Assembly (NCBI RefSeq): GCF_014202975.1
Contig: NZ_JACHHZ010000005.1
Coordinates: 62,001-126,000, forward strand
Source of the DNA: Povalibacter uvarum
Lineage (GTDB): Bacteria > Pseudomonadota > Gammaproteobacteria > Steroidobacterales > Steroidobacteraceae
Direction: 5' to 3'
DNA length: 64,000 nt
Position 1 is the stretch's first letter, and each line of letters begins with the position of its first letter. The notes under the pieces are model-generated. The model had not been told where the DNA came from, searched no databases, and saw only the letters and a list, made by a program, of their open reading frames with translations. This document shows positions 1-64,000 of the stretch, in pieces. The position numbers and the translations under genes were made by a program.

Positions 1-379
1 CACCTTTCCGGTGAAACTCCGGCGTCGGCATTTCCGCGTGAATCACTCCGGCGCCGGCGGTCATCCACTGGACGTCGCCCGGCCGCAGGACATCGGTATT
101 GCCGAAGGAGTCCCGGTGCTCGTTCTCGCCGGCCAGCACGTAGGTGACCGTCTCGAAGCCCCGATGCGGATGGTCCGGCGCCCCGATCGGGGTGCCCGGC
201 TTCCATTCCACGGGCCCGAGGTGGTCGACCAGCAGGAACGGGTCGAAATGGCTGAATCCCTGGATCGGAAACGGCCGCCGAACCGGAAAGCCACCGCCTT
301 CCAGCGTACTCAAGGCATTGATTACCCGCGCAACCGGGCGGGAAGCCGGCGTCTCGTGACGAAGGGGAGTGGTGTTCAT
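1..379 (-). CDS. Pirin family protein (3' end outside window)
   Basis: This is the N-terminal 126 residues of a pirin, a bicupin metalloprotein; bacterial members include quercetin 2,3-dioxygenase-like and regulatory forms. The segment [18 protein letters not shown], then [17 protein letters not shown] and a later GVIHAEMP give the family's N-terminal cupin with its metal-binding His-x-His and His/Glu residues. The start is the ATG at 377-379, giving [11 protein letters not shown], and nothing upstream resembles the family. The gene runs off the left edge, so the C-terminal cupin is not seen. It is transcribed away from alkB across a repeat-filled gap. The family assignment is firm; the substrate is unknown. 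Confidence 0.93.
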
Positions 380-453
380 GGGGATTAGGGTGGCACAAGG
401 CGGGGGCAGGATCTGCGGGGTTCGGGGAATGGGAGATATTCTCTGAAGGGGCT

Positions 454-495
454 ACTGGCGACTGGCCACTGGCTACTGGCGGCTGGCCAGAGGGA
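454..495. repeat. Iterated ACTGGC/CTGGC short repeat
   Basis: Short, slightly degenerate iterations of CTACTGGC, GACTGGCC and GGCTGGCC lie between pirin and alkB. No reading frame is evident. The style matches the iterated short-word patches at 4050-4166, 16985-17158 and 50210-50470. Confidence 0.5.
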
Positions 496-519
496 GATGG
501 CAGAAGCGGGGGCTCTGTT

Positions 520-560
520 GTGGGTCCGGCTTCAGCCGGACGTCATCGCCGCCAGGCGAT
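520..560. repeat. Dispersed GTGGGTCCGGC repeat (family B), half unit
   Basis: GTGGGTCCGGCTTCAGCCGG is itself an inverted repeat and is followed by ACGTCATCGCC and a GGCGAT motif. It matches the left half of the full palindromic units at 5853-5926 and 50325-50399. The right half is missing here and the unit runs almost directly into a family A repeat. Confidence 0.8.
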
Positions 561-588
561 TCCGGAATCGGGCAGCAGCCCGAGGTTC

Positions 589-654
589 GTCACTCCCGCG
601 CAGGCGGGAGTCCATCGGGGTCCGGAATGGATTCCCGCGTGCGCGGGAAATGAC
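589..654. repeat. Dispersed REP-like palindrome pair (family A)
   Basis: Two GC-rich hairpins, CTCCCGCGCAGGCGGGAG and TTCCCGCGTGCGCGGGAA, are flanked by GTCA and TGAC so that the whole element is an imperfect palindrome. Five more copies occur in this window, all in intergenic DNA or at gene ends. This looks like a REP/BIME-type element; no REP transposase gene is present in the window. Confidence 0.85.
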
Positions 655-792
655 GGATTTGGCTAGATGGCTCAGTGGCTCATCGCTCGCAGTCCCTCCT
701 TGCTGCACCGCTCCTGATCGACCTGCCATCCGCCAGTAGGCCCCGTCCGCACTCCGACGTAAACTCCGTTGACTGGTCACTGGGGGTCCACC

Positions 793-1971
793 ATGTCTTT
801 CGTCGCTCAAGCCGCCGACGGCACCACGATTCGTTACATCGACGGCAAGCGCTACCTGTGGTTCGCGTCGCTGACGGGACCCTGCATTCCGATGATCGGC
901 GTTGCTCTTTACTTCGCCCTGGGCGGCAACGCGCTCGCGACGATCTTTCCTCTGGCGTACACCTTCATCCTGGTGCCGCTCCTCGATGCCATCTTCGGCG
1001 AGGACACGCACAACCCGCCGGAGGAAGTCGTTCCTCTCATGTCGAAGGACAACTACTACCGCTACCTGCTGTATGTAGCGATCGCGCTGCTGTACATCGA
1101 TTTCTTCGTCGTCGCATGGTTCCTCGGTACGCAGAGTCTGCCGTGGTGGGCGTACCTGGTCATGACGCTGGGGACGGGATTCTCCAGTGCCGGCGCCATC
1201 CTCATCGGGCATGAGCTGGGCCACAAGTCGAACAAGTCGGATCGGCTGGCGGCGCAGATCGTGAACGGGCTAGTCGGCTACGGTCATTTCTGCATCGAGC
1301 ACAACCGCGGTCATCACGTGCACGTGGCGACGCCGGAAGATTGCGTGAGCGCGCGCATGGGCGAGAGCATCTATCGGTTCGTCCTGCGGGAAATTCCCGG
1401 TGCTTTCAGTCGAGGATGGAAGCTCGAGAAGGAGCGACTGGAGAAGATGGGCAAGAGCACGTGGTCGCTGGAGAACGACGTGCTGCAGTCGTGGGGCCTG
1501 ACGCTGATCGTCGGCGTCGCTTTGCTTGCGATCTTCGGCTGGGTGCTGCTGCCGTTCCTGATCATTCATCATGTGTATGCGTGGTACGGTCTCACGCAGG
1601 CCAACTACGTGGAGCACTACGGGCTGCTGCGCCAGAAGCTGCCGAATGGTCGCTATGAGCTGACCGAGCCGCGGCACTCGTGGAACACGAACCACATCTA
1701 TTCGAATCTCATCTCCTTCCATCTGCAACGTCATTCGGATCATCACGCGAATTCGCTGCGTCCCTACCAGGCGCTACGTGACTTCAAGGATCTGCCGCGC
1801 CTTCCCAGCGGCTATCCCGGCAGCTTCGGTCTCGCAGCGATCCCCTGGCTTTGGTTCAAGGTGATGGACCCCAAGCTCATGGAATGGGCTGGCGGCGACA
1901 TCACCAAGGTGAACGTCGATCCGAAGAGGAAAACGAAGCTCTATGCCCGCTACGGGGCGGCAGTCGCATAA
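793..1971 (+). CDS. alkB: Alkane 1-monooxygenase, AlkB type
   Basis: A 392-residue integral membrane non-heme diiron hydroxylase that would oxidise the terminal carbon of n-alkanes in the inner membrane, taking electrons from rubredoxin. All signature histidine boxes are present: HELGHK (about residue 140), EHNRGHH (169-175), NYVEHYG (271-277) and LQRHSDHHA (311-319). Hydrophobic segments at about 30-70, 90-135 and 235-260 fit the usual six helices. The ATG at 793 gives MSFVAQAADG; an in-frame ATG 24 bases upstream would add eight unconserved residues. No rubredoxin, rubredoxin reductase or AlkS-type regulator is adjacent, so electron transfer partners must be encoded elsewhere. Xylene monooxygenase-type relatives are possible, but the HYG motif favours a true alkane hydroxylase. 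Confidence 0.93.
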   Translation: MSFVAQAADGTTIRYIDGKRYLWFASLTGPCIPMIGVALYFALGGNALATIFPLAYTFILVPLLDAIFGEDTHNPPEEVVPLMSKDNYYRYLLYVAIALLYIDFFVVAWFLGTQSLPWWAYLVMTLGTGFSSAGAILIGHELGHKSNKSDRLAAQIVNGLVGYGHFCIEHNRGHHVHVATPEDCVSARMGESIYRFVLREIPGAFSRGWKLEKERLEKMGKSTWSLENDVLQSWGLTLIVGVALLAIFGWVLLPFLIIHHVYAWYGLTQANYVEHYGLLRQKLPNGRYELTEPRHSWNTNHIYSNLISFHLQRHSDHHANSLRPYQALRDFKDLPRLPSGYPGSFGLAAIPWLWFKVMDPKLMEWAGGDITKVNVDPKRKTKLYARYGAAVA

Positions 1972-1980
1972 GAAGCAAGA

Positions 1981-2071
1981 GTTTCACGCGGAGCTCACGG
2001 AGCTCACCGGGAAAAATGCCTTCCGAGTCTCGTTCAGGGCCTCCGTGGTCTTCGTGAACTCCGTGTGAAAT
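1981..2071. repeat. Dispersed CACGGAG repeat (family C), palindromic
   Basis: The left arm has TTTCACGCGGAGCTCACGGAG and the right arm ends in GAACTCCGTGTGAAAT, its approximate reverse complement, with about 45 bases between. The same architecture recurs at 52468-52550 and in a GGGG variant at 11324-11417. It fills the gap between alkB and map and could fold into a long imperfect hairpin. Confidence 0.75.
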
Positions 2072-2159
2072 CTTCTCTGTTGTCTCCCTCCGGAGTCGCT
2101 TGTCGCCGGCCCCGGGCGCCTGCACACTCCCGCCTCCATTCACTGACCGCGCGACATCC

Positions 2160-2906
2160 ATGACTATCGAAACCCAGAGCGATCTCGAGGGGCTGCAACG
2201 CATCGGCCGGATCGTTTCCCTCGTGCTGCATGAAATGCTCGAACGGCTCGAACCCGGCATGACGACGGCCGAGCTCGACGCGTTCGGCGCGCAGCGGCTC
2301 GCCGATCACGGCGCTCGGTCGGCTCCGAAAATTACCTACGGATTTCCCGGTGCAACCTGCATCAGCATCAATGAAGAAGCGGCGCACGGCATTCCCGGTG
2401 CGCGTCGCATTGCCGCGGGCGATGTGGTCAACGTCGATGTGTCGGCTGAGCTCGATGGGTTCTTCGCGGACACAGGCGGCACTCGCGTGGTTCCGCCAGC
2501 GGACGATGTCTCGCTGAGACTCTGCGATGCGACCAAGGAAGCGTTGGAGAGTGCGATGCGTCAGGCCCGCGCCGGCAACCGCATCAACCAGATCGGCAAA
2601 GCCATCGAGCGGGTCGCGAAGCGCGAGCGCTTCAACATCATCCGCAACCTCGGCAGTCACGGTGTTGGCCGCGCGCTGCACGAAGAACCCGGGCACATCC
2701 CTGGCTTTTATGACGTCACCGATCGTCGCGTGCTTCGCCAGGGGATGGTGATCACCATCGAGCCGTTCCTTTCGACGCGGACGACGATGGTCGAGCAGGC
2801 GAGCGACGGCTGGACGCTGTTCGGGCCGCCCGGCACGCGCTCCGCACAGTACGAACACACGATGGTCATCACGCGCGGCGAACCGATCGTCGTCACGAGG
2901 CACTGA
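2160..2906 (+). CDS. map: Type I methionine aminopeptidase
   Basis: A 248-residue cytosolic dimetal peptidase that removes the initiator methionine from nascent proteins. The pita-bread fold ligands are all visible: Asp93 (NVDVS), Asp104 (FFADTGG), His167 (SHGVG), Glu201 (ITIEPF) and Glu232 (QYEHT), plus the substrate-contacting AHGIPG and LHEEP. It has no N-terminal zinc finger or SH3-like extension. The ATG at 2160 gives MTIETQSDLEGL, a normal MetAP start; a TTG 60 bases upstream opens the same frame but adds a proline-rich tail unlike the family. One base separates its stop from the next ATG, so it is probably cotranscribed with the VOC gene. rpsB-type neighbours, usual for the housekeeping map gene, are absent, so this may be an accessory paralogue. 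Confidence 0.92.
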   Translation: MTIETQSDLEGLQRIGRIVSLVLHEMLERLEPGMTTAELDAFGAQRLADHGARSAPKITYGFPGATCISINEEAAHGIPGARRIAAGDVVNVDVSAELDGFFADTGGTRVVPPADDVSLRLCDATKEALESAMRQARAGNRINQIGKAIERVAKRERFNIIRNLGSHGVGRALHEEPGHIPGFYDVTDRRVLRQGMVITIEPFLSTRTTMVEQASDGWTLFGPPGTRSAQYEHTMVITRGEPIVVTRH

Positions 2907-2907
2907 G

Positions 2908-3363
2908 ATGGCCTCGCTCCTGGTCAACATCGATGTCGACGACCTGAAAAAAGCCGTCGAGTTCTATTGCACGGCGCTCGACCTCACGGTCGGGCGCCGA
3001 TTCGGTCACGATGCCGTCGAACTGCTGGGCGCCAACGCACCCATCTATCTGCTCGCCAAACCGAACGGTACGGTCGCGTCCGCATCGAGTCGTCACCTGA
3101 GATCGTACGCACGTCACTGGACCCCGATTCATCTCGACTTCGTCGTCGACAGCATCGATGCCGCCGTCGACAAGGCCCGCAACGCCGGCGCCCGTCTTGA
3201 GGGCCAGGTCCGCACCAACAATTGGGGCAAGATCGCGATGCTCGCGGATCCGTTCGGTCACGGCGTGTGCCTGATCGAGTTCGTGGGGCGCGGGTACGAT
3301 GAGATTGCTTCGAGCCACGGCGAGACCGGGCACGAGGCAAAGGGCGCAAAGGCCAGAAAGTGA
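2908..3363 (+). CDS. VOC (glyoxalase/bleomycin resistance fold) protein
   Basis: A 151-residue vicinal-oxygen-chelate protein. The first module starts LLVNIDVDDLKKAVEFY and the second has PIHLDFVVDSIDAAVDKARNAG and ADPFGHGVCLIEF, the standard paired beta-alpha-beta-beta-beta pattern. The tail after residue 128 is charged and probably disordered. The start lies one base after the map stop, arguing for cotranscription. Metal ligands cannot be assigned with confidence (candidates His76 and Glu at the end of the second module). The substrate is unknown. Confidence 0.85.
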   Translation: MASLLVNIDVDDLKKAVEFYCTALDLTVGRRFGHDAVELLGANAPIYLLAKPNGTVASASSRHLRSYARHWTPIHLDFVVDSIDAAVDKARNAGARLEGQVRTNNWGKIAMLADPFGHGVCLIEFVGRGYDEIASSHGETGHEAKGAKARK

Positions 3364-3415
3364 ATGATCGCCCGCACCTTCTCCGGGCGTCGTTCCCGTC
3401 GTGACCTCGGTCACC

Positions 3416-3784
3416 ATGTCTCTCACCTGCTGGAAATGCGGCAACTCTCTCGCTGATTACACGCTGCCGCTGCGGCGGCTCGAGGAGTGCCGCAAGTGTC
3501 ATGCCGAGCTGCACGTCTGCAAGATGTGCGAGTGGTACAACACGAGCGTCGCGAAGCACTGTCGCGAGCCGATCGCGGAGGAAGTGAAGGACAAGGAGCG
3601 CGCGAACTTCTGCGACTACTTCACGCCGCGTCCCGATGCCTATTCGAGCTCGCCTCAGGACGAAGCCGCGAGAGCGAAGGCACAGCTCGATGCACTGTTC
3701 GGCGGAGCTGCGCCTGCGCAACCGTCAGCCGCTGACACGGCTCGCGCCGAACTGGAAGCGCTTTTCGGGAAGAAGAAAGAATAA
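3416..3784 (+). CDS. Zinc-ribbon protein of unknown function
   Basis: A 122-residue soluble protein. Its N-terminal half carries paired cysteines: CWKCG, CRKCH, CKMC and two later single Cys in KHCREP and NFCDYF, enough for two zinc sites. The C-terminal half contains two similar helical segments, ARAKAQLDALFGG and ARAELEALFGK, around an alanine/proline linker; these look like an internal duplication. I start at the ATG at 3416 because Cys pairs follow immediately; a GTG at 3401 would add five residues. I do not recognise a named family. Possible roles are RNA or protein binding, by inference only. Confidence 0.75.
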   Translation: MSLTCWKCGNSLADYTLPLRRLEECRKCHAELHVCKMCEWYNTSVAKHCREPIAEEVKDKERANFCDYFTPRPDAYSSSPQDEAARAKAQLDALFGGAAPAQPSAADTARAELEALFGKKKE

Positions 3785-3883
3785 CGACACGCCGCGCGAT
3801 TCTGTCTCGATTTCCGCAATTGACCCTCGAGGTTCGGGGGCGTATCTGCGAAGAGGCCTCGATACAACGTCCAGGAGATATTC

Positions 3884-4042
3884 ATGGCCTCCACGACCCG
3901 GACCACTCACCGCAGCACCGCCGGCAAGAAGCTCTACGCGGTTCGCGACAAACAGGGAAGGTTCAAGGATATCCAGACCTACGAGCGAGCCCATCGCGCT
4001 GATCTGAAGAAGAAGAGCAAAGGCGAAAAGACCAAACATTGA
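3884..4042 (+). CDS. Small basic protein, 52 residues
   Basis: A short gene reading MASTTRTTHRSTAGKK followed by LYAVRDKQGRFKDIQTYERA and a Lys-rich tail (DLKKKSKGEKTKH). A good ribosome-binding site, AGGAG, lies seven to eight bases before the ATG. The product is strongly basic and has a compact central motif (Y-A-V-R-D-x-x-G-R-F-x-D-I-Q-x-Y), a pattern I associate with a widespread uncharacterised small protein family in proteobacteria. It follows the zinc-ribbon gene by 99 bases on the same strand and precedes an inverted repeat that may end the transcript. Nucleic acid binding is plausible from charge but not shown. Confidence 0.7.
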   Translation: MASTTRTTHRSTAGKKLYAVRDKQGRFKDIQTYERAHRADLKKKSKGEKTKH

Positions 4043-4049
4043 AAGAAGC

Positions 4050-4166
4050 CGGCTAGCCATTAGCCGCCTAGCAGGTAGCCAGAGCAGGAGAGGAGACAAG
4101 CACCGGTGCGAGAGAAGCGTCTTTATCTCATTCTGGCTAATTGCTAGTGGCTAGCCGGCTAGCTGG
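4050..4166. repeat. GCTAGC-rich inverted repeat
   Basis: The left arm (AGCCGGCTAGCCATTAGC, near 4050) is nearly the reverse complement of the right arm (GCTAGTGGCTAGCCGGCT, near 4145), and both arms contain further CTAGC/TTAGCC iterations. It lies between the convergent small basic gene and the LysR gene, where a hairpin could terminate both transcripts. Confidence 0.6.
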
Positions 4167-4176
4167 CTTCCTTCCT

Positions 4177-5079
4177 TCACGGTGCCGGTCTGTGCGCGTC
4201 TGCTGAGTCGGTGGCCTCGCACTGCAGCCAGGCAATCGTGCCGGCGATGAGTTCATCGTCGAGCCGGCGCGGCAGGCATACCGCGTAGATCGCGAATTCG
4301 GCGCTGACTTCATTGGTGAAGACGCGGACCAATCGGCCGGCGTCCAGCTCATCAGCGGCGAATACGGCTGAGGTGATCGCCACGCCCTGGCCGGCAAGGG
4401 CGGCTTGCAGCATCGAGTTGCGATCGCCGCAGATGACGCCGCGGCGCACGTTCACACCCTTGATGCCGGCGGCGGTCAGCCACCGTTCCCAGCCTTGATA
4501 CGAGTCGTCGTGCAGCAGCGGAAAATGTTTGAGATCCGCCGGCGTCTCGAGCTTGCGATTCTTCAGCACCGAGGGCGCGCACACGATGATCTCGCGCGGC
4601 TGGAAGAGCGGCACGACGTGCAGCCCCGGGTAGTTGCCGCTGCCGAAGCGGATCGCGATGTCCACGTCCTCGCGCGAGAAGTCGACGAGGCGCGTCGACG
4701 TCACTACCTGCAGGTCGATGTCCGGGAATCGTTCGGCGAACGACTGCACACGCGGCATCAACCATCGCGCCGATAGCGAAGCAAACGTCGAGATCGTGAG
4801 CTTGCGGCGCACCGCGGGCGTCGAGACGTCTTCGATTGCGCTGGCGAGCCGATCGAACGCCTGTCGGGTGCCTTCCGCGAGCAGCGCTCCATGCGCGGTG
4901 AGTTTCAGTCCTCGCGGCAGACGCTCGAAGAGCTGCACGCCCAGGCGCTGCTCCAGCTGCTTCACCTGCCGGCTCACCGCTGCGTGAGTGACGCTCATCT
5001 CCTCCGCCGCAGCGCTGAGATTCAGCGTTCTCGCTGCGACATCGAACGCGCGCAATGGGCCGACGGGGATTTTTTTCAT
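4177..5079 (-). CDS. LysR family transcriptional regulator, GcvA-like
   Basis: A 300-residue DNA-binding regulator. The N-terminus MKKIPVGPLRAFDVAARTLN and the helix-turn-helix LSAAAEEMSVTHAAVSRQVK are typical of GcvA/AmpR-type LysR proteins, followed by the periplasmic-binding-like effector domain (about 90-290). I place the start at 5079 because family members begin just before the P-L-x-A-L/F motif; an ATG at 5118 is an alternative. It is divergent from the small genes at 5345 and 5593, which are candidate targets by position only. The effector is unknown. Confidence 0.88.
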   Translation of the reverse strand: MKKIPVGPLRAFDVAARTLNLSAAAEEMSVTHAAVSRQVKQLEQRLGVQLFERLPRGLKLTAHGALLAEGTRQAFDRLASAIEDVSTPAVRRKLTISTFASLSARWLMPRVQSFAERFPDIDLQVVTSTRLVDFSREDVDIAIRFGSGNYPGLHVVPLFQPREIIVCAPSVLKNRKLETPADLKHFPLLHDDSYQGWERWLTAAGIKGVNVRRGVICGDRNSMLQAALAGQGVAITSAVFAADELDAGRLVRVFTNEVSAEFAIYAVCLPRRLDDELIAGTIAWLQCEATDSADAHRPAP

Positions 5080-5344
5080 GACAGTTTCGTGCGCGCGGGA
5101 AGACAGTGATGACGGCATGGAAAGAGTGACACAGCCATGATTGGCGCCCCGGTTCGGAGGCGAATCGAGACGCCCGGCACGTGCCCGAGCGAGGTGGCGC
5201 GCAGGGCGTCAGCCGTTGCTTCGACAATCGACGAGATATGAGTTTTAGTCATAGATAACGAGGCCAAACAGTTGCTTTTCGCGTCGTATTGGCGGGCCTA
5301 CGCTACACCTCCATTAGATATTTGCATACCTGAAGGAGAGTGCC

Positions 5345-5542
5345 ATGGACGAATACCTGTTCACCGTACTGGCGAAACTGAAGGCCGATCGGCTGACGCT
5401 GGAGAAGGCGGCTCGCGACAAGGAGATCGAAGCGCTGGATGACTACTACCAGCAGCGGTCGCCCTCGCCGAGAGCACGTCGCGGCGACTCGCTGGATCTG
5501 TCGGGTGTGATTCCCACGCACGGTCTGCGTGGGTGGAGTTGA
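5345..5542 (+). CDS. Hypothetical protein, 65 residues
   Basis: A small charged cytosolic protein, MDEYLFTVLAKLKADRLTLE then a Lys/Glu/Asp-rich helix (KAARDKEIEALDDYYQQR) and an arginine-rich tail. A strong ribosome-binding site, AAGGAGAG, precedes the ATG by six bases. It stands 265 bases from the divergent LysR start and is followed 50 bases later by another small gene. I recognise no family. Confidence 0.6.
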   Translation: MDEYLFTVLAKLKADRLTLEKAARDKEIEALDDYYQQRSPSPRARRGDSLDLSGVIPTHGLRGWS

Positions 5543-5592
5543 TTGGAAGTTAACGGGCGCAGCCGGGTGCGGCGCCCTCAAGGAGAGTCATC

Positions 5593-5778
5593 ATGAAGCG
5601 TTTGAGTGTCATTGCTTTCGTCGCGTCCGTTGCGATCAACGCGGGAGCGCTGCTCGGAATCGCGTCAGGCATCGAAGAGTCCTCCACGCCGCGGGGCCAG
5701 GTGGTCGTGAGCGAGATCGCTTCTGACACCAGCGCGGTAGCGCTTGCGCAGGCAGATGCGACGACAGCGTCGCTGTGA
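5593..5778 (+). CDS. Small exported or membrane protein, 61 residues
   Basis: The N-terminus MKRLSVIAFVASVAINAGAL is a basic residue followed by a hydrophobic stretch, fitting a signal peptide or single membrane anchor; the remainder is acidic and Ser/Thr/Ala-rich. AAGGAGAG sits seven to eight bases before the ATG, almost the same leader as the upstream 65-residue gene, so the two may be cotranscribed. No family recognised. Confidence 0.6.
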   Translation: MKRLSVIAFVASVAINAGALLGIASGIEESSTPRGQVVVSEIASDTSAVALAQADATTASL

Positions 5779-5780
5779 GC

Positions 5781-5844
5781 GTCACTCCCGCGAAAGCGGG
5801 AGTCCATCTGAACAAGCCTGGATTCCCGCGTACGCGGGAATGAC
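5781..5844. repeat. Family A REP-like palindrome pair
   Basis: CTCCCGCGAAAGCGGGAG and ATTCCCGCGTACGCGGGAAT hairpins flanked by GTCA and TGAC, right after the small exported protein gene and nine bases before a family B unit. The A-then-B arrangement here is the reverse of the B-then-A order at 520-654. Confidence 0.85.
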
Positions 5845-5852
5845 ATCTGACT

Positions 5853-5926
5853 GTGGGTCCGGCTTTAGCCGGACGTAATCGCCGGAGGCGATGCTTCGCA
5901 TGACGTCCGGCTAAAGCCGGACCCAC
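5853..5926. repeat. Family B palindrome, full unit
   Basis: A nearly perfect 74-base palindrome: GTGGGTCCGGCTTTAGCCGG on the left, GGCGATGCTTCGC at the centre and CCGGCTAAAGCCGGACCCAC on the right. Each arm contains its own nested inverted repeat. It lies at the 3' side of the MocR gene and could act as a bidirectional terminator or an RNA-stability element. Confidence 0.85.
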
Positions 5927-5978
5927 AGCCGGAAGCCCATACGAGGGAGGACGCATGTCCTCAGAATTCGCCGACTCC

Positions 5979-7421
5979 TCAACCGCTCCGATCCTTCGCC
6001 AGCTTCCCAAGCTTCTCAATCGCGCGATCGATAGCAGCGGACCACGGCAGGCCGCAGCTCATGCGGATGTAATTGCGATAGTCGGCCTTCGCCGAGAATA
6101 CGATTCCCGGCGCGATACCGATGCGGCTTGCAAGCGCCGTGCGGAACAGCTCGGCCCCATCGACGCTCGGCGGCAGTTCGATCCAGATCACGATACCGCC
6201 CGTCGGTCGCGTAATGCGGGTGCCGGCCGGAAAATGCCTCGCCACAGCGTCGATGAAGTGCTGCGAGTTCGTCGAGAGCATGGTGCGGATCCGGCGAAGG
6301 TAACGGTCGTATCCACCGCTTGCGTAGTACCGCGCGAGCACGAGTTGCTGCAGTGTCGGGCAGGCAACCGAGGCGAAGAATTTCGCCCTCGCGATTTCGG
6401 TGTGGAACTGCGGCGCGACCGCCCATCCGATGCGATAACCGAGCGCGATCGTCTTCGAAACCGATCCGCAGCTGATGACCAGCCCGGATTCATCGAAGGC
6501 GCGCATCGACGTCGGCCGAACGCTGCCGTAGTGAAGATCACCGTACAGATCATCCTCGATGATCGGCACTTCCATGCCGGTGAGCGTGGCTACGATGTCG
6601 CGCTTGGCGTCATCGGTCGTCAGTGTCCCGGCAGGATTGTTGAAGTTCGGCATCAGCACGGCGGCAGCCAGCCGGGTGGTGCGAGCGACCTGGCGAACCG
6701 CGTCGGCATCGATGCCCACGCCAGGACGATTCGGAACCTCGACGACCTTGAGACCGAGGTACTCGATGGCCTGCAGGAGGCCGAAGTAAGTCGGCGATTC
6801 GACCAGCACGGTATCGCCCGGCTGGCACACGACGCGCAGGGAGAGTGTGATCGCATCCATCGCGCCGCTGGTGATGACGACGTGTTCGGGATCCGTCGGT
6901 GCTCCGGCGAGTCCCATGCGCTTGGCGATCTGTCGGCGCAGCTCCGGATCGCCCGGCGGCATGATGAGCTCGCCCGCGTGATGCGGACGGTCGCGAAGCA
7001 CTTCACGGACGAGATTGTTGAGTCGCTGATTCGGATACAGCGCGGGGGAAGTGAACGCTCCGTTGAGCGGCACGATATCGCTGCGGGTCAGTGCTTCGCG
7101 GCAGATATCCAGCATTTCCGTCGCGATGGAGGCGGGCCGGCGCGAACGCAGCGGCTTGGCACGCGGCTCGGGCACGACCTTCGGGTCGGGCGGCCGCACG
7201 TAGAATCCCGACTGGGGGCGCGCCTCGATCAGGCCGATGTTCTCCAGGTGAACATAGGCCTGCACGACGGTGGATACGCTGACCTTGGCCGCACGGCTCA
7301 TGCTGCGAACGGATGGAATGCGGTCGTTCGCGCGCAGCGTCCCCGTCGCGATCTGGGTTTCGACCAGGTGCGCAACACGTTCGTAGAGGAGCGGCGCCTG
7401 CGACGGCACTTGCGCGGACAT
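5979..7421 (-). CDS. MocR-type regulator (GntR wHTH + aminotransferase-like domain)
   Basis: A 480-residue fusion of a GntR winged helix (about 10-75, with RANDRIPSVRSMSRAAKVSV) and a fold-type I PLP-dependent aminotransferase-like domain. The PLP lysine is Lys323 in GSVSKTIALGYRIGW; NNPAGT and IIEDDLYGDL supply other cofactor contacts. MocR proteins use PLP and an amino acid ligand to control neighbouring transport or vitamin B6 genes. It is divergent from an EamA exporter gene 90 bases away, its likely target. Because the full PLP site is intact, catalytic aminotransferase activity cannot be excluded. Confidence 0.92.
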   Translation of the reverse strand: MSAQVPSQAPLLYERVAHLVETQIATGTLRANDRIPSVRSMSRAAKVSVSTVVQAYVHLENIGLIEARPQSGFYVRPPDPKVVPEPRAKPLRSRRPASIATEMLDICREALTRSDIVPLNGAFTSPALYPNQRLNNLVREVLRDRPHHAGELIMPPGDPELRRQIAKRMGLAGAPTDPEHVVITSGAMDAITLSLRVVCQPGDTVLVESPTYFGLLQAIEYLGLKVVEVPNRPGVGIDADAVRQVARTTRLAAAVLMPNFNNPAGTLTTDDAKRDIVATLTGMEVPIIEDDLYGDLHYGSVRPTSMRAFDESGLVISCGSVSKTIALGYRIGWAVAPQFHTEIARAKFFASVACPTLQQLVLARYYASGGYDRYLRRIRTMLSTNSQHFIDAVARHFPAGTRITRPTGGIVIWIELPPSVDGAELFRTALASRIGIAPGIVFSAKADYRNYIRMSCGLPWSAAIDRAIEKLGKLAKDRSG

Positions 7422-7442
7422 GATTACCCCCGTCCGTGAAAA

Positions 7443-7483
7443 CTGTGTCGGTCCGAGGTCAGTCTACCTGAATCTGTACTGGT
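7443..7483. promoter_or_regulatory. Candidate MocR direct-repeat operator
   Basis: CTGTGTCGGT (7443-7452) and CTGTACTGGT (7474-7483) form an imperfect direct repeat whose starts are 31 bases apart, about three helical turns, in the 89-base gap between the divergent MocR and EamA genes. MocR regulators typically bind direct repeats in such gaps. The match is short, so this is a hypothesis. Confidence 0.3.
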
Positions 7484-7510
7484 TGCCAGTTTCGTAGCAA
7501 AGTGACTCTC

Positions 7511-8461
7511 ATGGAAAAGTCTTCGCAGATTTCGCTGGGTATCGTCGCCGCCTTCGCGGGGATCTATGTCATCTGGGGCACGACCTACCTCGCGATCGCG
7601 ATCTCCATTCAGACGCTGCCGCCGTTCATCAGCGGGGCGTTGCGCTTCCTCATCGCCGGCACGCTGATGTATGCGTGGCTGCGCTGGCGTTCGCCGCAGC
7701 CTTTCGCCGCGGTGAACATTCCGGCAGCGATGCTGTGCGGCGTCCTGCTCGCGGGCATCGGCAACGGCCTCGTGATCTGGGCTCAGCAGGGAATTCCTTC
7801 CGGCATCGCGGCGCTGATCGTCACAGCGATGCCCGTCACCGTGCTCGTGCTCGATTGGGCGTTCTTCAGCAAGCGTGCGCCGACCGCACAGGGTCTCTTC
7901 GGTACCGCAATCGCGCTCGCCGGTGTCGTGACGATCGTCATGCACACGCACTCGATTACAGGCAGCGCGGAGCCGCTCTACCTCGTCGCGATGATTGCAG
8001 CCGTCGTGGGCTGGAGCATCGGCACGCTGTGGCAGAAGCGTTCGGTACGGCAGGACGGCGTGTTCGGCTTCACTGCCGCACAGATGCTCTTCGGCGGCCT
8101 GTTCCAGTTCGTGCTCAGCGTGCTCGATGCGGAGTGGCAGACATTCGACGTGTCGGCCGTTTCGCTGCCGTCGTGGCTGGCGCTGCTTTACCTGATCGTC
8201 TTCGGCAGCATCATCGGGCTCAACAGCTATCTGTGGCTGCTGACCCGCGTGTCGGCAGCGAAAGTGACGACGTACGCGCTCGTGAATCCCGTCGTCGCGC
8301 TGATCCTCGGTGCGCTGGTGCTCGACGAAGAGATCACGACGTTGATCGTGATATCGACGCTGCTCGTGCTGTTCGGCGTATCGCTGGTCCTGTTTCAGAA
8401 CCTGGGACCTGCTGCGTTCGCTCGCGTGGCGAAGTCCTTGTCGACAGGGAGATCGCAATGA
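7511..8461 (+). CDS. EamA family (DMT superfamily) exporter, YedA-like
   Basis: A 316-residue inner-membrane protein with about ten hydrophobic helices in two EamA repeats. The N-terminal AFAGIYVIWGTTYLAIAISI and the second-repeat motif ALVNPVVALILGALVLDEEI are typical of the YedA/RhaT-like group that exports metabolites or amino acids. The ATG at 7511 is preferred over a GTG at 7502. The stop overlaps the next start as ATGA (8458-8461), indicating translational coupling to the acetyltransferase. Divergence from a MocR gene suggests ligand-induced expression. Confidence 0.9.
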   Translation: MEKSSQISLGIVAAFAGIYVIWGTTYLAIAISIQTLPPFISGALRFLIAGTLMYAWLRWRSPQPFAAVNIPAAMLCGVLLAGIGNGLVIWAQQGIPSGIAALIVTAMPVTVLVLDWAFFSKRAPTAQGLFGTAIALAGVVTIVMHTHSITGSAEPLYLVAMIAAVVGWSIGTLWQKRSVRQDGVFGFTAAQMLFGGLFQFVLSVLDAEWQTFDVSAVSLPSWLALLYLIVFGSIIGLNSYLWLLTRVSAAKVTTYALVNPVVALILGALVLDEEITTLIVISTLLVLFGVSLVLFQNLGPAAFARVAKSLSTGRSQ

Positions 8462-8985
8462 ATGCTGAACTTGCTGCTGCGCCAATCCGGCGATCACGCA
8501 CGGTACGCACGTACGTCGACGGCCTGAAAGTCGTGACGTTCGATCCTGCGTTCCGCGACGAATTCAGGCGGCTCAACATCGCGTGGCTCGAGCGGTACTT
8601 CCGGGTCGAGCCCATCGACGAGGGGGTCCTGGGCGATCCGGAGAACGTCATCCTCGCGCCCGGCGGCGAAATCCTGTTCGCTCTGCTCGATGGCGAGGTC
8701 GTCGGAACCGTCGGATTGAAGCTCGAGGCGCCCGATCGCTTCGAGCTGACCAAGATGGCCGTCGACGAGCGCTGGCAAGGGCGCGGCTTCGGCCAGTATC
8801 TGCTGGAAACAGCGCTCGCCGTTGCACGCGAGCGGGGACATGAACGCATCGTTCTGTACTCGCAGACCGAGCTCGTGCCCGCGATCGCGCTCTATCGCAA
8901 GAACGGCTTCGTCGAAGTGAACGAACCGCTTTGCGGCAAGTACGCCCGCTGCAACATCAAGATGGAAAAGCGCCTCGACCGCTGA
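8458..8985 (+). CDS. GNAT family N-acetyltransferase
   Basis: A 175-residue cytosolic acetyltransferase. The acetyl-CoA loop is visible as RWQGRGFGQYLLETALAVAR, with the preceding beta strand FELTKMAVD and the late motif ALYRKNGFVEV. The gene overlaps the EamA stop by four bases. The pair may inactivate and export the same compound, inferred from coupling; the substrate is unknown. Confidence 0.9.
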   Translation: MNAELAAAPIRRSRTVRTYVDGLKVVTFDPAFRDEFRRLNIAWLERYFRVEPIDEGVLGDPENVILAPGGEILFALLDGEVVGTVGLKLEAPDRFELTKMAVDERWQGRGFGQYLLETALAVARERGHERIVLYSQTELVPAIALYRKNGFVEVNEPLCGKYARCNIKMEKRLDR

Positions 8986-8993
8986 CGGGTGCG

Positions 8994-9902
8994 CTACGGA
9001 CTCACGGTGTCCGGGCTGGGGGCTGTTGCGGGTTTGGTCGCGGACATCGTCAGGCGCTCGCGATAGATGATGTAGAGACCGCTGGCAACGATGATTGCCG
9101 CGCCGCCCAGCATTCGCGAGCTCGGCACCGTCAGCCACAGAATCCAGTCGAACAGCATTCCCCACATGAGCGCCGTGTATTCGATGGGCGCGACCACGGC
9201 GGGCGACGCCAGGCGGAACGCCTGCGTGATGAAGTGCTGACCGATGGCGCCGAACAAGCCCACGCCGAAGAACAGGTACCAGTGCTCCCAGCGCAGCGGC
9301 GTCCAGTCGAACGCGACCATCGCGCCGCTGATGATCGAGATGAACGACAGCGTCCAGAAGATGGTTGCCGGCCCCGAGTCCGTGCGCGACAGGACTTTGA
9401 TCGTGATCGCGCTGATCGCGTAGCAGATCGCCGATGCAAGCGCGGCGATGCCGCCGATCGTGATGAGGCCCGTGCCAGTCGGCTTCAGGACGATCACCAC
9501 ACCGATGAGGCCCACGACGATGGCAACCCAGCGCCGCCAGCCGACATGTTCGCGCAGGATCGGCACGGACAGCGCAGTGATCAACAGCGGCGCCGACATG
9601 TAGATCGTGTACGCATCCGCGAGTGACAGCGTGCGCACCGCGAAGACGAACAGCCACAGCATGATGACGCCGAGAAATCCGCGCATCAGGTGCAGGCCGA
9701 TCCGCTTCGGAATCAGATCGCTGAAGCGCCCGAAGAAGGTGGTTGCGATGAGCAGGAAGGGCAAGGACGCCGTGGCGCGCAGGAACGTCACCTGCAACGG
9801 CGGATAGCTTTCCACGAGCCGCTTCATCGTCACGTCCATGACCGCGAACGCGGCCACGGCAACGGTCATCGACAAAATGCCGCGGAGGTTCGAGGACTGC
9901 AT
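8994..9902 (-). CDS. DMT/EamA family transporter
   Basis: A 302-residue membrane protein with about ten helices and two EamA domains: MTVAVAAFAVMDVTMKRLVE at the start of the first, and VVAPIEYTALMWGMLFDWIL near the end of the second. It resembles the RarD/S-adenosylmethionine-uptake-like branch of DMT transporters. It converges on the GNAT gene with an eight-base gap. It is not closely similar to the EamA protein at 7511, so it is not a recent duplicate. Substrate unknown. Confidence 0.88.
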   Translation of the reverse strand: MQSSNLRGILSMTVAVAAFAVMDVTMKRLVESYPPLQVTFLRATASLPFLLIATTFFGRFSDLIPKRIGLHLMRGFLGVIMLWLFVFAVRTLSLADAYTIYMSAPLLITALSVPILREHVGWRRWVAIVVGLIGVVIVLKPTGTGLITIGGIAALASAICYAISAITIKVLSRTDSGPATIFWTLSFISIISGAMVAFDWTPLRWEHWYLFFGVGLFGAIGQHFITQAFRLASPAVVAPIEYTALMWGMLFDWILWLTVPSSRMLGGAAIIVASGLYIIYRERLTMSATKPATAPSPDTVSP

Positions 9903-10091
9903 GGCGGTTGGCGGGCGAGAGGGATCGAGGCTTCCTGTCCGGCATTCAGTGTCGCATGTTTCCGCGATGCAGCGTTCTAGGAAGGGGTTGTCCCGGCGAT
10001 TTGCTTTCGTCCGGCCACACTCCAGACTTTTTCACGTCGGTACCCGCCATGCGGCGGTAGACTGCCCGTCCTCGAAACAGCGGTGATTCTC

Positions 10092-11297
10092 ATGCGTCAG
10101 GTCTTCATTTGCGATGCCATCCGGACCCCGATTGGACGATACGGCGGGGCACTGGCCCAGGTCCGCACCGATGATCTCGGCGCGATCCCGATCAAGGCAT
10201 TGATGACCCGCAATCCCAAAGTCGATTGGGCCGCGGTCGATGACGTGTATTACGGCTGCGCCAACCAGGCCGGCGAAGACAATCGCAACGTCGCACGCAT
10301 GGCGGCGCTGCTGGCGGGTTTGCCCGACGCAGTGCCCGGTGCAACGATCAATCGCCTCTGCGGCTCGGGTCTCGATGCGGTGAACCTAGCTGCTCGCGCG
10401 ATTCGCAGCGGCGAAGCGGAGCTGGTGATCGCCGGCGGCGTGGAAAGCATGACCCGCGCTCCCTTCGTGATGGGTAAGGCCGACAGCGCATTCTCACGCA
10501 CGGCGAAGATCGAAGACACCACGATCGGCTGGCGTTTCATCAACCCGCTGATGAAGGCGAAGTACGGCGTGGACTCCATGCCGGAGACTGCTGAGAACGT
10601 CGCGGCGGAGTTCGGCATCAATCGCGCCGATCAGGATGCATTCGCGCTGCGCAGCCAGCAGCGCTATGGCCGTGCGCACGCCAGCAAATTCTTCGACACC
10701 GAGATCACGCCGGTCGAGATCGCACAGAAGAAAGGCGACCCGATCAAGTTCGCGGTCGATGAACATCCGCGCATCGACACGACGATCGAAGCGCTCGCGA
10801 AGCTCAAGGGCGTCGTGAAGCCGGACGGCACCGTCACGGCAGGAAATGCATCGGGCGTGAACGATGGCAGCTGCGCGTTGCTGTTGGCCAGCGAAGCAGC
10901 CGCGGCGAAGTACGGTTTGAAAGTGCGCGGAAGAGTGATCGCCACGGCCACCGCCGGTGTGCCGCCCCGCATCATGGGCATCGGTCCGGTGCCGGCATCG
11001 CAGAAAGTGCTTTCGCTCGCGAAGCTGACCATCGGGCAGATCGACGTCGTCGAGCTGAACGAAGCGTTCGCTGCCCAGGGGCTTGCGGTGATGCGCCAGC
11101 TCGGCCTCGCCGACGACGCCGAACACGTGAACCCGAACGGCGGCGCGATTGCGATTGGCCATCCGCTCGGTGCGAGCGGCGCGCGTCTCGCAACGACGGC
11201 ACTCAATCAACTCGAGAAGACAGGCGGTCGCTATGCGCTGTGCACGATGTGCATCGGCGTGGGACAGGGAATCGCGATGGTGATCGAGAGGGTGTGA
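10092..11297 (+). CDS. pcaF: 3-oxoadipyl-CoA/acetyl-CoA thiolase, PcaF-like
   Basis: A 401-residue thiolase that, in the PcaF subgroup, cleaves beta-ketoadipyl-CoA into succinyl-CoA and acetyl-CoA at the end of aromatic degradation. The catalytic triad is present: Cys90 (NRLCGSGLDAV), His357 (GHPLGASGARL) and Cys387 (CTMCIGVGQG). The start MRQVFICDAIRTPIGRYGG and the stretch EDTTIGWRFINPLMK closely follow PcaF/PaaJ-type sequences. ATG at 10092 is chosen over GTG at 10083. No pcaIJ or other aromatic pathway gene is nearby, so a general beta-oxidation role is also possible. Confidence 0.88.
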   Translation: MRQVFICDAIRTPIGRYGGALAQVRTDDLGAIPIKALMTRNPKVDWAAVDDVYYGCANQAGEDNRNVARMAALLAGLPDAVPGATINRLCGSGLDAVNLAARAIRSGEAELVIAGGVESMTRAPFVMGKADSAFSRTAKIEDTTIGWRFINPLMKAKYGVDSMPETAENVAAEFGINRADQDAFALRSQQRYGRAHASKFFDTEITPVEIAQKKGDPIKFAVDEHPRIDTTIEALAKLKGVVKPDGTVTAGNASGVNDGSCALLLASEAAAAKYGLKVRGRVIATATAGVPPRIMGIGPVPASQKVLSLAKLTIGQIDVVELNEAFAAQGLAVMRQLGLADDAEHVNPNGGAIAIGHPLGASGARLATTALNQLEKTGGRYALCTMCIGVGQGIAMVIERV

Positions 11298-11323
11298 GGA
11301 GAAGAGGGAAGAGAAGAGCGAAG

Positions 11324-11417
11324 AGTTTCCACGGGGTACACGGGGAACCACGGGGCGGAAAGCATTGTTTCCGGAGCATTCATTTCCCCGTGGATCCCCG
11401 TGATCCCCGTGGAAAAT
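11324..11417. repeat. Family C-like palindrome, CACGGGG variant
   Basis: GTTTCCACGGGGTACACGGGG on the left and GGATCCCCGTGATCCCCGTG then GAAAAT on the right form a long imperfect inverted repeat. It uses CACGGGG in place of the CACGGAG of 1981-2071 and 52468-52550. It lies between the convergent pcaF and cysteine-rich genes. Confidence 0.65.
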
Positions 11418-11431
11418 CCGGCTCTTCGTCT

Positions 11432-11929
11432 TTATTCACACGCCGCCTTGCACTCCCGCAGCTCGTCCCTGCAGTAGCGCTGCGCGGTCGTTTCTGTCTG
11501 ATAGCAGTCGTAGCGCATCGATGCGATGTTCTCCTGGATCGCATCGATACACAGTCCGTAGGTGCGTGCGAACCGAGTGCGGCATGAACCGCTGTAGTTG
11601 CCGGCGCCGCAAGCACCCGCGTTATTGAAGTACCCGCAGAAGTACGTGTAGTCGTTGTTGCGTCCCGTGAACGGATCGCGGCCTGCGGTCGCTGCGCGCT
11701 TCGAGCATTGCTGGCGAGCGCGGCGCACCTCGCTGCTGCATTTCGTTTCGGCTGAGTCACAGTAACTCTGGCAGGCGGAGCGCGCAGAATTCTGTTCACT
11801 CTTCTGCTCGGCTTTCTGTTCAGTTTTCTGGGGAGCGGCGGACTGGTCGCCGGCGATGGTCGACTGCGTAACGAGCACGGCTGCGAATACGGTCATAAGC
11901 GCCAGCGCGCTTGCTTTTATTGCTTTCAT
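11432..11929 (-). CDS. Secreted cysteine-rich protein, 165 residues
   Basis: The N-terminus MKAIKASALALMTVFAAVLV is a clear Sec signal peptide, likely cleaved near TIAGD. A Gln/Lys/Glu-rich linker with repeats of QKxEQ follows (about 33-48). The mature domain has twelve cysteines, including C-x3-C pairs (CQSYC and CKAAC) and a central NDYTYFCGYFNNAGACG. An even number suggests six disulfides in the periplasm or outside the cell. I recognise no family. It converges with pcaF and lies 69 bases downstream of the DUF748 gene on the same strand. Confidence 0.75.
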   Translation of the reverse strand: MKAIKASALALMTVFAAVLVTQSTIAGDQSAAPQKTEQKAEQKSEQNSARSACQSYCDSAETKCSSEVRRARQQCSKRAATAGRDPFTGRNNDYTYFCGYFNNAGACGAGNYSGSCRTRFARTYGLCIDAIQENIASMRYDCYQTETTAQRYCRDELRECKAACE

Positions 11930-11998
11930 GAGGGAGCCCCGCGGGAACTGAAGGCCAATCTGGCATCTTCGCGATGCTCGGTCAATGTCACTGGAGGG

Positions 11999-14950
11999 CT
12001 ACTCCAGCTTCATTTCCATCCTCACGGTGCCGGCTTCCGATTTGCCTTCGGTTCGCTCGGCGGTGATGAACACCCGTTCAGGATTCAGCTCCGTGTTCGC
12101 GAGCAGCGCATCCTGAACTGACCGGGCCCGCTCGCGGGCGAGTGCGGTGAGAGCCGCATCATCGGGCTTGAACCGGTCGAGGAGCGCACTTTCCAGAAAC
12201 TGCCGTTGCGCGCCGAGGTCCGGACCCTTCTCGGTCGTGGTTTCCGGTGGATAGACCGGCGCCGACTGCGCGACCTCCTTGTAGACCTTTTCGAGCTGCG
12301 CAATCCGCTTACGCTGAGCCTTTTCATCCGTCGGATCGGCGCTTTCATCCGGCGGCACCTTCGCATCGAAGGCTGCTCTGGCCAGCGCTTCGCTGTCCTG
12401 CGCCGTCACCACAGTCAATGGAATGCTGAGCCTGAGTTGCGGTCTTTCGACCAGCGCCTTTGCAAGCTTCGTCAGCTTCTCAGTTTCGGCGGGCGTCAGT
12501 GCGGTCGTGCCCGGCGCGAAGTCGACATAGGCAAGTTCATCGCCGCCGCCGAACAGCGCACCCAGTGCGGCGAAAGGCGCAGTCACGATCTTCGTCAGCA
12601 GACCGAGCACCGCTTTCCAGATGATCGGTCCGAGTTTGAATTTCGGATCATCGAGCGTTCCGGATACCGGCAGGTTCACGTCGATCACTCCATTGCGGTC
12701 CTTCAGGAGTGCGATGGCGAGCTTCAGGGGAATCGGCGCCGCATCCTTCGAATCCGTCTTCGCGCCGAACTCCAGGTTGTCGAGCACGATGTGATGCGAC
12801 GCATCCAGCTTGCGGTTCTCCACCTTGTAACGAAGCTCGGTCGAGAGCTTGCCCTTGCTGATGTTGTAGCCCGCGAACTTACCCGAGTAGGGATTGAACG
12901 TGGTGAGCTCCATGTTGCGGAAGTTCATCCCGAGATCGGTGTAGAGCGCGGCGGAGAACAGATTCACTTCGCCCGTGATGTCGACGGGGGCGTACTTGTC
13001 GACCTTGCCGTCGAGCTTCACTTTCGCGCGCGATGCGGCGTCGGAGGATAAGCCAGTGATGGCTCCATTGAGCTGCAGGATGCCGACTGCGAACGACGGC
13101 TCGATCGAGTAGTCGGCGAAGTTCGCGGACCCGTCGATCACCTGGACGGTGCGGATGCGAACGGGGAAGCGCGCCTGCTGGGCGTCGGATGTGGGCTTGC
13201 CTTGCTTCGTCGATGACGGCGTAGCCGCGCCCTCTCTGGTTTCGACTGCCGGTTCAGAACGCAGCACCTTATTGATGTTGAGCGTCGAGTCCTGCGCGAT
13301 GACGACGCGCGCGTAAGGCTGACGTGCGACGACACGATCGATCGACAGCCGGTCGGGATGCAGCGAGAAGTCGATTCCGGTGACCGCGAGATCACGCCAC
13401 TTCAGGAAATCTTCGTTCACGAGTTGATCGGTCGTGCGCAGATCGGAAGCCTGCATCTCGCCCTTGAACGTCACGGGCTGTGCGGATTCCGGAGTCGCGG
13501 CATAACTGACGTCGCCCTTCACGGCGAATCGCCCTGAGTGCAGCGTCATGTCCGTCGTTCGCGAGAGATAGGGTTGAATCACCGGCAGGTCGAACTCCTT
13601 CAAGTCGATCGCCATGCGGGCGGTGACGGGTGTCAGGTTCAGTTCGCCCTTGGCCAGCAGCCGCCCGCTTCGATTGATCGTCGCGTCCGCATCGACGAGG
13701 AGCGTCGCCTTCGGATCGGTGCTCCATTGATTGACGGTGAGCTGCACCGGCCGCAGATCGAACTTCACGGTCGGTGAGACGCTGCGGTCTTCGGCGGCAA
13801 TGGTCGCGTCGGCAACCCGGATCGTATCGACATGAACGCGCCACTCAGGCCCCTTGTCCGATGCCGTGGGAGACGCAGACGGAGACGGGGAAGCAGTGGC
13901 TTCCGGATTCTTCCCTGCAAAGACTCGCGTCAGGCTCACGGAGCCATCCGCTTCGAGCGCAATATCGACTTGCGCGCCTTTGACATCCACGCTCTTCAGT
14001 CCGACCTCCCGCTTTCCGTAAGAGAACGAGAGGTCCTGGACATCGACTTCGGGAAGCCTGATCGGCGTGGTGCCTTCCGGTGAGCGCTCGGCGAGCGACA
14101 GATCCAGAATCTTCACGGTGGGCAGCGCGATGTCGAGCGCGAACTGCGGGTCCAGCGCGAACTGGTAACTGCCGTTCAGCGTCGCCTGGCCGGAAGCGAG
14201 GCGATACGGAATCGCGTCGTAGATGTAGGAATCGATCGTCGCGACCTTCAGTCCCTGCACACTGAAACGCCCGTGAGATCCGAGCGGCTCCACAGTGAAC
14301 TGTCCCGCCCATGTGAGTTGCTCACCCGCTGTCGTCGTTCCCGCGAATTCGTAGTCGTTCTGGAAGCCGGCATCCGTCTTGAAATCGTTGAGGGTGAAGC
14401 GGATCGGAGTGATCGCCGCCTTGAAAGGCCGTGCTGCCGTGTAGTCCTCGATGCCGATGCGGCCCTCGCGCACGGCGAGTGTGCCGATGTGGACGCGGGT
14501 CGATTCCTCCTCCGCCGGTTCGGGCTCCGTCGATTTCGGCGCCAGCTTCGCCAGGTTGACGGCACCTCCGCTATCGATGATCAGGTTGATGTCGGGTGCC
14601 GAGAGCTGAACCTCGTGCAGAACCACGGCCCGCTGCCACAACGATGCGAGCTGCACATTGACGTAGAGATGACGGAAAGCGACGAGCGGCGAATCGTCGG
14701 CTTCCGCGAGCCGGAAGTTGCTGATGCTCGTATCGAGAACGAAGGGATTGAACCGGATCTCGCCGATCGACACGCGTCGCTGCAGGGTTTCAGTCACATA
14801 GCTTTCGATCTGCTGGCGCGCGATGTAGGGCACCAGAAAGAAGCCGGCGAGCGTATAGAGGAGCAGCACTCCAACGACCACGCAGACGGCGATCCAGTGC
14901 AGGCGGAGCACTGCGATGAGCGGGACGGTGAGGAGTCGGGCTTTGTTCAT
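11999..14950 (-). CDS. DUF748 / AsmA-like envelope protein, 983 residues
   Basis: A large protein with one N-terminal membrane anchor (about residues 10-40, IAVCVVVGVLLLYTLAGFFL) followed by a long periplasmic beta-rich region. The opening of the mature part (QQIESYVTETLQRRVSIGEI then RFNPFVLDTSISNFRL) is characteristic of AsmA/DUF748 proteins, thought to be bridge-like lipid-transport or envelope-assembly proteins. A Pro/Ser/Ala linker occurs around 380. The C-terminal part (ALTPAETEKLTKLAKALVER, later ALARERARSVQDALL) resembles the OmpA-like ending common in DUF748. Start: the ATG at 14950; the frame is open 48 bases further but that stretch is family A repeat, so the longer start is rejected. 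Confidence 0.88.
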   Translation of the reverse strand: MNKARLLTVPLIAVLRLHWIAVCVVVGVLLLYTLAGFFLVPYIARQQIESYVTETLQRRVSIGEIRFNPFVLDTSISNFRLAEADDSPLVAFRHLYVNVQLASLWQRAVVLHEVQLSAPDINLIIDSGGAVNLAKLAPKSTEPEPAEEESTRVHIGTLAVREGRIGIEDYTAARPFKAAITPIRFTLNDFKTDAGFQNDYEFAGTTTAGEQLTWAGQFTVEPLGSHGRFSVQGLKVATIDSYIYDAIPYRLASGQATLNGSYQFALDPQFALDIALPTVKILDLSLAERSPEGTTPIRLPEVDVQDLSFSYGKREVGLKSVDVKGAQVDIALEADGSVSLTRVFAGKNPEATASPSPSASPTASDKGPEWRVHVDTIRVADATIAAEDRSVSPTVKFDLRPVQLTVNQWSTDPKATLLVDADATINRSGRLLAKGELNLTPVTARMAIDLKEFDLPVIQPYLSRTTDMTLHSGRFAVKGDVSYAATPESAQPVTFKGEMQASDLRTTDQLVNEDFLKWRDLAVTGIDFSLHPDRLSIDRVVARQPYARVVIAQDSTLNINKVLRSEPAVETREGAATPSSTKQGKPTSDAQQARFPVRIRTVQVIDGSANFADYSIEPSFAVGILQLNGAITGLSSDAASRAKVKLDGKVDKYAPVDITGEVNLFSAALYTDLGMNFRNMELTTFNPYSGKFAGYNISKGKLSTELRYKVENRKLDASHHIVLDNLEFGAKTDSKDAAPIPLKLAIALLKDRNGVIDVNLPVSGTLDDPKFKLGPIIWKAVLGLLTKIVTAPFAALGALFGGGDELAYVDFAPGTTALTPAETEKLTKLAKALVERPQLRLSIPLTVVTAQDSEALARAAFDAKVPPDESADPTDEKAQRKRIAQLEKVYKEVAQSAPVYPPETTTEKGPDLGAQRQFLESALLDRFKPDDAALTALARERARSVQDALLANTELNPERVFITAERTEGKSEAGTVRMEMKLE

Positions 14951-14962
14951 GAAGGTTCGTTG

Positions 14963-15029
14963 GTCATTCCCGCGAAAGCGGGAATCCATGCCGGGCACCC
15001 GGATGGACTCCCGCGTACGCGGGAGTGAC
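14963..15029. repeat. Family A REP-like palindrome pair
   Basis: ATTCCCGCGAAAGCGGGAAT and ACTCCCGCGTACGCGGGAGT hairpins flanked by GTCA and TGAC. It lies only 12 bases upstream of the DUF748 start codon, so it would be in that gene's 5' untranslated leader if transcription begins further upstream. Confidence 0.85.
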
Positions 15030-15047
15030 GGAAGAGGGCGTTCGTCC

Positions 15048-15072
15048 GGCCGGAGTATGAAACCTTCCGGCC
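15048..15072. repeat. Inverted repeat GGCCGGA...TCCGGCC
   Basis: A seven-base-pair stem with an 11-base loop in the gap between the aqpZ 3' end and the family A repeat. It has no T-run after it on the minus strand, so it is at best a weak factor-independent terminator for aqpZ. Confidence 0.35.
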
Positions 15073-15116
15073 CGCGGCGTCACCCGCGGGGCGCCCTTAG
15101 TCGCCGCGTGGCTACA

Positions 15117-15812
15117 TCATTCCTTCTCGAACACCGACTTGTAGGCGAAGCCGGCGATCGCGGCACCGACGATCGGAGCAACCCAGAACAGCCACAACTG
15201 CGCGAGCGCCCAATCGCCCACGATGATCGCAGGTCCGGTGCTGCGCGCGGGATTCACCGACGTGTTGGTCACCGGGATGGAGATGAGATGAATGAGCGTG
15301 AGGCACAGGCCGATCGCAATGGGCGCGAATCCCGAGGGCGCGCGTTTGTCGGTCGCGCCGAGGATGACCATCAGGAACATGAAGGTCATGACGATCTCGC
15401 TCACGAGGCCCGACTTCAGCGCATAGCCTCCTGGCGAGTGATCGCCGTACCCGTTGGAAGCCAGGCCGCCATGCGGTGTCCAGCCGGCCTTGCCTGACGC
15501 AATCAGGTAGATGACGCCGGCCGCTGCGATCGCGCCGATCACCTGCGCAATGATGTAGGGGAGCAGATGAGCCGCCGGGAAGCGACCGGCGGTGCACAGG
15601 CCCACGGAAACCGCCGGATTCAGATGACAGCCGGAAATGTGACCGATCGCGTACGCCGCGGTCAGAACGGTGAGCCCGAATGCAATCGACACGCCGAGAA
15701 TGCCGATGCCTATGTCGGGAATGAGTGCCGACAGCACTGCGCTTCCGCATCCGCCAAGGACGAGCCAGAACGTGCCGAGGAACTCGGCGGTGAGTTTCTT
15801 GCTGAGGGGCAT
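15117..15812 (-). CDS. aqpZ: Aquaporin Z
   Basis: A 231-residue inner-membrane water channel. Both pore NPA boxes are present ([10 protein letters not shown] near residue 63 and [12 protein letters not shown] near 185), the second with the selectivity-filter arginine. The N-terminus [20 protein letters not shown] is canonical for AqpZ, including the conserved glycine/cysteine stretch. The gene follows the NlpE-META lipoprotein gene by 17 bases on the same strand, so the two probably form an operon. The start is an ATG; translation upstream is not family-like. Confidence 0.95.
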
Positions 15813-15829
15813 TGTTGTTGTTCCTTTGT

Positions 15830-16924
15830 TCAGAGATTTCTTTCTTCGAATCTTGCGATCGCGTTTCCCGCTTCGTCGAAAAACTCCAGGTGCGGTCCCG
15901 TAATCTTCCACGCCCGCGTGGCTTCGACGGCCTTCGCGAACGCAGATTCGTACTTCATTTCCGGGCAGGCCATGCGCGTGAGCGCCATCTGCTTGAAGGT
16001 GATGCGGTCGCCGTTCAATTCGTAGGCGCCGATCAGCCGGTTGCAGCCGGCGTAGCCGGCGACGCGATGTTCGCTGGATTCGAGCGCGATCGAGAGCTCG
16101 CGCTGGCCTTCCTTCAGGGTGATGACTTCTTCGCCGAGCCGGACGAGGACCCAGCGCGTGCCCTCGAGTTCGTGCGTCACACCGCGGGCTCCACAACTTT
16201 CATTCGGCCAGAGCTGGTCGAACCGTTCGACGACGAGCGTGTCGATCATGCGATCACCTTCCATCGCCGGGCGACGAACGATCTGACCTTCGACGGAAGC
16301 AAGGATCGTCTGGCTGGGCTCCTTGCGGGACTTCGCGTAGGCAGCCTCGAGCGCGGCGTTGTCGCCTTCCTGCGCTACAGCGAGTTTCAGGCCGGTGAGG
16401 CATTCCTCGAAGATACCGGCATCGGCCATGTACTGATACGCGCCGCGCAACTTGAGCTTCGGATCGAGCGGCGCGTACGTTTCCTGCCGGGTAAGCGTGT
16501 AGTTGAGCTGCGATTCGATCGGCTTGCCGTGCACGTCGAGCTTGCGCAGCGAGTTGACGTCATCCATCGACCAGAGCTGCGGCGCCGATCCGCCGCCGAA
16601 AAGCCCGAGCACCTTGTCGTCGCCCATCGACCAGTGACCGACAGCGTCGAACACATTGTTCGGTTCCTTTCCAAGGTACGTCGATCGCTCGAAAAAGACG
16701 TTATCAGCGCGCAGGTCGAGCTCGTAGCGGATGCCCGGGCAGTCGGCGCAGGGGATGACGCCCGAGTAGAGAGCAGGCAGCTGTTGCGAAGGAGCGCGCG
16801 CCGCTGCGGGCGGGGGAGTTGACGCCGCTGGGGCAGGCGGCTGCGCCGATGATTCTGGCTTCTGCTCGCAAGCGGCCAGTATCACACCGAATGCCAGACC
16901 GATGCACGCCAGAATCGGCTTCAT
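15830..16924 (-). CDS. NlpE N-terminal + META domain lipoprotein
   Basis: A 364-residue outer-membrane lipoprotein candidate. The signal peptide ends in the lipobox LAAC (Cys19). After a Pro/Ala/Ser linker, the region [20 protein letters not shown] carries the CxxC motif and barrel start of the copper-responsive NlpE N-terminal domain. Residues about 255-360 form a META (HslJ-like) domain: [15 protein letters not shown], then [16 protein letters not shown] and [12 protein letters not shown]. NlpE in Escherichia coli signals envelope or surface stress through Cpx; META proteins are linked to envelope stress and novobiocin resistance. Cotranscription with aqpZ is likely. Confidence 0.87.
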
Positions 16925-16984
16925 GTCCCACCCCGCTGCCTCAGGACCGGGATCCAGCGTAGCCGACGCCGGCGTCGGTGGACC

Positions 16985-17158
16985 ATAGGGGGAAGGGGAA
17001 AAGCTGCGAGCGGTGAGCTGCGAGCGATGAGCCAGAGGGGAAGGGGAAGGGGAAGGGAGGCTGCGAGCGGTGAGCTGTGAGCGGTGAGGCAGAGGGGATT
17101 CGGATAAGGAGGCACGGTCGCCGATTCCTTTCTGGCTCACCGCTCATCGCTCACCCGC
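16985..17158. repeat. Iterated GAGCGGTGAGC repeat with inverted end
   Basis: Repeated GCTGCGAGCGGTGAG / GAGCGATGAGC words and two GGGGAAGGGG runs are followed by a reverse-complement copy (GGCTCACCGCTCATCGCTCA, 17133-17152). It fills the gap between the phosphoketolase stop and the NlpE-META start. Similar iterations occur at 50210-50470. Confidence 0.6.
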
Positions 17159-17163
17159 TCGCT

Positions 17164-19539
17164 TCACTCCTTCCACTTCCAGTTCCTGATCTCCGGCATG
17201 TCCTCTCCATGCACGCGGATGTACTCACGATGCTCGACCAGCTTGTCCCGCACGCGCTGACGGATATGGGCTGCCCGCTCGCGCAGGCCCGGGACGAAAT
17301 CGATGACAGCCTCGACGAGATGGAAGCGATCGAGGTCGTTGAGCACTGTCATGTCGAACGGGGTTGTCGTCGTGCCTTCCTCCTTGTAGCCGCGAACGTG
17401 GATGCTCGCGTGATTGGTGCGGCGATAGGTCAGGCGGTGGATCAGGAAGGGATAGCCGTGGAACGCGAAGATCACCGGCTTGTCCTTCGTGAACAGGCCA
17501 TCGAACTCGCTGTCCGGCAACCCGTTCGGGTGTTCTCGCGGCGACTGCAGCGTCATCAGGTCGACGACGTTGATCACGCGTACCTTGAGTGACGGCAGCC
17601 ATTCGCGCAGCAGAGTGACGGCCGCCAGAGTTTCCAGCGTTGGCACATCGCCCGCGCAGGCGAGAACGACGTCTGGTTCGCCGCCGTCGTCACAGCATGC
17701 CCATGACCACATGCCGATGCCTGCGTCACAATGTTTGATCGCCTCGTCCATCGAGAGCCACTGCGGTTGCGGCTGCTTGCCCGCAACGATCACGTTCACA
17801 AGATTCCGGCTGCGCAGGCATTGGTCGGTGACGCACAGGAGCGTGTTCGCGTCGGGCGGCAGCCAGACGCGAATGACCTGCGCCTTCTTGTTGACCACGT
17901 GATCGATGAATCCCGGGTCCTGGTGACTGAAGCCGTTGTGATCCTGGCGCCAGACGTGCGAAGTGAGCAGGTAGTTGAGCGACGCAATCGGTCGTCGCCA
18001 CGGAATGTGGTTGCAGACCTTCAGCCATTTCGCGTGCTGGTTGAACATCGAATCGATGATGTGAATGAACGCCTCGTAGCAGCTGAAGAAGCCATGACGC
18101 CCCGTCAGCAGGTAGCCTTCGAGCCAGCCTTCGCACTGATGCTCGCTCAGCATCTCCATCACCCGGCCGTCGTGCGCGATGTCTGAATCGCCGGGCAGGA
18201 TTTGCGCCATGCTGTTGCGGTCCGTGACCTCGAAGACATCGCCCCAGCGGTTCGAAGCCGTTTCGTCCGGGCTGAAGACGCGGAAGTTCTTCATCGGCTC
18301 GTTGAGCTTCAGTACATCGCGGATATACGCACCCTGTACGCGAGTCGCCTCGCCCGTCGTCGCGCCCGGCTGCGAAACCTTCACCGCGTACTCGCGATAG
18401 TTCGGCAGGCGCAGCTCGCGCAGCAGGACGCCGCCATTCGCGTGCGGGTTGTCGCCCATGCGCCGGCGCCCCTGCGGCGAGAGACTGCGGATGTCTTCGA
18501 GCAGCCGTCCGTTCTTGTCGAAGAGCTCCTCGGGCTTGTAGCCGCGCATCCATTCTTCGAGCTGCTTGAGATGGGCGGGATTCTCGGCGAGTCCGGCGAG
18601 CGGTACCTGGTGCGATCGCCAGTTGCCTTCGACCTGAACGCCATCGACTTCCCTCGGGCCGGTCCATCCCTTGGGCGTCTGCAGCACGATCATGGGCCAG
18701 CGCGGACGCGACTTGATGCCATTGCGCCGCGCTTCGTTCTGGATCGACCGGATGCGCTCGATCACTGTATCGAGCGTCTTCGCCATCAGCGCGTGTGTCG
18801 CCGAGGCAGGAGTCTGCGCATCGACATAGAAAGGCTCATAGCCGTAGCCGCTCAGCAGCTGTGTCAGTTCCTCACGCGGAATGCGGGCGAGCACGGTAGG
18901 GCCTGCAATCTTGTAACCGTTCAGCTGCAGGATCGGCAGCACCGCACCGTCGATCACGGGATTCAGGAACTTGTTCGAATGCCAGCTCGTTGCGAGCGGG
19001 CCGGTCTCGGCTTCGCCGTCGCCGACGACGCATGCCACGATGAGATCGGGATTGTCGAAGGCCGCGCCGAAGGCATGCGAAAGCGCGTAGCCGAGCTCGC
19101 CGCCTTCGTGAATCGATCCGGGTGTCTCGGGCGCGACGTGACTGGGGATGCCGCCGGGAAATGAGAATTGCCGGAAGAGCCGCTTCATTCCTTCCGTGTC
19201 TTCGGACACGTCAGGGTAGTACTCGCTGTAGGTGCCTTCGAGATACGTGCTTGCAACGAGCGCCGGACCGCCGTGACCAGGACCGGTGATGTAGATCATG
19301 TCGAGGTCGTTGCGGCGGATGACGCGATTGAGGTGCGCATAAATGAAATTCAGCGCCGATGTCGTGCCCCAGTGGCCGAGCAGGCGAGGCTTCACATGCC
19401 CGAGCGTGAGCGGCTCGCGGAGCAGCGGATTGTCGAGCAGGTAGATCTGGCCCACCGATAGGTAATTGGCGGCGCGCCACCACGTGTCCATGCGCGACAG
19501 ATACGCGGGCGTCGCGTCGTGAGCGGAGTCGGCGTTCAT
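17164..19539 (-). CDS. xfp: Phosphoketolase (xylulose-5-P/fructose-6-P)
   Basis: A 791-residue TPP-dependent cytosolic enzyme that phosphorolyses xylulose 5-phosphate and often fructose 6-phosphate to acetyl phosphate plus glyceraldehyde 3-phosphate or erythrose 4-phosphate. Signatures: [48 protein letters not shown] (TPP/Mg site) and [13 protein letters not shown]. Length equals that of bacterial Xfp/Xpk enzymes. The ATG at 19539 gives [20 protein letters not shown]; upstream in-frame sequence contains repeat-derived residues. It is divergent from an acetate kinase-phosphotransacylase fusion, the enzymes that use acetyl phosphate. Substrate preference cannot be read from the sequence. Confidence 0.95.
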
Positions 19540-19630
19540 CTTGGGAATCCTCGGCGAGGGTACCGGGAATTGTGGGAAAGAATGCTTGTCCGTAAATACG
19601 GGGATGACACGGGAAGGGCCGGGAAACTCC

Positions 19631-19696
19631 GTCATTCCCGTGCACGCGGGAATCCATCTTGCGCAACGGATGGATCCCCGCTTGCGCGGGGATGAC
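19631..19696. repeat. Family A REP-like palindrome pair
   Basis: ATTCCCGTGCACGCGGGAAT and ATCCCCGCTTGCGCGGGGAT hairpins flanked by GTCA and TGAC, in the divergent intergenic region between xfp and the kinase fusion. It ends 32 bases before the chosen kinase start. Confidence 0.85.
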
Positions 19697-19728
19697 AATG
19701 GATGACGGCGGCAACAAAGGTTCAAGAC

Positions 19729-21510
19729 ATGCGCATCTTCGCCCTGAATTGTGGCAGTTCCTCGATCAAGGCCGCGCTCATCGAGACAGACGGCGGCTCG
19801 CGGTTGCTGGAGATGCACATCGAGAACCTCGGGTCGGCGGATTGCCGACTGCTCATTGGCGAAGAACGCGAAGCGCTCGAGCCGGGCACCGATGCGAAGA
19901 CAGCCATCAAGCGGCTCATCGCCGAGCTGCGCTCGCGGTGCAAGGACGGTCCGCAAGCCATTGCGCATCGCGTCGTTCACGGTGGATCGGCGTTCGTCCA
20001 GCCCACGCTGCTCGACGACAACGTGCTCAGCGAGATCGAAGCGCTCAGCGATCTGGCGCCGTTGCACAATCCTGTTGCGCTTGCGGCGATCGGATTTGCC
20101 CGGGAACAGGTACCGGATCTGCCGCACGTCGCTGTGTTCGACACGGCGTTTCACTCGACGCTGCCACCGCGAGCGCGTGAGTACGCGTTGCCGCGCGATG
20201 TGGCGCAGCGATTCGGGATCCGCCGCTACGGATTTCATGGCACGAGTCACGCGCAGGTCACACGAGCCGTTGCTCAGTATCTGAAGAGTGACGTGCAGTC
20301 GCTGCGCATCGTCTCCTGTCATCTCGGGAACGGTGCGAGCGTCGCTGCAGTCGAGTATGGACGGAGCGTCGAAACCAGCATGGGCATGACGCCGCTCGAA
20401 GGGCTGGTGATGGGAACGCGCAGCGGCGACGTCGATCCGGGTGTCTTGCTGCACCTGCTGAAGCACGGTGGTTACGATGCGGAGTCGCTCGACAAGCTGC
20501 TCAACAGCGATTCCGGCTTGAAAGGGTTGGCGGGCACCAACGACCTGCGGACTCTGGAAGAGCGTGCAGGCGACGGCGATGAAGCGAGTCGTCTTGCGCT
20601 GACGCTCTACGCTCATCGGGTCCGCAAGTACATTGGCGCGTACGCGGCAGTGATGGGAGGCGTCGACGTCATCGCGTTCACCGGCGGCATCGGACAGCAT
20701 AGTCCGCTGATGCGTCATCGCATCCTGCAGCGACTCGATTTTCTCGGCGCGCGACTCGACGAGGATCGCAACCGGGACGCGAAACTTGCCGAGAACACAC
20801 CCGTTTGCGAGATCTCCGACGAAACTTCGAGAGCCCGGCTGCTGGTCGTGACAGCGAACGAAGAGATGGAAATCGCGTTACAGACGGCAGCCTTGCTGGC
20901 CGCGGGAACCAGCGGCACAGCGATGCGGATACCGATCGAGATCTCGGCCCGTCACGCTCACCTGACGCAGGCGACGATCGAGAAGCTCTTCGGCCCGGGC
21001 CATCACATCCAGCCTCGAACCCAGCTCTCGCAACCGGGCCAGTACGCAGCAGCGGAATCGGTCGTGCTGATCGGTCCGCGGGGCCGCATCGAAAAGGTCC
21101 GGCTCATGGGGCCGCCGCGGAAGGAGGACCAGGTCGAGATTTCACGATCCGATGAGTTCGTGCTGGGCATCGACGCCCCGGTGCGTCTCTCGGGAGACTT
21201 GCGCAATACGCCGGGTATCACGCTCGAAGGGCCCGCGGGCAGGGTGACGATCCCCAGCGGCGTGATCTGCGCCCGCCGCCATATTCATATGAACCCCCGC
21301 GACGCCCGGCACCTCGGCGTCAGGGATCACGATTCCGTGCAGGTCCGCATCGACAGCGACGGCCGTGACCTGGTCTTCAGCGATGTCGTCGTGCGGGTCT
21401 CCGAAGCCTTCGAATTGCGCCTGCACCTGGACACTGATGAGGCAAATGCCGCGGGTGTTCGTCAAGGAGATACGTGTGAACTGGTACGATCTCCACCCCG
21501 ACGAGCCTGA
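19729..21510 (+). CDS. Acetate kinase fused to PduL-type phosphotransacylase
   Basis: A 593-residue bifunctional protein. Residues 1 to about 400 are an acetate kinase: [56 protein letters not shown] and the late TANEEMEIA. Residues about 405-590 are a PduL phosphotransacylase: [46 protein letters not shown] and [12 protein letters not shown], with the zinc-binding histidines intact. Together they would interconvert acetyl-CoA, acetyl phosphate and acetate plus ATP. The ATG at 19729 follows AAAGG by eight bases; 19702 is an in-frame alternative inside less conserved sequence. Divergent xfp makes the acetyl phosphate, and a mutarotase gene follows after eight bases. Confidence 0.92.
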
Positions 21511-21518
21511 CTGCAGAT

Positions 21519-22358
21519 ATGACGAGTGTCCCGCTGATCACGATTACCGATCCCCGCGCCAGAGCGACTGCCTCCATCGCCCCCGAGCGAGGCGCCATCG
21601 TCACTTCCTTCCAGGTGGCGGGCCGCGAGCTTCTTTATCTGGATGAAGCCACCTTCCGCGATCCGACAAAGAACGTGCGCGGCGGTATCCCCATCCTGTT
21701 CCCGTCGCCGGGACGACTTGCTGACGATATGTGGGCAAGGGAAGGGCGATCCGCAACCATGAAGCAGCATGGATTCGGCCGGACCAGGGCGTGGCGGGTT
21801 GGTCGGGTCGAGAGCAATGAAGTCATCCTGGCACTGGAGTCGGATGCGGCGACGATGGCGCAGTATCCGTGGCCGTTCCGCGCCGAGTTGCACCTGACGA
21901 TCCACGGAACCGAGTTGCGCCTGTCCATGAGCATCGAGAACACAGGCGATACGACGATGCCTTTCGGACTCGGCTACCACCCGTATTTCCTGGTGAAGGA
22001 CAAGCGCGGCGCCCGCATCGAGACGGACGCGACCCAGGAGTTCGACAACCTGACCCGGGTCACCCGTTCTTTCCGGGGCATCGATCTCACATCGCGGGAA
22101 GTCGATCAGCACTTGCTCGATCACAAACCGCATCGCATGCCGTTATTCCTCGCGGACGGCAGCCGGATCGAGGTCAGTGCCTCGAACGATTTCGGTCACT
22201 GGGTCGTGTGGACGCTTCAGGGGAATGACTTCGTTTGCGTCGAACCCTGGACGTCGCCCGGCAACGCCCTGAATACCGGCGATCACCTGCTCCGGCTCGC
22301 GCCTGGGCAGAGACATGAGTCGTTCATGAGCATCGCGTTCGTGAGCGCGGAAGGCTGA
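21519..22358 (+). CDS. Aldose 1-epimerase / hexose-6-phosphate mutarotase-like
   Basis: A 279-residue beta-sandwich mutarotase of the galactose mutarotase-like superfamily, which equilibrates alpha and beta sugar anomers. Visible features are FPSPGRL, KQHGFGRTRAWRV (catalytic-type His), FGLGYHPYF and VEPWTSPGNALNTGD (the general-base Glu region). It begins eight bases after the kinase-PduL fusion stop, so cotranscription is likely and fits a sugar phosphate branch with phosphoketolase. Whether the substrate is a free sugar or a phosphate is not clear. Confidence 0.85.
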   Translation: MTSVPLITITDPRARATASIAPERGAIVTSFQVAGRELLYLDEATFRDPTKNVRGGIPILFPSPGRLADDMWAREGRSATMKQHGFGRTRAWRVGRVESNEVILALESDAATMAQYPWPFRAELHLTIHGTELRLSMSIENTGDTTMPFGLGYHPYFLVKDKRGARIETDATQEFDNLTRVTRSFRGIDLTSREVDQHLLDHKPHRMPLFLADGSRIEVSASNDFGHWVVWTLQGNDFVCVEPWTSPGNALNTGDHLLRLAPGQRHESFMSIAFVSAEG

Positions 22359-22365
22359 AGGTTCC

Positions 22366-22423
22366 GTCATTCCCGCGAAAGCGGGAATCCATCCGGATGC
22401 ACTCCCGCCTGCGCGGGAGTGAC
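22366..22423. repeat. Family A REP-like palindrome pair overlapping a gene end
   Basis: ATTCCCGCGAAAGCGGGAAT and ACTCCCGCCTGCGCGGGAGT hairpins flanked by GTCA and TGAC. It starts eight bases after the mutarotase stop and overlaps the last codons of the convergent racemase gene, whose stop codon it supplies. Confidence 0.85.
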
Positions 22424-23119
22424 GAAATCTGCCACCGCCCACTCCGCCGCAGCCCGCGCATGCCATGCCGTCGTGTCGAACAGCGGCACCGGCGAATCCT
22501 TCGGACCGATCAGCATCGTGATCTCCGTGCAGCCGAGAATCACCGCTTCGGCACCGGCGGCGATCAGCCGGTCGATGATCTGCCGGTACGCCTGGCGCGA
22601 AGCATCGAGCACCTGTCCGAGACAAAGCTCGTCATAGATCACGCGATGAACCGTATCGCGATCGCGTTCGTCCGGCACGATCACCTTCAGGCCGTGCCGC
22701 TGTGACAGTCTTTCGCGATAGAAAGCCTGCTCCATCGTGAATCGCGTGCCGAGCAATCCGACGCTGCGAATACCTGCTTGAAGGATCGCGCGCGCAGTCG
22801 GATCGGCGATGTGCAGCAGCGGGATCGAGACGGCACTTTCGATCGCGGCAGCCACTTTGTGCATGGTATTCGTGCAGAGCACGATGTTGCCTGCGCCGGC
22901 CGCGGCGATGGATCTGGCCGAGTCAGCCAGCAGTGCGCCTGCCTGATCCCAGTCGCCTGCGTGCTGCAGGCGTTCTATTTCATGAAAGTCCACGCTGGCG
23001 AGCACGAGCCGCGCCGAGTGCAGGCCACCCAGCCGCTCCTTCACCGTCTCGTTGATGATGCGGTAGTAGAGCGCTGTCGATTCCCAGCTCATGCCGCCGA
23101 TCAGGCCGATGGTGTTCAA
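22367..23119 (-). CDS. Aspartate/glutamate racemase family protein
   Basis: A 250-residue PLP-independent racemase of the aspartate racemase type. IGLIGGMSWESTALYYRIIN is the N-terminal signature; the two catalytic cysteines lie in VLCTNTMHK and ILGCTEITML. I start at the TTG at 23117-23119, preceded by AGGAG at seven bases, because the conserved strand begins directly after it; the ATG in GGMSW would delete that strand. The C-terminal 20 or so residues (FVTPAQAGVHP...) are translated from the family A repeat, so the native end was probably replaced or extended by repeat insertion. Specificity could be aspartate, glutamate or another amino acid. Confidence 0.88.
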   Translation of the reverse strand: MNTIGLIGGMSWESTALYYRIINETVKERLGGLHSARLVLASVDFHEIERLQHAGDWDQAGALLADSARSIAAAGAGNIVLCTNTMHKVAAAIESAVSIPLLHIADPTARAILQAGIRSVGLLGTRFTMEQAFYRERLSQRHGLKVIVPDERDRDTVHRVIYDELCLGQVLDASRQAYRQIIDRLIAAGAEAVILGCTEITMLIGPKDSPVPLFDTTAWHARAAAEWAVADFVTPAQAGVHPDGFPLSRE

Positions 23120-23306
23120 CGTGCGTCTCCTGCTGTTGCACCGAAGTCTGCCGCAGGCGAGCGTGAAACCATATGCACAGTTGGTCGCATGGGTCACACG
23201 ACAGCTCGCAACATCGATTGACGCGGCGACTGCGCGGACAGTAGCTTGCGACTCGAGTCCAGTCTGGTTCCTCCCCGCGACCACGGGGGGTTAGGGAGGG
23301 TTCCTC

Positions 23307-23672
23307 ATGCGTCGCACAGACCTCAAGCTTCTCCGAGCCCTGGCAGCATCGCTGATCCTGTTTGCCGGCATCGCAGCCGCTCAGTCGCCGGCCATGTTCG
23401 TCGTCCATTTCGAAACCGGCCCGAGCTGGAACAAGTCGCTGCCTCCGGCGGAGCAGCCCGCCTTCAAGGAGCACTCGGCCAACCTCGGCAGGCTGCGCAA
23501 AGAAGGCGTCATCACATTCGGTGCCCGATACGCCGAAGTCGGCATGATCTTCATCAAGGCGGACTCGATCGAGGCGGTGCGCTCGATGATCGATGCCGAT
23601 CCAGGTGTTCGCGCCGGAATTTTCGTGTATCGAGTCGATGCGCTGGGTGTTTTCTATCCCTGGCAGCCGTAA
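23307..23672 (+). CDS. Exported YciI-like (YCII) domain protein
   Basis: A 121-residue protein with a signal peptide (LRALAASLILFAGIAAAQ) followed by a YCII-type dimeric alpha-beta barrel: MFVVHFETGPSWNKS, EHSANLGRLRKEGVITFG and a terminal YRVDALGVFYPW. Cytosolic YciI proteins are common; an exported form is less usual. It is divergent from the racemase gene. Function unknown. Confidence 0.75.
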   Translation: MRRTDLKLLRALAASLILFAGIAAAQSPAMFVVHFETGPSWNKSLPPAEQPAFKEHSANLGRLRKEGVITFGARYAEVGMIFIKADSIEAVRSMIDADPGVRAGIFVYRVDALGVFYPWQP

Positions 23673-23705
23673 TAAGAGGAGGAGCAGGGATGCATCGCCT
23701 CTTCC

Positions 23706-23805
23706 TGTGGGTCCGACTTTCCCCCAAGGGATTTCCGCTGGTCACAGTCGGACGTTATCGCCGGAGGCGATGCTTCGCATGACGTCCCGCTGAAGCGGGA
23801 CCCAC
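23706..23805. repeat. Family B palindrome, diverged copy
   Basis: Outer arms GTGGGTCCGAC...GGGACCCAC and the core CGCCGGAGGCGATGCTTCGC match family B, but about 25 extra bases (CCCCCAAGGGATTTCCGCTG and flanks) sit in the left arm. It lies between the convergent YciI-like and diguanylate cyclase genes. Confidence 0.75.
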
Positions 23806-23827
23806 AACAAGACCGTCTCCGAGCGGT

Positions 23828-25636
23828 TCAGGCCACCTGATTCCGCCCGGCCCGCTTCGCCCGATACAGCTGGATATCCGCTGTCTTCAGCAGCTCGGCG
23901 ACTTCGGCAGAGCCGTCCCACTGCGACAGGCCGATGCTGATCGTGACCGACAGCTCCTGGTGAACCGCATGCCAGTCGTGCGCTTCGACACGTTGGCGCA
24001 GGTTCTCGCAGAACTCCACGCCGGATTCGCGGGTGAGGCCGGGAAGAATGAGCGCGAACTCTTCCCCGCCGATGCGTGCGACCAGATCGTTCTCGCGACA
24101 AAGACGTTGCAGCAGTGCCGCGCTCTCGCGCAGCGCCAGGTCGCCGACGGCGTGACCGAGTTGATCGTTCACGATCTTGAAATGGTCGAGGTCGGCGACG
24201 GCGATGGTCAGCGGCTGACCCACCGCCAGCGCGACTTCCATCTCCGCCGCCAGCCGTTGACTGAACAGACGACGATTGGCGACGCCGGTGAGCGGATCTT
24301 CCTGCGTTTCGCGCTCGAGCCGGCTGCTGCGTTCGCGCAGCACCGCGATCAGGCGTTCCTTGTCCCAGTTGGCCTTCTCCAGGTCGGACGTGCGCTCGGC
24401 GACGCGTTCTTCCAGCCGCCGGCGATAGTCTTCGAGATCCTCGAACGCGCGGGCATCTCCAACAGCAGCGGCGACCTGTTCGGCGAGCTGGCGCATCAAG
24501 TGCAGGTCCGCATTCGAGTACACGCCGGGCTCAGTGTGCTGCACGCTCAGCAGGCCGATGACGATGCCGCTTTCGATCAGCGGCACGATGATCAGCGAGC
24601 CGGTCTCCTTCTCCGTCACTTCCGTACGTCGACGCAATCCCTCATCTGTCTGCGTCCAGTCCTCGATGAGCAAGGGTTCTGCACGTTCGGTCACCCAGCC
24701 GAAGAGCCCCGTGTCCATGGGCTTCGTTCGCCACGGCATGCGGGCCTCGCGCCGTTCATGAACCCGGATGTCCAGCTGGCGATGATCCCGATCGATCAGT
24801 ACGAAATAAAACTCATCGAACCGGAACAGCGCTCGCGTCTCGGCCAGAATGCGTTCTCCCAGCGCATCGATGCGGCGGGCACCGTGCAACGCGCGTCGTG
24901 CTTCGAACAATCGCAGCAGCGGCGCGCGATCCTTCTCGTCGCTCGGCGATTCGCCGCCGATGCTGTTCACGCTGAGCACGAACACCACCATGAGCACCGC
25001 GAAGAGAGCGAATGCCGCGTACTGCCCGGAGTTGTAGAGCACGGCGGCGAGAATGCCGGCCGGAACGAAGACGAAATCCGTCAGCACATAGACGGGCGTC
25101 ATGATGCGGCGTACATCGCGGCCGTCGAACTGGAAGAACAGAGCCATCAGTGCGAGGTTCACGACCTGCGCGACGATCGCCATGACGATCAATGGCCAGA
25201 TGTCGCCTGCGACCAGATCGGCCAGAGGATGCCTGCCGCCGGCAACCTGGTACGCATGCCCCGCTGCCAACAGCATGAGCGCAGTCATCGGTGCGTTGTG
25301 AAGCGAACGCAGTGCGGCGACCTTCATCGAGCCCTGGCTGTAGCCGCGATTCAACCAGGGCCACAACAACGAGGCGGTCGCGCAGATCGCAGCAGCAACG
25401 GATGGGCTGAGGACGAGGAGCAGGCCGATCTGCGGCACACGCTCCATCGAGATCAATCCGATGCGCGGCGCGCGCAGGCCGAACTGCCAGATGAAGAGGC
25501 ACACAGCGATGCAGAGCGCGATCGCCCACGCGGGCGGCAGTTCGTGTTCCGCAATCAATGCACGCGTCAACCAGGCGCCCGTCACTGCGGCCAGCAGGAG
25601 CGAATAGACGATCAGTGCGCGATAGCGCGACCCCAT
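23828..25636 (-). CDS. Membrane GAF-GGDEF diguanylate cyclase
   Basis: A 602-residue inner-membrane enzyme predicted to make c-di-GMP. About seven or eight hydrophobic helices occupy residues 8-230, a GAF domain about 265-395, a short coiled coil (YRRRLEERVAERTSDLEKAN) and a GGDEF domain about 440-600. The active site is RIGGEEFALILPG, and an RxxD inhibitory site (REND) lies five residues before GGEEF, so product inhibition is expected. DPLTGVANRRLF starts the catalytic domain. It is the last gene of the seven-gene stressosome cluster, 82 bases after the hybrid kinase, suggesting that the stressosome may feed c-di-GMP signalling. Confidence 0.93.
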   Translation of the reverse strand: MGSRYRALIVYSLLLAAVTGAWLTRALIAEHELPPAWAIALCIAVCLFIWQFGLRAPRIGLISMERVPQIGLLLVLSPSVAAAICATASLLWPWLNRGYSQGSMKVAALRSLHNAPMTALMLLAAGHAYQVAGGRHPLADLVAGDIWPLIVMAIVAQVVNLALMALFFQFDGRDVRRIMTPVYVLTDFVFVPAGILAAVLYNSGQYAAFALFAVLMVVFVLSVNSIGGESPSDEKDRAPLLRLFEARRALHGARRIDALGERILAETRALFRFDEFYFVLIDRDHRQLDIRVHERREARMPWRTKPMDTGLFGWVTERAEPLLIEDWTQTDEGLRRRTEVTEKETGSLIIVPLIESGIVIGLLSVQHTEPGVYSNADLHLMRQLAEQVAAAVGDARAFEDLEDYRRRLEERVAERTSDLEKANWDKERLIAVLRERSSRLERETQEDPLTGVANRRLFSQRLAAEMEVALAVGQPLTIAVADLDHFKIVNDQLGHAVGDLALRESAALLQRLCRENDLVARIGGEEFALILPGLTRESGVEFCENLRQRVEAHDWHAVHQELSVTISIGLSQWDGSAEVAELLKTADIQLYRAKRAGRNQVA

Positions 25637-25718
25637 GGTGCTTGTATACGCCTTAAGGGCGACGACGCCCAGATGGACTAAGACGTAGCCGTTCGCCGCC
25701 GGAGCTGCTCCGTGTCGC

Positions 25719-27338
25719 TCAGTCGCCGTCCAGCAGCGATCTCACCGCTGCCGCGAGCTCTGCCGGACGGAAAGGTTTTCGCAACAGCGGCGTGCTGCCC
25801 ACGGCGGATTCGAGCGCCGCAGTATCGGCATAGCCGCTGAAGAACAGTATGGGAATGTCCGGCATCCTGCGACGGATCTCGCGTGCCACATCGGCACCGT
25901 TGTTACCAGGCATGGCGAAGTCGGCCAGCACGAGATGGGGTGTTGCGCTGTCGAGCAATCTGAGCGCTTCGTCTCCATCGGCTGCGGCGAGGACGCGATA
26001 GCCGATCTCGCTGAGGAAATCCTCGACCAGTGCGCGCACGTCCGGATCGTCGTCGACGACCAGGATGGTTTCCGAATTGCGCTGGGCGGTAGCGACGTCT
26101 TCGGGTGCGACCTTCTGGGCCGTGTCGTGCGTAAGACGCAGAACGATGTTCACCGTCGTCCCGGACCCGCGCTCGCTTGCGATCCACGCGGTGCCGCCCG
26201 CTTGACGGGCAATTCCGTAAACCTGGGATAGACCGAGCCCAGTGCCCTTGCCGGCGGGCTTCGTCGTGAAGAAGGGATCGAAGGCTCGGGACACCACATC
26301 GGGTGTCATTCCCGATCCGTTGTCCTGGACAGCGATGTTCACGTACTCGCCGGGCGGCAGTTCGTTCAGCGCTTCGATCCGGATGCCCCGGGAAGCGATG
26401 ACTGTGATTCTGCCTTCGCCGCCACGCATTGCGTCGCGCGAGTTGATCGCAAGATTCAGGATGGCGAGCTCGAGTTGATTCGGGTCCGCGAGGACCTGCG
26501 GCAGATCCGGCTCGACCTCGACAGTGAGGGCCACGGTGGGCCCGAGCGACTGGCGCAGCAGGTCGGTCATGCCTTCGAACAGTTCCTGCAGATTGACCGG
26601 CTGCGTTGCCAGTTTCTGGGTCCGGGAGAAAGCCAGCAGCTGCGCCGTCAGCTTGGAACCGCGATCCGCCGCCCGGAACGCATGCTCCGCCAGTTGCACG
26701 AGCTTGGAATCCTTGGCGCGTGCGCGGATGCGGTCGAGATTGCCGACGACGGCGGTGAGAAGGTTGTTGAAGTCGTGCGCGATGCCGCCCGTCAGGTGAC
26801 CGATCGCTTCCATCTTCTGCGCCTGCACCAACGCCGCTTCGGCGCGCTTGCGCTGGCTGATTTCCTGGCGCAACTGTTCGTTCGCCGCCGCGAGATCGCG
26901 CGTGCGCTCGTCAACGCGCTGTTCCAGCGTCTCGTTCAATCGCCGCAGCTTGTCTTCGACCTCGCTGAGTCGCAACAGGGCGCGAACCGCCGCGACGAGT
27001 TCTCTCGGCTCGATGGGCTGGGTGAGGTAGCCGTCCGCTCCACCCTCGAGTCCGCGAGAACGATCGTCACCAGTCGTGAACGTCGCGGACGTTTGCAGCA
27101 CCATGATGCGGGGCCAGCGCCGCTTGAGGACGGCGCAGACCTCGAGGCCGCTGATGTCCGGTAATTTGATGTCCAGTACGACTACCGCGGGCTGCAACTC
27201 CTCTGCCTTGCGCAACGCGTCGTAACCGGTGGCGGCATCCGCGACGGTGAACCCCGCATGTCGCAGGCTGCGATTCTTCGTGTAACGCGCCGCTTCGTTG
27301 TCGTCGACATTCAGGATGAGGATCTCGCGCGCTGTCAC
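25719..27338 (-). CDS. Hybrid histidine kinase: receiver-HisKA-HATPase-receiver
   Basis: A 539-residue soluble phosphorelay protein. An N-terminal receiver (ILNVDDNEAARYTKNRSLRH, phospho-acceptor in VVVLDIKLPD), a coiled coil (about 125-165), HisKA with GGIAHDFNNLLTAVVGN, an HATPase (NLAINSRDAM, DNGSGM, GKGTGLGLSQVYGI) and a C-terminal receiver (ILVVDDDPDVRALVEDFLSE, acceptor in LVLADFAMPG). It has no membrane segment. Its start is two bases after the stop of the upstream RsbT-like/kinase gene, so it belongs to the same transcript. No dedicated output regulator is seen nearby. Confidence 0.93.
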   Translation of the reverse strand: MTAREILILNVDDNEAARYTKNRSLRHAGFTVADAATGYDALRKAEELQPAVVVLDIKLPDISGLEVCAVLKRRWPRIMVLQTSATFTTGDDRSRGLEGGADGYLTQPIEPRELVAAVRALLRLSEVEDKLRRLNETLEQRVDERTRDLAAANEQLRQEISQRKRAEAALVQAQKMEAIGHLTGGIAHDFNNLLTAVVGNLDRIRARAKDSKLVQLAEHAFRAADRGSKLTAQLLAFSRTQKLATQPVNLQELFEGMTDLLRQSLGPTVALTVEVEPDLPQVLADPNQLELAILNLAINSRDAMRGGEGRITVIASRGIRIEALNELPPGEYVNIAVQDNGSGMTPDVVSRAFDPFFTTKPAGKGTGLGLSQVYGIARQAGGTAWIASERGSGTTVNIVLRLTHDTAQKVAPEDVATAQRNSETILVVDDDPDVRALVEDFLSEIGYRVLAAADGDEALRLLDSATPHLVLADFAMPGNNGADVAREIRRRMPDIPILFFSGYADTAALESAVGSTPLLRKPFRPAELAAAVRSLLDGD

Positions 27339-27340
27339 GG

Positions 27341-29074
27341 CTATCCTCCTTCGCCCATCGCTGTGCGCAGCATCGACATGACACGATCGCGCGAAATCGA
27401 CTGCTTGTACAGAACGGGAATGCTCGCGGGCAGCTTCTCCCGCACCTGCGAGTCGAGCTGGAGCGATGTGCAGGCGATGATCGGGATGCGCTCGCGGAAG
27501 CTCCCCGGCAACTGTTCGATGACGGAGAATCCACTCACTCGCGGCATCTGCAGATCGAGAATGATCACGTCGGGCGGATCGTCGCGAATGATGCGCAGCG
27601 CCTGGTCGCCATCGACTGCCTCGGTGACTGCGTAGTGCGCGTCCTGCGCAATGATCTGCCGCAGCACATAACGGAATGTTTCGTCGTCATCGACCAGCAA
27701 CACCTTGCGGGCGCGCCGCTCCGTCACCGCGTTGTCGCGCGGAGCGAGCTCGATTGGCACGGAAAAATAGAACGTCGAACCGCGCCCGATCTCGCTGTCG
27801 ACCCAGACTTCACCACCGATCAGTTCAGCGAGCTTGCGCGACAGCGGCAATCCGAGGCCTGTGCCTTTCACCGCGCGCTGCAGCTGGCTGTCCACCTGGG
27901 TGAACTCCTCGAAGATGCGATCCCGGTCCTCGGCCGAGATGCCGATCCCGGTATCGGAGACGGCGAAGGTCATCGCCCTGGCGGCCGAATCGTAGTGCGC
28001 GGAGACGTGGATCTCGCCCTGCTCGGTGAACTTCAACGCATTGGAGATGAAGTTGCGCAGCACCTGCGTGACTTTGCTCTCATCCGTGTAGAGCCCGGGC
28101 AGTTCGGTCGCATTCTCGAAGATGAGCGCCACCGGCGTGCCTTCGCGCAGCGGCTTCAGCGCACCGCGCAACCCACCGAAAAGCTCGGCGACGGTGAATG
28201 CATCGGCCTTCACATCGATCTTGCCGGCCTCGACTTTGGCGAGATCCAGCAGGTCGTTGACCAGTTCCAGCAGATCTTCGGCCGAGCGGCGGATGTAGCC
28301 TATCTGTCGCGCCTGCTCATCGCTGAGATCGCCATCGACCCGATCCATCAACAGCCGGCTCAAGGCCATGATCGAGTTCAGCGGAGTGCGGAATTCGTGG
28401 CTCATGTTTGAGAGGAACCGCGACTTGATCTCGCTGGCCTGGCGCAACTGCTCGGCGCGGTCATCGAGCTCCGCGGTCAACGCCACGACACCACGGTTCG
28501 TGTCGCCGAGCTCCCGGTTGAGCTCAGTCGCCTCATCCTGCTTGCGCCGCAGCTCTTCGAGACTGTGGAGCAGCTCGGTGTTCTGCTCGCGCAGCGCCGC
28601 GAGGGGGTCTTCCGGCTTGGAGCGCTTGAGCTCAGTCAGCACGCTCTCCAGTTGCTCGCGCGTCACAGTCGTGCGGCGAGGCAGGTACTGAGTCAATTCG
28701 ACCCGTGTGCCTTCGCCGTCCGATTCGATCCGGAACTCATCCATCAGGCGACGAGCGCCCGTGATGCCGACGCCCATGCCTTCCACGGAGGTGTATCGGC
28801 CTTCTAGCACAGCGGCGAGATCGGCAACACCCGGTCCCCGATCCACGATCCGGATCACGAGCTTCTGGGGCGTCTGTTCGTGCAGCGAGAATTCGGCGCG
28901 GCCGCCGCGGCCATAGCTGAAGGCGTTGCGTGCAATCTCCGAGACGGCAGTAGCGATGCGCGTCTGCTCCTGGCGCACGAAACCCAGCAGCTCCGCAAGA
29001 TGTCGTGCGCGCTGACGGACGGCGACGATATCGGCCTCCATCTTGATGACCATGCTCACGATCGGCCAGGTCAT
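27341..29074 (-). CDS. RsbT-like ATPase fused to histidine kinase and receiver
   Basis: A 577-residue fusion. Residues about 10-135 form a GHKL ATPase of the RsbT/anti-sigma kinase type (ADIVAVRQRARHLAELLGF, SEIARNAFSYGRGGRAEF, VDRGPGVADL, GMGVGITGARRLMDEF). A coiled coil (150-230) leads to HisKA (FLSNMSHEFRTPLNSIM), HATPase (FISNALKFTEQGEI, VSDTGIGIS, GTGLGLPLSRKLAELIGG) and a receiver (VLLVDDDETFRYVL, acceptor in VIILDLQMPR). The ATG at 29074 overlaps the phosphatase stop as ATGA. The RsbT-like domain could be captured and released by the RsbR-RsbS complex, linking stress sensing directly to a phosphorelay; this is inference. Confidence 0.9.
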   Translation of the reverse strand: MTWPIVSMVIKMEADIVAVRQRARHLAELLGFVRQEQTRIATAVSEIARNAFSYGRGGRAEFSLHEQTPQKLVIRIVDRGPGVADLAAVLEGRYTSVEGMGVGITGARRLMDEFRIESDGEGTRVELTQYLPRRTTVTREQLESVLTELKRSKPEDPLAALREQNTELLHSLEELRRKQDEATELNRELGDTNRGVVALTAELDDRAEQLRQASEIKSRFLSNMSHEFRTPLNSIMALSRLLMDRVDGDLSDEQARQIGYIRRSAEDLLELVNDLLDLAKVEAGKIDVKADAFTVAELFGGLRGALKPLREGTPVALIFENATELPGLYTDESKVTQVLRNFISNALKFTEQGEIHVSAHYDSAARAMTFAVSDTGIGISAEDRDRIFEEFTQVDSQLQRAVKGTGLGLPLSRKLAELIGGEVWVDSEIGRGSTFYFSVPIELAPRDNAVTERRARKVLLVDDDETFRYVLRQIIAQDAHYAVTEAVDGDQALRIIRDDPPDVIILDLQMPRVSGFSVIEQLPGSFRERIPIIACTSLQLDSQVREKLPASIPVLYKQSISRDRVMSMLRTAMGEGG

Positions 29075-30084
29075 GGGCGACGCCCCATATCCGCAACGAG
29101 CACGGTTGTATCGTCGCGGCCGCGTGAGTAATCGCGATAGAGAATGGCGGCTATCAATGTCGGATGCATGCGCAGGATGCCGGGATAGCGGTCCAGCGAC
29201 CAACCCGTTCCCAGTCCGTCCGAATGCATGATCACGAGACCACCCGCGCTATACGGATAGTCGAATGACTGAATGCGCCGCGCCACATGACCCGCGGTGC
29301 CGTTGTGGGAAATCATCCGCCGCGTTTCCTGCTGACCGACGATGACTCCGGCGATATTGCCGATTCCGCCATACACGATGCTTGCTTTTCCGAACTCGAA
29401 GCGCGCAACAGCCACGGCAGCGCCTCGTGTTGCCCGCAACCCCGCGTGCAGGAATTCCAGGATCTGCGTGACCGGTGCATGGCGGTGGCGCGCAAAAAGT
29501 CTCATGGCTTCCATCGCTGCCGCGGCCGCTTGTGGGCCATGACCAAGGCCATCCGCCACGAGCAGCGTCCGGCCGTTCGCATCATCGACGCACTGAGCAG
29601 CATCGCCGCAGACCTCCTCGCCCGTCATCGGAACGCAAACGAAACCGTGAGCCGGGGCAGAAGCGGCGTTCGCAGCCGGCTTCTGCTTCTGAGCCAGTGA
29701 AATGCGTGCGAGCAGCGCCGTGCCGACGCCGGGCCAGCTCGCTACCTGCATGAAGCTCGATTGCCGCTGCACCGCGCCAAGGCCCGCGCCCGCGCTTCCA
29801 CCCGCAGTCGAGTAACCGTCGCGCATGCACTCCTGAAGATTCGCGATGCCACGGCCTCGGTCCAGTGCGATGCATTGAATGCCATGTCCACTGCCATCCT
29901 CGTAGCTGCTGACGAGCAGTTGCCCGCCTCCGCCATGCTTGACCAGGTTGGACGCGAGTTCCGTCGCAACGATCGCGGCGCGGCCCGCTATGGTCTCGTC
30001 GGCACCCAGAGTGCCTGCCAGCTCTGAAGCCCGCCGGCGGGCCTCAGAAACCTGGCTCGCCTCGGTGACTGCAACAGCGCGCAT
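29071..30084 (-). CDS. ATPase + SpoIIE (PP2C) phosphatase, RsbX-like
   Basis: A 337-residue protein. The N-terminal half is an RsbT/RsbW-type GHKL ATPase (AIVATELASNLVKHGGGGQL, LDRGRGIANLQECMRDGY). The C-terminal half is a SpoIIE/PP2C phosphatase (LLVADGLGHGPQAAAAAMEA, IMHSDGLGTGW, RGRDDTTVLVADMG), with metal-binding Asp-Gly pairs intact. In stressosome modules RsbX resets the system by dephosphorylating RsbR and RsbS, and this gene sits in that position. The added ATPase half is not part of Bacillus RsbX. Three bases separate it from rsbT; its stop overlaps the next start. Confidence 0.88.
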   Translation of the reverse strand: MRAVAVTEASQVSEARRRASELAGTLGADETIAGRAAIVATELASNLVKHGGGGQLLVSSYEDGSGHGIQCIALDRGRGIANLQECMRDGYSTAGGSAGAGLGAVQRQSSFMQVASWPGVGTALLARISLAQKQKPAANAASAPAHGFVCVPMTGEEVCGDAAQCVDDANGRTLLVADGLGHGPQAAAAAMEAMRLFARHRHAPVTQILEFLHAGLRATRGAAVAVARFEFGKASIVYGGIGNIAGVIVGQQETRRMISHNGTAGHVARRIQSFDYPYSAGGLVIMHSDGLGTGWSLDRYPGILRMHPTLIAAILYRDYSRGRDDTTVLVADMGRRP

Positions 30085-30087
30085 GAG

Positions 30088-30498
30088 CTACTTCCAGCGC
30101 GCGATGGTGATGCGAGTACCGACTCCGACAGTGGATTCGATCGCGAACTCGTTGCACAGTCGCTTGGCACCGCCGAGCCCAAGTCCAAGCCCGTTACCCG
30201 TCGTGTAGCCGTCGCGCAATGCCTGCTGGATATCGGCAATACCCGGGCCCTTGTCATCGAACACCAGCCGGATGCCACGGCGCAGCCCGTCGTTCACCAT
30301 GGTCATGGCCATGGTTCCGCCACCGCCGTAGTCGAGCGTATTGCGGGCCAGTTCGCTCGCTGCAGTGATGATCTTCGTCTGATCGACGAGGCCGAGTCCG
30401 GCTTCCGCTGCTCTGGCCCGTACCTGCTGGCGAATCAGGACGACGTCATCCGAGCTTCGGATCTGGAGCACTGTCGAATCAGCCGGCGCTGGCGCCAT
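30088..30498 (-). CDS. rsbT: RsbT-type serine/threonine kinase (stressosome)
   Basis: A 136-residue GHKL kinase. VVLIRQQVRARAAEAGLGL leads to TAASELARNTLDYGGGGTM (N box), VFDDKGPGIADI (G1 box) and GNGLGLGLGGAKRLCNEF (G2 box), closely following Bacillus RsbT. In the model system RsbT phosphorylates RsbS and RsbR and is released to activate a partner. The ATG at 30498 lies inside the rsbS tail (20-base overlap), so the two are tightly coupled. No RsbU follows; RsbT-like kinase fusions and a cyclase do. Confidence 0.92.
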   Translation of the reverse strand: MAPAPADSTVLQIRSSDDVVLIRQQVRARAAEAGLGLVDQTKIITAASELARNTLDYGGGGTMAMTMVNDGLRRGIRLVFDDKGPGIADIQQALRDGYTTGNGLGLGLGGAKRLCNEFAIESTVGVGTRITIARWK

Positions 30499-30868
30499 CT
30501 TCCTGCTCCGGCTGGTCATCACGCTGACGCAGCAGCGCCATGCCGCGCTCGACGTTGAGTGCCGTCTTGACACCGGCAAGAGACAGGCCCAGCTCCACGA
30601 GTGTGATGGCGACAGCAGGCCGCATGCCGACGACGACCGTCTCGGCATCGAGCACGCGTGATACGGCTGCAATGGTGTCGAGCGTGCGTCCAATGAAGCT
30701 GTCGACGATCTCCAGGGCCGAGATGTCGATGAGCACGCCATGAGCGCCGTGTTTGACGATCTGATTGGTCAGATCGTCCTCGAGCGCGGTGGCGAGGCGA
30801 TCGTGCATATCGACCTGGATCGTCACAAGCAGGGCGCGCCCCAGCTTGAGGATGGGTATTCTGTCCAT
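30479..30868 (-). CDS. rsbS: RsbS-type STAS protein (stressosome scaffold)
   Basis: A 129-residue single STAS domain protein. IPILKLGRALLVTIQVDMHD and VLIDISALEIVDSFIGRTLD align with Bacillus RsbS, and Ser57 in VDSF matches the serine phosphorylated by RsbT (Ser59 there). GMRPAVAITLVELGL is also family-typical. The tail after residue 115 is acidic and Gln-rich. It starts seven bases after the RsbR gene and overlaps rsbT. Confidence 0.93.
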   Translation of the reverse strand: MDRIPILKLGRALLVTIQVDMHDRLATALEDDLTNQIVKHGAHGVLIDISALEIVDSFIGRTLDTIAAVSRVLDAETVVVGMRPAVAITLVELGLSLAGVKTALNVERGMALLRQRDDQPEQEDGASAG

Positions 30869-30875
30869 GGCCGGC

Positions 30876-31757
30876 TCAGCCCGCGGCCTTGGAATCGGCG
30901 GCTTGTGGGGTCTTGGCGGTGACGACCGTCTTGTTCAGTCGTTTCAGCGCCAACGCGAATGCATCGGCCAGGGTGGCTTTGGAAATGACATTCAATTCGA
31001 CGCCCAGGTGCACCATCGTCTGAGCGATCTGCGGGCGAATGCCGCTGATGATGCAGTCAGCCCCCATGAGTCGGGCCGCCGCGATCGTCTTGAGCAGGTG
31101 CTGTGCGGTCAGGGTATCGACCGTCGGGACGCCAGTGATGTCGATGATGGCGAAGTCCGCGCCGCTGTCGACGATGGACTGGAGAAGGTTCTCCATGACG
31201 ACCTGCGTGCGCTCGCTGTCGAGCGTGCCGATCAGCGGCAATGCCAGGATGCCGTCCCAGAGTTTCACGACGGGCGTCGACAGCTCCGCGATTTCTCGCT
31301 GCTGCCGGACGATCACTTCCTCGCGGCTGCGTTGGTAGACGTCCATCGTGTGCAAGCCCAGCTCATCCAGCATGGTGCTCGCTTCCCAGGTTGCTTGGGC
31401 AAGCTGTTCCGCACTGAAGTCCTTACGGCGGGCAACCGCTGCAAACAAGGCCTGCTTCAAGGAAAAGACGAAGAGGGCCGTCTCGCGGGGCGAGTATCCC
31501 TGGATGGCGCGGGATCGGCTGATATCGGCAAGGAGTTCGCGAAGCGGTTCAAAGGCCGCGCCGGTGACATCGCTGCTCTCGCCCAGGGTGCGCTTGAGAA
31601 TGCTCAGGAAATCACGGCCCTGTGTCTGGAGTTCGGCCGCATTGATGCGACCGCCCTGGTCGGCGCCGGCCTGCCGCAGCCGCTGCATCCATTCGTCGAG
31701 AATGACCGCTTCATTGTCGCTGACGGTCTGCGAAAGCAGGGTGTTGGCGCGTGCCAT
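30876..31757 (-). CDS. rsbR: RsbR-type stressosome sensor (RsbRD-like N-domain + STAS)
   Basis: A 293-residue protein with an all-helical N-terminal region (about 1-150, NEAVILDEWMQRLRQAGA...) like the RsbRD_N sensor type rather than a globin fold, then a STAS domain (about 160-280). The STAS contains DITGVPTVDTLTAQHLLKTI and GIRPQIAQTMVHLGV, including threonines at 208, 215 and 247 in the regions phosphorylated in Bacillus RsbR proteins. It is the first gene of the cluster; GGGAG nine bases before the ATG is its ribosome-binding site. The sensed signal is unknown. Confidence 0.92.
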   Translation of the reverse strand: MARANTLLSQTVSDNEAVILDEWMQRLRQAGADQGGRINAAELQTQGRDFLSILKRTLGESSDVTGAAFEPLRELLADISRSRAIQGYSPRETALFVFSLKQALFAAVARRKDFSAEQLAQATWEASTMLDELGLHTMDVYQRSREEVIVRQQREIAELSTPVVKLWDGILALPLIGTLDSERTQVVMENLLQSIVDSGADFAIIDITGVPTVDTLTAQHLLKTIAAARLMGADCIISGIRPQIAQTMVHLGVELNVISKATLADAFALALKRLNKTVVTAKTPQAADSKAAG

Positions 31758-31999
31758 CGAGTTGTCTCCCAGTTGCGAGGCCAGAAAAGTGGGTCGGGCG
31801 CCTCTTATTGAATCATCGTCGCGCGCCGGCCCACATCAAACACGCCAACGCCACGAGGGGACCCCGAGTTCCGGCTGCCTGGAAAAATAGTCGATCTCGA
31901 CCTTGGCGCCCGGTCGGGCGGCACTCGGGCCTGGCGGTCGTCCGCCGGCTCGAACGAAGGCCTACAATCTGGCCGCATACCCTTCTGGATCGAGATCCA

Positions 32000-33298
32000 A
32001 TGCACGACGCCGGGGTCGATCGACGCTCCTTCCTGTCCGCCTCGGTGTCGCTTCTGCTTTGCGGGTCGGCTGGAGCCGGCGGAGCGAATCCGGTTGCGGC
32101 TGCGAAGACGTATGCCTTCGAAAAGGCAGCGTGGTTCGACGGGCATGCGTTTCGCGCCGGTGCGTTCTATTCCGTCGGCGGAGTGTTGACGTTCGATCGC
32201 CCGGGCAAGGTCGATGAATTCGTCGACCTCCGCGGAGGCTACGTCGTCCCGCCGTTCGCTGAAGCGCACAACCACAATATAGAGCCGCGCCCAAAGCTCG
32301 CCGAAGTCATTCGCCGCTACCTGACCGATGGAATCTTCTACGTGAAGGTTCCGGCCAATCCGCCACGCGCGAAGGTCGCGCTCCAGGATCTGATCAACAA
32401 GCGGGACAGCATCGACGTCGTTTTCTCGAACGGCTGTCTCACAGCGACGGGCGGACACCCGATGCCGCTCGGCCAGAGGAATCTCGAGCGAAGCGGTCGC
32501 GCCGAGGATTGGGCCGAGGGGCGCTTCTACTTCACGATCGACGGGGTCGAGGATCTCGAGCGCAAGTGGCCCCAGGTCCTCGAGTCGAAGCCCGATTTCA
32601 TCAAGGTTCTTCTGCAGTACTCCGAGGAGTATGGGCTGCGGCACGCCAACCCGCTCTTCAACGACTGGTCGGGACTGAATCCGGCGATCGTGCCGCTCGT
32701 CGTGGAGCGGGCGCATGCAGCGGGTTTGCGCGTGTCGTGCCACATCGAAACCGCAGCGGACTTTCACAATGCACTCGTGGCGGGTGTCGATGAAATCAAC
32801 CACATGCCCGGCCTCAGGCCCGATCGGAACGATTGGGTCGACGTGCAGATCGAGCGATACAGGATCTCGAAGGCGGATGCCGAGCTGGCTGCGCGATCAG
32901 GTACGGTCGTGGTGACGACTTTCGTCACGGCGATCGCTCGAATCGACAAAGCCAACGCAGGAGAGGCGTTTCGGGAATGGCGCGAACTGCTGATCTGGAA
33001 CCTGCGCGTGCTGAAGGAAGCCGGCGTCGCGCTCGCTGTCGGCAGTGATCGCTACTCGGATACCGCCGTCGCCGAGGCGTTCGCGCTCCACAGTCTCGGT
33101 GTCTTCAGCAACTCAGAGTTGCTGCGCATGTGGTGCGACACGTCGGCGCGCACCATCTTCCCTGGACGGAAGATCGGAGCGTTGCGCGAAGGCTATGAAG
33201 CCAGCTTCCTGGTCCTGAGCGGCAATCCGCTTTCAGATTTCAATGCGGTCCGCGGCATCGGGCGCAGGTTCAAGCAGGGTCAGTTCATCGAGATGTGA
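32000..33298 (+). CDS. Exported metal-dependent amidohydrolase
   Basis: A 432-residue amidohydrolase-superfamily protein. The N-terminus has a twin-arginine-like motif (DRRSFLSASVSLLL), indicating Tat export. The metal site begins with PPFAEAHNHN (His-x-His), followed by HIETAADFHNALVAGVDEINH and the Asp of VGSDRYSDT; a terminal PGRKIGALREGYEASFLVLS is typical of imidazolonepropionase/adenine-deaminase-like relatives. The ATG at 32000 directly precedes the Tat motif. It is divergent from rsbR and its last 19 bases overlap the convergent regulator gene. Substrate unknown. Confidence 0.87.
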   Translation: MHDAGVDRRSFLSASVSLLLCGSAGAGGANPVAAAKTYAFEKAAWFDGHAFRAGAFYSVGGVLTFDRPGKVDEFVDLRGGYVVPPFAEAHNHNIEPRPKLAEVIRRYLTDGIFYVKVPANPPRAKVALQDLINKRDSIDVVFSNGCLTATGGHPMPLGQRNLERSGRAEDWAEGRFYFTIDGVEDLERKWPQVLESKPDFIKVLLQYSEEYGLRHANPLFNDWSGLNPAIVPLVVERAHAAGLRVSCHIETAADFHNALVAGVDEINHMPGLRPDRNDWVDVQIERYRISKADAELAARSGTVVVTTFVTAIARIDKANAGEAFREWRELLIWNLRVLKEAGVALAVGSDRYSDTAVAEAFALHSLGVFSNSELLRMWCDTSARTIFPGRKIGALREGYEASFLVLSGNPLSDFNAVRGIGRRFKQGQFIEM

Positions 33299-36174
33299 CC
33301 GCCGCCCACGCGCTGGGGGGGATCGATCTCATGCAGCAATTCTGTCGCCGCGACAAGGTCGTGTGTTGCGAAGCCTTCAGTGAATCGATGGTAGGCGTCC
33401 CTGAGCACGCTGCGTGCTGTCGCGTCATCGCGCTCTCGCAGCATGATGTGCGCCAGATCCATGGCCACTCGCAGATCCCACGAGAAGGCGGACTGGCGGA
33501 GGGCGATCCGGTGGGCTCGCACCAGGAGGCGCACTGCGCGATCGGTGTTGGCAGGCGACGCGGCGAGAAGAATCTTCGCCTGCACACGCAACAGTTCGGG
33601 CAACAACACTGCTTCGCCCGAACGTACGGCTTCGTGTCGCGCGTCACGTATTGCGGTATCGGCTTCTTCGATTCGTCCCGTGGTCATCAGTCCATCCGCC
33701 AGCCACAGAGCGGCGAGCGTACGAATGACATTCTGTCGTTCAGCTTTCATGTCCGCGAGAGCGGCCTGCAGCATCGGAACGCCACGCTTCGCCTCTTTGC
33801 GCCCGATCAACAATGCGCCCTGCAATGCGGTCGCGCTGGAGTGGAACGGCTTCAGGATCGGCCAGTGCGGATGGTTGACCAGTTGCGTCAGGACATCCTG
33901 CGCGGCGTCCCAGTGGCCGCACCACAGATAAACCGGGCTCGTGAAGAGCAGTGCGAAGCAGGTGTCGAGCGGCTTCCCCGATCGCATCGCCGTTGTGATC
34001 GCTTGTCGAGCGGTATCGGTTGCGCGCTCCGGAAGACCGGACAGCCACAATACGCGCGACAACACGATCAGTGCGCGTACGCGATGGTCGTTACCGCATA
34101 GCTGCAGATTTCGTTCTCCTGCCCGTGCGAAGCCGGCATCGAAATGGCGCCGTGCCGCCGCCTGGTTACCGACGAAATGCCGCGCCACGCCTTGCATGAG
34201 ATCGGAGATCGCAAGGCAGGTCGCGTCGCCGGCCTGCTTCGCAGCGACATCCCATGCCTCCGCCGCGACGAGCGCACCGCGAAAGTCGGCGAGTCGTGTC
34301 ATGAACAGATGTCGCGTCGCGAGCATCCGCAATCGCTGCGACGGCTCGTCGAGCGGGTCCGCAAGCTCCAGGCCGCGAGCGATGGCACCCAGTACATCCT
34401 GGGTATTTCCTCGCACCCACATGGACGAGATTGCCCACGTGCTTTGCAGGAGCATCTCGCGCCGTCCGCCGCGAGTGGTCTCATCGAGAGCGGCGAGTCC
34501 AGCGGCACTCCATTTGAAGGATTCGTTCAGCAAGGAGAGCTCGAAGAACACCGGTGCCGCCGCCGCCGCCAGATCGACGGCAAGGATCGGGTCCGTGATC
34601 TCGCCCGGACGGAAACACCATTCGAGCGCGCCGCGCATGTCGCCCAGATGATCGCGCAGTGCGTGCGCGCGACCCGTGTATTCCAGGTCGATGAGTCCGC
34701 CATGCTGTGCGTTCAGCAGTTTGACGACATGTTCCGCGTGACGGCGTGCGGCAAGTGGGAACTCGCCGTTCGCCCGCAGTTTCTCGAGCGCGTAGATTCG
34801 AGTCGTTTCCAGAAGCCGATAGCGCACCGAACCGTCGTCCTCGGGCTGTGCGGAGACGAGGCATTTGGCGACGAGAGCATCGAGCGTCGCGAGCGTATCA
34901 GCCTCACTCGCCCCTTCGTTTGCGACCGCTGTTGCCGCTTCGATCGTGAATGTCCCCACGAGGATCGACAGCCTGCAGAGGGCGAGTCGCTCGCTTTCCG
35001 GGAGGAATCCATAGCTCCAGTCGAGCAGCGCGCGCAGCGTCTGGTGCCGCGGGTGAGCCGTGCGTCGTCCGTGCCAGTCGAGCCCCAGATTTTTGTTGAG
35101 CAGATCGGCTGTCGCCGCGATGCCATGCGTACCAGCGCGTCCCGCGGCCAGCTCGATGGCGAGCGCGATTCCTTCGAGTCGACCGCAAATGCCCGCGACA
35201 ATCGGCGCGTTGCGATCGTCCAGCTCGAATCGCCCACCCCCGGCGGTCGCGCGTTCCATGAACAACTGCACAGCCGGAAATTCGAGGATATCGGCGGCCT
35301 TCATCCTCGATTGCGGTGAGGGACTCTCGAGAGCGGGCAGCCAGTAGATGCGCTCTCCCTCGACGCGAAGCGCTTCGCGGCTCGTCGTCAGAAGATGGAC
35401 GCCGGCCGTTTCCCGGAAGATCGTTTCGGCCAACGCTGCAATCGCGTCCACCACGTGTTCGCAATTGTCGAACACCAGGAGAATCCGCAGCGTCCGCAGG
35501 TAGTCGAGCAAAGTGGGAAGCGCGTCCGCGGTCTGCACGGACAATCCCAGGGAAGAGGCAATCGTCGCGGCGACGAGTTGTCCATCCGCGACCGCGCCCA
35601 GGTCGACGAAGCAGATGGCGCCAGCGAACTCTTCGAGCAATTCGTGTGCGACGCAGACCGCGACTGTCGTCTTCCCGATGCCGCCGGGCCCGATGACGGT
35701 GACGAATCGCTCGGCAAGCAGATCGTTGCGGATGGAGTGCACGATCTGTTCACGACCCACCATCCGGCTCAGTCTCGGCGGCAGAACCAGTCGCTTGCGG
35801 GCAGCGTCGGGATACCCGACGGATCGTCCCGGCGAGCGTGTCGTCGCTTCGTATGTGATCTGTGCGACGAAGCAGTATCCCTGGCCCGTCACGTTCTCGA
35901 TGTAGTGCGCTCCGCCGTCGCCATCGCCGAGTGCCTTGCGCAGCGCGCTCATGTGGACACGCAGATTGCCGGGCGTGACGATGAGATCGCGCCAGACGTG
36001 AGCAATGAGATCGCGGTGGCTGACGATCTCGCCCGGGCGTTCGGCCAGTGCAATCAGGATGTCGAGGGCGCGATCGCCCAGCGCGAGGGGAACGCCATCG
36101 CGCTCGATGACTCGCCTTGCCGGACACAACCGGAACGGTCCGAATGACGCAATCCCGCCCTGGGAAGCATTCAT
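33280..36174 (-). CDS. Large regulator: OmpR-type winged helix + NB-ARC-like ATPase + helical repeats
   Basis: A 964-residue cytosolic regulator. Residues about 8-108 are an OmpR/PhoB-type DNA-binding domain (FGPFRLCPARRVIERDGVPL, GDRALDILIALAERPGEIVS, YIENVTGQGYCF). Residues about 135-400 form an ATPase with Walker A VIGPGGIGKTTVAV and Walker B-like ILLVFDNCEHV, then the sensor-like LLTTSREALRV. The remaining 500 residues are alpha-helical repeats of TPR type. This is the CadC/BTAD-related architecture found in many proteobacteria as stand-alone regulators; targets are not predictable. The ATG at 36174 gives MNASQGGIASFGPF; upstream in-frame sequence is unlikely coding. It overlaps the amidohydrolase end by 19 bases. 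Confidence 0.9.
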   Translation of the reverse strand: MNASQGGIASFGPFRLCPARRVIERDGVPLALGDRALDILIALAERPGEIVSHRDLIAHVWRDLIVTPGNLRVHMSALRKALGDGDGGAHYIENVTGQGYCFVAQITYEATTRSPGRSVGYPDAARKRLVLPPRLSRMVGREQIVHSIRNDLLAERFVTVIGPGGIGKTTVAVCVAHELLEEFAGAICFVDLGAVADGQLVAATIASSLGLSVQTADALPTLLDYLRTLRILLVFDNCEHVVDAIAALAETIFRETAGVHLLTTSREALRVEGERIYWLPALESPSPQSRMKAADILEFPAVQLFMERATAGGGRFELDDRNAPIVAGICGRLEGIALAIELAAGRAGTHGIAATADLLNKNLGLDWHGRRTAHPRHQTLRALLDWSYGFLPESERLALCRLSILVGTFTIEAATAVANEGASEADTLATLDALVAKCLVSAQPEDDGSVRYRLLETTRIYALEKLRANGEFPLAARRHAEHVVKLLNAQHGGLIDLEYTGRAHALRDHLGDMRGALEWCFRPGEITDPILAVDLAAAAAPVFFELSLLNESFKWSAAGLAALDETTRGGRREMLLQSTWAISSMWVRGNTQDVLGAIARGLELADPLDEPSQRLRMLATRHLFMTRLADFRGALVAAEAWDVAAKQAGDATCLAISDLMQGVARHFVGNQAAARRHFDAGFARAGERNLQLCGNDHRVRALIVLSRVLWLSGLPERATDTARQAITTAMRSGKPLDTCFALLFTSPVYLWCGHWDAAQDVLTQLVNHPHWPILKPFHSSATALQGALLIGRKEAKRGVPMLQAALADMKAERQNVIRTLAALWLADGLMTTGRIEEADTAIRDARHEAVRSGEAVLLPELLRVQAKILLAASPANTDRAVRLLVRAHRIALRQSAFSWDLRVAMDLAHIMLRERDDATARSVLRDAYHRFTEGFATHDLVAATELLHEIDPPQRVGGGHISMN

Positions 36175-36275
36175 GAGAGCGCATCGGCGAACGAGGGACC
36201 CGGAGAATAGCCCCGCCGCAGTCGGCGATGGAAGGGTGGTGCCGGGAACCTCGTGGTTCCAGGCACGCATGCTGT

Positions 36276-36929
36276 TCAGCCGCTGGATGGCTTGCCGGTG
36301 AAAACCGCCAACTGATCGGCAAAGGCGCGCTTGTACGCGGGGCGAGCTTCGCCACGCGCGATGTACGCTGTGAGGCCGGGGTATTGCGCGAGGAAGCTCA
36401 CCCCAACCCGTCGGAGCACCGTCACCATCAGCAGGTCAGCGGCGCTGAATTCGCCGTCGAGCCAGTCGGCGTCGCCGAGCTGCTTGGAAAGTTCATCCAA
36501 CCGTACACGAAGGCGATCTTCCAGCATCGCCAGGCGTTCCTCGTGCCAGCTCTTGTCGCGCTCCACGATCATAGCCATCGAGCGTTCGACGATCGGCGGC
36601 TCCACGGTGTTGAGCGCGGCAAACATCCACATGATGGCGCGGGCACGGGCGTCTGGATCCTTTGGCAGCAGTCCTGTGTGCCGCTCCGCGATATGCAGCA
36701 CGATCGCGCCCGATTCGAAGAGCGTGAGATTGCCGTCCTGATAAGTGGGGATCTGACCGAACGGGTTGAGCTCGCGGTACGCCGGCTTCTTCATCTCGCT
36801 GAAGGAGACCAGCCGGACGTCATAGGGCTGACCGACTTCTTCGAACGCCCAGCGAACGCGCATGTCGCGTGCCAGGCCCTGCCCGCGATCGGGCGACTTT
36901 TCAAACGCGGTAATGGTCGGCTTCTTCAC
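36276..36929 (-). CDS. Glutathione S-transferase family protein
   Basis: A 217-residue soluble protein with a thioredoxin-like N-domain (MRVRWAFEEVGQPYDVRL, NPFGQIPTYQDGNLTLFESG with the cis-Pro and Ser-Gly glutathione contacts) and a helical C-domain (LGDADWLDGEFSAADLLMVT). The start is the GTG at 36927-36929, with CGGAG about ten bases upstream; the frame stays open far upstream, but that part is low-quality and includes a terminator-like hairpin. Substrate unknown. Confidence 0.88.
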   Translation of the reverse strand: MKKPTITAFEKSPDRGQGLARDMRVRWAFEEVGQPYDVRLVSFSEMKKPAYRELNPFGQIPTYQDGNLTLFESGAIVLHIAERHTGLLPKDPDARARAIMWMFAALNTVEPPIVERSMAMIVERDKSWHEERLAMLEDRLRVRLDELSKQLGDADWLDGEFSAADLLMVTVLRRVGVSFLAQYPGLTAYIARGEARPAYKRAFADQLAVFTGKPSSG

Positions 36930-37063
36930 TTTCGATACTCCGCACCGCCGATTGCTGTGTCCGGAGGACGAAGCAAGGACCTGCCTTCCGACAGCGTTTC
37001 TGATTCTTCCCCGCGGACGGGGAGGGGAATCTTTCCTGCAAACGTGGGGTCCGGAAAAGCAAA

Positions 37064-37083
37064 AGGCGCCTTCACGAGGCGCC
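37064..37083 (-). terminator. Terminator-like hairpin upstream of GST gene
   Basis: On the minus strand, GGCGCCT-CGTGA-AGGCGCC forms a seven-base-pair stem immediately followed by TTTTGCTTTT. It reads toward the GST gene 135 bases downstream, so any transcript starting upstream would meet it before the coding sequence. Confidence 0.6.
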
Positions 37084-37190
37084 CTTGTCGATCTGTGCGA
37101 ACGACCTGTGGTCGTAAGCGGGACAGTGACAACCATCACCATCCGCCGTGCTGAGAATATACCGCGTCCGGGGGCTTGCCGTAAGGCCCG
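37072..37190 (-). promoter_or_regulatory. Candidate transcription-attenuation leader
   Basis: Minus-strand order: a TATATT hexamer near 37155-37165 with TTACGG 17 bases upstream, then ATGGTGATGG at 37142 opening a Val/Thr-rich frame (MVMVVTVPLTTT), a small hairpin ACGACC-ACA-GGTCGT inside it, then the terminator at 37064-37083. This looks like a peptide-leader attenuator, but the leader frame has no stop before the terminator and the downstream gene is a GST rather than an amino acid gene. Confidence 0.35.
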
Positions 37191-37235
37191 GGCTCTGGCG
37201 CAGCATCGCCGCCCTTGCAACGACGGGGGTGTGAA

Positions 37236-38450
37236 ATGCGAGTGTTGTTGAGCACATTCGGATCACGTGGAGATGTTCAGCCCGTGCTCGCTCTTGCGGT
37301 CGCGTTGCGATCGCTCGGTGCGGATGCGCGCGTGTGTGCGCCTCCCGATGAAGAGTTCGTGAAGCTGTTTGCCGCGGCCGAAGTGCCGCTCCTGCCGGCC
37401 TTTACATCGGTGCGTGAATGGGTCGCTGAGATGCTGCCGAAACGCGCGACGATCTCGCTGCCGAAGATCGCGGCGCAGGTGATGGCCGCGCAGTACGAGG
37501 CAATCAGTGCAGCCGCGACGGATTGCGACATGATGGTGGCAACCGGTCTCTTCTCCTCGGTTGCCGCCGCGCGATCTGTCGCCGACAAACTCGGCATGCG
37601 TTACGTGCTCGCGGCGTACTGTCCGATCTTCTTGCCGTCGCTGGACCGACGTCCCTTCGAGTACCGAAGTCATCCTCATCCATCCGACGTCACGGACAAT
37701 CGCGTTCTATGGAATCGCGACGTCGAAGTCATGAACGAGTTGTTCGGTGAAGGACTCAACACGCTTCGCGCGTCAGTCGGCTTGCCGAGAGTCGATGATG
37801 TGCGTGGTCACTGCTACACCGATCGACCGTGGCTCGCGGCGGATCAAGTGCTCGCGCCGTGGGATTCGTCGGCCGCGATGGTCGACGTCGTTCAAACCGG
37901 CGCGTGGATTCTCCGTGATGACCGGCCGCTGCCCTTCGACCTGCTCGCGTTCCTGGATGCTGGTGCGCCACCGGTCTATGTCGGTTTCGGCAGCCTTCCC
38001 GCGCCGAAGGATTTCGCACGCATGGCCATCGATGTCGTGCGGGCGCAGGGTCGCCGCGTTCTCGTATCACGCGGCTGGGCGGAGCTTGCGCTGGTGGACG
38101 ATCGCGATGATTGCTTCATCGTCGGCGAAGTGAATCAGCAGGCGCTGTTCCCGAGACTGGCCGCCGTCGTGCATCACGGCGGTGCCGGCACAACGACAAC
38201 TGCCGCGCGAGCCGGAAGCCCACAGGTCATCGTGCCGCAGATCGTGGATCAACCCTATTGGGCGAGCAGAGTTCAGGCGCTGGGCATCGGCGCCGCGCAC
38301 GATGGTCCGACACCGACAGCTGAATCGCTGTCGGCCGCGCTGGCGCTCGCGCTTAGCTCAGGAACTCGCGCACGAGCACTCTCGGTCGCCGCGACTATTC
38401 GTAACGATGGCGCGATGCGGGCCGCGAGGCTACTACTCGAATCCGCGTAG
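37236..38450 (+). CDS. UGT-like glycosyltransferase (GT1 / GtfA-MGT type)
   Basis: A 404-residue GT-B enzyme. MRVLLSTFGSRGDVQPVLAL is the usual N-terminal glycine-rich acceptor-side motif of sterol/antibiotic glucosyltransferases; PPVYVGFGSLP begins the C-domain, and VHHGGAGTTTTAARAGSPQV with IVDQPYWASRVQALGIG is the nucleotide-sugar-binding signature. It may glycosylate a lipid, rhamnolipid-like or small-molecule acceptor. The ATG at 37236 follows GGGGGTGTGAA. It is divergent from the GST gene and followed, 89 bases later, by a secreted glycine-rich protein gene. Confidence 0.9.
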   Translation: MRVLLSTFGSRGDVQPVLALAVALRSLGADARVCAPPDEEFVKLFAAAEVPLLPAFTSVREWVAEMLPKRATISLPKIAAQVMAAQYEAISAAATDCDMMVATGLFSSVAAARSVADKLGMRYVLAAYCPIFLPSLDRRPFEYRSHPHPSDVTDNRVLWNRDVEVMNELFGEGLNTLRASVGLPRVDDVRGHCYTDRPWLAADQVLAPWDSSAAMVDVVQTGAWILRDDRPLPFDLLAFLDAGAPPVYVGFGSLPAPKDFARMAIDVVRAQGRRVLVSRGWAELALVDDRDDCFIVGEVNQQALFPRLAAVVHHGGAGTTTTAARAGSPQVIVPQIVDQPYWASRVQALGIGAAHDGPTPTAESLSAALALALSSGTRARALSVAATIRNDGAMRAARLLLESA

Positions 38451-38539
38451 CGGCTGAAGAGTCGCACTTGCTACGTATACCTTCGGAAAATACGCAGTCC
38501 TATGCTCCTGCGCGTCGTCCAACACGCGCAGGAGGCCGT

Positions 38540-39397
38540 GTGAAAGTCCAATCAGTCGTACGTCTGCTCGCTCTCGCGACAGTGATTGCCTTGCTTCCAT
38601 TCCGGCAGAGCGAAGTGCTGGCACAGGACACGTCGAGAACGAACGCAGCGCGAGTCAAGGAGGTGTCCTGGAGTAAGAGCGGCACTTATGAATGGCGGCG
38701 GCCCGAAGGCGTGCGCTACATCCTTGTGCGGGCATGCGGCGGCGGTGGAGGCGGCGGCGGGAGTTACAGCTTTTCCGCGCGACCGGCCCCCGCGACAGAA
38801 CGCGGGACCGCGGCGGGCGGCGGCGGAGGTGCAGGATCTCCCGTCGCAACCATCCTTCTCGGACCCCTGGCAGCCGACAGTTACACCATCGTCATCGGCC
38901 ACGGTGGCGCAGGGGGAGCATCGGCATATGCAGCCAAGGCAACGAGTGCTCGAGTTGCGAGCGTTCCAGGCGATGCTGGCACCGCAACGAGCTTCACCGG
39001 TCCGGATATCGCATTCGAGACCCCTGGTGCGTCGGGCGGCAGCGTCGGCAAGGTCGGCACGAACTTCAGCACCGAAGCGAACATGTATGAGTACTCGATA
39101 TCGCCATCATCAAGCAGCGGCGGTGCCTATCCGGGTGGCGGCTCCGTACAGAACGGAGGCCGCGGGCTGCTCGGACTCGGTGGTTCAGGCAACTCGCAGG
39201 GCAACTCGGGTGGCGGCGGTGGAAGCGTTGGCAACGGCGGTGCTGGCGGAAGCGTGAATGCTGCTGGTGTGAATGGTGGTGCGTGCGCCGGCGGTGGCGG
39301 CGCGGGATTCCTGGCGGGCGGATCGAGCAGCTCCGCCGGAGGAAACGGCGGCGATGGAAGCCTGACGCTGCTGTCGTTGACGAACGCTGGAGGCTGA
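38540..39397 (+). CDS. Secreted glycine-rich protein
   Basis: A 285-residue exported protein. A signal peptide (VVRLLALATVIALLPF, cleavage near VLAQD) is followed by WSKSGTYEWRRPEGVRYILV and RACGGGGGGGG, the layout of glycine-rich domains seen in phage tail fibres and bacterial surface proteins (W-x-x-P-x-G-V-x-x-I-x-V-x-x-x-G-G-G-G). The C-terminal half is mostly GGSG/GNGG runs and ends GGDGSLTLLSLTNAGG. The GTG at 38540 is chosen for the GGAGG just upstream. Likely surface or extracellular; function unknown. Confidence 0.75.
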   Translation: MKVQSVVRLLALATVIALLPFRQSEVLAQDTSRTNAARVKEVSWSKSGTYEWRRPEGVRYILVRACGGGGGGGGSYSFSARPAPATERGTAAGGGGGAGSPVATILLGPLAADSYTIVIGHGGAGGASAYAAKATSARVASVPGDAGTATSFTGPDIAFETPGASGGSVGKVGTNFSTEANMYEYSISPSSSSGGAYPGGGSVQNGGRGLLGLGGSGNSQGNSGGGGGSVGNGGAGGSVNAAGVNGGACAGGGGAGFLAGGSSSSAGGNGGDGSLTLLSLTNAGG

Positions 39398-39431
39398 CTT
39401 CCGAACGCGTCATGTTCGCGAGGCGAACGCT

Positions 39432-40076
39432 ATGCGATCCCAATCACCGCTGTCGCGCCGGGGTGTGCTGCTGGTCGTGATCCTCAGCCCGGCGTTGCTG
39501 GGCACCGAATGGAAATGCGCCGCAGTCAGCAACCCGACTGTGGCCAGTGCCCGCATCGATCTGATCGAGCCCACGACTCCGCGTGTGGGCGACATGGTGC
39601 AAGTCACTGGTCGCGGCGAAGGTACGCCTCCTTTGCAGTTGGCGTGGGACTTCGGCGACAACACATTCGCCGCTGGCATGCAGGCAGCTCATGTCTACCT
39701 CGCAGCGGGAACCTACACGATCACGTTCACGGTTCGTGATGCTCACGGGAATATCAACAGCGACTCATCGCAGGTGGTCGTGTCAGCTCGACAGTCATCG
39801 TCATTGCTCGACGTCGTTCAGCTTTCGAACGGGACTGCAGGGGAGCTGGTCGTGCTCACTGCATTGCCATCGCAAGACAGTGACAATGAGCTGAGCTTTC
39901 TGTGGACGTTCAGCGACGGCCAGACTGCAATCGGGCCGCTGGTTGCAGCAACATTCCCGACAGCGGGAATGTACGGTGCCTACGTCAATGCAACCGACCC
40001 TTCCGGCGCTGTGAGTGTCGGCCAGATCGTGTTTCACATCGCGGAGCCTGCCGAAGAGGGACTTCCTGAGCCGTAG
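39432..40076 (+). CDS. Secreted protein with two PKD-like domains
   Basis: A 214-residue protein with an N-terminal signal peptide (GVLLVVILSPALLGTEW). Two immunoglobulin-like PKD domains follow: LAWDFGDNTFAAG ... HVYLAAGTYTITFTVRDAHG (about 65-118) and FLWTFSDGQTAIG ... AATFPTAGMYGAYVNATDPSG (about 150-200). PKD domains usually mediate carbohydrate or protein contacts in extracellular proteins. It begins 34 bases after the glycine-rich gene; the two may be cotranscribed. Confidence 0.8.
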   Translation: MRSQSPLSRRGVLLVVILSPALLGTEWKCAAVSNPTVASARIDLIEPTTPRVGDMVQVTGRGEGTPPLQLAWDFGDNTFAAGMQAAHVYLAAGTYTITFTVRDAHGNINSDSSQVVVSARQSSSLLDVVQLSNGTAGELVVLTALPSQDSDNELSFLWTFSDGQTAIGPLVAATFPTAGMYGAYVNATDPSGAVSVGQIVFHIAEPAEEGLPEP

Positions 40077-40175
40077 CCGTAGCACGGTACCTACGTAAGT
40101 TGCCCTCACTACGAATGCTCAGTGGCTCGAACCAATGGGACATTTGGAGCACTGCGGCGACGCAATGGGTGCTCC

Positions 40176-42563
40176 ATGCGGCTATGGTGTAAAGGAAGCC
40201 TTCTCCCGGCATTGCTCCTGGCGCTGGTTGTGCATCCGTCCGGGAGTCTTGCTCAGCAATCGCCCCCAGGCTTTGACAAGCAATCAGCAGGAACGCCGGT
40301 AGTGCTGCCGCGGCCGGATTTTCATTTTCCAGGCCCCGTCGGGCGAACCTACCTGGATTCCGATCCTCCGCGGTTTCCTCAGCCGGTGCAGGCGCCCAAG
40401 GGCGCACCCAACGTCGTTCTCATCCTGCTGGACGACACCGGCTTCGGTCAGTACAGCACCTTCGGCGGTGGTGTGCCTTCGCCGACGATGGACAAGCTGG
40501 CCGCCGAGGGCATTCGCTTCAATCGCTTTCATACGACGGCTCTCTGCAGTCCGACGCGCGCGGCGTTGCTGACCGGCCGCAATCACCACTCTGTCGCGAC
40601 CGGGGTTATTTCCGAAACAGCAACGGGCTATGACGGCTACACGAGCATCATTCCGCGCAGTGCCGGCACCATCGCCGAAGTGCTGCGACAGAATGGCTAC
40701 ATGACGGCGTGGATCGGCAAGAACCACAACACGCCACCCTGGGAAGCCAGCATCGCAGGTCCGTTCGATCGCTGGGCCAACGGGTTGGGCTTCGACTACT
40801 TCTATGGATTCAACGCGGGCGACATGAACCAGTGGAATCCGATCGTCTACGAGAATCGCAACCTCGTTCCGCCGTCCACGGATCCGAAGTACCACTTCAC
40901 CGAAGACATCGCCGATCGCGCGATCTCGTGGGTGCGACAGGTCAATGCCATCTCGCCGGATCGGCCGTTCTTCCTGTATCTCGCACCGGGAGCGAATCAT
41001 TCGCCGCATCACGTGCCGCAGGAATGGATCGACCGGTTCAAGGGCAAGTTCGACATGGGGTGGGATCGCTATCGGCAGGAGACGCTCGCGCGGCAGAAAC
41101 AATTGGGTGTCGTGCCGGCGAATGCCAGGTTGACTACGCGCTCTGCGGGGCTGCCGGCATGGGACTCGCTCAATGCCGATCAGAAGCGCATCTACGCACG
41201 CATGATGGAGGTCTTCGCGGCGTTCGGGGCGCACACCGACCATCACATGGGTCGCGTCGTCGATGCGATCAAGGCGCTGCCCGGCCTGGACAACACGATC
41301 TTCATCTACATCGTCGGCGACAACGGTGCGAGCGCGGAGGGCGGCATCGAAGGCTCGGTGAACGAGAACCTGTTCTTCAATGGATTCCCGGAGAAGTACC
41401 AGGACAACCTCAAAGTCATCGACGAGCTGGGAGGTCCGAAGCATTTCAATCATTTTCCGTCCGCCTGGGCGCATGCCATGTGCACGCCATTCCAGTGGAC
41501 CAAGCAGGTGTCGAGCTACTTCGGCGGCACGCGCAATCCGATGATCATCTCGTGGCCGGGCCACATCACTGATCGCGGCGGCCTGCGATCGCAGTTCACG
41601 CACGTGATCGACATCGTGCCGACGCTGTATGAAATCACGGGCGTCACGCCTCCTCAGTCGCTGAACGGAGTGGCCCAGCAGCCCATCGAAGGCGTGAGCT
41701 TTGCTTACACATTCGGCGATGCGAAAGCGAACTCGCGCCGCACGACGCAGTACTTCGAGCTCGGGGCCCATCGCGGCCTCTACCACAATGGCTGGATGGC
41801 CTCCGCGCTCTCGTTTCCGCCGTGGCAGCCCATCCGCACCGGCTTCGATCCGGACAAGCAGAAGTGGGAGCTGTACAACATCGACGAGGATTTCACTCAG
41901 TCGACCGATCTCGCGGCGAAGAACCCATTGAAGCTGCGTGAGCTGCAGGACCTGTGGTGGGCGGAGGCGGCGAAGTACCACGTGCTGCCGCTCGACTGGC
42001 GAGCGTCGGAGCGCCTGAATGCAGAGCTCATGGGGCGTCCCGAACTCGGCGGCAAGCGCAGCAAGCTCACTTACTATCCAGGGCAACTCGCCGTACCGAA
42101 TGATGCCGCGCCGCGAGTGTTGAACAAGTCCTGGTCGGTCACTGCCGACGTCAATGTCCCGGCAAACGATGCCGAAGGCATGATCGTCACGCACGGCGGT
42201 ATCACCGGTGGATATGGTCTCTACCTGCGAGCCGGCAAGCCAGTCTTCTCGTACAACTACCTCGCGCAGGAGCGGTACGTCATCGAGGCACAGCAGCCGC
42301 TGCCAGCCGGCAAAGTCCAGCTGAAAGTCGACTTCAACTACCAGGGCGCAAAGGGCGAGTTCGGCAAGGCGGCAACTATCGTGCTCTCAGCGAACGGCAG
42401 CAAGATTGCAGAGGGACGGCTGCCGCAAACCGTTCCGATCCAGTTCTCTCTGGGCGAGGGCATGGATATCGGCCAGGACGTCGGTTCCGCCATCGACTTC
42501 ACCTACAAGCTGCCTTTCAGGTTCACGGGGGAGATCGAGAAGGTGGCGTTCGAGCTGAAGTAG
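40176..42563 (+). CDS. Type I arylsulfatase, exported
   Basis: A 795-residue formylglycine sulfatase. A signal peptide (LLPALLLALVVHPSGSLAQ) precedes the catalytic domain: VVLILLDDTGFGQYSTFGG (calcium-binding Asp86/Asp87), ALCSPTRAALLTGRN with the modified Cys124 in C-S-P-T-R, GDNGASAEGG and WPGHITDRGGLRSQFTHVID. The C-terminal region (WSVTADVNVPANDAEGMIVT onward) is a beta-rich accessory domain found in long arylsulfatases. Activity needs a formylglycine-generating enzyme, not present in this window. I prefer ATG 40176; a GTG at 40122 would add 18 residues before the signal peptide. Substrate class unknown. Confidence 0.92.
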   Translation: MRLWCKGSLLPALLLALVVHPSGSLAQQSPPGFDKQSAGTPVVLPRPDFHFPGPVGRTYLDSDPPRFPQPVQAPKGAPNVVLILLDDTGFGQYSTFGGGVPSPTMDKLAAEGIRFNRFHTTALCSPTRAALLTGRNHHSVATGVISETATGYDGYTSIIPRSAGTIAEVLRQNGYMTAWIGKNHNTPPWEASIAGPFDRWANGLGFDYFYGFNAGDMNQWNPIVYENRNLVPPSTDPKYHFTEDIADRAISWVRQVNAISPDRPFFLYLAPGANHSPHHVPQEWIDRFKGKFDMGWDRYRQETLARQKQLGVVPANARLTTRSAGLPAWDSLNADQKRIYARMMEVFAAFGAHTDHHMGRVVDAIKALPGLDNTIFIYIVGDNGASAEGGIEGSVNENLFFNGFPEKYQDNLKVIDELGGPKHFNHFPSAWAHAMCTPFQWTKQVSSYFGGTRNPMIISWPGHITDRGGLRSQFTHVIDIVPTLYEITGVTPPQSLNGVAQQPIEGVSFAYTFGDAKANSRRTTQYFELGAHRGLYHNGWMASALSFPPWQPIRTGFDPDKQKWELYNIDEDFTQSTDLAAKNPLKLRELQDLWWAEAAKYHVLPLDWRASERLNAELMGRPELGGKRSKLTYYPGQLAVPNDAAPRVLNKSWSVTADVNVPANDAEGMIVTHGGITGGYGLYLRAGKPVFSYNYLAQERYVIEAQQPLPAGKVQLKVDFNYQGAKGEFGKAATIVLSANGSKIAEGRLPQTVPIQFSLGEGMDIGQDVGSAIDFTYKLPFRFTGEIEKVAFELK

Positions 42564-42592
42564 AGCTGCGATCAACAAGTGCGGAGTTGTTC

Positions 42593-44056
42593 ATGAACGG
42601 TACGAGCATGCGTGTGGTGTTGGCGACGGTGGCAATGCTGCCGCTGACTTCGCTATCTCAAACATCCGTCCCCGCGTCGCCCGGCTGGGCGGCGGCGATG
42701 CCCTCCGCACCGGATACGCGAGTGAAGATCACTGAGGAATACGCCAAGCTCGTCGGCAAGGATGCCTACTTCTGGGCGTGGCCCATGATGAACATGTACA
42801 ACCGCCGCCTGCATTTTTCGCAGTTCAAGGAAATCAGTCGATCGGGACCGTTGATGTCGGCGCCGCTGAATCAGCTCGCGATGCTTACGGACTACGTCGA
42901 TCCCGCCGAGCGTTCCGTTGCCTGCCCCAACCAGGATGTCGTCTATGGTATCGGCGCCATCGCGTTGGATGTGTCACCCGTGGTCGTCCAGGTGCCTGAC
43001 TTCGGCAACCGGTTCTGGGTCTACCAGGTGGTGAATCTCCGCACCGACAGTTTCGTGCAGCTGGGGAGGATGTACGGGACGACACCCGGCTTCTATCTGC
43101 TGGTCGGTCCGAACTGGAAGGGCGATGTGCCCAAAGGAATAACAGAGGTCTTTCGCTCATCTACCAACACCGGGCTCGTGGCGCCCCGGGTCTTTCAGGA
43201 CGACACCGCGCAGGACAAGCGAGCGATCCAGTCTGTGCTGCGGGAAGTCGTGGCCTATCCGCTCGCGCAATTCGACGGCACGATGAAACAGAAGGACTGG
43301 ACCAAATTGCCGCAGCTTCCGCCTCCGCCGCCAAGCGAGGAGGAGACGCAGTGGGTCTTCCCCGAAAAGATGGTCGATGAGCTGCCCGCAGTGCTTGCCG
43401 ATGCGCCCCCATTGCCCGGCGAGGAGGCTCGGTATGCGCAGGTGCTCGCAGTTCTCAAGGCTGCAGCGGCGGACCCGAAGATCAAGCAGGCGATGACCGA
43501 GGGCGCGAAGGAATCGCATGAGCAGCTGGTGACGCCGCTGTTCCAGTTCCGGAACTACGGACAGCAGCTGCCGCACCACTGGAGCACGATTTCGAACGAG
43601 TCGGCGTTCGGCACGGACTACTTCACACGCACAGCGGTGGCCAAGTCCAATATCCTGGTGAACTCGCCGAACGAAACGAAGTATTTCTACCAGGACCTGG
43701 ATTCGAACGGCACGCGTCTCAACAGCGCCAATCGCTACACGGTGACGTTCGCCAAAGGACAGACACCGCCGGTCCATGGATTCTGGTCGCTCTCGATCTA
43801 CAACGAGCATCACTTCTTCGTCGCCAACCCGATCAACCGCTTCTCCGTCGGCACCAAGAACACGGACCTGAAACTTGCGAAGGACGGTTCGTTGACGATC
43901 TACGTGCAGCCCGAACCACCGAGCGATCGCTCGCAGCGAGCGAACTGGCTGCCTGCTCCGAAGGGAGACTTCTCGCTGTATGTGCGGGCGTATTGGCCCA
44001 AGGAAGGTGTGACCGACGGGAGCTGGACGCCTCCGGCGGTAGTTCAGGTTCGATAG
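42593..44056 (+). CDS. Exported DUF1254/DUF1214 protein
   Basis: A 487-residue protein with a signal peptide (MRVVLATVAMLPLTSLSQT). DUF1254 covers roughly residues 45-175 (AYFWAWPMMNMYNRRLHFSQ, ACPNQDVVYGIGAIALDVSP) and DUF1214 the C-terminal third (ALFGTDYF-like SAFGTDYFTR, HGFWSLSIYNEHHFFVANPI). The ATG at 42593 is six bases after GGAG. It follows the sulfatase by 29 bases on the same strand and is likely cotranscribed. The family is widespread and biochemically unassigned. Confidence 0.9.
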   Translation: MNGTSMRVVLATVAMLPLTSLSQTSVPASPGWAAAMPSAPDTRVKITEEYAKLVGKDAYFWAWPMMNMYNRRLHFSQFKEISRSGPLMSAPLNQLAMLTDYVDPAERSVACPNQDVVYGIGAIALDVSPVVVQVPDFGNRFWVYQVVNLRTDSFVQLGRMYGTTPGFYLLVGPNWKGDVPKGITEVFRSSTNTGLVAPRVFQDDTAQDKRAIQSVLREVVAYPLAQFDGTMKQKDWTKLPQLPPPPPSEEETQWVFPEKMVDELPAVLADAPPLPGEEARYAQVLAVLKAAAADPKIKQAMTEGAKESHEQLVTPLFQFRNYGQQLPHHWSTISNESAFGTDYFTRTAVAKSNILVNSPNETKYFYQDLDSNGTRLNSANRYTVTFAKGQTPPVHGFWSLSIYNEHHFFVANPINRFSVGTKNTDLKLAKDGSLTIYVQPEPPSDRSQRANWLPAPKGDFSLYVRAYWPKEGVTDGSWTPPAVVQVR

Positions 44057-44095
44057 TTGAGTTGACGATTCCGAAGATCCGCGAGTGCGGATGAA

Positions 44096-44201
44096 TCAGT
44101 TGCCCTTCAGCGGAAGCTTGTGCTGGTGTGCCATGAGCCCAAAGTTCGCGATGAATTGCCGCGCGAACTTCGGGCTCTGCACGAGGCGCTCGATTCGTCG
44201 A
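44096..44201 (-). pseudogene. Possible remnant of a C-terminal coding fragment
   Basis: Immediately downstream of the epoxide hydrolase stop, a different minus-strand frame reads RIERLVQSPKFARQFIANFG then LMAHQHKLPLKGN and a stop. The composition looks protein-like, unlike neighbouring shadow frames, but there is no start or upstream domain. It may be the 3' end of a deleted gene. I do not recognise the family. Confidence 0.3.
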
Positions 44202-45419
44202 TCAGTGACGCAATGATCTGAAGCTCGTGCGGACTTCTTCCGAGAACAGCTTCGGCTGCTCCCAGGCCGCAAAGTGACCGCCCTTGTCCAGGTTGTTGTA
44301 GTGGAGGAGCTTGGAATACGCCCGCTCCGTCCAGCTCCGCGGAGCCTGGTAGACCTCTTCAGGGAAGACACTCACCGCAGCCGGGACGGAGATGTCGTAG
44401 TCGGTGAAGAAGGCGCCTTTGTATTCCACGTAGAGCCGGGCACTGGACACGCCGGTATTCGTCAGCCAGGAAAGAGTGATGTTGTCGAGGATGTCGTCCC
44501 GGGTCAGGTCGCCGTAAGGCTCTGCATCGATGAAGAGTTTCACGAGGTGGCCATAGCTCGCGACGTCATGGTCGATCATCCAGGCGGCAAGAGCGATGGG
44601 TGAGTCCGCCAACCCGCACAGAGTCTGCGGGTGTGCGGCCATCATCAGCTGCGTAGGAACGTGCTGGTAGAGGAATGCCATCTGACCATAGGCCCGCTGC
44701 TCCTCGGCCGAGAGGTCTGTCGGCGGCGGACCGCCGGACTGAAGCGCTTTGGTAACACCCTGCGGCGCGGCGCCGGAGAAGTTCACGTGGATGCCGATCA
44801 ACTCTGGTGGTGCCTGTTGCGCCATCAGGTTCGTGACGAATCCGCCCCAATCACCGCCCTGTGCCGCGAATCGGCTGTAGCCGAGACGCTTCATCAGCTC
44901 CACCCATGCCCGCGCCATGCGAGCGGGATCCCAACCGGGCGTCGTGGGCTTACCCGAGAACCCATAGCCGGCCATCGAAGGGATCACCACGTGAAAGGCG
45001 TCCGACTCGCTGCCGCCGTGAGCCGTCGGGTTGGTCAATGGATCGATGATCTTCAACTGCTCGATCGGCGAGCCGGGCCAGCCGTGCGTGACGATGAGGG
45101 GCAGTGCATCCTCGTGCTTGGAACGCACATGAATGAAATGGATGTCGAGTCCGTCGATTTCGGTGATGAAGTTCGGCACCGCGTTGATCCGCGCCTCGAC
45201 CTTGCGCCAGTCGTACTGGGTTGACCAGTAGTGTGCGACCGCTTGCATCATCGCAAGCTGCACGCCCTGTGATGCATCTGCGACAGTTTCCCGGTCGGGC
45301 CACCTGGTTGCCTTGATACGTCGGCGCAGTTCCTCCAGCTCCGCTTCCGGGATGTTCACGTGTAGTGGACGGATCGTCGTCGCATCACCGCCCTTGGGCT
45401 GTACAGATGCAGCATTCAT
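44202..45419 (-). CDS. Epoxide hydrolase, EHN-type alpha/beta hydrolase
   Basis: A 405-residue alpha/beta hydrolase of the microsomal epoxide hydrolase-like group. The N-terminal EHN domain ([20 protein letters not shown]) is followed by the oxyanion [12 protein letters not shown], the nucleophile Asp in [27 protein letters not shown] and the catalytic His in [14 protein letters not shown]. It would open epoxides to diols in the cytosol; no signal peptide is present from the chosen ATG 45419, which is preceded by GGAAG. The gene converges on the DUF1254 gene. Confidence 0.92.
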
Positions 45420-45984
45420 GGTCTTGCTTCCTTCTGAGGATGGAAAATAGAAGTCCGAGCCCGACGACAAGAGCAGCCGTTGCATATCGCGGCGGCAATC
45501 GAGTTCGGGCGTCATTGCGAATGACACCTCCTTATCAAGCAGATGATCCGAAGGACGGTTGCGTCGATGACGCTGTCTGCGTGCTGCTTCGGGCTGGGGC
45601 CAGCCGGTGACTTCAGATTCGCAGAAGGAATTCCTGCAGCGGGACCGGGTCGGATACTGCGCGCTCGCAGTCCAACTGGATAGAAGAATCGCCTGCGGTC
45701 GATGGTGTGGCGCGTCAGCACCAACGCTCACCGATGGACAAGGTTGTAATCGTTGAAGTTGTGCTTGCGCGTCGGGTGCGTGCGCACTCCGCGAGTCCGT
45801 GGGCCGCACTGCCGAATCTTCTCAGTCAGCGCGCTCTGCTGCGGGATTTGCGCGCCACGGCGAGGATCGTCGTTCGCAGCGTTCGACCCTCGTCATCGAG
45901 GGCGGGGAAGCTTCGTATGGCGACGCGAATCGCCCTGAGCGATAACACAGCCACGAGCCTTCGCCACAACCTGGAGTACGGCAC
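45420..45984. other. Intergenic region without a convincing gene
   Basis: This 565-base gap separates the divergent epoxide hydrolase and VOC genes. Several frames stay open, but none has a family-like sequence, a good ribosome-binding site and a sensible start together. It must contain promoters for both flanking genes; I see no clear consensus hexamers. Confidence 0.5.
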
Positions 45985-46611
45985 ATGAGCACCGCAATGT
46001 CCCCGCATGTCGATATGAAGCTGGAAGTCGTCGCCATTCCGGTCACGGATATCGAACGCGCCAAACGCTTCTACAGCGATCTAGGCTGGCGGCTCGATGG
46101 CGATTTCGTCGCCGGCGATGAATTTCGGGGCATTCAGTTCACGCCTCCTGGTTCCTCTTCCTCGATTCATTTCGGCAAAGGCGTCACACCAGCGCCTCCT
46201 GGTTCGGCACGTGGCCTCTTCCTGGTCGTATCCGATGTCGAAGCCGCACGTGCGGAACTCGTCGAGAAGGGCATCGAAGTCAGCCAGGTGTTTCACGTTG
46301 CCGGTCCCGGCAAGCCGCCGATGCCCGGGCGTGATCCTGAGCGTCACAGTTACGCTTCCTATGCATCGTTCAACGATCCCGACGGCAACGGCTGGTTCCT
46401 GCAGGAAGTCACGTCGCGACTGCCGGGACGCATAGACGGAGGTCAGGCGACTTTCGCTTCGTCGGCAGATCTGGCTGCCGCGCTGCGGCGGGCTGCGGAA
46501 GCGCATGGCGAGCACGAGAAGCGCAATCCGGGACAGAAGCACGATGACTGGCCGGAGTGGTACGCCGAGTACCTGACTCGCGAGCAAGCAGGAAGAGAAC
46601 TGCCGTTGTAG
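45985..46611 (+). CDS. VOC (glyoxalase-fold) protein with C-terminal helical extension
   Basis: A 208-residue protein. The VOC core spans about 10-150 (LEVVAIPVTDIERAKRFYSD, GLFLVVSDVEAARAELVEKG, ASFNDPDGNGWFLQEVT). The extension (about 160-208) has LAAALRRAAEAHGEHEKRN and DDWPEWYAEYLTREQAG, a tail seen in a recurring subset of VOC proteins. The substrate is unknown. It is divergent from the epoxide hydrolase gene, which might suggest a shared detoxification theme. Confidence 0.87.
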   Translation: MSTAMSPHVDMKLEVVAIPVTDIERAKRFYSDLGWRLDGDFVAGDEFRGIQFTPPGSSSSIHFGKGVTPAPPGSARGLFLVVSDVEAARAELVEKGIEVSQVFHVAGPGKPPMPGRDPERHSYASYASFNDPDGNGWFLQEVTSRLPGRIDGGQATFASSADLAAALRRAAEAHGEHEKRNPGQKHDDWPEWYAEYLTREQAGRELPL

Positions 46612-46813
46612 CCCGGAGTCTGTAGTAGAGGACGAAGCAGGCAACGCGTCGTGTCTGCTTCGTGTCCCTGAGACGGGCGAATCTGCGAAGCCCGCTTGCG
46701 CAGAGCATTTTTGGACAGTGTTGGTATCGCGCCGCGCGCCCATAGGGATGGCCTTGCGGGCACATACTGGCTACGCTTCTCGGCGCATACCAAACCTGTC
46801 TCTCCCGACACGT

Positions 46814-48187
46814 ATGGACAGTCCACTCCCAGCCCTCGTCCGAGCCGCTGCAACAGTGATCGCCGTCAGCGTCGCTGCCAGCGCACTTGCGGCTGAGCCG
46901 GCGAATCGGGTTCCTGAAGCGACCGTCGCCGCTCAGAGTCCGAATGCAGACATCGAAACCGCGCTCGCACGGGTGACTGCGGCGAGATCGGGCGCCGAAG
47001 GCGTTTCACTCGAAGCTGCATTGACTGCTCTTGGCGACGCGCACGCCAACGCAGGTCAGTACGAGGCGGCCGCACCTGCCTACAACGAAGCGTTGCAGCT
47101 CGCGGAACGGCACGGATTCGAGGACGTTCGCGTACTCACTCCGCTGACCGGCCTGGGGATCGCATTCTCCCGATCCGGGCATCACGATGAAGCTGTGCCC
47201 CGACTGCAGCGAGCGCTGACCATCCAGCGCGCCAAGTACGGGTTGTTCGATGTGCGACAGCAGGAAACGCTCAAGGTGCTCGCCGCCAGTCTCACAGCGC
47301 TGGATCGAAAGCAGGAGGCGCAGGACTTTCTGGTCTACAGGGGACGTGTCGCGGAAAAGGCGTACGGCGCGGGAGACGTCAAAGTCGTTGAGGCCATGTG
47401 CGATCTGGGGAACTGGTTTGCCGAGACCGGCAAGACAGAGGAGGCCCGCATGAGCTTCAAGGTCGCGCTCGACAACGCTTCGTGGAAGCTGTCTCCCAAT
47501 CATCCCGCCGTCGTGGAGCCGCTGAGAGGAATCGCTCGTGCCCAGATGCTGAGGCAGAGTTATCCGGAGGAATGGTTGCGGCCGCGTTCACCGAAGGGTT
47601 GCAAGACCATTGCACTCGAATGTAGTCCCCCATTCCGCATGGATTCCAGAGGGCATCGCATCATCCTGCCCAGGAAGCTCGATCCGGAAGGTGAGGATGC
47701 GCTGAAGCGCGCATTGTGGGTTCTGGAAGCCGATCCGCGCGCATCGTCGGAAGTTCGTGTCGAAACACTCATCCAGATGGGTGACTGGCAGCAGATCAAG
47801 AAAGCGCCCGTCGATGCTCTCTCCTATTATCAGCAGGCGTGGCAACTGAGCCGGGCTGCGTCGAATGCATCGAGTCCGGCAGCCGCGGCATTCGACTCGC
47901 CTGTCCGCGTCTTCTATCCGACGCCGATGATCGTGGCTCACATTCCGGGGCTGCCGCCGGAAGAAACCCGTACTCAGCATGTACAGATCGAGTTCACCGT
48001 GAAGGCCGACGGCTCCGTTGCCGATGCGCGCATCGTTGAGCACGACACGCGTGAACAATATGCACGCGACATTCTCGATGCCGTTCGTGTTTCGCGCTTC
48101 CGGCCGAAGCTCGTCGACGGCAAGCCAGTGGACGTGCCCGGGATCGTCTTTCGCGAAACGCTGTGGCGGCCTGAAGCGCGAAAGTGA
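46814..48187 (+). CDS. Periplasmic TPR protein with TonB C-terminal-like domain
   Basis: A 457-residue exported protein. The signal peptide (ALVRAAATVIAVSVAASALA) follows the ATG at 46814. Helical TPR-type repeats occupy about 50-250 (LEAALTALGDAHANAGQYEA, PRLQRALTIQRAKYG, DLGNWFAETGKTEEARMSF). The C-terminal 90 residues (VQIEFTVKADGSVADARIVE, ILDAVRVSRFRPKLVDGKPV) match the TonB_C energy-transduction fold. There is no membrane anchor other than the signal, so it may be a soluble TonB-like protein rather than a TonB. Confidence 0.82.
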   Translation: MDSPLPALVRAAATVIAVSVAASALAAEPANRVPEATVAAQSPNADIETALARVTAARSGAEGVSLEAALTALGDAHANAGQYEAAAPAYNEALQLAERHGFEDVRVLTPLTGLGIAFSRSGHHDEAVPRLQRALTIQRAKYGLFDVRQQETLKVLAASLTALDRKQEAQDFLVYRGRVAEKAYGAGDVKVVEAMCDLGNWFAETGKTEEARMSFKVALDNASWKLSPNHPAVVEPLRGIARAQMLRQSYPEEWLRPRSPKGCKTIALECSPPFRMDSRGHRIILPRKLDPEGEDALKRALWVLEADPRASSEVRVETLIQMGDWQQIKKAPVDALSYYQQAWQLSRAASNASSPAAAAFDSPVRVFYPTPMIVAHIPGLPPEETRTQHVQIEFTVKADGSVADARIVEHDTREQYARDILDAVRVSRFRPKLVDGKPVDVPGIVFRETLWRPEARK

Positions 48188-48202
48188 TCGATCGCGCGGG
48201 TG

Positions 48203-49555
48203 CTACTGGCCAAGGGCCTGCATCTGCGCTGAGTGTTCCCGGATGATCGCGATCGTCGACAGGTCGCTGTCGAAGATGCCGTAGAGTCCTTGCGGCTCCT
48301 GCGGCGGATCGCCGACGAAATCATCGCCCGGCTTCCACATGAAGTCGGCGTTGGTGGCGCGGCCCGCACCGTTCCACGCCCAGAAATTCGAGCCCGCGAT
48401 CGGTGCGCCTTCCGCGGCGCGTCGATGCAGCAGGTCGAACACGGCTTTGTAGTAGCGATCGCGGAACGCGGTGCCGGCGTCGACGGCGAAAGCGCCACCA
48501 TCACGATTGATACCGAACTCCTCGAGGACGATGGGCTTGTCGAGCTGCTTTGCGATGTCGATGTGCCAGTTCAGATAGTCCTGTGCTTTCGTCCATGCGC
48601 TGTCGTAGGTTGCCTCGGCGTCCTTCGGATCGAACCAGCTCCAGTTCGCTGCCCACATGTGATACGTCAGGTAGTCCACGTTCGGGCTCTTGTGCGATTC
48701 GACGAAGAGGTCCTTGTCGCCAGCGGTTCCCATCCACCCTTCGTTGCCCGTGCTGACGAGCTGGTTCGGTGCGAGCGAGCCGATGAACGCCGCTGTTTCG
48801 TCGATCCAGCGAATGAAGATTTCCGCATTGGCGCGACCATTGGCGTCGCTGCCCGGCCGCGGTTCGTTCGCGAGTTGCCAAGACATGATGGTGGGGTCTT
48901 CGCTGTAGAGTTTTCCGGTAAGGGTGTTGCGACGAGTGACGAGCGTGCGGATCACTTCGCGATAAGCGTCCTGAGCCGCCGGGACTGCGTAGAAGAGAGC
49001 GGAGTTGTCCATGAAGGTGTTCCAGTCGCGCGTGACGTCCGGATCGACGACGGGTTTGCCCGTGAACCACGAGACGTATTGCGACATGCCGCCCGACCAT
49101 TGCCAGAAGTTGTTCACGTAGATGACGGCCTTCATGTCGCGCTTCGCCATCTCCGCGAGGAAGAAATCCAGTCCCGCAAGCAATTGCTCGTCGTACTTAC
49201 CGGGTTCGGTCATGGACGCGGGGCGCACGGCGCGCTTGAGTTCGCTGGCTTCCGACATGCCCAGGATGCGGATGTTGGTGATGCCCGCGGCCTTGAGCTG
49301 GTCGAGTTCGCGCACGAGCCGATCGCGATCGCCGGTCGGGCCTGCGGAGCCAAGGTATCCGCCGTACCAGATGTTGGTGCCGGCGAAGTAGTACGGTTTG
49401 CCGCGCAGGCGGAACTGCGTGCCCTCGATCGTGACGAACTCCGATACTGCGGGCGCGCTGGCCTGGGACACCGGCGCTCCGGCCGGCTTCTTGCTGCAAG
49501 CGCCGATCAGCAGGCATGACGCCAGCAGCGTCGCGAGGATCCCTCTGGGGTTCAT
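48203..49555 (-). CDS. GH5 family glycosidase lipoprotein, mannanase-like
   Basis: A 450-residue lipoprotein (lipobox LIGAC, Cys20) with a (beta/alpha)8 glycosidase domain. RGKPYYFAGTNIWYGGYLGS begins the barrel; the acid/base Glu is in SWQLANEPRPG (Glu221) and the nucleophile in PIVLEEFGIN (Glu335/336). This resembles GH5_7 endo-beta-1,4-mannanases. CAGGAG lies eight bases before the ATG. It probably acts at the cell surface on plant or microbial mannans; the exact specificity is inference. It converges on the TPR-TonB gene with 15 bases between stops. Confidence 0.88.
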   Translation of the reverse strand: MNPRGILATLLASCLLIGACSKKPAGAPVSQASAPAVSEFVTIEGTQFRLRGKPYYFAGTNIWYGGYLGSAGPTGDRDRLVRELDQLKAAGITNIRILGMSEASELKRAVRPASMTEPGKYDEQLLAGLDFFLAEMAKRDMKAVIYVNNFWQWSGGMSQYVSWFTGKPVVDPDVTRDWNTFMDNSALFYAVPAAQDAYREVIRTLVTRRNTLTGKLYSEDPTIMSWQLANEPRPGSDANGRANAEIFIRWIDETAAFIGSLAPNQLVSTGNEGWMGTAGDKDLFVESHKSPNVDYLTYHMWAANWSWFDPKDAEATYDSAWTKAQDYLNWHIDIAKQLDKPIVLEEFGINRDGGAFAVDAGTAFRDRYYKAVFDLLHRRAAEGAPIAGSNFWAWNGAGRATNADFMWKPGDDFVGDPPQEPQGLYGIFDSDLSTIAIIREHSAQMQALGQ

Positions 49556-49676
49556 CGATTCTCCTGTTCCGGTGCCGTCGGTCGGGCGAATATGCCTGAA
49601 GATAAGGGACACCGATGCAATAGACGCATGTCTGGTACATGTCAGGCCGGTCGCGGCAACGCTAGAATCGGGCGTC

Positions 49677-49895
49677 ATGATCAGCACCCGTTCCACGGAA
49701 TTTGTCGCCGCGCTGGCCCGCGCCAGCGAGGAGAACGGTCTCGAAGAGCACTACCGCAGTACCGTTCGTCCATTGTTCGCGATGCCGCGATCGCAATGGC
49801 CGGGGTGCTGCGGAGGTGGGTGTGAGCCCTGTGCTCAGACGCTGATCGCGGTGGCGGATCGCGTTTGCGAACTGCTGGGCGTCGAGTACGACTGA
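49677..49895 (+). CDS. Small cysteine-rich protein, 72 residues
   Basis: A short protein with a helical N-terminal half (STEFVAALARASEENGLEEH) and a cysteine cluster WPGCCGGGCEPCAQTL, then VCELLGVEYD. The CC-G-x-G-C-x2-C pattern resembles the oxidoreductase-like (CCGSGCxxC) domain and would suit a metal or Fe-S site. It precedes a UBP zinc-finger gene by 16 bases on the same strand, so the two may be cotranscribed. Function unknown. Confidence 0.65.
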   Translation: MISTRSTEFVAALARASEENGLEEHYRSTVRPLFAMPRSQWPGCCGGGCEPCAQTLIAVADRVCELLGVEYD

Positions 49896-49911
49896 ATCAC
49901 TCGAGCGAACT

Positions 49912-50199
49912 ATGACCTGCGAACACATCAAGCATGCGCACCCCGTTGCCCCTCGTGCATCAGGATGCGAGGAATGCCTCAAGTCCGGAGGCACATGGGT
50001 CCACTTGCGACTGTGCCTCGAGTGCGGTCACGTTGGCTGCTGTGACAGTTCGCCGAATCGTCACGCGACACGCCATCATCATGAGACCAGGCATCCTGTG
50101 GTGGTTTCATTCGAGCCCGGCGAGCGCTGGGCGTGGTGCTACGTGGATGAAGAGGGTGCGGCAGCGCCGAAGGAGGCGCTGAAGTTCATGAGGGAATGA
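49912..50199 (+). CDS. UBP-type zinc finger protein
   Basis: A 95-residue protein made almost entirely of a zf-UBP domain: CEHIKH, GCEECLKSGGTWVHLRLCLE, CGHVGCCDSSPNRHATRHH and the late HPVVVSFEPGERWAWCYVDE. In eukaryotes this domain binds the free C-terminal Gly-Gly of ubiquitin; bacterial stand-alone versions are known but unassigned. No ubiquitin-like or DUB gene is nearby. Confidence 0.9.
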   Translation: MTCEHIKHAHPVAPRASGCEECLKSGGTWVHLRLCLECGHVGCCDSSPNRHATRHHHETRHPVVVSFEPGERWAWCYVDEEGAAAPKEALKFMRE

Positions 50200-50209
50200 G
50201 GCGGACGAA

Positions 50210-50470
50210 GCAGCGATGAGCTGCGAGCCCGGAGGTGTGACGGCTCAACGCGCCTCTCCATTCTGAATTCCTGTTCTGGCCCATAGCTCACAGCTCCCAG
50301 CTTTCCGCGCATGCTTGTCCTGCTGTGGGTCCGGCTTCAGCCGGACGTCATCGCCGAAAGGCGATGCTTCGCATGACGTCCCACTAAAGTGGGACCCACA
50401 GAAGGCGCGCCCACCATTCCGAGTTCACCGTTTCTGGCTCACAGCTCACAGCTCACAGCTCACAGCTCAT
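50210..50470. repeat. Iterated CACAGCTCACAGCTC repeats with reverse copies
   Basis: GCGATGAGCTGCGAGC (near 50211) has a reverse-complement-like partner GCTCACAGCTCCCAGC (near 50286), and a run of CACAGCTCACAGCTC words ends the block (50433-50468). A family B unit sits between. No gene is evident between the zinc finger gene and 50653. Confidence 0.6.
50325..50399. repeat. Family B palindrome, full unit
   Basis: GTGGGTCCGGCTTCAGCCGG on the left, GGCGATGCTTCGC at the centre and CCCACTAAAGTGGGACCCAC on the right. The right arm's inner repeat (CCCACTAAAGTGGG) differs from the left arm's (CCGGCTTCAGCCGG), yet each is self-complementary, which suggests compensatory drift that preserves hairpins. 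Confidence 0.85.
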
Positions 50471-50652
50471 CGCCTTCCCTACGAAAGTCAGTCCCGCACC
50501 CCCTGCGCAAAGTCAGCATGCGCAGCAGCATTCGCCGCGGTCACGCCACTTTCACGCATCTTCATCCGGAAGCTTCACGCCCGACCTGTAATTTTCTCCT
50601 CAACGGCGGATCGCAACGGTTCGCTGCAATCAACCGCTTCGAGGAGAAGATC

Positions 50653-51021
50653 ATGACCCGACGATTTGCAAGGCGCGCAATGCTGCTCGCCGCCCTGGCG
50701 ACGCTCGCCAGCCCGATCGCCAGCCAGGCCGCCGGCACTCACGGTGTGGATGCCTGCATGAAGAAGTTCATCAACGGACAGCTGCCGGAAGGCACCACGG
50801 TTCGCATCGGTGAACCCGAAGGCATTTCGGGTGCGGATTTCCGCCTCGGCTCGCGTCCGCGCATCGTCGTTCATGCGGTCGGCGAAACGACGGGCAAGGA
50901 CTACGGTTCGGCTCGCTGCGTCGTCAATCGTCGTGGCGATCTGGTCGCGATGTATGTCGGCAACGTGCTGGTGTACGCGGCCGGTCAGCGGACCGATCCG
51001 ATGCAGGTAGCCGTGCGCTGA
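50653..51021 (+). CDS. Small exported protein, 122 residues
   Basis: A signal peptide (RRAMLLAALATLASPIASQA) precedes a compact domain: VDACMKKFINGQLPEGTTVR, FRLGSRPRIVVHAVGETTGK, SARCVVNRRGDLVAMYV. Two cysteines could form one disulfide. GAGGAG lies about nine bases before the ATG. I do not recognise a named family. It is convergent with the symporter gene, only four bases apart. Confidence 0.75.
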   Translation: MTRRFARRAMLLAALATLASPIASQAAGTHGVDACMKKFINGQLPEGTTVRIGEPEGISGADFRLGSRPRIVVHAVGETTGKDYGSARCVVNRRGDLVAMYVGNVLVYAAGQRTDPMQVAVR

Positions 51022-51025
51022 GACT

Positions 51026-52303
51026 TCAGGAATCGACGTTGGAAGCCGGTGCCGCAGTGGCCGCTTCCTGCGCCGTGGCAGAGTGGTGTCGTCCGATGAT
51101 GGCGGTCACCACGACGTCGGCGGTTACGTTGCCGACAGTGCGGAAGATGTCAGGGATGACTTCGACCGCCAGCAACAGCAAGGCGAGCTCGATCGGTACG
51201 CCCATCGCGATGGCGATGGGGACGGCTGTCGTGAGAAAGGAAGCCTGACCGGGAATGCCGGCGATGCCGAAGCTCGTCAGGATCGCAACAGCAGCGCCCA
51301 CGAGGAATTGTGCGGGGGTGAGATCGATCCCCGACACGTGCGCGATGAACAGCACGATCGACAGGTTCAGCGCCGGGCTCGTCAGTTTGAAGATCGACAC
51401 GGCGAGCGGCAGGACGACATCGGCTACGCGTGCAGGAACGCCGAGCGATTGCGCGGTCGTCAGCATGGCGGGCAATGAAGCCAGCGAGGATTGCGTGCTG
51501 AACGCGACGGCTTGAGCCGGCGCGACGGCCTTCGCGAATTGCCGCAGGGATATGCGGCCGAAGAAAACCACGACGGGATACAGCACCAGCGTTATCAGGA
51601 TCGCCAGCGAGCACATCAGCAACAGGTAGTGGCCGATCGCGCCCGCGGCTGCCACGCCTCCGCGCATGCCGACATTCAGCGACAACGCGAATACGCCGAT
51701 CGCCGCGACCTTCAATACCCACTGCACGACGATCAGCAGGGCTGCCGAGGCGGCCTGAAAGAAGCCGACGAGCGCCGAGCGCTGGGTCGCAGGCAAGCGT
51801 GTGGCCGCCAGCGCGAACATCAATGTGAAGACGACGAGCGGCAGGATCGCGCCATCCGCCGCGGCCCGGAACGGATTCGTCGGGACGATGTTCGAGATCC
51901 ATTCGCGCAGCGGCGCCATCTCCGGGATCTGCGAGGCCGATTGCTTCAATCCCGACAGCAGTGCCGCTGCGCTGCCCGAATCGACGGGCCAGATCGAAAG
52001 CGCGAGCGGTATCACGATCAGCGCGAGGCTGACCGACCCGGCCAGGAAAATGCCGAAGAGCGCGAGCGCGCGGCCCGCAAGCCTCCCCGACTCCGCTGTG
52101 TCCTTCGCAGCGGCCATGCCCGTGATCAGGAGCGAGATGAGCAGCGGGATCACCGTCATCTGCAGAGCCTTGACCCAGAGCTCGCCGATCAGCACGACGA
52201 AGTCGGCCCCCTCGATCAGCGCCGGATTGCCGATGGCCCCGAGTGTGGCGCCCGCGGCGAGCCCGGCAATCAGGCCAATGACGATTCGGGTGCTGGGTGA
52301 CAT
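51026..52303 (-). CDS. Dicarboxylate/amino acid:cation symporter (DAACS)
   Basis: A 425-residue inner-membrane transporter of the GltP/DctA family. The re-entrant loop region FSTQSSLASLPAML is the serine-rich signature, and SIFKLTSPALNLSIVLFIAH and GIAGIPGQASFLTTAVPIAI mark helices 7-8 and hairpin 2. Eight hydrophobic helices are visible. It would take up C4-dicarboxylates, glutamate or aspartate with protons or sodium; specificity is not evident. Confidence 0.92.
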   Translation of the reverse strand: MSPSTRIVIGLIAGLAAGATLGAIGNPALIEGADFVVLIGELWVKALQMTVIPLLISLLITGMAAAKDTAESGRLAGRALALFGIFLAGSVSLALIVIPLALSIWPVDSGSAAALLSGLKQSASQIPEMAPLREWISNIVPTNPFRAAADGAILPLVVFTLMFALAATRLPATQRSALVGFFQAASAALLIVVQWVLKVAAIGVFALSLNVGMRGGVAAAGAIGHYLLLMCSLAILITLVLYPVVVFFGRISLRQFAKAVAPAQAVAFSTQSSLASLPAMLTTAQSLGVPARVADVVLPLAVSIFKLTSPALNLSIVLFIAHVSGIDLTPAQFLVGAAVAILTSFGIAGIPGQASFLTTAVPIAIAMGVPIELALLLLAVEVIPDIFRTVGNVTADVVVTAIIGRHHSATAQEAATAAPASNVDS

Positions 52304-52467
52304 GACGTCTCTCTATTCTTCTTATAAGGGAGGAAGAACGGGCGCCGACATGGTTGCATCCGGGTCCATGACTGTCCATCCTGCCGCGCGTGGATACAGC
52401 CGACTGGCGGCGATGAGACAGAAATCGGCGCGATCGGGCCATCAGGGCTTCGAGAGAATGCAAAGAA

Positions 52468-52550
52468 TTTCACACGGAGATCACGGAGCGCACGGAGTTT
52501 CCGGACTATCCGGATCCGTGTTTCTCGGTCTCCGTGTTCTGCGTGAAATA
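52468..52550. repeat. Family C palindrome, CACGGAG repeat
   Basis: TTTCACACGGAGATCACGGAG on the left and TCTCCGTGTTCTGCGTGAAAT on the right form a long imperfect inverted repeat, matching 1981-2071. It lies in the divergent gap between the symporter and clsC genes. Confidence 0.75.
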
Positions 52551-52567
52551 TTCTTATCTCTGACACA

Positions 52568-54076
52568 GTGATCCGCTTCCGTTCAGCAAAAAAGATACCC
52601 AGCGCGGCGCTGCCGGTTGCGAGCGATGCTCCGCTCGATCGCCTCTTCGCCGTGGAGCGGGAGACGTGGCCAGGTCATTCAGGCGTGCGGCTCGTGCCGG
52701 ATGGAACGGACGCGTTCGCATTGCGCGCCTTGTCCGCGAGAGCCGCGGTTCGCAGCCTCGATCTGCAGTACTACATCTGGCACAGCGACTCGACGGGACG
52801 CTATCTCGCGCATGAAGCGCTGCTTGCTGCCGATCGCGGTGTCCGCGTGCGTCTGCTGCTCGACGATATGGATGCAAGATCGCGCGACGTCGTGCTGATG
52901 GCGCTCGATCAGCATCCGCAGATCGAGATCCGTCTGTTCAACCCGTTCGCCACGCGCTCCGGTGCGCTACGAACGCTGCGCGAGCTCTTTTCGCGTGGCT
53001 CGCGACTCAATCATCGGATGCACAACAAGGCATGGATCGCTGACGGTCGCATCGCACTGGTCGGCGGGCGCAACATCGGTGATGAGTATTTTGCCGCCAG
53101 CGAGAACGTGAACTTCGTTGATCTCGATGTGCTCCTCGCGGGTCGTGCGGTGGAGGAGGCTGAGCGCAGCTTCGACGCCTACTGGAATTGCGAGAGCGCC
53201 GTGCCGATCGCGCGATTGCGCCGTGCCGCCCGCAACAGAATGACGCTCGATGAAGTTCGCCGCCTGGCACTCGACGCAATCGCAGCGCGTGCCAATGACG
53301 ACTATGTGCAGCGACTGCGTGAGTCGCAGCGGATCGAACAGATGGTGCGTGGCGAGTACGAGTTGAGCTGGAGCGGCGGCGTGACGATCATCGCGGACGA
53401 TCCGCGCAAGGCGGTCAAGCGCGCAAAGGACATCGGCCCGGGCGTGTTGCAAAGTCTCACGCTTGCGTTCGAAGGCGCACGCGAGGAGTTGTTGTTGATC
53501 TCACCGTACTTCGTTCCCGGTGCCGGCGGAACACAGCAGCTGCAGCGAAAAGCAGCGGCAACGCGTGTTGCGGTACTCACCAATTCGCTTGCGGCTACCG
53601 ATGTCGCAGCCGTTCACAGCGGCTACTCGCGCTACCGCAAGGCGCTGCTGCAGGGAGGGGTGAGACTCTTCGAGCTGAAACAGGCTCCGGAAGAGGAACT
53701 GGGCGAGGATGATCGTCCACCGAGGATGCGTATCGGCTCCTCGAAGGCGAGCCTGCACACGAAGGCCGCCATCATCGATCGCCAACGGACATTCGTCGGC
53801 TCCTTCAACCTCGATCCCCGCTCGGCCACGCTGAACTGCGAGATGGGTGCCTGGATCGAACACCCCGTGATCGCGGCACAGATGGTGGCGTTGTTCGAGC
53901 TCGGCGCGTTACCCCAGCGCAGCTTCGCTGTCACGCTGGACCCGGCGGGTCACCTCGTCTGGTCGGAAAGCGCGGCGGGCAGCACGATTCAATATGACCG
54001 GGATCCGCATGCAAGCTGGCGCCGGCGTCTCGTGACCTGGCTGCTTCGGCATTTGCCCATAGAGTCCCAGCTCTGA
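52568..54076 (+). CDS. Cardiolipin synthase-like phospholipase D protein, ClsC type
   Basis: A 502-residue protein with two HKD catalytic motifs: HNKAWIADGRIALVGGRNIG (about residue 150) and HTKAAIIDRQRTFVGSFNLD (about 395). Lack of an N-terminal membrane domain and the spacing match the ClsC/YmdC family, which in Escherichia coli makes cardiolipin with YmdB. LDLQYYIWHSDSTGRYL begins the first domain. The start is the GTG at 52568; no ATG lies nearby in a better position. An L,D-transpeptidase gene follows after 23 bases. Confidence 0.9.
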   Translation: MIRFRSAKKIPSAALPVASDAPLDRLFAVERETWPGHSGVRLVPDGTDAFALRALSARAAVRSLDLQYYIWHSDSTGRYLAHEALLAADRGVRVRLLLDDMDARSRDVVLMALDQHPQIEIRLFNPFATRSGALRTLRELFSRGSRLNHRMHNKAWIADGRIALVGGRNIGDEYFAASENVNFVDLDVLLAGRAVEEAERSFDAYWNCESAVPIARLRRAARNRMTLDEVRRLALDAIAARANDDYVQRLRESQRIEQMVRGEYELSWSGGVTIIADDPRKAVKRAKDIGPGVLQSLTLAFEGAREELLLISPYFVPGAGGTQQLQRKAAATRVAVLTNSLAATDVAAVHSGYSRYRKALLQGGVRLFELKQAPEEELGEDDRPPRMRIGSSKASLHTKAAIIDRQRTFVGSFNLDPRSATLNCEMGAWIEHPVIAAQMVALFELGALPQRSFAVTLDPAGHLVWSESAAGSTIQYDRDPHASWRRRLVTWLLRHLPIESQL

Positions 54077-54099
54077 GATCGCTTACGGTTGCGCTCAGT

Positions 54100-55773
54100 A
54101 TGAAACTCTCCCGGCGCCTCGGCTCAGGCTTTGTTCTTTTCGTGCTGTTCGCGGCGAGTGCGGCCGCGCATGTCGGCGATCCGGTCGTCATGGCGATCGA
54201 ATCGCAACTGACGACACTCATGAATCCCGAAGTCACGACGGTTCGCGGGGCGCGTATCGCGCTCACCGATCGGATTCACGAGTTCTACACGCGGCGGGGA
54301 TTCCAGCCGGCTTGGTCGAATCCGGATATCGCCGCGCAACTGCGCAAGGCATTCGCGGACAGCTATCACGACGGCCTCGATCCGGCTGACTATCACCTGC
54401 CGCTCCTGCAGCAGCTCGCGAATGAAGTGGCGCTGCCCGGCGCGACGCCGGAACTGCGGGCACAGAACGACATTCTGCTCACGGATGGACTGCTGCGGCT
54501 CGGCTATCACCTGTCGTTCGGCAAGGTGGATCCCGAATCCTTCGATCCGCAATGGAACTTCGGCCGGACGCTGGCCTCGATGGACGTCGTCGACCAGATC
54601 GAAGAGGCCATCGCATCGGGACACGTCCATGAACGCATCGAAGCGCTGAAACCCACGCATCCGATGTACCTCGCGCTCAAGCGCGAGCTCGTGCGCTATC
54701 GGGCGTTCGAGTCGACCGGACAATGGGCGCCCTTTCCGTCTGGACCGACGATCAAGCCTGGCATGAGCGACGAGCGAGTGCCGGAGCTGCGTCGGCGCAT
54801 GATCGTGAGTGGTGACCTGCCCGCGAGTGCGACGAGCGATTCGAGCGAGTTCGACTCCGATCTCTCCGCCGCCGTCCGTCGCTATCAGGAACGCACCGGG
54901 CTCGAGCCTGATGGCGCCGTCGGGCCAGGCACGCAGAAAGAGATCAATGTGCCGATCACGGATCGCATCCGCCAGCTGCGGATCAACCTCGATCGCGGAC
55001 GCGTGCTGCTGCAGGATCTGCCGCCAGAGTTCGTGGTCGCGAACATCGCGGGCTTTACGGTGTACTTCGTGCGCGGCAACGAGATCGTCTGGAACTCGAG
55101 AGCGCAGGTCGGCAAGCCCTACCGGCGCACACCGATTTTCCGCTCCGAGATCTCGTACATCGTGTGGAATCCCACCTGGACGGTTCCGCCGGGCATCATC
55201 GCGAACGATATTCTTCCGGCGGCGCGTCGTGATCCCGAAGCGATCACTCGCAAAGGTCTGAAAGTGCTCGATGCGAGCGGGCGCGAAGTGAGCCCTTCGT
55301 CCGTCGACTGGTCGCGATACAAGAGCGGCAACATTCCTTACACGCTGCGTCAGGATCCGGGCCCGTCGAATGCGCTCGGCCGCGTCAAGATCATGTTCCC
55401 GAATCCGTACCTCGTGTATCTGCACGATACGCCGTCGCAAAACCTGTTCGAGCGGGCGGAACGCGCATTCAGTTCTGGGTGCGTGCGCGTCGAGCGTGCG
55501 CTGGAACTTGCCGAGCTCCTGCTGCAAGACCCCGACCGCTGGAACAAGCAGTCGGTGGACACGGTGATCAAGGGCGGCCAGCTCCAGAACGTCACGCTGC
55601 GGAAGAAGATTCCGGTGCTGCTCGCCTACTGGACCGCCTGGGTCGATCCACAAGGGCGCATGAACTTCCGCCACGATCTCTACGGCCAGGACGCACGATG
55701 GGCAACTGCGCTTGATGCGGAGTTCAAAGTGCGGGCGAGGCCTCTATTCTCCGCAGCTTCCACGACACCTTGA
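54100..55773 (+). CDS. L,D-transpeptidase, YcbB/LdtD type
   Basis: A 557-residue periplasmic enzyme. A signal peptide (FVLFVLFAASAAAHVGD) is followed by the N-terminal scaffold domain, a peptidoglycan-binding region (LSAAVRRYQERTGLEPDGAV) and the YkuD catalytic domain with HDTPSQNLFERAERAFSSGC and the active Cys in SSGCVRVERALELA. LdtD-type enzymes form 3-3 crosslinks in peptidoglycan, including under envelope stress. Length is typical of the family. Probably cotranscribed with clsC. Confidence 0.94.
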   Translation: MKLSRRLGSGFVLFVLFAASAAAHVGDPVVMAIESQLTTLMNPEVTTVRGARIALTDRIHEFYTRRGFQPAWSNPDIAAQLRKAFADSYHDGLDPADYHLPLLQQLANEVALPGATPELRAQNDILLTDGLLRLGYHLSFGKVDPESFDPQWNFGRTLASMDVVDQIEEAIASGHVHERIEALKPTHPMYLALKRELVRYRAFESTGQWAPFPSGPTIKPGMSDERVPELRRRMIVSGDLPASATSDSSEFDSDLSAAVRRYQERTGLEPDGAVGPGTQKEINVPITDRIRQLRINLDRGRVLLQDLPPEFVVANIAGFTVYFVRGNEIVWNSRAQVGKPYRRTPIFRSEISYIVWNPTWTVPPGIIANDILPAARRDPEAITRKGLKVLDASGREVSPSSVDWSRYKSGNIPYTLRQDPGPSNALGRVKIMFPNPYLVYLHDTPSQNLFERAERAFSSGCVRVERALELAELLLQDPDRWNKQSVDTVIKGGQLQNVTLRKKIPVLLAYWTAWVDPQGRMNFRHDLYGQDARWATALDAEFKVRARPLFSAASTTP

Positions 55774-55786
55774 GGTCGATCCGCTC

Positions 55787-56173
55787 ATGAACACGCGTGT
55801 TCTGCTTTCCGCGCTCGCCATGTCCACAGTTCTTTTGTCGTCCGGTGCAAGCGCAGCCGGGCTCGGCTTCCTCAAGAACTCGCCGCTCTACTACTTCACA
55901 CAGGCCGATATGAAGCTCATGAACGAAGCGGCGCGAGCGGTCCTCGATGCTCCCGAGCCGCACGGCCAGCGTGAATGGAAGAATCCGAAGACGGGCTACT
56001 CGGGCAAGGTGGAGTCGCTCGGCAATTTCCGCTCCGCCGACGGCGAAACCTGCCGCAAGCTCAAGCTCTGGAACCAGGCAAAGGGCATCGAGAGCGAGTC
56101 GGTCTTCCCCGTCTGCAAGACCGAAAAAGGCGACTGGCAGCTCGCCTCGGGCAAGGAATTGACCAAAGTTTAA
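55787..56173 (+). CDS. Secreted RT0821/Lpp0805-like surface protein
   Basis: A 128-residue protein with a signal peptide (VLLSALAMSTVLLSSGASAA). The mature part (LMNEAARAVLDAPEPHGQRE, NPKTGYSGKVESLGNFRSAD, CRKLKLWNQ, PVCKTEKGDWQLAS) matches the short outer-surface domain found in RT0821/Lpp0805-type antigens. Two cysteines are present. It begins 13 bases after the transpeptidase stop. Confidence 0.75.
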   Translation: MNTRVLLSALAMSTVLLSSGASAAGLGFLKNSPLYYFTQADMKLMNEAARAVLDAPEPHGQREWKNPKTGYSGKVESLGNFRSADGETCRKLKLWNQAKGIESESVFPVCKTEKGDWQLASGKELTKV

Positions 56174-56484
56174 GCAGGCCGTCGCCCTCGGGGAAACGCC
56201 TACCCGGCGCGGCTTCCCGCGTTTTCCCTTGTCCATCCGGAGCTTGCGCCGTCGATGCACTGCGTCGTCGCGCGGTCGTCCCGCGTCGCAATGCGTGCGC
56301 CGTAAGGGTGCGTTCAGGATTCCGGAGGAACCCTATAGCCGTACGCCAGTCTGGGTTAGAGCGGGTTACACTGCGACGAGACGGGATATCCGCGGCAAGG
56401 CCGCCGCACTGTCCGCGCAATTCCTCGAGTAGATGGCACGGCGGCGAGCTGGAAGAGGGCCGACCGCGCCCGAGCGACGAGTCC
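56174..56484. other. Intergenic region, 311 bases, no gene seen
   Basis: Open frames here are short and arginine/serine-rich, as expected from GC-rich noncoding DNA. I see no family-like sequence, terminator or clear promoter hexamers. The 5' region of the next gene's transcript must lie within it. Confidence 0.5.
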
Positions 56485-56928
56485 ATGACACACACGTCCG
56501 AAGAACGCGTTCCTCAAGCCCCCGGATCAGATGACGCGCCGCAATCGGCGCAGATCATCCCGTTCGAACGCCCGCAGAACGAACTGCAGCGCGCCGTACA
56601 ACGTCGCGCGCAGGAACATCTCGAAGCGCTGAGCGTGAAGCCCAAGAAATCATTCGCGCGCCAGGCGATCACGTTCGCCATCGCGCTGATTCCTGTCGGC
56701 ATCATCTTCACCGGCTTCGTGGTCTCCGTGCAGGCAGTGCGGTTCATTTCATCGCTCTATCTCTCGCCGCAGGCAACAGCGAACGTCGAGCAGCCGGCTC
56801 AGCCTGTCGTCGAAGATCCGCCGCAGCAACAGCCCGGCGTCGTGATGCTCCTTCCCGACAAGACGATTCAGCCGATCAAGCCGGCCGAGAAGAAAGAAGA
56901 GCCGCCGAAGTCACCGCCGACGCCCTGA
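56485..56928 (+). CDS. Single-pass membrane protein of unknown function
   Basis: A 147-residue protein: a hydrophilic N-terminus (SAQIIPFERPQNELQRAVQR), one transmembrane helix (ITFAIALIPVGIIFTGFVVS, about 73-95), then a proline- and glutamine-rich outer segment ending in Lys/Glu/Pro-rich residues. This could be an envelope adaptor or an inner-membrane anchor; no family recognised. It precedes a family A repeat. Confidence 0.65.
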   Translation: MTHTSEERVPQAPGSDDAPQSAQIIPFERPQNELQRAVQRRAQEHLEALSVKPKKSFARQAITFAIALIPVGIIFTGFVVSVQAVRFISSLYLSPQATANVEQPAQPVVEDPPQQQPGVVMLLPDKTIQPIKPAEKKEEPPKSPPTP

Positions 56929-56933
56929 GTTCC

Positions 56934-56983
56934 GTCACTCCCGCGTACGCGGGAGTCCATGCCTTGAGCGAAGATGGAATGAC
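56934..56983. repeat. Family A palindrome, partial copy
   Basis: GTCACTCCCGCGTACGCGGGAGT is intact, but the second hairpin has decayed to AAGATGGAATGAC. It lies between convergent genes (membrane protein and DUF202). Confidence 0.75.
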
Positions 56984-56993
56984 GGATCGGCGC

Positions 56994-57356
56994 TCATCTC
57001 CACAACAGCCAGATCGTAGCCGCGGCTCCCAGCACCAGCACCACGAGCGAAAGCAGCATCATCGCGAGGCGACTCGGCCGATACGTACCGTCGTCGATCT
57101 GACGCGTCACCACATCGAAGCGATAGGCTGACCATAGCGCCAGCGTCACGCCGACGATCACCATGCCGAGACCGACGCGCCACCCCGCAACGACCGTTGC
57201 ATCAGGTCGATGCTCCGCGACGAACTGGCTGAACTGATGCAGCGTGATCCCGAATGTGAACAGCACGATCGCCGTACGCACGTACGCGAGATGCGTTCGT
57301 TCGTTTGCCAGGTGCTCGACGACCCGGCCTCGTGGCGCGGGCGTTTCAGCCGACAC
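56994..57356 (-). CDS. DUF202 / YidH family membrane protein
   Basis: A 120-residue inner-membrane protein with the family signature HLANERTHLAYVRTAIVLFT and three hydrophobic helices. YidH-like proteins have no firmly assigned biochemical role. It starts 15 bases after the upstream DUF2780 gene's stop on the same strand and is probably cotranscribed. Confidence 0.9.
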   Translation of the reverse strand: MSAETPAPRGRVVEHLANERTHLAYVRTAIVLFTFGITLHQFSQFVAEHRPDATVVAGWRVGLGMVIVGVTLALWSAYRFDVVTRQIDDGTYRPSRLAMMLLSLVVLVLGAAATIWLLWR

Positions 57357-57371
57357 GATCGCTCGCGGTTG

Positions 57372-57803
57372 TCACTGCAGCATCGTTGCCAGCATCTTCT
57401 GCACGCCGCTGCCGCCGGCCTTGCCGAGATAGTCGGTGACCATCGGTACGAACTTGGAAATGGTTTCCGTGTTCATCCCGAGCTTGCCGAGCGCGCCATT
57501 CAGGCCAGCGAGATTCTTCAGCGGCCCCGTGACGGCGCCCAGTTGCTTCGCCTGGTCCATGTACTTCGATGCGCCCGGCACGAATGATGCGAGCTGATCG
57601 AAGTCGCCTTTCGCCAGCTTCTCTTTCGCGAGCGTGAGATAGGAACCGAGGCCGCCGGTCGCCTGGGATTCGGTCACGCCCAGCTGGCTCGTCAGCATCC
57701 CCATCAGCGGGTTCTTCAATGCCGACGTGAGCGAACCGAGATCCTGGGCGTAGGCGGCGAAGGGCAGGGCGCCGAGGCAAAGCAGTGCAGATCGTCTGTT
57801 CAT
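57372..57803 (-). CDS. Exported DUF2780 family protein
   Basis: A 143-residue protein. A signal peptide (RRSALLCLGALPFAAYAQD) is followed by an alpha-helical domain: LGVTESQATGGLGSYLTLAK, QLASFVPGASKYMDQAKQLG, LGMNTETISKFVPMVTDYLG, typical of DUF2780/VcgC-type periplasmic proteins. The double Arg near the start is compatible with either Sec or Tat. Function unknown. Confidence 0.85.
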   Translation of the reverse strand: MNRRSALLCLGALPFAAYAQDLGSLTSALKNPLMGMLTSQLGVTESQATGGLGSYLTLAKEKLAKGDFDQLASFVPGASKYMDQAKQLGAVTGPLKNLAGLNGALGKLGMNTETISKFVPMVTDYLGKAGGSGVQKMLATMLQ

Positions 57804-57917
57804 GGCAGTCTCTCCGTGCGTGCGGAACGCCGGACAGATAGCAAGGAACGACAGGGACGTCATTGGGCGTGAGGGCAGGCGTACTGCCCTTCGCCCGTAT
57901 TGACGGGAATCGGAGTA

Positions 57918-58565
57918 CTAGAGGCTTCGCAGCAGCTCCGCGGCGCCGTTCCAGAAGATCTGGATGCCGATGCAGAACAGCAGAAAGGCGGACAGCCGCA
58001 CGATCACCGCGGTGCCGGTTGCGCCGATGAAGTTGGAGATGCGCTGGGAGTAGCGGTAGAGCAGGTAGATCATGGCGCACAGAACCACGCAGGCGAGCGT
58101 CATCTGCAGCATGAACAGCAGTTCACCTTCGCCGACACCGCGCGGGCGATTGGCACCGAGCGATACAGCCACGGAGATGGTGCCCGGCCCCGTCGTGAGC
58201 GGCATGGTCAGGGGATAGAACGCCATGCGGCTGATGCGGCTGTCATCCATCGGCAGTCCCGACGACTGATCCTTGGTGTTGTCCGTCGTATCATCGTCAT
58301 TGAGCATGCGCCATGCGGCGAGTGCGATGACGATGCCGCCCGCCACGCGCAGGACCGGCACGGAGATGCCGAAGAACGTCAGCACGTAGGCGCCGATGTA
58401 GACTGAGAAGTTGACGATGAGAAAGCTGTAGATCGCCACCCAGCGGGCGAGTCGCGCACGCAGTGTCGGATGGAATCGTTCCGTGGCGCTCAGGAAGATG
58501 AATGCCCCGCCGAACGGATTGACGATGGAAAACAGCGCCGGAAACGCCAGTAGGAAATAGGACAT
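57918..58565 (-). CDS. MarC family integral membrane protein
   Basis: A 215-residue protein with about six helices. FPALFSIVNPFGGAFIFLS, YVLTFFGISVPVLRVAGGI and AFYPLTMPLTTGPGTISVAV are MarC/SnatA-family motifs. Family members include candidate amino acid exporters and proteins once linked to antibiotic resistance. The ATG at 58565 is preferred; an upstream in-frame ATG (58616) would add 17 unconserved residues. Confidence 0.92.
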   Translation of the reverse strand: MSYFLLAFPALFSIVNPFGGAFIFLSATERFHPTLRARLARWVAIYSFLIVNFSVYIGAYVLTFFGISVPVLRVAGGIVIALAAWRMLNDDDTTDNTKDQSSGLPMDDSRISRMAFYPLTMPLTTGPGTISVAVSLGANRPRGVGEGELLFMLQMTLACVVLCAMIYLLYRYSQRISNFIGATGTAVIVRLSAFLLFCIGIQIFWNGAAELLRSL

Positions 58566-58674
58566 GCAGCCTGCAACCGCGTAAAACCGGTCGCAAGCAT
58601 AGCCTGTGCCGCGCACTGCCCCAACTACGGATCGGTTCGCAGGCGTCTACCGCGCATGATTCCGGGGCGGATCG

Positions 58675-61056
58675 ATGGGGAGGCTCGTAGTGGTTCAAAA
58701 GAGGGGGAGGGCGGATCGCGCCATACCGGGTTCCGATCTTCCAGGAAAGTCCGATGCGAGCGCGTCACCGGCTCGCCGCAACACGCTCATCGTTGCGGTC
58801 ATCGGCGCAGCAGCGATCGGAGCGCTGCTTTGGGCCTGGACACGTCAGCCGGCTCGTGTCGTGTCCCAGCAGCCGCCCGCAAGCGCGAGCGGTCCACACG
58901 CTGCCGAAGCGCAATACGTCGACGAACAGCAATGCGCAACCTGTCACGCCGATCAGGCACAGCGCTGGCACGGATCGCACCATGATCTCGCGATGCAGGA
59001 AGCGGACGCGACGACCGTCCTCGGGAACTTCAACGACACCGCGTTCACCAAGGATGGCATTCGCACCCGATTCTTCCAGCGCGATGGCCGGTACTGGATC
59101 AACACGGACGGGCCGGACGGCAAACCCACCGACTACGCGGTGAAGTACACGTTCGGTGTCGAGCCCTTGCAGCAGTACTTGCTCGAGCTCGATCGCGGAC
59201 GGCTGCAGGCATTCACCGTCGCGTGGGATACGGCACGCAGGCGTTGGTTTCATCTCTATCCGGACGAACGCATCGACTATCGCGACGAGCTGCACTGGAC
59301 CAAGCCGTCGCAGAACTGGAACTTCATGTGCGCGGAGTGTCACTCGACGGATCTGAAGAAGAACTACGACGCACAGACGCAGACCTACAAGACGACGTGG
59401 AAGCAGATCGACGTCGGTTGCCAGGCGTGTCATGGACCGGCATCGAGGCATCTGGAGCTGGTGCAGGAGGGCGCGAGCAAGACGCCGTCTCCCTCTGGCT
59501 CAAGCCTCGCTCCTCAAGCCTCGAGCCCTTCCGGCTTCCCCGTCGACCTCGCCGCACCTGACGCGACCAGCCAGATTGAAACCTGCGCCCGCTGTCACTC
59601 GCGTCGCGCCGTGATCTGGGACGAGTATCGTCACGCGAAGCCATTCCTCGATACACACCTGCCATCGCTGCTCGACACGGGCTTGTACTTCGCGGACGGG
59701 CAGATCGACGGTGAGGTGTATGAATACGGGTCGTTCCTCCAGTCGAAGATGCATCAGAAGGGATTGCGATGCAGTGACTGCCACGATCCGCATTCACTGC
59801 AGACTCGGGCGCCAGGGAATCAGCTCTGCACGAGCTGTCACAACACCGCCTCTCCGGCGGCGCGTGCGAGCATCGATACGTCCGGCTTGAAGCACAAGAA
59901 CTACGACACGCCTGCGCATCACTTCCACGCGTCTGGTTCCCCGGGCTCGCAATGCGTCGACTGCCACGCGCCACAACGAACGTACATGGTTGTCGACCCT
60001 CGTCGCGATCACAGCTTCAGGGTGCCAAGGCCCGATCTGTCGCAAGCGCTTGGCACGCCCAATGCCTGCAGCATGTGTCATACGCAACGGTCGTCGCAGT
60101 GGGCCGCCGACGCGATCGCGAAGTGGTATGGACCCGACCGCCGCCGGGAGCCTGTGTATGGCGAGGCCCTTTGGGCAGGCAGAACTCGTCAGCAAGGCGC
60201 GGCGACGAGACTGGCGGCGCTCGCCAATGACGCACAGCAACCGGCCATAGTGCGAGCGACATCACTTGCATTACTGAGCGAGTATCCGTCGCCCTCTGCA
60301 TTCGAGACCATTCATTCGCAACTGTCCGCGTCCGATCCGTTGCTGCGGCTCTCGGCGGTGAATGGACTCAGCATGATTCCACCGGAACGACTGGCGCCGC
60401 TGACGGCACCATTGCTCAGCGATCCGATACGCGCCGTGCGGCTCGATGCGGTTCGGCTCACCGCGACAGTTCCGGCGCAAGCACTTGGCGCGCCGCAGCG
60501 TGGAGCTCTGATGACCGGCATTCGAGAGTTCGAAGCGGCGCAGCGAACGAACTCGGATCAGCCGACCGCCTGGGCCAACCTGGGCAATCTCTATTCATCG
60601 CTTGGCGATGTCCCGGCAGCAGAGTCTGCGTTCCAGACCGCCATCCGGCTCGACGCCGGTTTCGTTCCGGCATACGTGAACCTGGCGGACATGAAGAGCC
60701 GGGCGGGTGACAACGCGATTGCAATCGCGTTGCTGCAGTCGGCACTCGGCGACAGTCCTGGCAGCGCGGCGTTGCAGCACGCGCTTGGCCTCGCACTCGC
60801 GAGAGAACGTCGTTACGACGAAGCACTTCGCGAGCTTGCGGCGGCGGCGAAAGGCGATCCTGGCAATGCGCGTTACTCCTTCGTTTATGGTGTCGCGCTG
60901 TACGATACTGGCAAGAAAGCGCAGGGCGTCGATGTCCTGAAGCAAGCGTTGCAACGCCATCCCGGCGATGGATCGCTGTTGAATGCGCTGGCGTCGTACG
61001 CGGAAGCGTCGGGTGACGCGAAGGCGGCGCGGAAGTATCGATCGATGCTCCAGTGA
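58675..61056 (+). CDS. Octaheme cytochrome c with HEAT-like and TPR domains
   Basis: A 793-residue exported protein. After a basic N-terminus a membrane segment (LIVAVIGAAAIGALLWAW, about 37-55) acts as anchor or signal. Eight CxxCH heme sites follow: CATCH, CAECH, CQACH, CARCH, CSDCH, CTSCH, CVDCH and CSMCH. Further His residues (HGSHHD, DTPAHHFHASG) could supply distal ligands. Residues about 500-620 look like helical HEAT-type repeats, and about 630-790 are TPRs (AWANLGNLYSSLGDVPAAES, AYVNLADMKSRAGDNAIAIA). Such proteins act in periplasmic electron transfer; the substrate is unknown. No cytochrome assembly genes are nearby. Confidence 0.9.
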   Translation: MGRLVVVQKRGRADRAIPGSDLPGKSDASASPARRNTLIVAVIGAAAIGALLWAWTRQPARVVSQQPPASASGPHAAEAQYVDEQQCATCHADQAQRWHGSHHDLAMQEADATTVLGNFNDTAFTKDGIRTRFFQRDGRYWINTDGPDGKPTDYAVKYTFGVEPLQQYLLELDRGRLQAFTVAWDTARRRWFHLYPDERIDYRDELHWTKPSQNWNFMCAECHSTDLKKNYDAQTQTYKTTWKQIDVGCQACHGPASRHLELVQEGASKTPSPSGSSLAPQASSPSGFPVDLAAPDATSQIETCARCHSRRAVIWDEYRHAKPFLDTHLPSLLDTGLYFADGQIDGEVYEYGSFLQSKMHQKGLRCSDCHDPHSLQTRAPGNQLCTSCHNTASPAARASIDTSGLKHKNYDTPAHHFHASGSPGSQCVDCHAPQRTYMVVDPRRDHSFRVPRPDLSQALGTPNACSMCHTQRSSQWAADAIAKWYGPDRRREPVYGEALWAGRTRQQGAATRLAALANDAQQPAIVRATSLALLSEYPSPSAFETIHSQLSASDPLLRLSAVNGLSMIPPERLAPLTAPLLSDPIRAVRLDAVRLTATVPAQALGAPQRGALMTGIREFEAAQRTNSDQPTAWANLGNLYSSLGDVPAAESAFQTAIRLDAGFVPAYVNLADMKSRAGDNAIAIALLQSALGDSPGSAALQHALGLALARERRYDEALRELAAAAKGDPGNARYSFVYGVALYDTGKKAQGVDVLKQALQRHPGDGSLLNALASYAEASGDAKAARKYRSMLQ

Positions 61057-61462
61057 TGGTTTGGACAGCCGACCATTGACCTATCAACCGTCGGTTTTCT
61101 TTACTTGAAATCGCCGGCAAATAAGCAGTTCTCCGCTGGCGGTGCTTCGCGCGATTCACGTAGATTTTTTCCCGTGCATCTGTCAGCACGTTCCTTAAGC
61201 GCCCTGTGGGTGCTCGGGGAAAAAGCAGGTGCATTCCACGACCCGGGGAATCTGCACACGTGACTCACTCGATCTCGCAGCGCATGGGCTAGTGCGGCGG
61301 TCGATATCGTCTTCCGTCGCGCCATCATGTGCTCTGCAGCGATGCGATTCTTGTCGCAGGACGCGTAGATCGCGCGCGCGGAAGCTCCCCTGAATCCTTG
61401 ACTCGCGTGAACCGGGTGCGTCGATCGCACCCTCCATCGTTCGTTCTATTCAGGAGGCTTTT
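61057..61462. other. Intergenic region before the amyloid-like cluster
   Basis: Contains a possible weak terminator for the cytochrome gene (GCCGAC...GTCGGT then TTTCTTT, about 61066-61098), an imperfect hairpin GTGCATTCC...GGAATCTGCAC (about 61229-61258), and TTGACT at 61398 as a lone -35-like hexamer. CAGGAGG at 61451-61457 is the ribosome-binding site of the next gene. No gene is evident; opposite-strand open frames look spurious. Confidence 0.45.
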
Positions 61463-62776
61463 ATGCGTAGATCCCTCATCGCTACAGCGATCGGTCTCGC
61501 CCTGTTCGGAACATCCACATGGGCCGGCGACATCGATCAGGCTAGCGCGGCAGGCGACGATACGTTGACCGCGACGTCGACCGACACGGATCAGAACAAC
61601 GACAAGAGCACGGGCGACAATCGCAATAATGACGGCACCGCCGGTGCGGATGGCTACGGCAACGCATCCGCGAACAACGCGTCGACATCGACCGCGACGT
61701 TCACGAATGCCTTCAACACCAACGAGGCGGTGGCGACGACAGAGCTGTCGGGCACTGTGAGCGGTGTGGAGATCTCCGGCTTCGGCAACGTCGCGAACAA
61801 CTGGGGCAACGCGAATGGCGGCGCCGGTGGTGACGGCGGCGCGGGCTATGGCGGTGAGGGCAATGGCGGCGATGGCGTGGGCGGCGAAGGCGCAGGCGGC
61901 ACTGGTGGCAACGGTGGTGATGGAGGAGCGGGTGGCGCCGGCGGATCGGCGAACAATGGCAGCGCGGATGCGGGCGATGCATCGAATGGCGATGCGACGA
62001 ACGGTTCCGCCACTGCGGGAAATGGTGGTGGAGGCGGTCGCGGTGGTGATGGTGGAAGCGGGGATGGCGCGAGCGGCGCAGGCGGAAATGGCGCCGGCGC
62101 AGTCGGCGACACTGGCGCAGCATCACTCAATGGCGGCAATGATGCCGGCGGCGGCGCAGGTGGCAACGCGAACGCGGACGGCAACGGTGGCAACGCACGC
62201 ACTCGGGGTGAAGGCGCAGATACTGCGACGGGTGGCGGCAGTGCGAGCACCGGTGGCACGAGCACAGGTGGTGCAGGCACTAGTGGAGCGAGCACGGGCG
62301 GTGCCGGAACGGCAACGGGCGGAACGGCCACAGGCACGGGTGGCGCAAGCGGCGCCGTGACGAGTACGGCAGGCGCGGGCGGTGCAGGCGGTGCAGGTGG
62401 CGAAGGCGGTGCAGCCACGAATGGTGATGCGAGCAACGGCGACTCGTCGACATCCGCGACGAACGGCAGCGCCACCGCAGGCGATGGTGCTGTTGGTGCG
62501 ACAGGCGGCAACGGCGGTGACGGCGCAGGCGGAACGGGCGGCGTCGGCAATGGTGGCGAAGGCAACGGCGGCGTCGGCAACGGCGCAACCGGTGGAACGG
62601 GCGGCAACGGCGGAACGATCACCGTCGACGCTGGCACGTTCGATCTGTCCGCGAACATGACTGGTACGGCGCAATCCGCGGCAGGCGTGCTCGTGGTCAG
62701 CAACAACAGCGGCTTCGGTTCGCTGGTGCAGCAGGCCGTGACAGTGCAGGCGAACCTGAATCTCGGTGCTCCGTAA
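61463..62776 (+). CDS. Secreted Gly-rich repeat protein, candidate fibril subunit
   Basis: A 437-residue protein with a signal peptide (LIATAIGLALFGTSTWAGD). Residues 25-115 are Asp/Asn/Thr-rich; residues 116-390 are almost entirely GGxGG/GNGG/TGGAG repeats, with an internal duplication of ASNGD...TNGSATAG (about 171-190 and 320-340). The C-terminus (SGFGSLVQQAVTVQANLNL) carries an Asn/Gln-hydrophobic motif like that of Fap-type amyloid subunits. An excellent ribosome-binding site (AGGAGG) precedes the ATG. It heads a cluster with a second small secreted protein and a C39-like peptidase. An amyloid or adhesive role is inferred from context; composition alone also fits other structural proteins. 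Confidence 0.8.
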   Translation: MRRSLIATAIGLALFGTSTWAGDIDQASAAGDDTLTATSTDTDQNNDKSTGDNRNNDGTAGADGYGNASANNASTSTATFTNAFNTNEAVATTELSGTVSGVEISGFGNVANNWGNANGGAGGDGGAGYGGEGNGGDGVGGEGAGGTGGNGGDGGAGGAGGSANNGSADAGDASNGDATNGSATAGNGGGGGRGGDGGSGDGASGAGGNGAGAVGDTGAASLNGGNDAGGGAGGNANADGNGGNARTRGEGADTATGGGSASTGGTSTGGAGTSGASTGGAGTATGGTATGTGGASGAVTSTAGAGGAGGAGGEGGAATNGDASNGDSSTSATNGSATAGDGAVGATGGNGGDGAGGTGGVGNGGEGNGGVGNGATGGTGGNGGTITVDAGTFDLSANMTGTAQSAAGVLVVSNNSGFGSLVQQAVTVQANLNLGAP

Positions 62777-62896
62777 CGGGCGTCGACATTCGGAACCGTC
62801 CTGTCCGGGCGGCGGGGAGATCGTCGTCCGGACAGCCTGCAGTGTTGCGCGCATGACGGTCGCACAGGCCGTCATGCGCCGAGTGAGGAGGCGCCC

Positions 62897-63262
62897 ATGC
62901 GTGAGGCTCACCTGTCTTCGGTATTGCTGTTCGCGCTGGCATGGCCAGCGTTGGCCACAGAGCCCGTTCAATCCGTGTCCGTGTCGGAAAACGTCGAGGC
63001 CGCCGATTCGTTCGGCGAGGCATTGTCGTCATCGACGCTCGAATCCCTGCGTGGCGGCGATCAGGACATCGTCGACAACGTGATTCACATCACTGGCGAA
63101 GTCACTGACAACAGCGCCACCAACGTCGCCACCGGTCACAACTCGATCAACGAAGGTTCGTTCGCGAACGCGAGCGGCCTCACGACGGTCGTGCAGAACA
63201 CCGGCGCCAATGTGCTCATCCAGAGCGCGACCATCCTCAACATCCAGTTCGTGGATCCATGA
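62897..63262 (+). CDS. Small secreted protein, FapB/FapC-like C-terminus
   Basis: A 121-residue protein with a signal peptide (SSVLLFALAWPALATE), an LRGG site (ESLRGGDQDI) in the early mature region, and a polar C-terminal half rich in Asn/Thr/Val (HITGEVTDNSATNVATGHNS). It ends NTGANVLIQSATILNIQF, which matches the motif at the end of the preceding Gly-rich protein. GAGGAGG precedes the ATG. The stop overlaps the next start (ATGA). Confidence 0.75.
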   Translation: MREAHLSSVLLFALAWPALATEPVQSVSVSENVEAADSFGEALSSSTLESLRGGDQDIVDNVIHITGEVTDNSATNVATGHNSINEGSFANASGLTTVVQNTGANVLIQSATILNIQFVDP

Positions 63263-63948
63263 TCCGGACGACAATGATCCGAAGCGTGCTTGCGATGGGA
63301 CTCTGGATCGCTGCCGCCGCGCACGGCGGCAGCCTGGACGTGCACGCGCCACAGGACGGCGCCTATACGGTCCGCGTCACGAGCCTGCGCGAAGCAAGGT
63401 TCGCCACGACGATGCGGCAGAAGTACGACTTCAGCTGCGGCTCGGCGGCGCTCGCGACCCTGCTGACATATCACTACGGCCAGCCGGTCAGCGAGCAGGA
63501 AGTCTTCGCGCAGATGTACTCCGCAGGCGATCGCCCGAAGATCAGCAAGCAGGGCTTCTCGCTGCTCGACATGAAGCGCTACCTCACTGCGCACGGCTAC
63601 CAGGCGGATGGATTCGAGCAACCTGTCGAGCGGCTCTCACAGGAAGGCCTGCCGGCAATCGTGCTGTTGAGCGAGCGGGGCTATCGACATTTCGTTGTCG
63701 TGAAAGGCTTGCAGCGCGGACGTGTGCTGCTCGGCGATCCGGCGATGGGAACGCGCGCGATGTCCATCGATCGGTTCCACAGTCTGTGGGTCAACCGGAT
63801 CCTTTTCGTGATCCACAACAGGCGCGACCTCGCGAAGTTCAACGTAGCCCGCGACTGGCGCATCGCGCCGTCAGCGCCCCTGGAGCTCGCGATCGATCGG
63901 GAGGATCGCTTCGATACGCTGCCGATCCGGCATCCGGGGAGCTTGTGA
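63259..63948 (+). CDS. C39-family peptidase, FapD-like
   Basis: A 229-residue exported protein (signal IRSVLAMGLWIAAAAHGG) with a papain-like C39 peptidase domain: catalytic Cys in QKYDFSCGSAALATLLTYHY, His in GYRHFVVVKGL and Asp in LLGDPAMG. Stand-alone periplasmic C39 peptidases accompany fibril subunits in the Fap system of Pseudomonas, where FapD is required for secretion. It is translationally coupled to the preceding small gene and overlaps the next by one base. Confidence 0.85.
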   Translation: MIRTTMIRSVLAMGLWIAAAAHGGSLDVHAPQDGAYTVRVTSLREARFATTMRQKYDFSCGSAALATLLTYHYGQPVSEQEVFAQMYSAGDRPKISKQGFSLLDMKRYLTAHGYQADGFEQPVERLSQEGLPAIVLLSERGYRHFVVVKGLQRGRVLLGDPAMGTRAMSIDRFHSLWVNRILFVIHNRRDLAKFNVARDWRIAPSAPLELAIDREDRFDTLPIRHPGSL

Positions 63949-64000
63949 TGAGAGCGCTCCTTGCGACTCTCCTGTGCTGGAACCTGGCGCTCGCCGATCC
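63948..64000 (+). CDS. Start of an exported protein (3' end outside window)
   Basis: ATG at 63948 overlaps the C39 gene stop (TGATG). The first 17 codons read MRALLATLLCWNLALAD, a signal peptide-like start. Its position suggests another component of the same cluster, possibly a FapF-like pore or a FapE-like subunit, but no domain is visible. Confidence 0.6.
   Translation, partial: MRALLATLLCWNLALAD

Follow-up and report, generated by a model that had tools for sequence, protein, structure and literature searches.

On balance, six consecutive genes of Povalibacter uvarum are rather likely to make up a stressosome module that works without a sigma factor and has a phosphorelay of its own as output. 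The genes lie in a 64-kb window, the whole stretch of DNA analysed in this work. RsbR, RsbS and RsbT, the components of the core, are followed by TX, an RsbX-like PP2C/SpoIIE phosphatase carrying an RsbT-like ATPase domain, by TK, a histidine kinase carrying another domain of this type, and by a hybrid kinase. The gene arrangement suggests how stress could be relayed without the usual sigma factor.

Organization of the locus

Seven open frames are found on the minus strand between positions 31757 and 23828 of the window. Translation and domain scanning confirmed all of them, with the domain types assigned in the first-pass annotation. RsbR (30876..31757) includes RsbRD_N, a globin-fold sensor domain, and a STAS domain, with predicted phosphosites at Ser181 and Thr215. 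The RsbS scaffold protein (30479..30868) is a STAS domain with a predicted phosphosite at Ser57. The free switch kinase RsbT (135 aa, 30088..30495) was read from the ATG at 30495, whereas the frame as listed begins further upstream, at 30741. TX spans 29071..30084, and its composition was established by domain scan and profiles. TK (577 aa, 27341..29074) comprises the RsbT-like ATPase domain, a predicted long helix, HisKA (His226), HATPase_c and REC. Its start was set to the ATG at 29074, where an ATGA overlaps the TX stop, and aligning 17 TK N-termini yields the consensus MxWPI at the same place. The sixth gene (25719..27338) encodes, according to the domain scan, a hybrid kinase of REC-HisKA-HATPase_c-REC type, and is part of the conserved unit. 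The seventh (23828..25636) encodes a GAF-GGDEF diguanylate cyclase, a neighbour which probably stands outside the unit.

With starts at 30495 for RsbT and 29074 for TK, the first five junctions range from -17 to +7 nt, and the sixth, before the cyclase, measures +82 nt. Of the seven-gene unit initially proposed, six genes are conserved in relatives, and the cyclase lies off-module in three of them. The conserved unit is therefore probably made of six genes, from RsbR through the REC-HisKA-HATPase_c-REC kinase. A scan for expression signals gave 1 promoter-like site, versus 1.6 in shuffled sequences, and 9 terminator-like sites, versus 5.8, an uninformative contrast.

The stressosome core

RsbR matches the RsbR chains of solved stressosomes (best E 7e-32). 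Ser181 and Thr215 are invariant in 66/66 aligned relatives, which are those proteins of the 80 loci described below that fell within length limits; the first of the two phosphosites is a Ser here versus a Thr in the best solved chain. In Foldseek searches the model of RsbR (mean pLDDT 92, 41 sequences) matched best the Listeria innocua chain 7b0u, and 3zta and E. coli DosC globin domains were among the matches listed. The globin matches plausibly cover the N-terminal part of the modelled protein. RsbR was also considered as a haem sensor. This was rejected for lack of a conserved His column in the N-terminal domain, the best one reaching 14/41 sequences.

RsbS matches solved RsbS chains, including those from B. 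subtilis (6jhk), Listeria (6qcm) and Moorella (3zxn), at E values from 2e-28 to 1e-22, and more weakly the Vibrio RsbS chain 7o0i (2e-9). Ser57, named early as a residue to test for phosphorylation, is correctly placed, as it aligns with the Ser of the solved RsbS chains and is kept in 61/61 aligned relatives, again proteins of the 80 loci within length limits. RsbT is 45% identical to Listeria RsbT, and profile scores place the core kinase in the RsbT, not in the RsbW type. The sequence hallmarks of a stressosome core are thus present, RsbR joining a sensor to a STAS domain with two phosphosites, and RsbS being a lone STAS domain with a phosphorylatable Ser. Judging from their sequences, RsbR and RsbS would form a scaffold complex.

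No sigma-B route was found to accompany the core. The first-pass annotation had reported neither RsbU nor sigma-B genes, and this applies to the genome at large: a search of the whole genome (98% complete) gave no match to RsbU_N, and none to SigBFG over the cut-off, with 14 weaker sigma matches. Both components expected of a sigma-B operon, an RsbU_N protein and a SigB-type sigma factor, were therefore not found. No cognate DNA-binding regulator is encoded within the module, which weighs against the output proposed below. The genome hosts three SpoIIE-domain proteins, one of which is TX, and one free RsbT was found. Elsewhere (G000:C7:265625-266983), a STAS gene lies beside an 817-aa SpoIIE + HATPase frame, and is a separate partner-switch candidate.

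RsbT-family domains in three consecutive genes

RsbT, TX and TK, encoded by consecutive genes, all carry RsbT-family domains. Class profiles were built from 80 T, 82 TX and 67 TK domains. Listeria RsbT scored 128.7 bits with the T, 115.7 with the TK and 89.8 with the TX profile; the corresponding scores of Listeria RsbW were 3.3, 20.6 and 16.6 bits. The profile of the TX phosphatase gave 90.7 bits with Listeria RsbX versus 10.9 with RsbU. Because of these scores, TX is regarded as an RsbT-RsbX fusion and TK as an RsbT-histidine-kinase fusion, and all three T domains are assigned, as far as profiles tell, to the RsbT family rather than to RsbW-like proteins. TX had been recorded as a phosphatase in RsbX position. 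Its RsbX-like nature stands, but the protein is not a plain RsbX, and its N-terminal RsbT-like domain had been overlooked. In turn, the RsbT-kinase fusion noted at the time does exist, but belongs to a set of three paralogous RsbT classes rather than being a lone oddity.

Residues of functional weight are maintained in all classes. We take SpoIIAB Arg20, Glu46 and Asn50 to act in STAS binding, as catalytic base and in metal binding, respectively. The Arg20 and Glu46 positions are kept in 82/83 T (one gap each), 82/82 TX and 69/69 TK domains, the Asn50 position in 83/83, 82/82 and 66/69; three of the 83 T rows (L090, L091, L116) are probably TK pieces. These counts cover T matches of 60 bits or more and leave out 12 of the 13 stretches of one other set, most from genomes already among the 80 loci; as a result, G008, G019 and G039 are not represented. 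The G2-box Gly107 is found in 59/69 TK domains and the TK lid is variable, hence this T domain may no longer be active as a kinase. TK is most RsbT-like in helices 1-2, the part including Arg20, where the TK-T figure is 44.7% (65 same-locus pairs) and the T-TX figure 26.6% (80 pairs). A quick tree, which took in 104 of the 234 rows and 34 loci, places each class on one side of a branch, with support of 98 for TK, 99 for TX and a weak 61 for free T; the tree rests on few columns, and the program warns of long branches meeting.

In the model of TK (single chain, pLDDT 87, pTM 0.45) a single predicted helix of 87 residues (157-243) starts behind the T domain and reaches into HisKA. Foldseek matches listed for the model were headed by histidine kinases, with nothing on the T domain. 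Neither the domain scan nor the model revealed a sensor domain in TK beyond the T domain.

Conservation of gene order

A nine-sequence TX alignment was searched, via one peptide pattern, against one genome per species in 84,980 species. The scan yielded 550 TX relatives, and the best 80 were kept; being the best matches to a Steroidobacteraceae alignment through one pattern, these 80 loci are a biased set. Gene order, indicated earlier as a point to be checked across genomes, is conserved. The frame right after TX encodes a T domain and a kinase part in 70/80 loci from 12 phyla, though phyla other than Pseudomonadota, Cyanobacteriota and Bacillota rest on records titled metagenome bins. A further three loci show a T frame without the kinase part, in two cases where the contig ends. 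Of the remaining seven, five have a kinase lacking the T domain, one is interrupted by the contig edge, and one has a GGDEF gene instead. Given that the T-kinase adjoins TX in 70 of the 80 loci, the TX-TK arrangement is far beyond chance. Upstream of TX, two STAS genes are found in 73/80 and a T gene in 76/80 loci; nine loci fall short of the STAS pair or of the T gene, and in six of these TX is less than 1 kb from the contig start. The title of one record (L096), a metagenome bin, names Klebsiella pneumoniae, in which the module would not be expected, and the label may be wrong.

Gene order, the fusions, domain family membership and the conserved catalytic and phosphorylation sites can all be read directly from the sequences. 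In the genus of P. uvarum, TX matches were obtained in 10/14 genomes and none in the other four, and a T-bearing kinase follows TX in all nine other matching genomes. In G022, of the same family, the kinase shows no T domain; a T trace of 14 bits only is seen in G039, and no T-bearing kinase was seen in the G019 stretch. The closest module (G004) shows 59-84% identity over six proteins, and the ortholog of the sixth protein, 70% identical, occupies the same place in this closest relative.

An even draw of 398 Pseudomonadota genomes was also analysed. The TX alignment (E<=1e-25, up to five candidates scored per genome) matched 37 genomes, and an alignment of TK N-termini (E<=1e-15, up to seven candidates scored per genome) matched 41, mostly through RsbT or TX. 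Only matches continuing into the linker, and not corresponding to TX, were counted as TK. Eleven copies were obtained, within the seven candidates scored per genome, in 10/398 genomes, P. uvarum included, and 11/11 sit beside stressosome genes. The link of the stressosome core to a phosphorelay proposed in the first-pass annotation is thus supported, the gene order being widely conserved. Ten of the 11 copies abut TX. The remaining one (L254:7018-9521) is the second T-kinase of G353; it stands alone and points away from an additional RsbR gene. The G174 copy of TK has a kinase half that is scarcely detected.

Stretches from other matching genomes, 36 in number, are more heterogeneous. TK follows the phosphatase in nine of them (L191 via the TK alignment match only), a kinase with no detected T domain in 12, and a GGDEF gene in 10, nine of which come from one family. 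The second lineage having a GGDEF gene directly after the phosphatase includes L204, L208, L209, L211-L214, L219, L222 and L223. In L219, L222 and L223 the RsbT-phosphatase fusion comes right after RsbS, leaving no space for a free RsbT. In L210:7752-9231 and L212:5723-7212, two RsbT-like genes stand unfused ahead of an RsbX-like gene that is on its own too, a layout as expected, from the sequences, of a pre-fusion stage.

The module may reside on plasmids. In Deinococcus radiodurans R1 all six are located on plasmid MP1, with DR_RS15570/15575 as the RsbR and RsbS genes; a Sphingomonas plasmid carries five of the six. The D. radiodurans module (L256:5134-10938, NC_000958.1) is located near several transposases and a ParB gene.

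Proposed mechanism

We infer assembly of the complex, docking through the fused domains and direction of the signal as follows. RsbR, which has a globin fold but no conserved haem His, and RsbS would build the scaffold. Free RsbT would phosphorylate Ser57 of RsbS and Ser181 and Thr215 of RsbR. TX would strip these phosphates, its RsbT-like domain serving to dock the phosphatase on the scaffold. The RsbT-like domain of TK would be either held or let go by the scaffold, depending on phosphorylation, and no RsbU-like relay would be needed. The long helix would convey the state of the T domain to HisKA (His226), and the signal would move on to the REC domain of TK and to those in the sixth protein, the output being a His-Asp phosphorelay. 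In a bolder version, offered tentatively, the six genes would be an ancient hub in which free RsbT, TX and TK compete for one stressosome surface. TK, one polypeptide uniting a catalytic domain of Ser/Thr-kinase type with that of a His-kinase, would there convert Ser/Thr partner switching straight into a His-Asp phosphorelay, and neither a sigma factor nor an RsbU-like relay would take part.

The signal could in principle flow in the reverse direction. The T domain of TK would then be a Ser/Thr kinase phosphorylating RsbS and RsbR upon stimulation of the histidine kinase half, and the two-component side would feed the stressosome. The retention of the Glu46 (69/69) and Asn50 (66/69) positions in TK speaks for such a role, as does L124, where a T-kinase directly follows RsbR-RsbS and occupies the slot of RsbT. 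Against it, TK has no sensor domain other than T, besides having a variable Gly107 and lid. We regard reverse flow as rather unlikely.

Equally unlikely, in our opinion, is that the fused T domains are relics, involved only in dimerisation or nucleotide sensing, and that signalling is still left wholly to free RsbT, which might bind the kinase helix. Kinases devoid of a detectable T domain, which follow the phosphatase in 5/80 loci and in 12/36 Pseudomonadota stretches, fit this idea and weigh against the role assigned above to TK; because of them, the T-kinase fusion is not needed everywhere. The variable Gly107 and lid of TK and the four genomes of the genus with no TX match also weigh against the role assigned to TK. 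Against the relic idea, TK keeps Arg20, Glu46 and the RsbT-like positions of helices 1-2 across 12 phyla. The reading in which the scaffold controls TK through its T domain is preferred.

The diguanylate cyclase

The cyclase encoded downstream of the module has GGEEF and RxxD motifs, and its N-terminal third looks hydrophobic by eye. The domain scan identified neither REC nor RsbU_N in the protein, which thus offers no known handle to a phosphorelay or to RsbT. Among 40 relatives searched, orthologs (E<=1e-40) were found, in addition to the P. uvarum gene, in G006, G007 and G012, with 61-70% identity. In all three, the gene is on a contig other than that of the module, in stretches matching no other gene of the window; these assemblies are fragmented, and long-range linkage of cyclase and module is possible there. 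G004, which has the closest module, has no ortholog at E<=1e-40 among the 32 of 49 candidates scored, nor does one lie next to the module. Of the 80 loci, three have a GGDEF gene on the same strand less than 6.5 kb downstream, and four have one upstream. The upstream ones, in L106, L108, L121 and L123 (Steroidobacter/Peristeroidobacter), precede RsbR, and a copy of this gene (L042 217-1791) appears by eye to have an EAL part as well.

These data bear on the first-pass annotation, which had wired the stressosome to c-di-GMP through this cyclase. According to that view, both the kinases and the cyclase are targets of free RsbT, and stress is read out as c-di-GMP by a seven-gene operon. Stressosome-cyclase links are indeed known from Moorella, as far as the accessible parts of the sources tell (PMC4976288, PMC7647112, PMC12143880), the GGDEF genes found directly after the phosphatase in 10/36 Pseudomonadota stretches point the same way, and the gap to the cyclase is just 82 nt, with no terminator-like site listed there on the minus strand by the scan. 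Co-transcription of cyclase and module in P. uvarum is therefore possible. The off-module position of the gene in relatives, its absence in G004 within the limits given, the lack of REC and RsbU_N and the rarity of downstream GGDEF genes make c-di-GMP output the least likely of the alternatives, and the seven-gene operon was rejected as main reading.

Comparison with known systems

The module is best compared with the RSTX modules of Vibrio vulnificus. In the accessible text of PMC9237108, which surveys globin-coupled RsbR, RSTX modules have a single-domain RsbX and eleven downstream types, including phosphorelays and c-di-GMP enzymes; RsbT is proposed to phosphorylate the downstream kinase, and failure to show the interaction is told. 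As in V. vulnificus (RSTX with VvD1/VvD2; PMC9237108 and PMC10014275, in their accessible parts), the order is RsbR-RsbS-RsbT-RsbX, two-component genes come right behind, sigma-B is missing and RsbR has a globin fold. In contrast to V. vulnificus, where according to the same texts RsbX is a single-domain PP2C and the signal is proposed to reach VvD1 via RsbT, both the RsbX counterpart and the kinase carry an RsbT-like domain here, and RsbR lacks a conserved haem His. The P. uvarum locus thus has the downstream two-component genes of a Vibrio-type RSTX module, and not its single-domain phosphatase.

Moorella thermoacetica shares with P. uvarum a stressosome core having a diguanylate cyclase, MtG, as output candidate (accessible parts of PMC7647112 and PMC12143880). 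MtG, however, bears an RsbU N-terminal domain, in contrast to the cyclase described here and to the whole P. uvarum genome, and linkage of the cyclase to the module is not conserved in relatives. Histidine kinases with an RsbU N-terminal domain are known from stressosome operons, and a coiled-coil linker is thought to carry the signal in them (PMC12143880, accessible part). Output by a histidine kinase is common to both systems, but in those operons a separate RsbT binds the kinase, while in TK the RsbT-like domain is built in. The sigma-B operon of Listeria has counterparts of RsbR, RsbS, RsbT and RsbX. Unlike Listeria, P. uvarum has neither RsbU nor sigma-B next to the module, nor an RsbV/RsbW partner set, and the RsbX counterpart is fused.

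No earlier description of RsbT fusions was found in the accessible parts of the literature searched, and subscription papers may hold one. The fusions address the question of stressosome output where sigma-B is missing, as the switch domain is covalently part of both kinase and phosphatase, in an order common to a dozen phyla. They turn the question into a simple test of binding and autophosphorylation, feasible also in Deinococcus radiodurans. Stressosomes with two-component output are known; the double RsbT fusion and its conservation set this variant apart.
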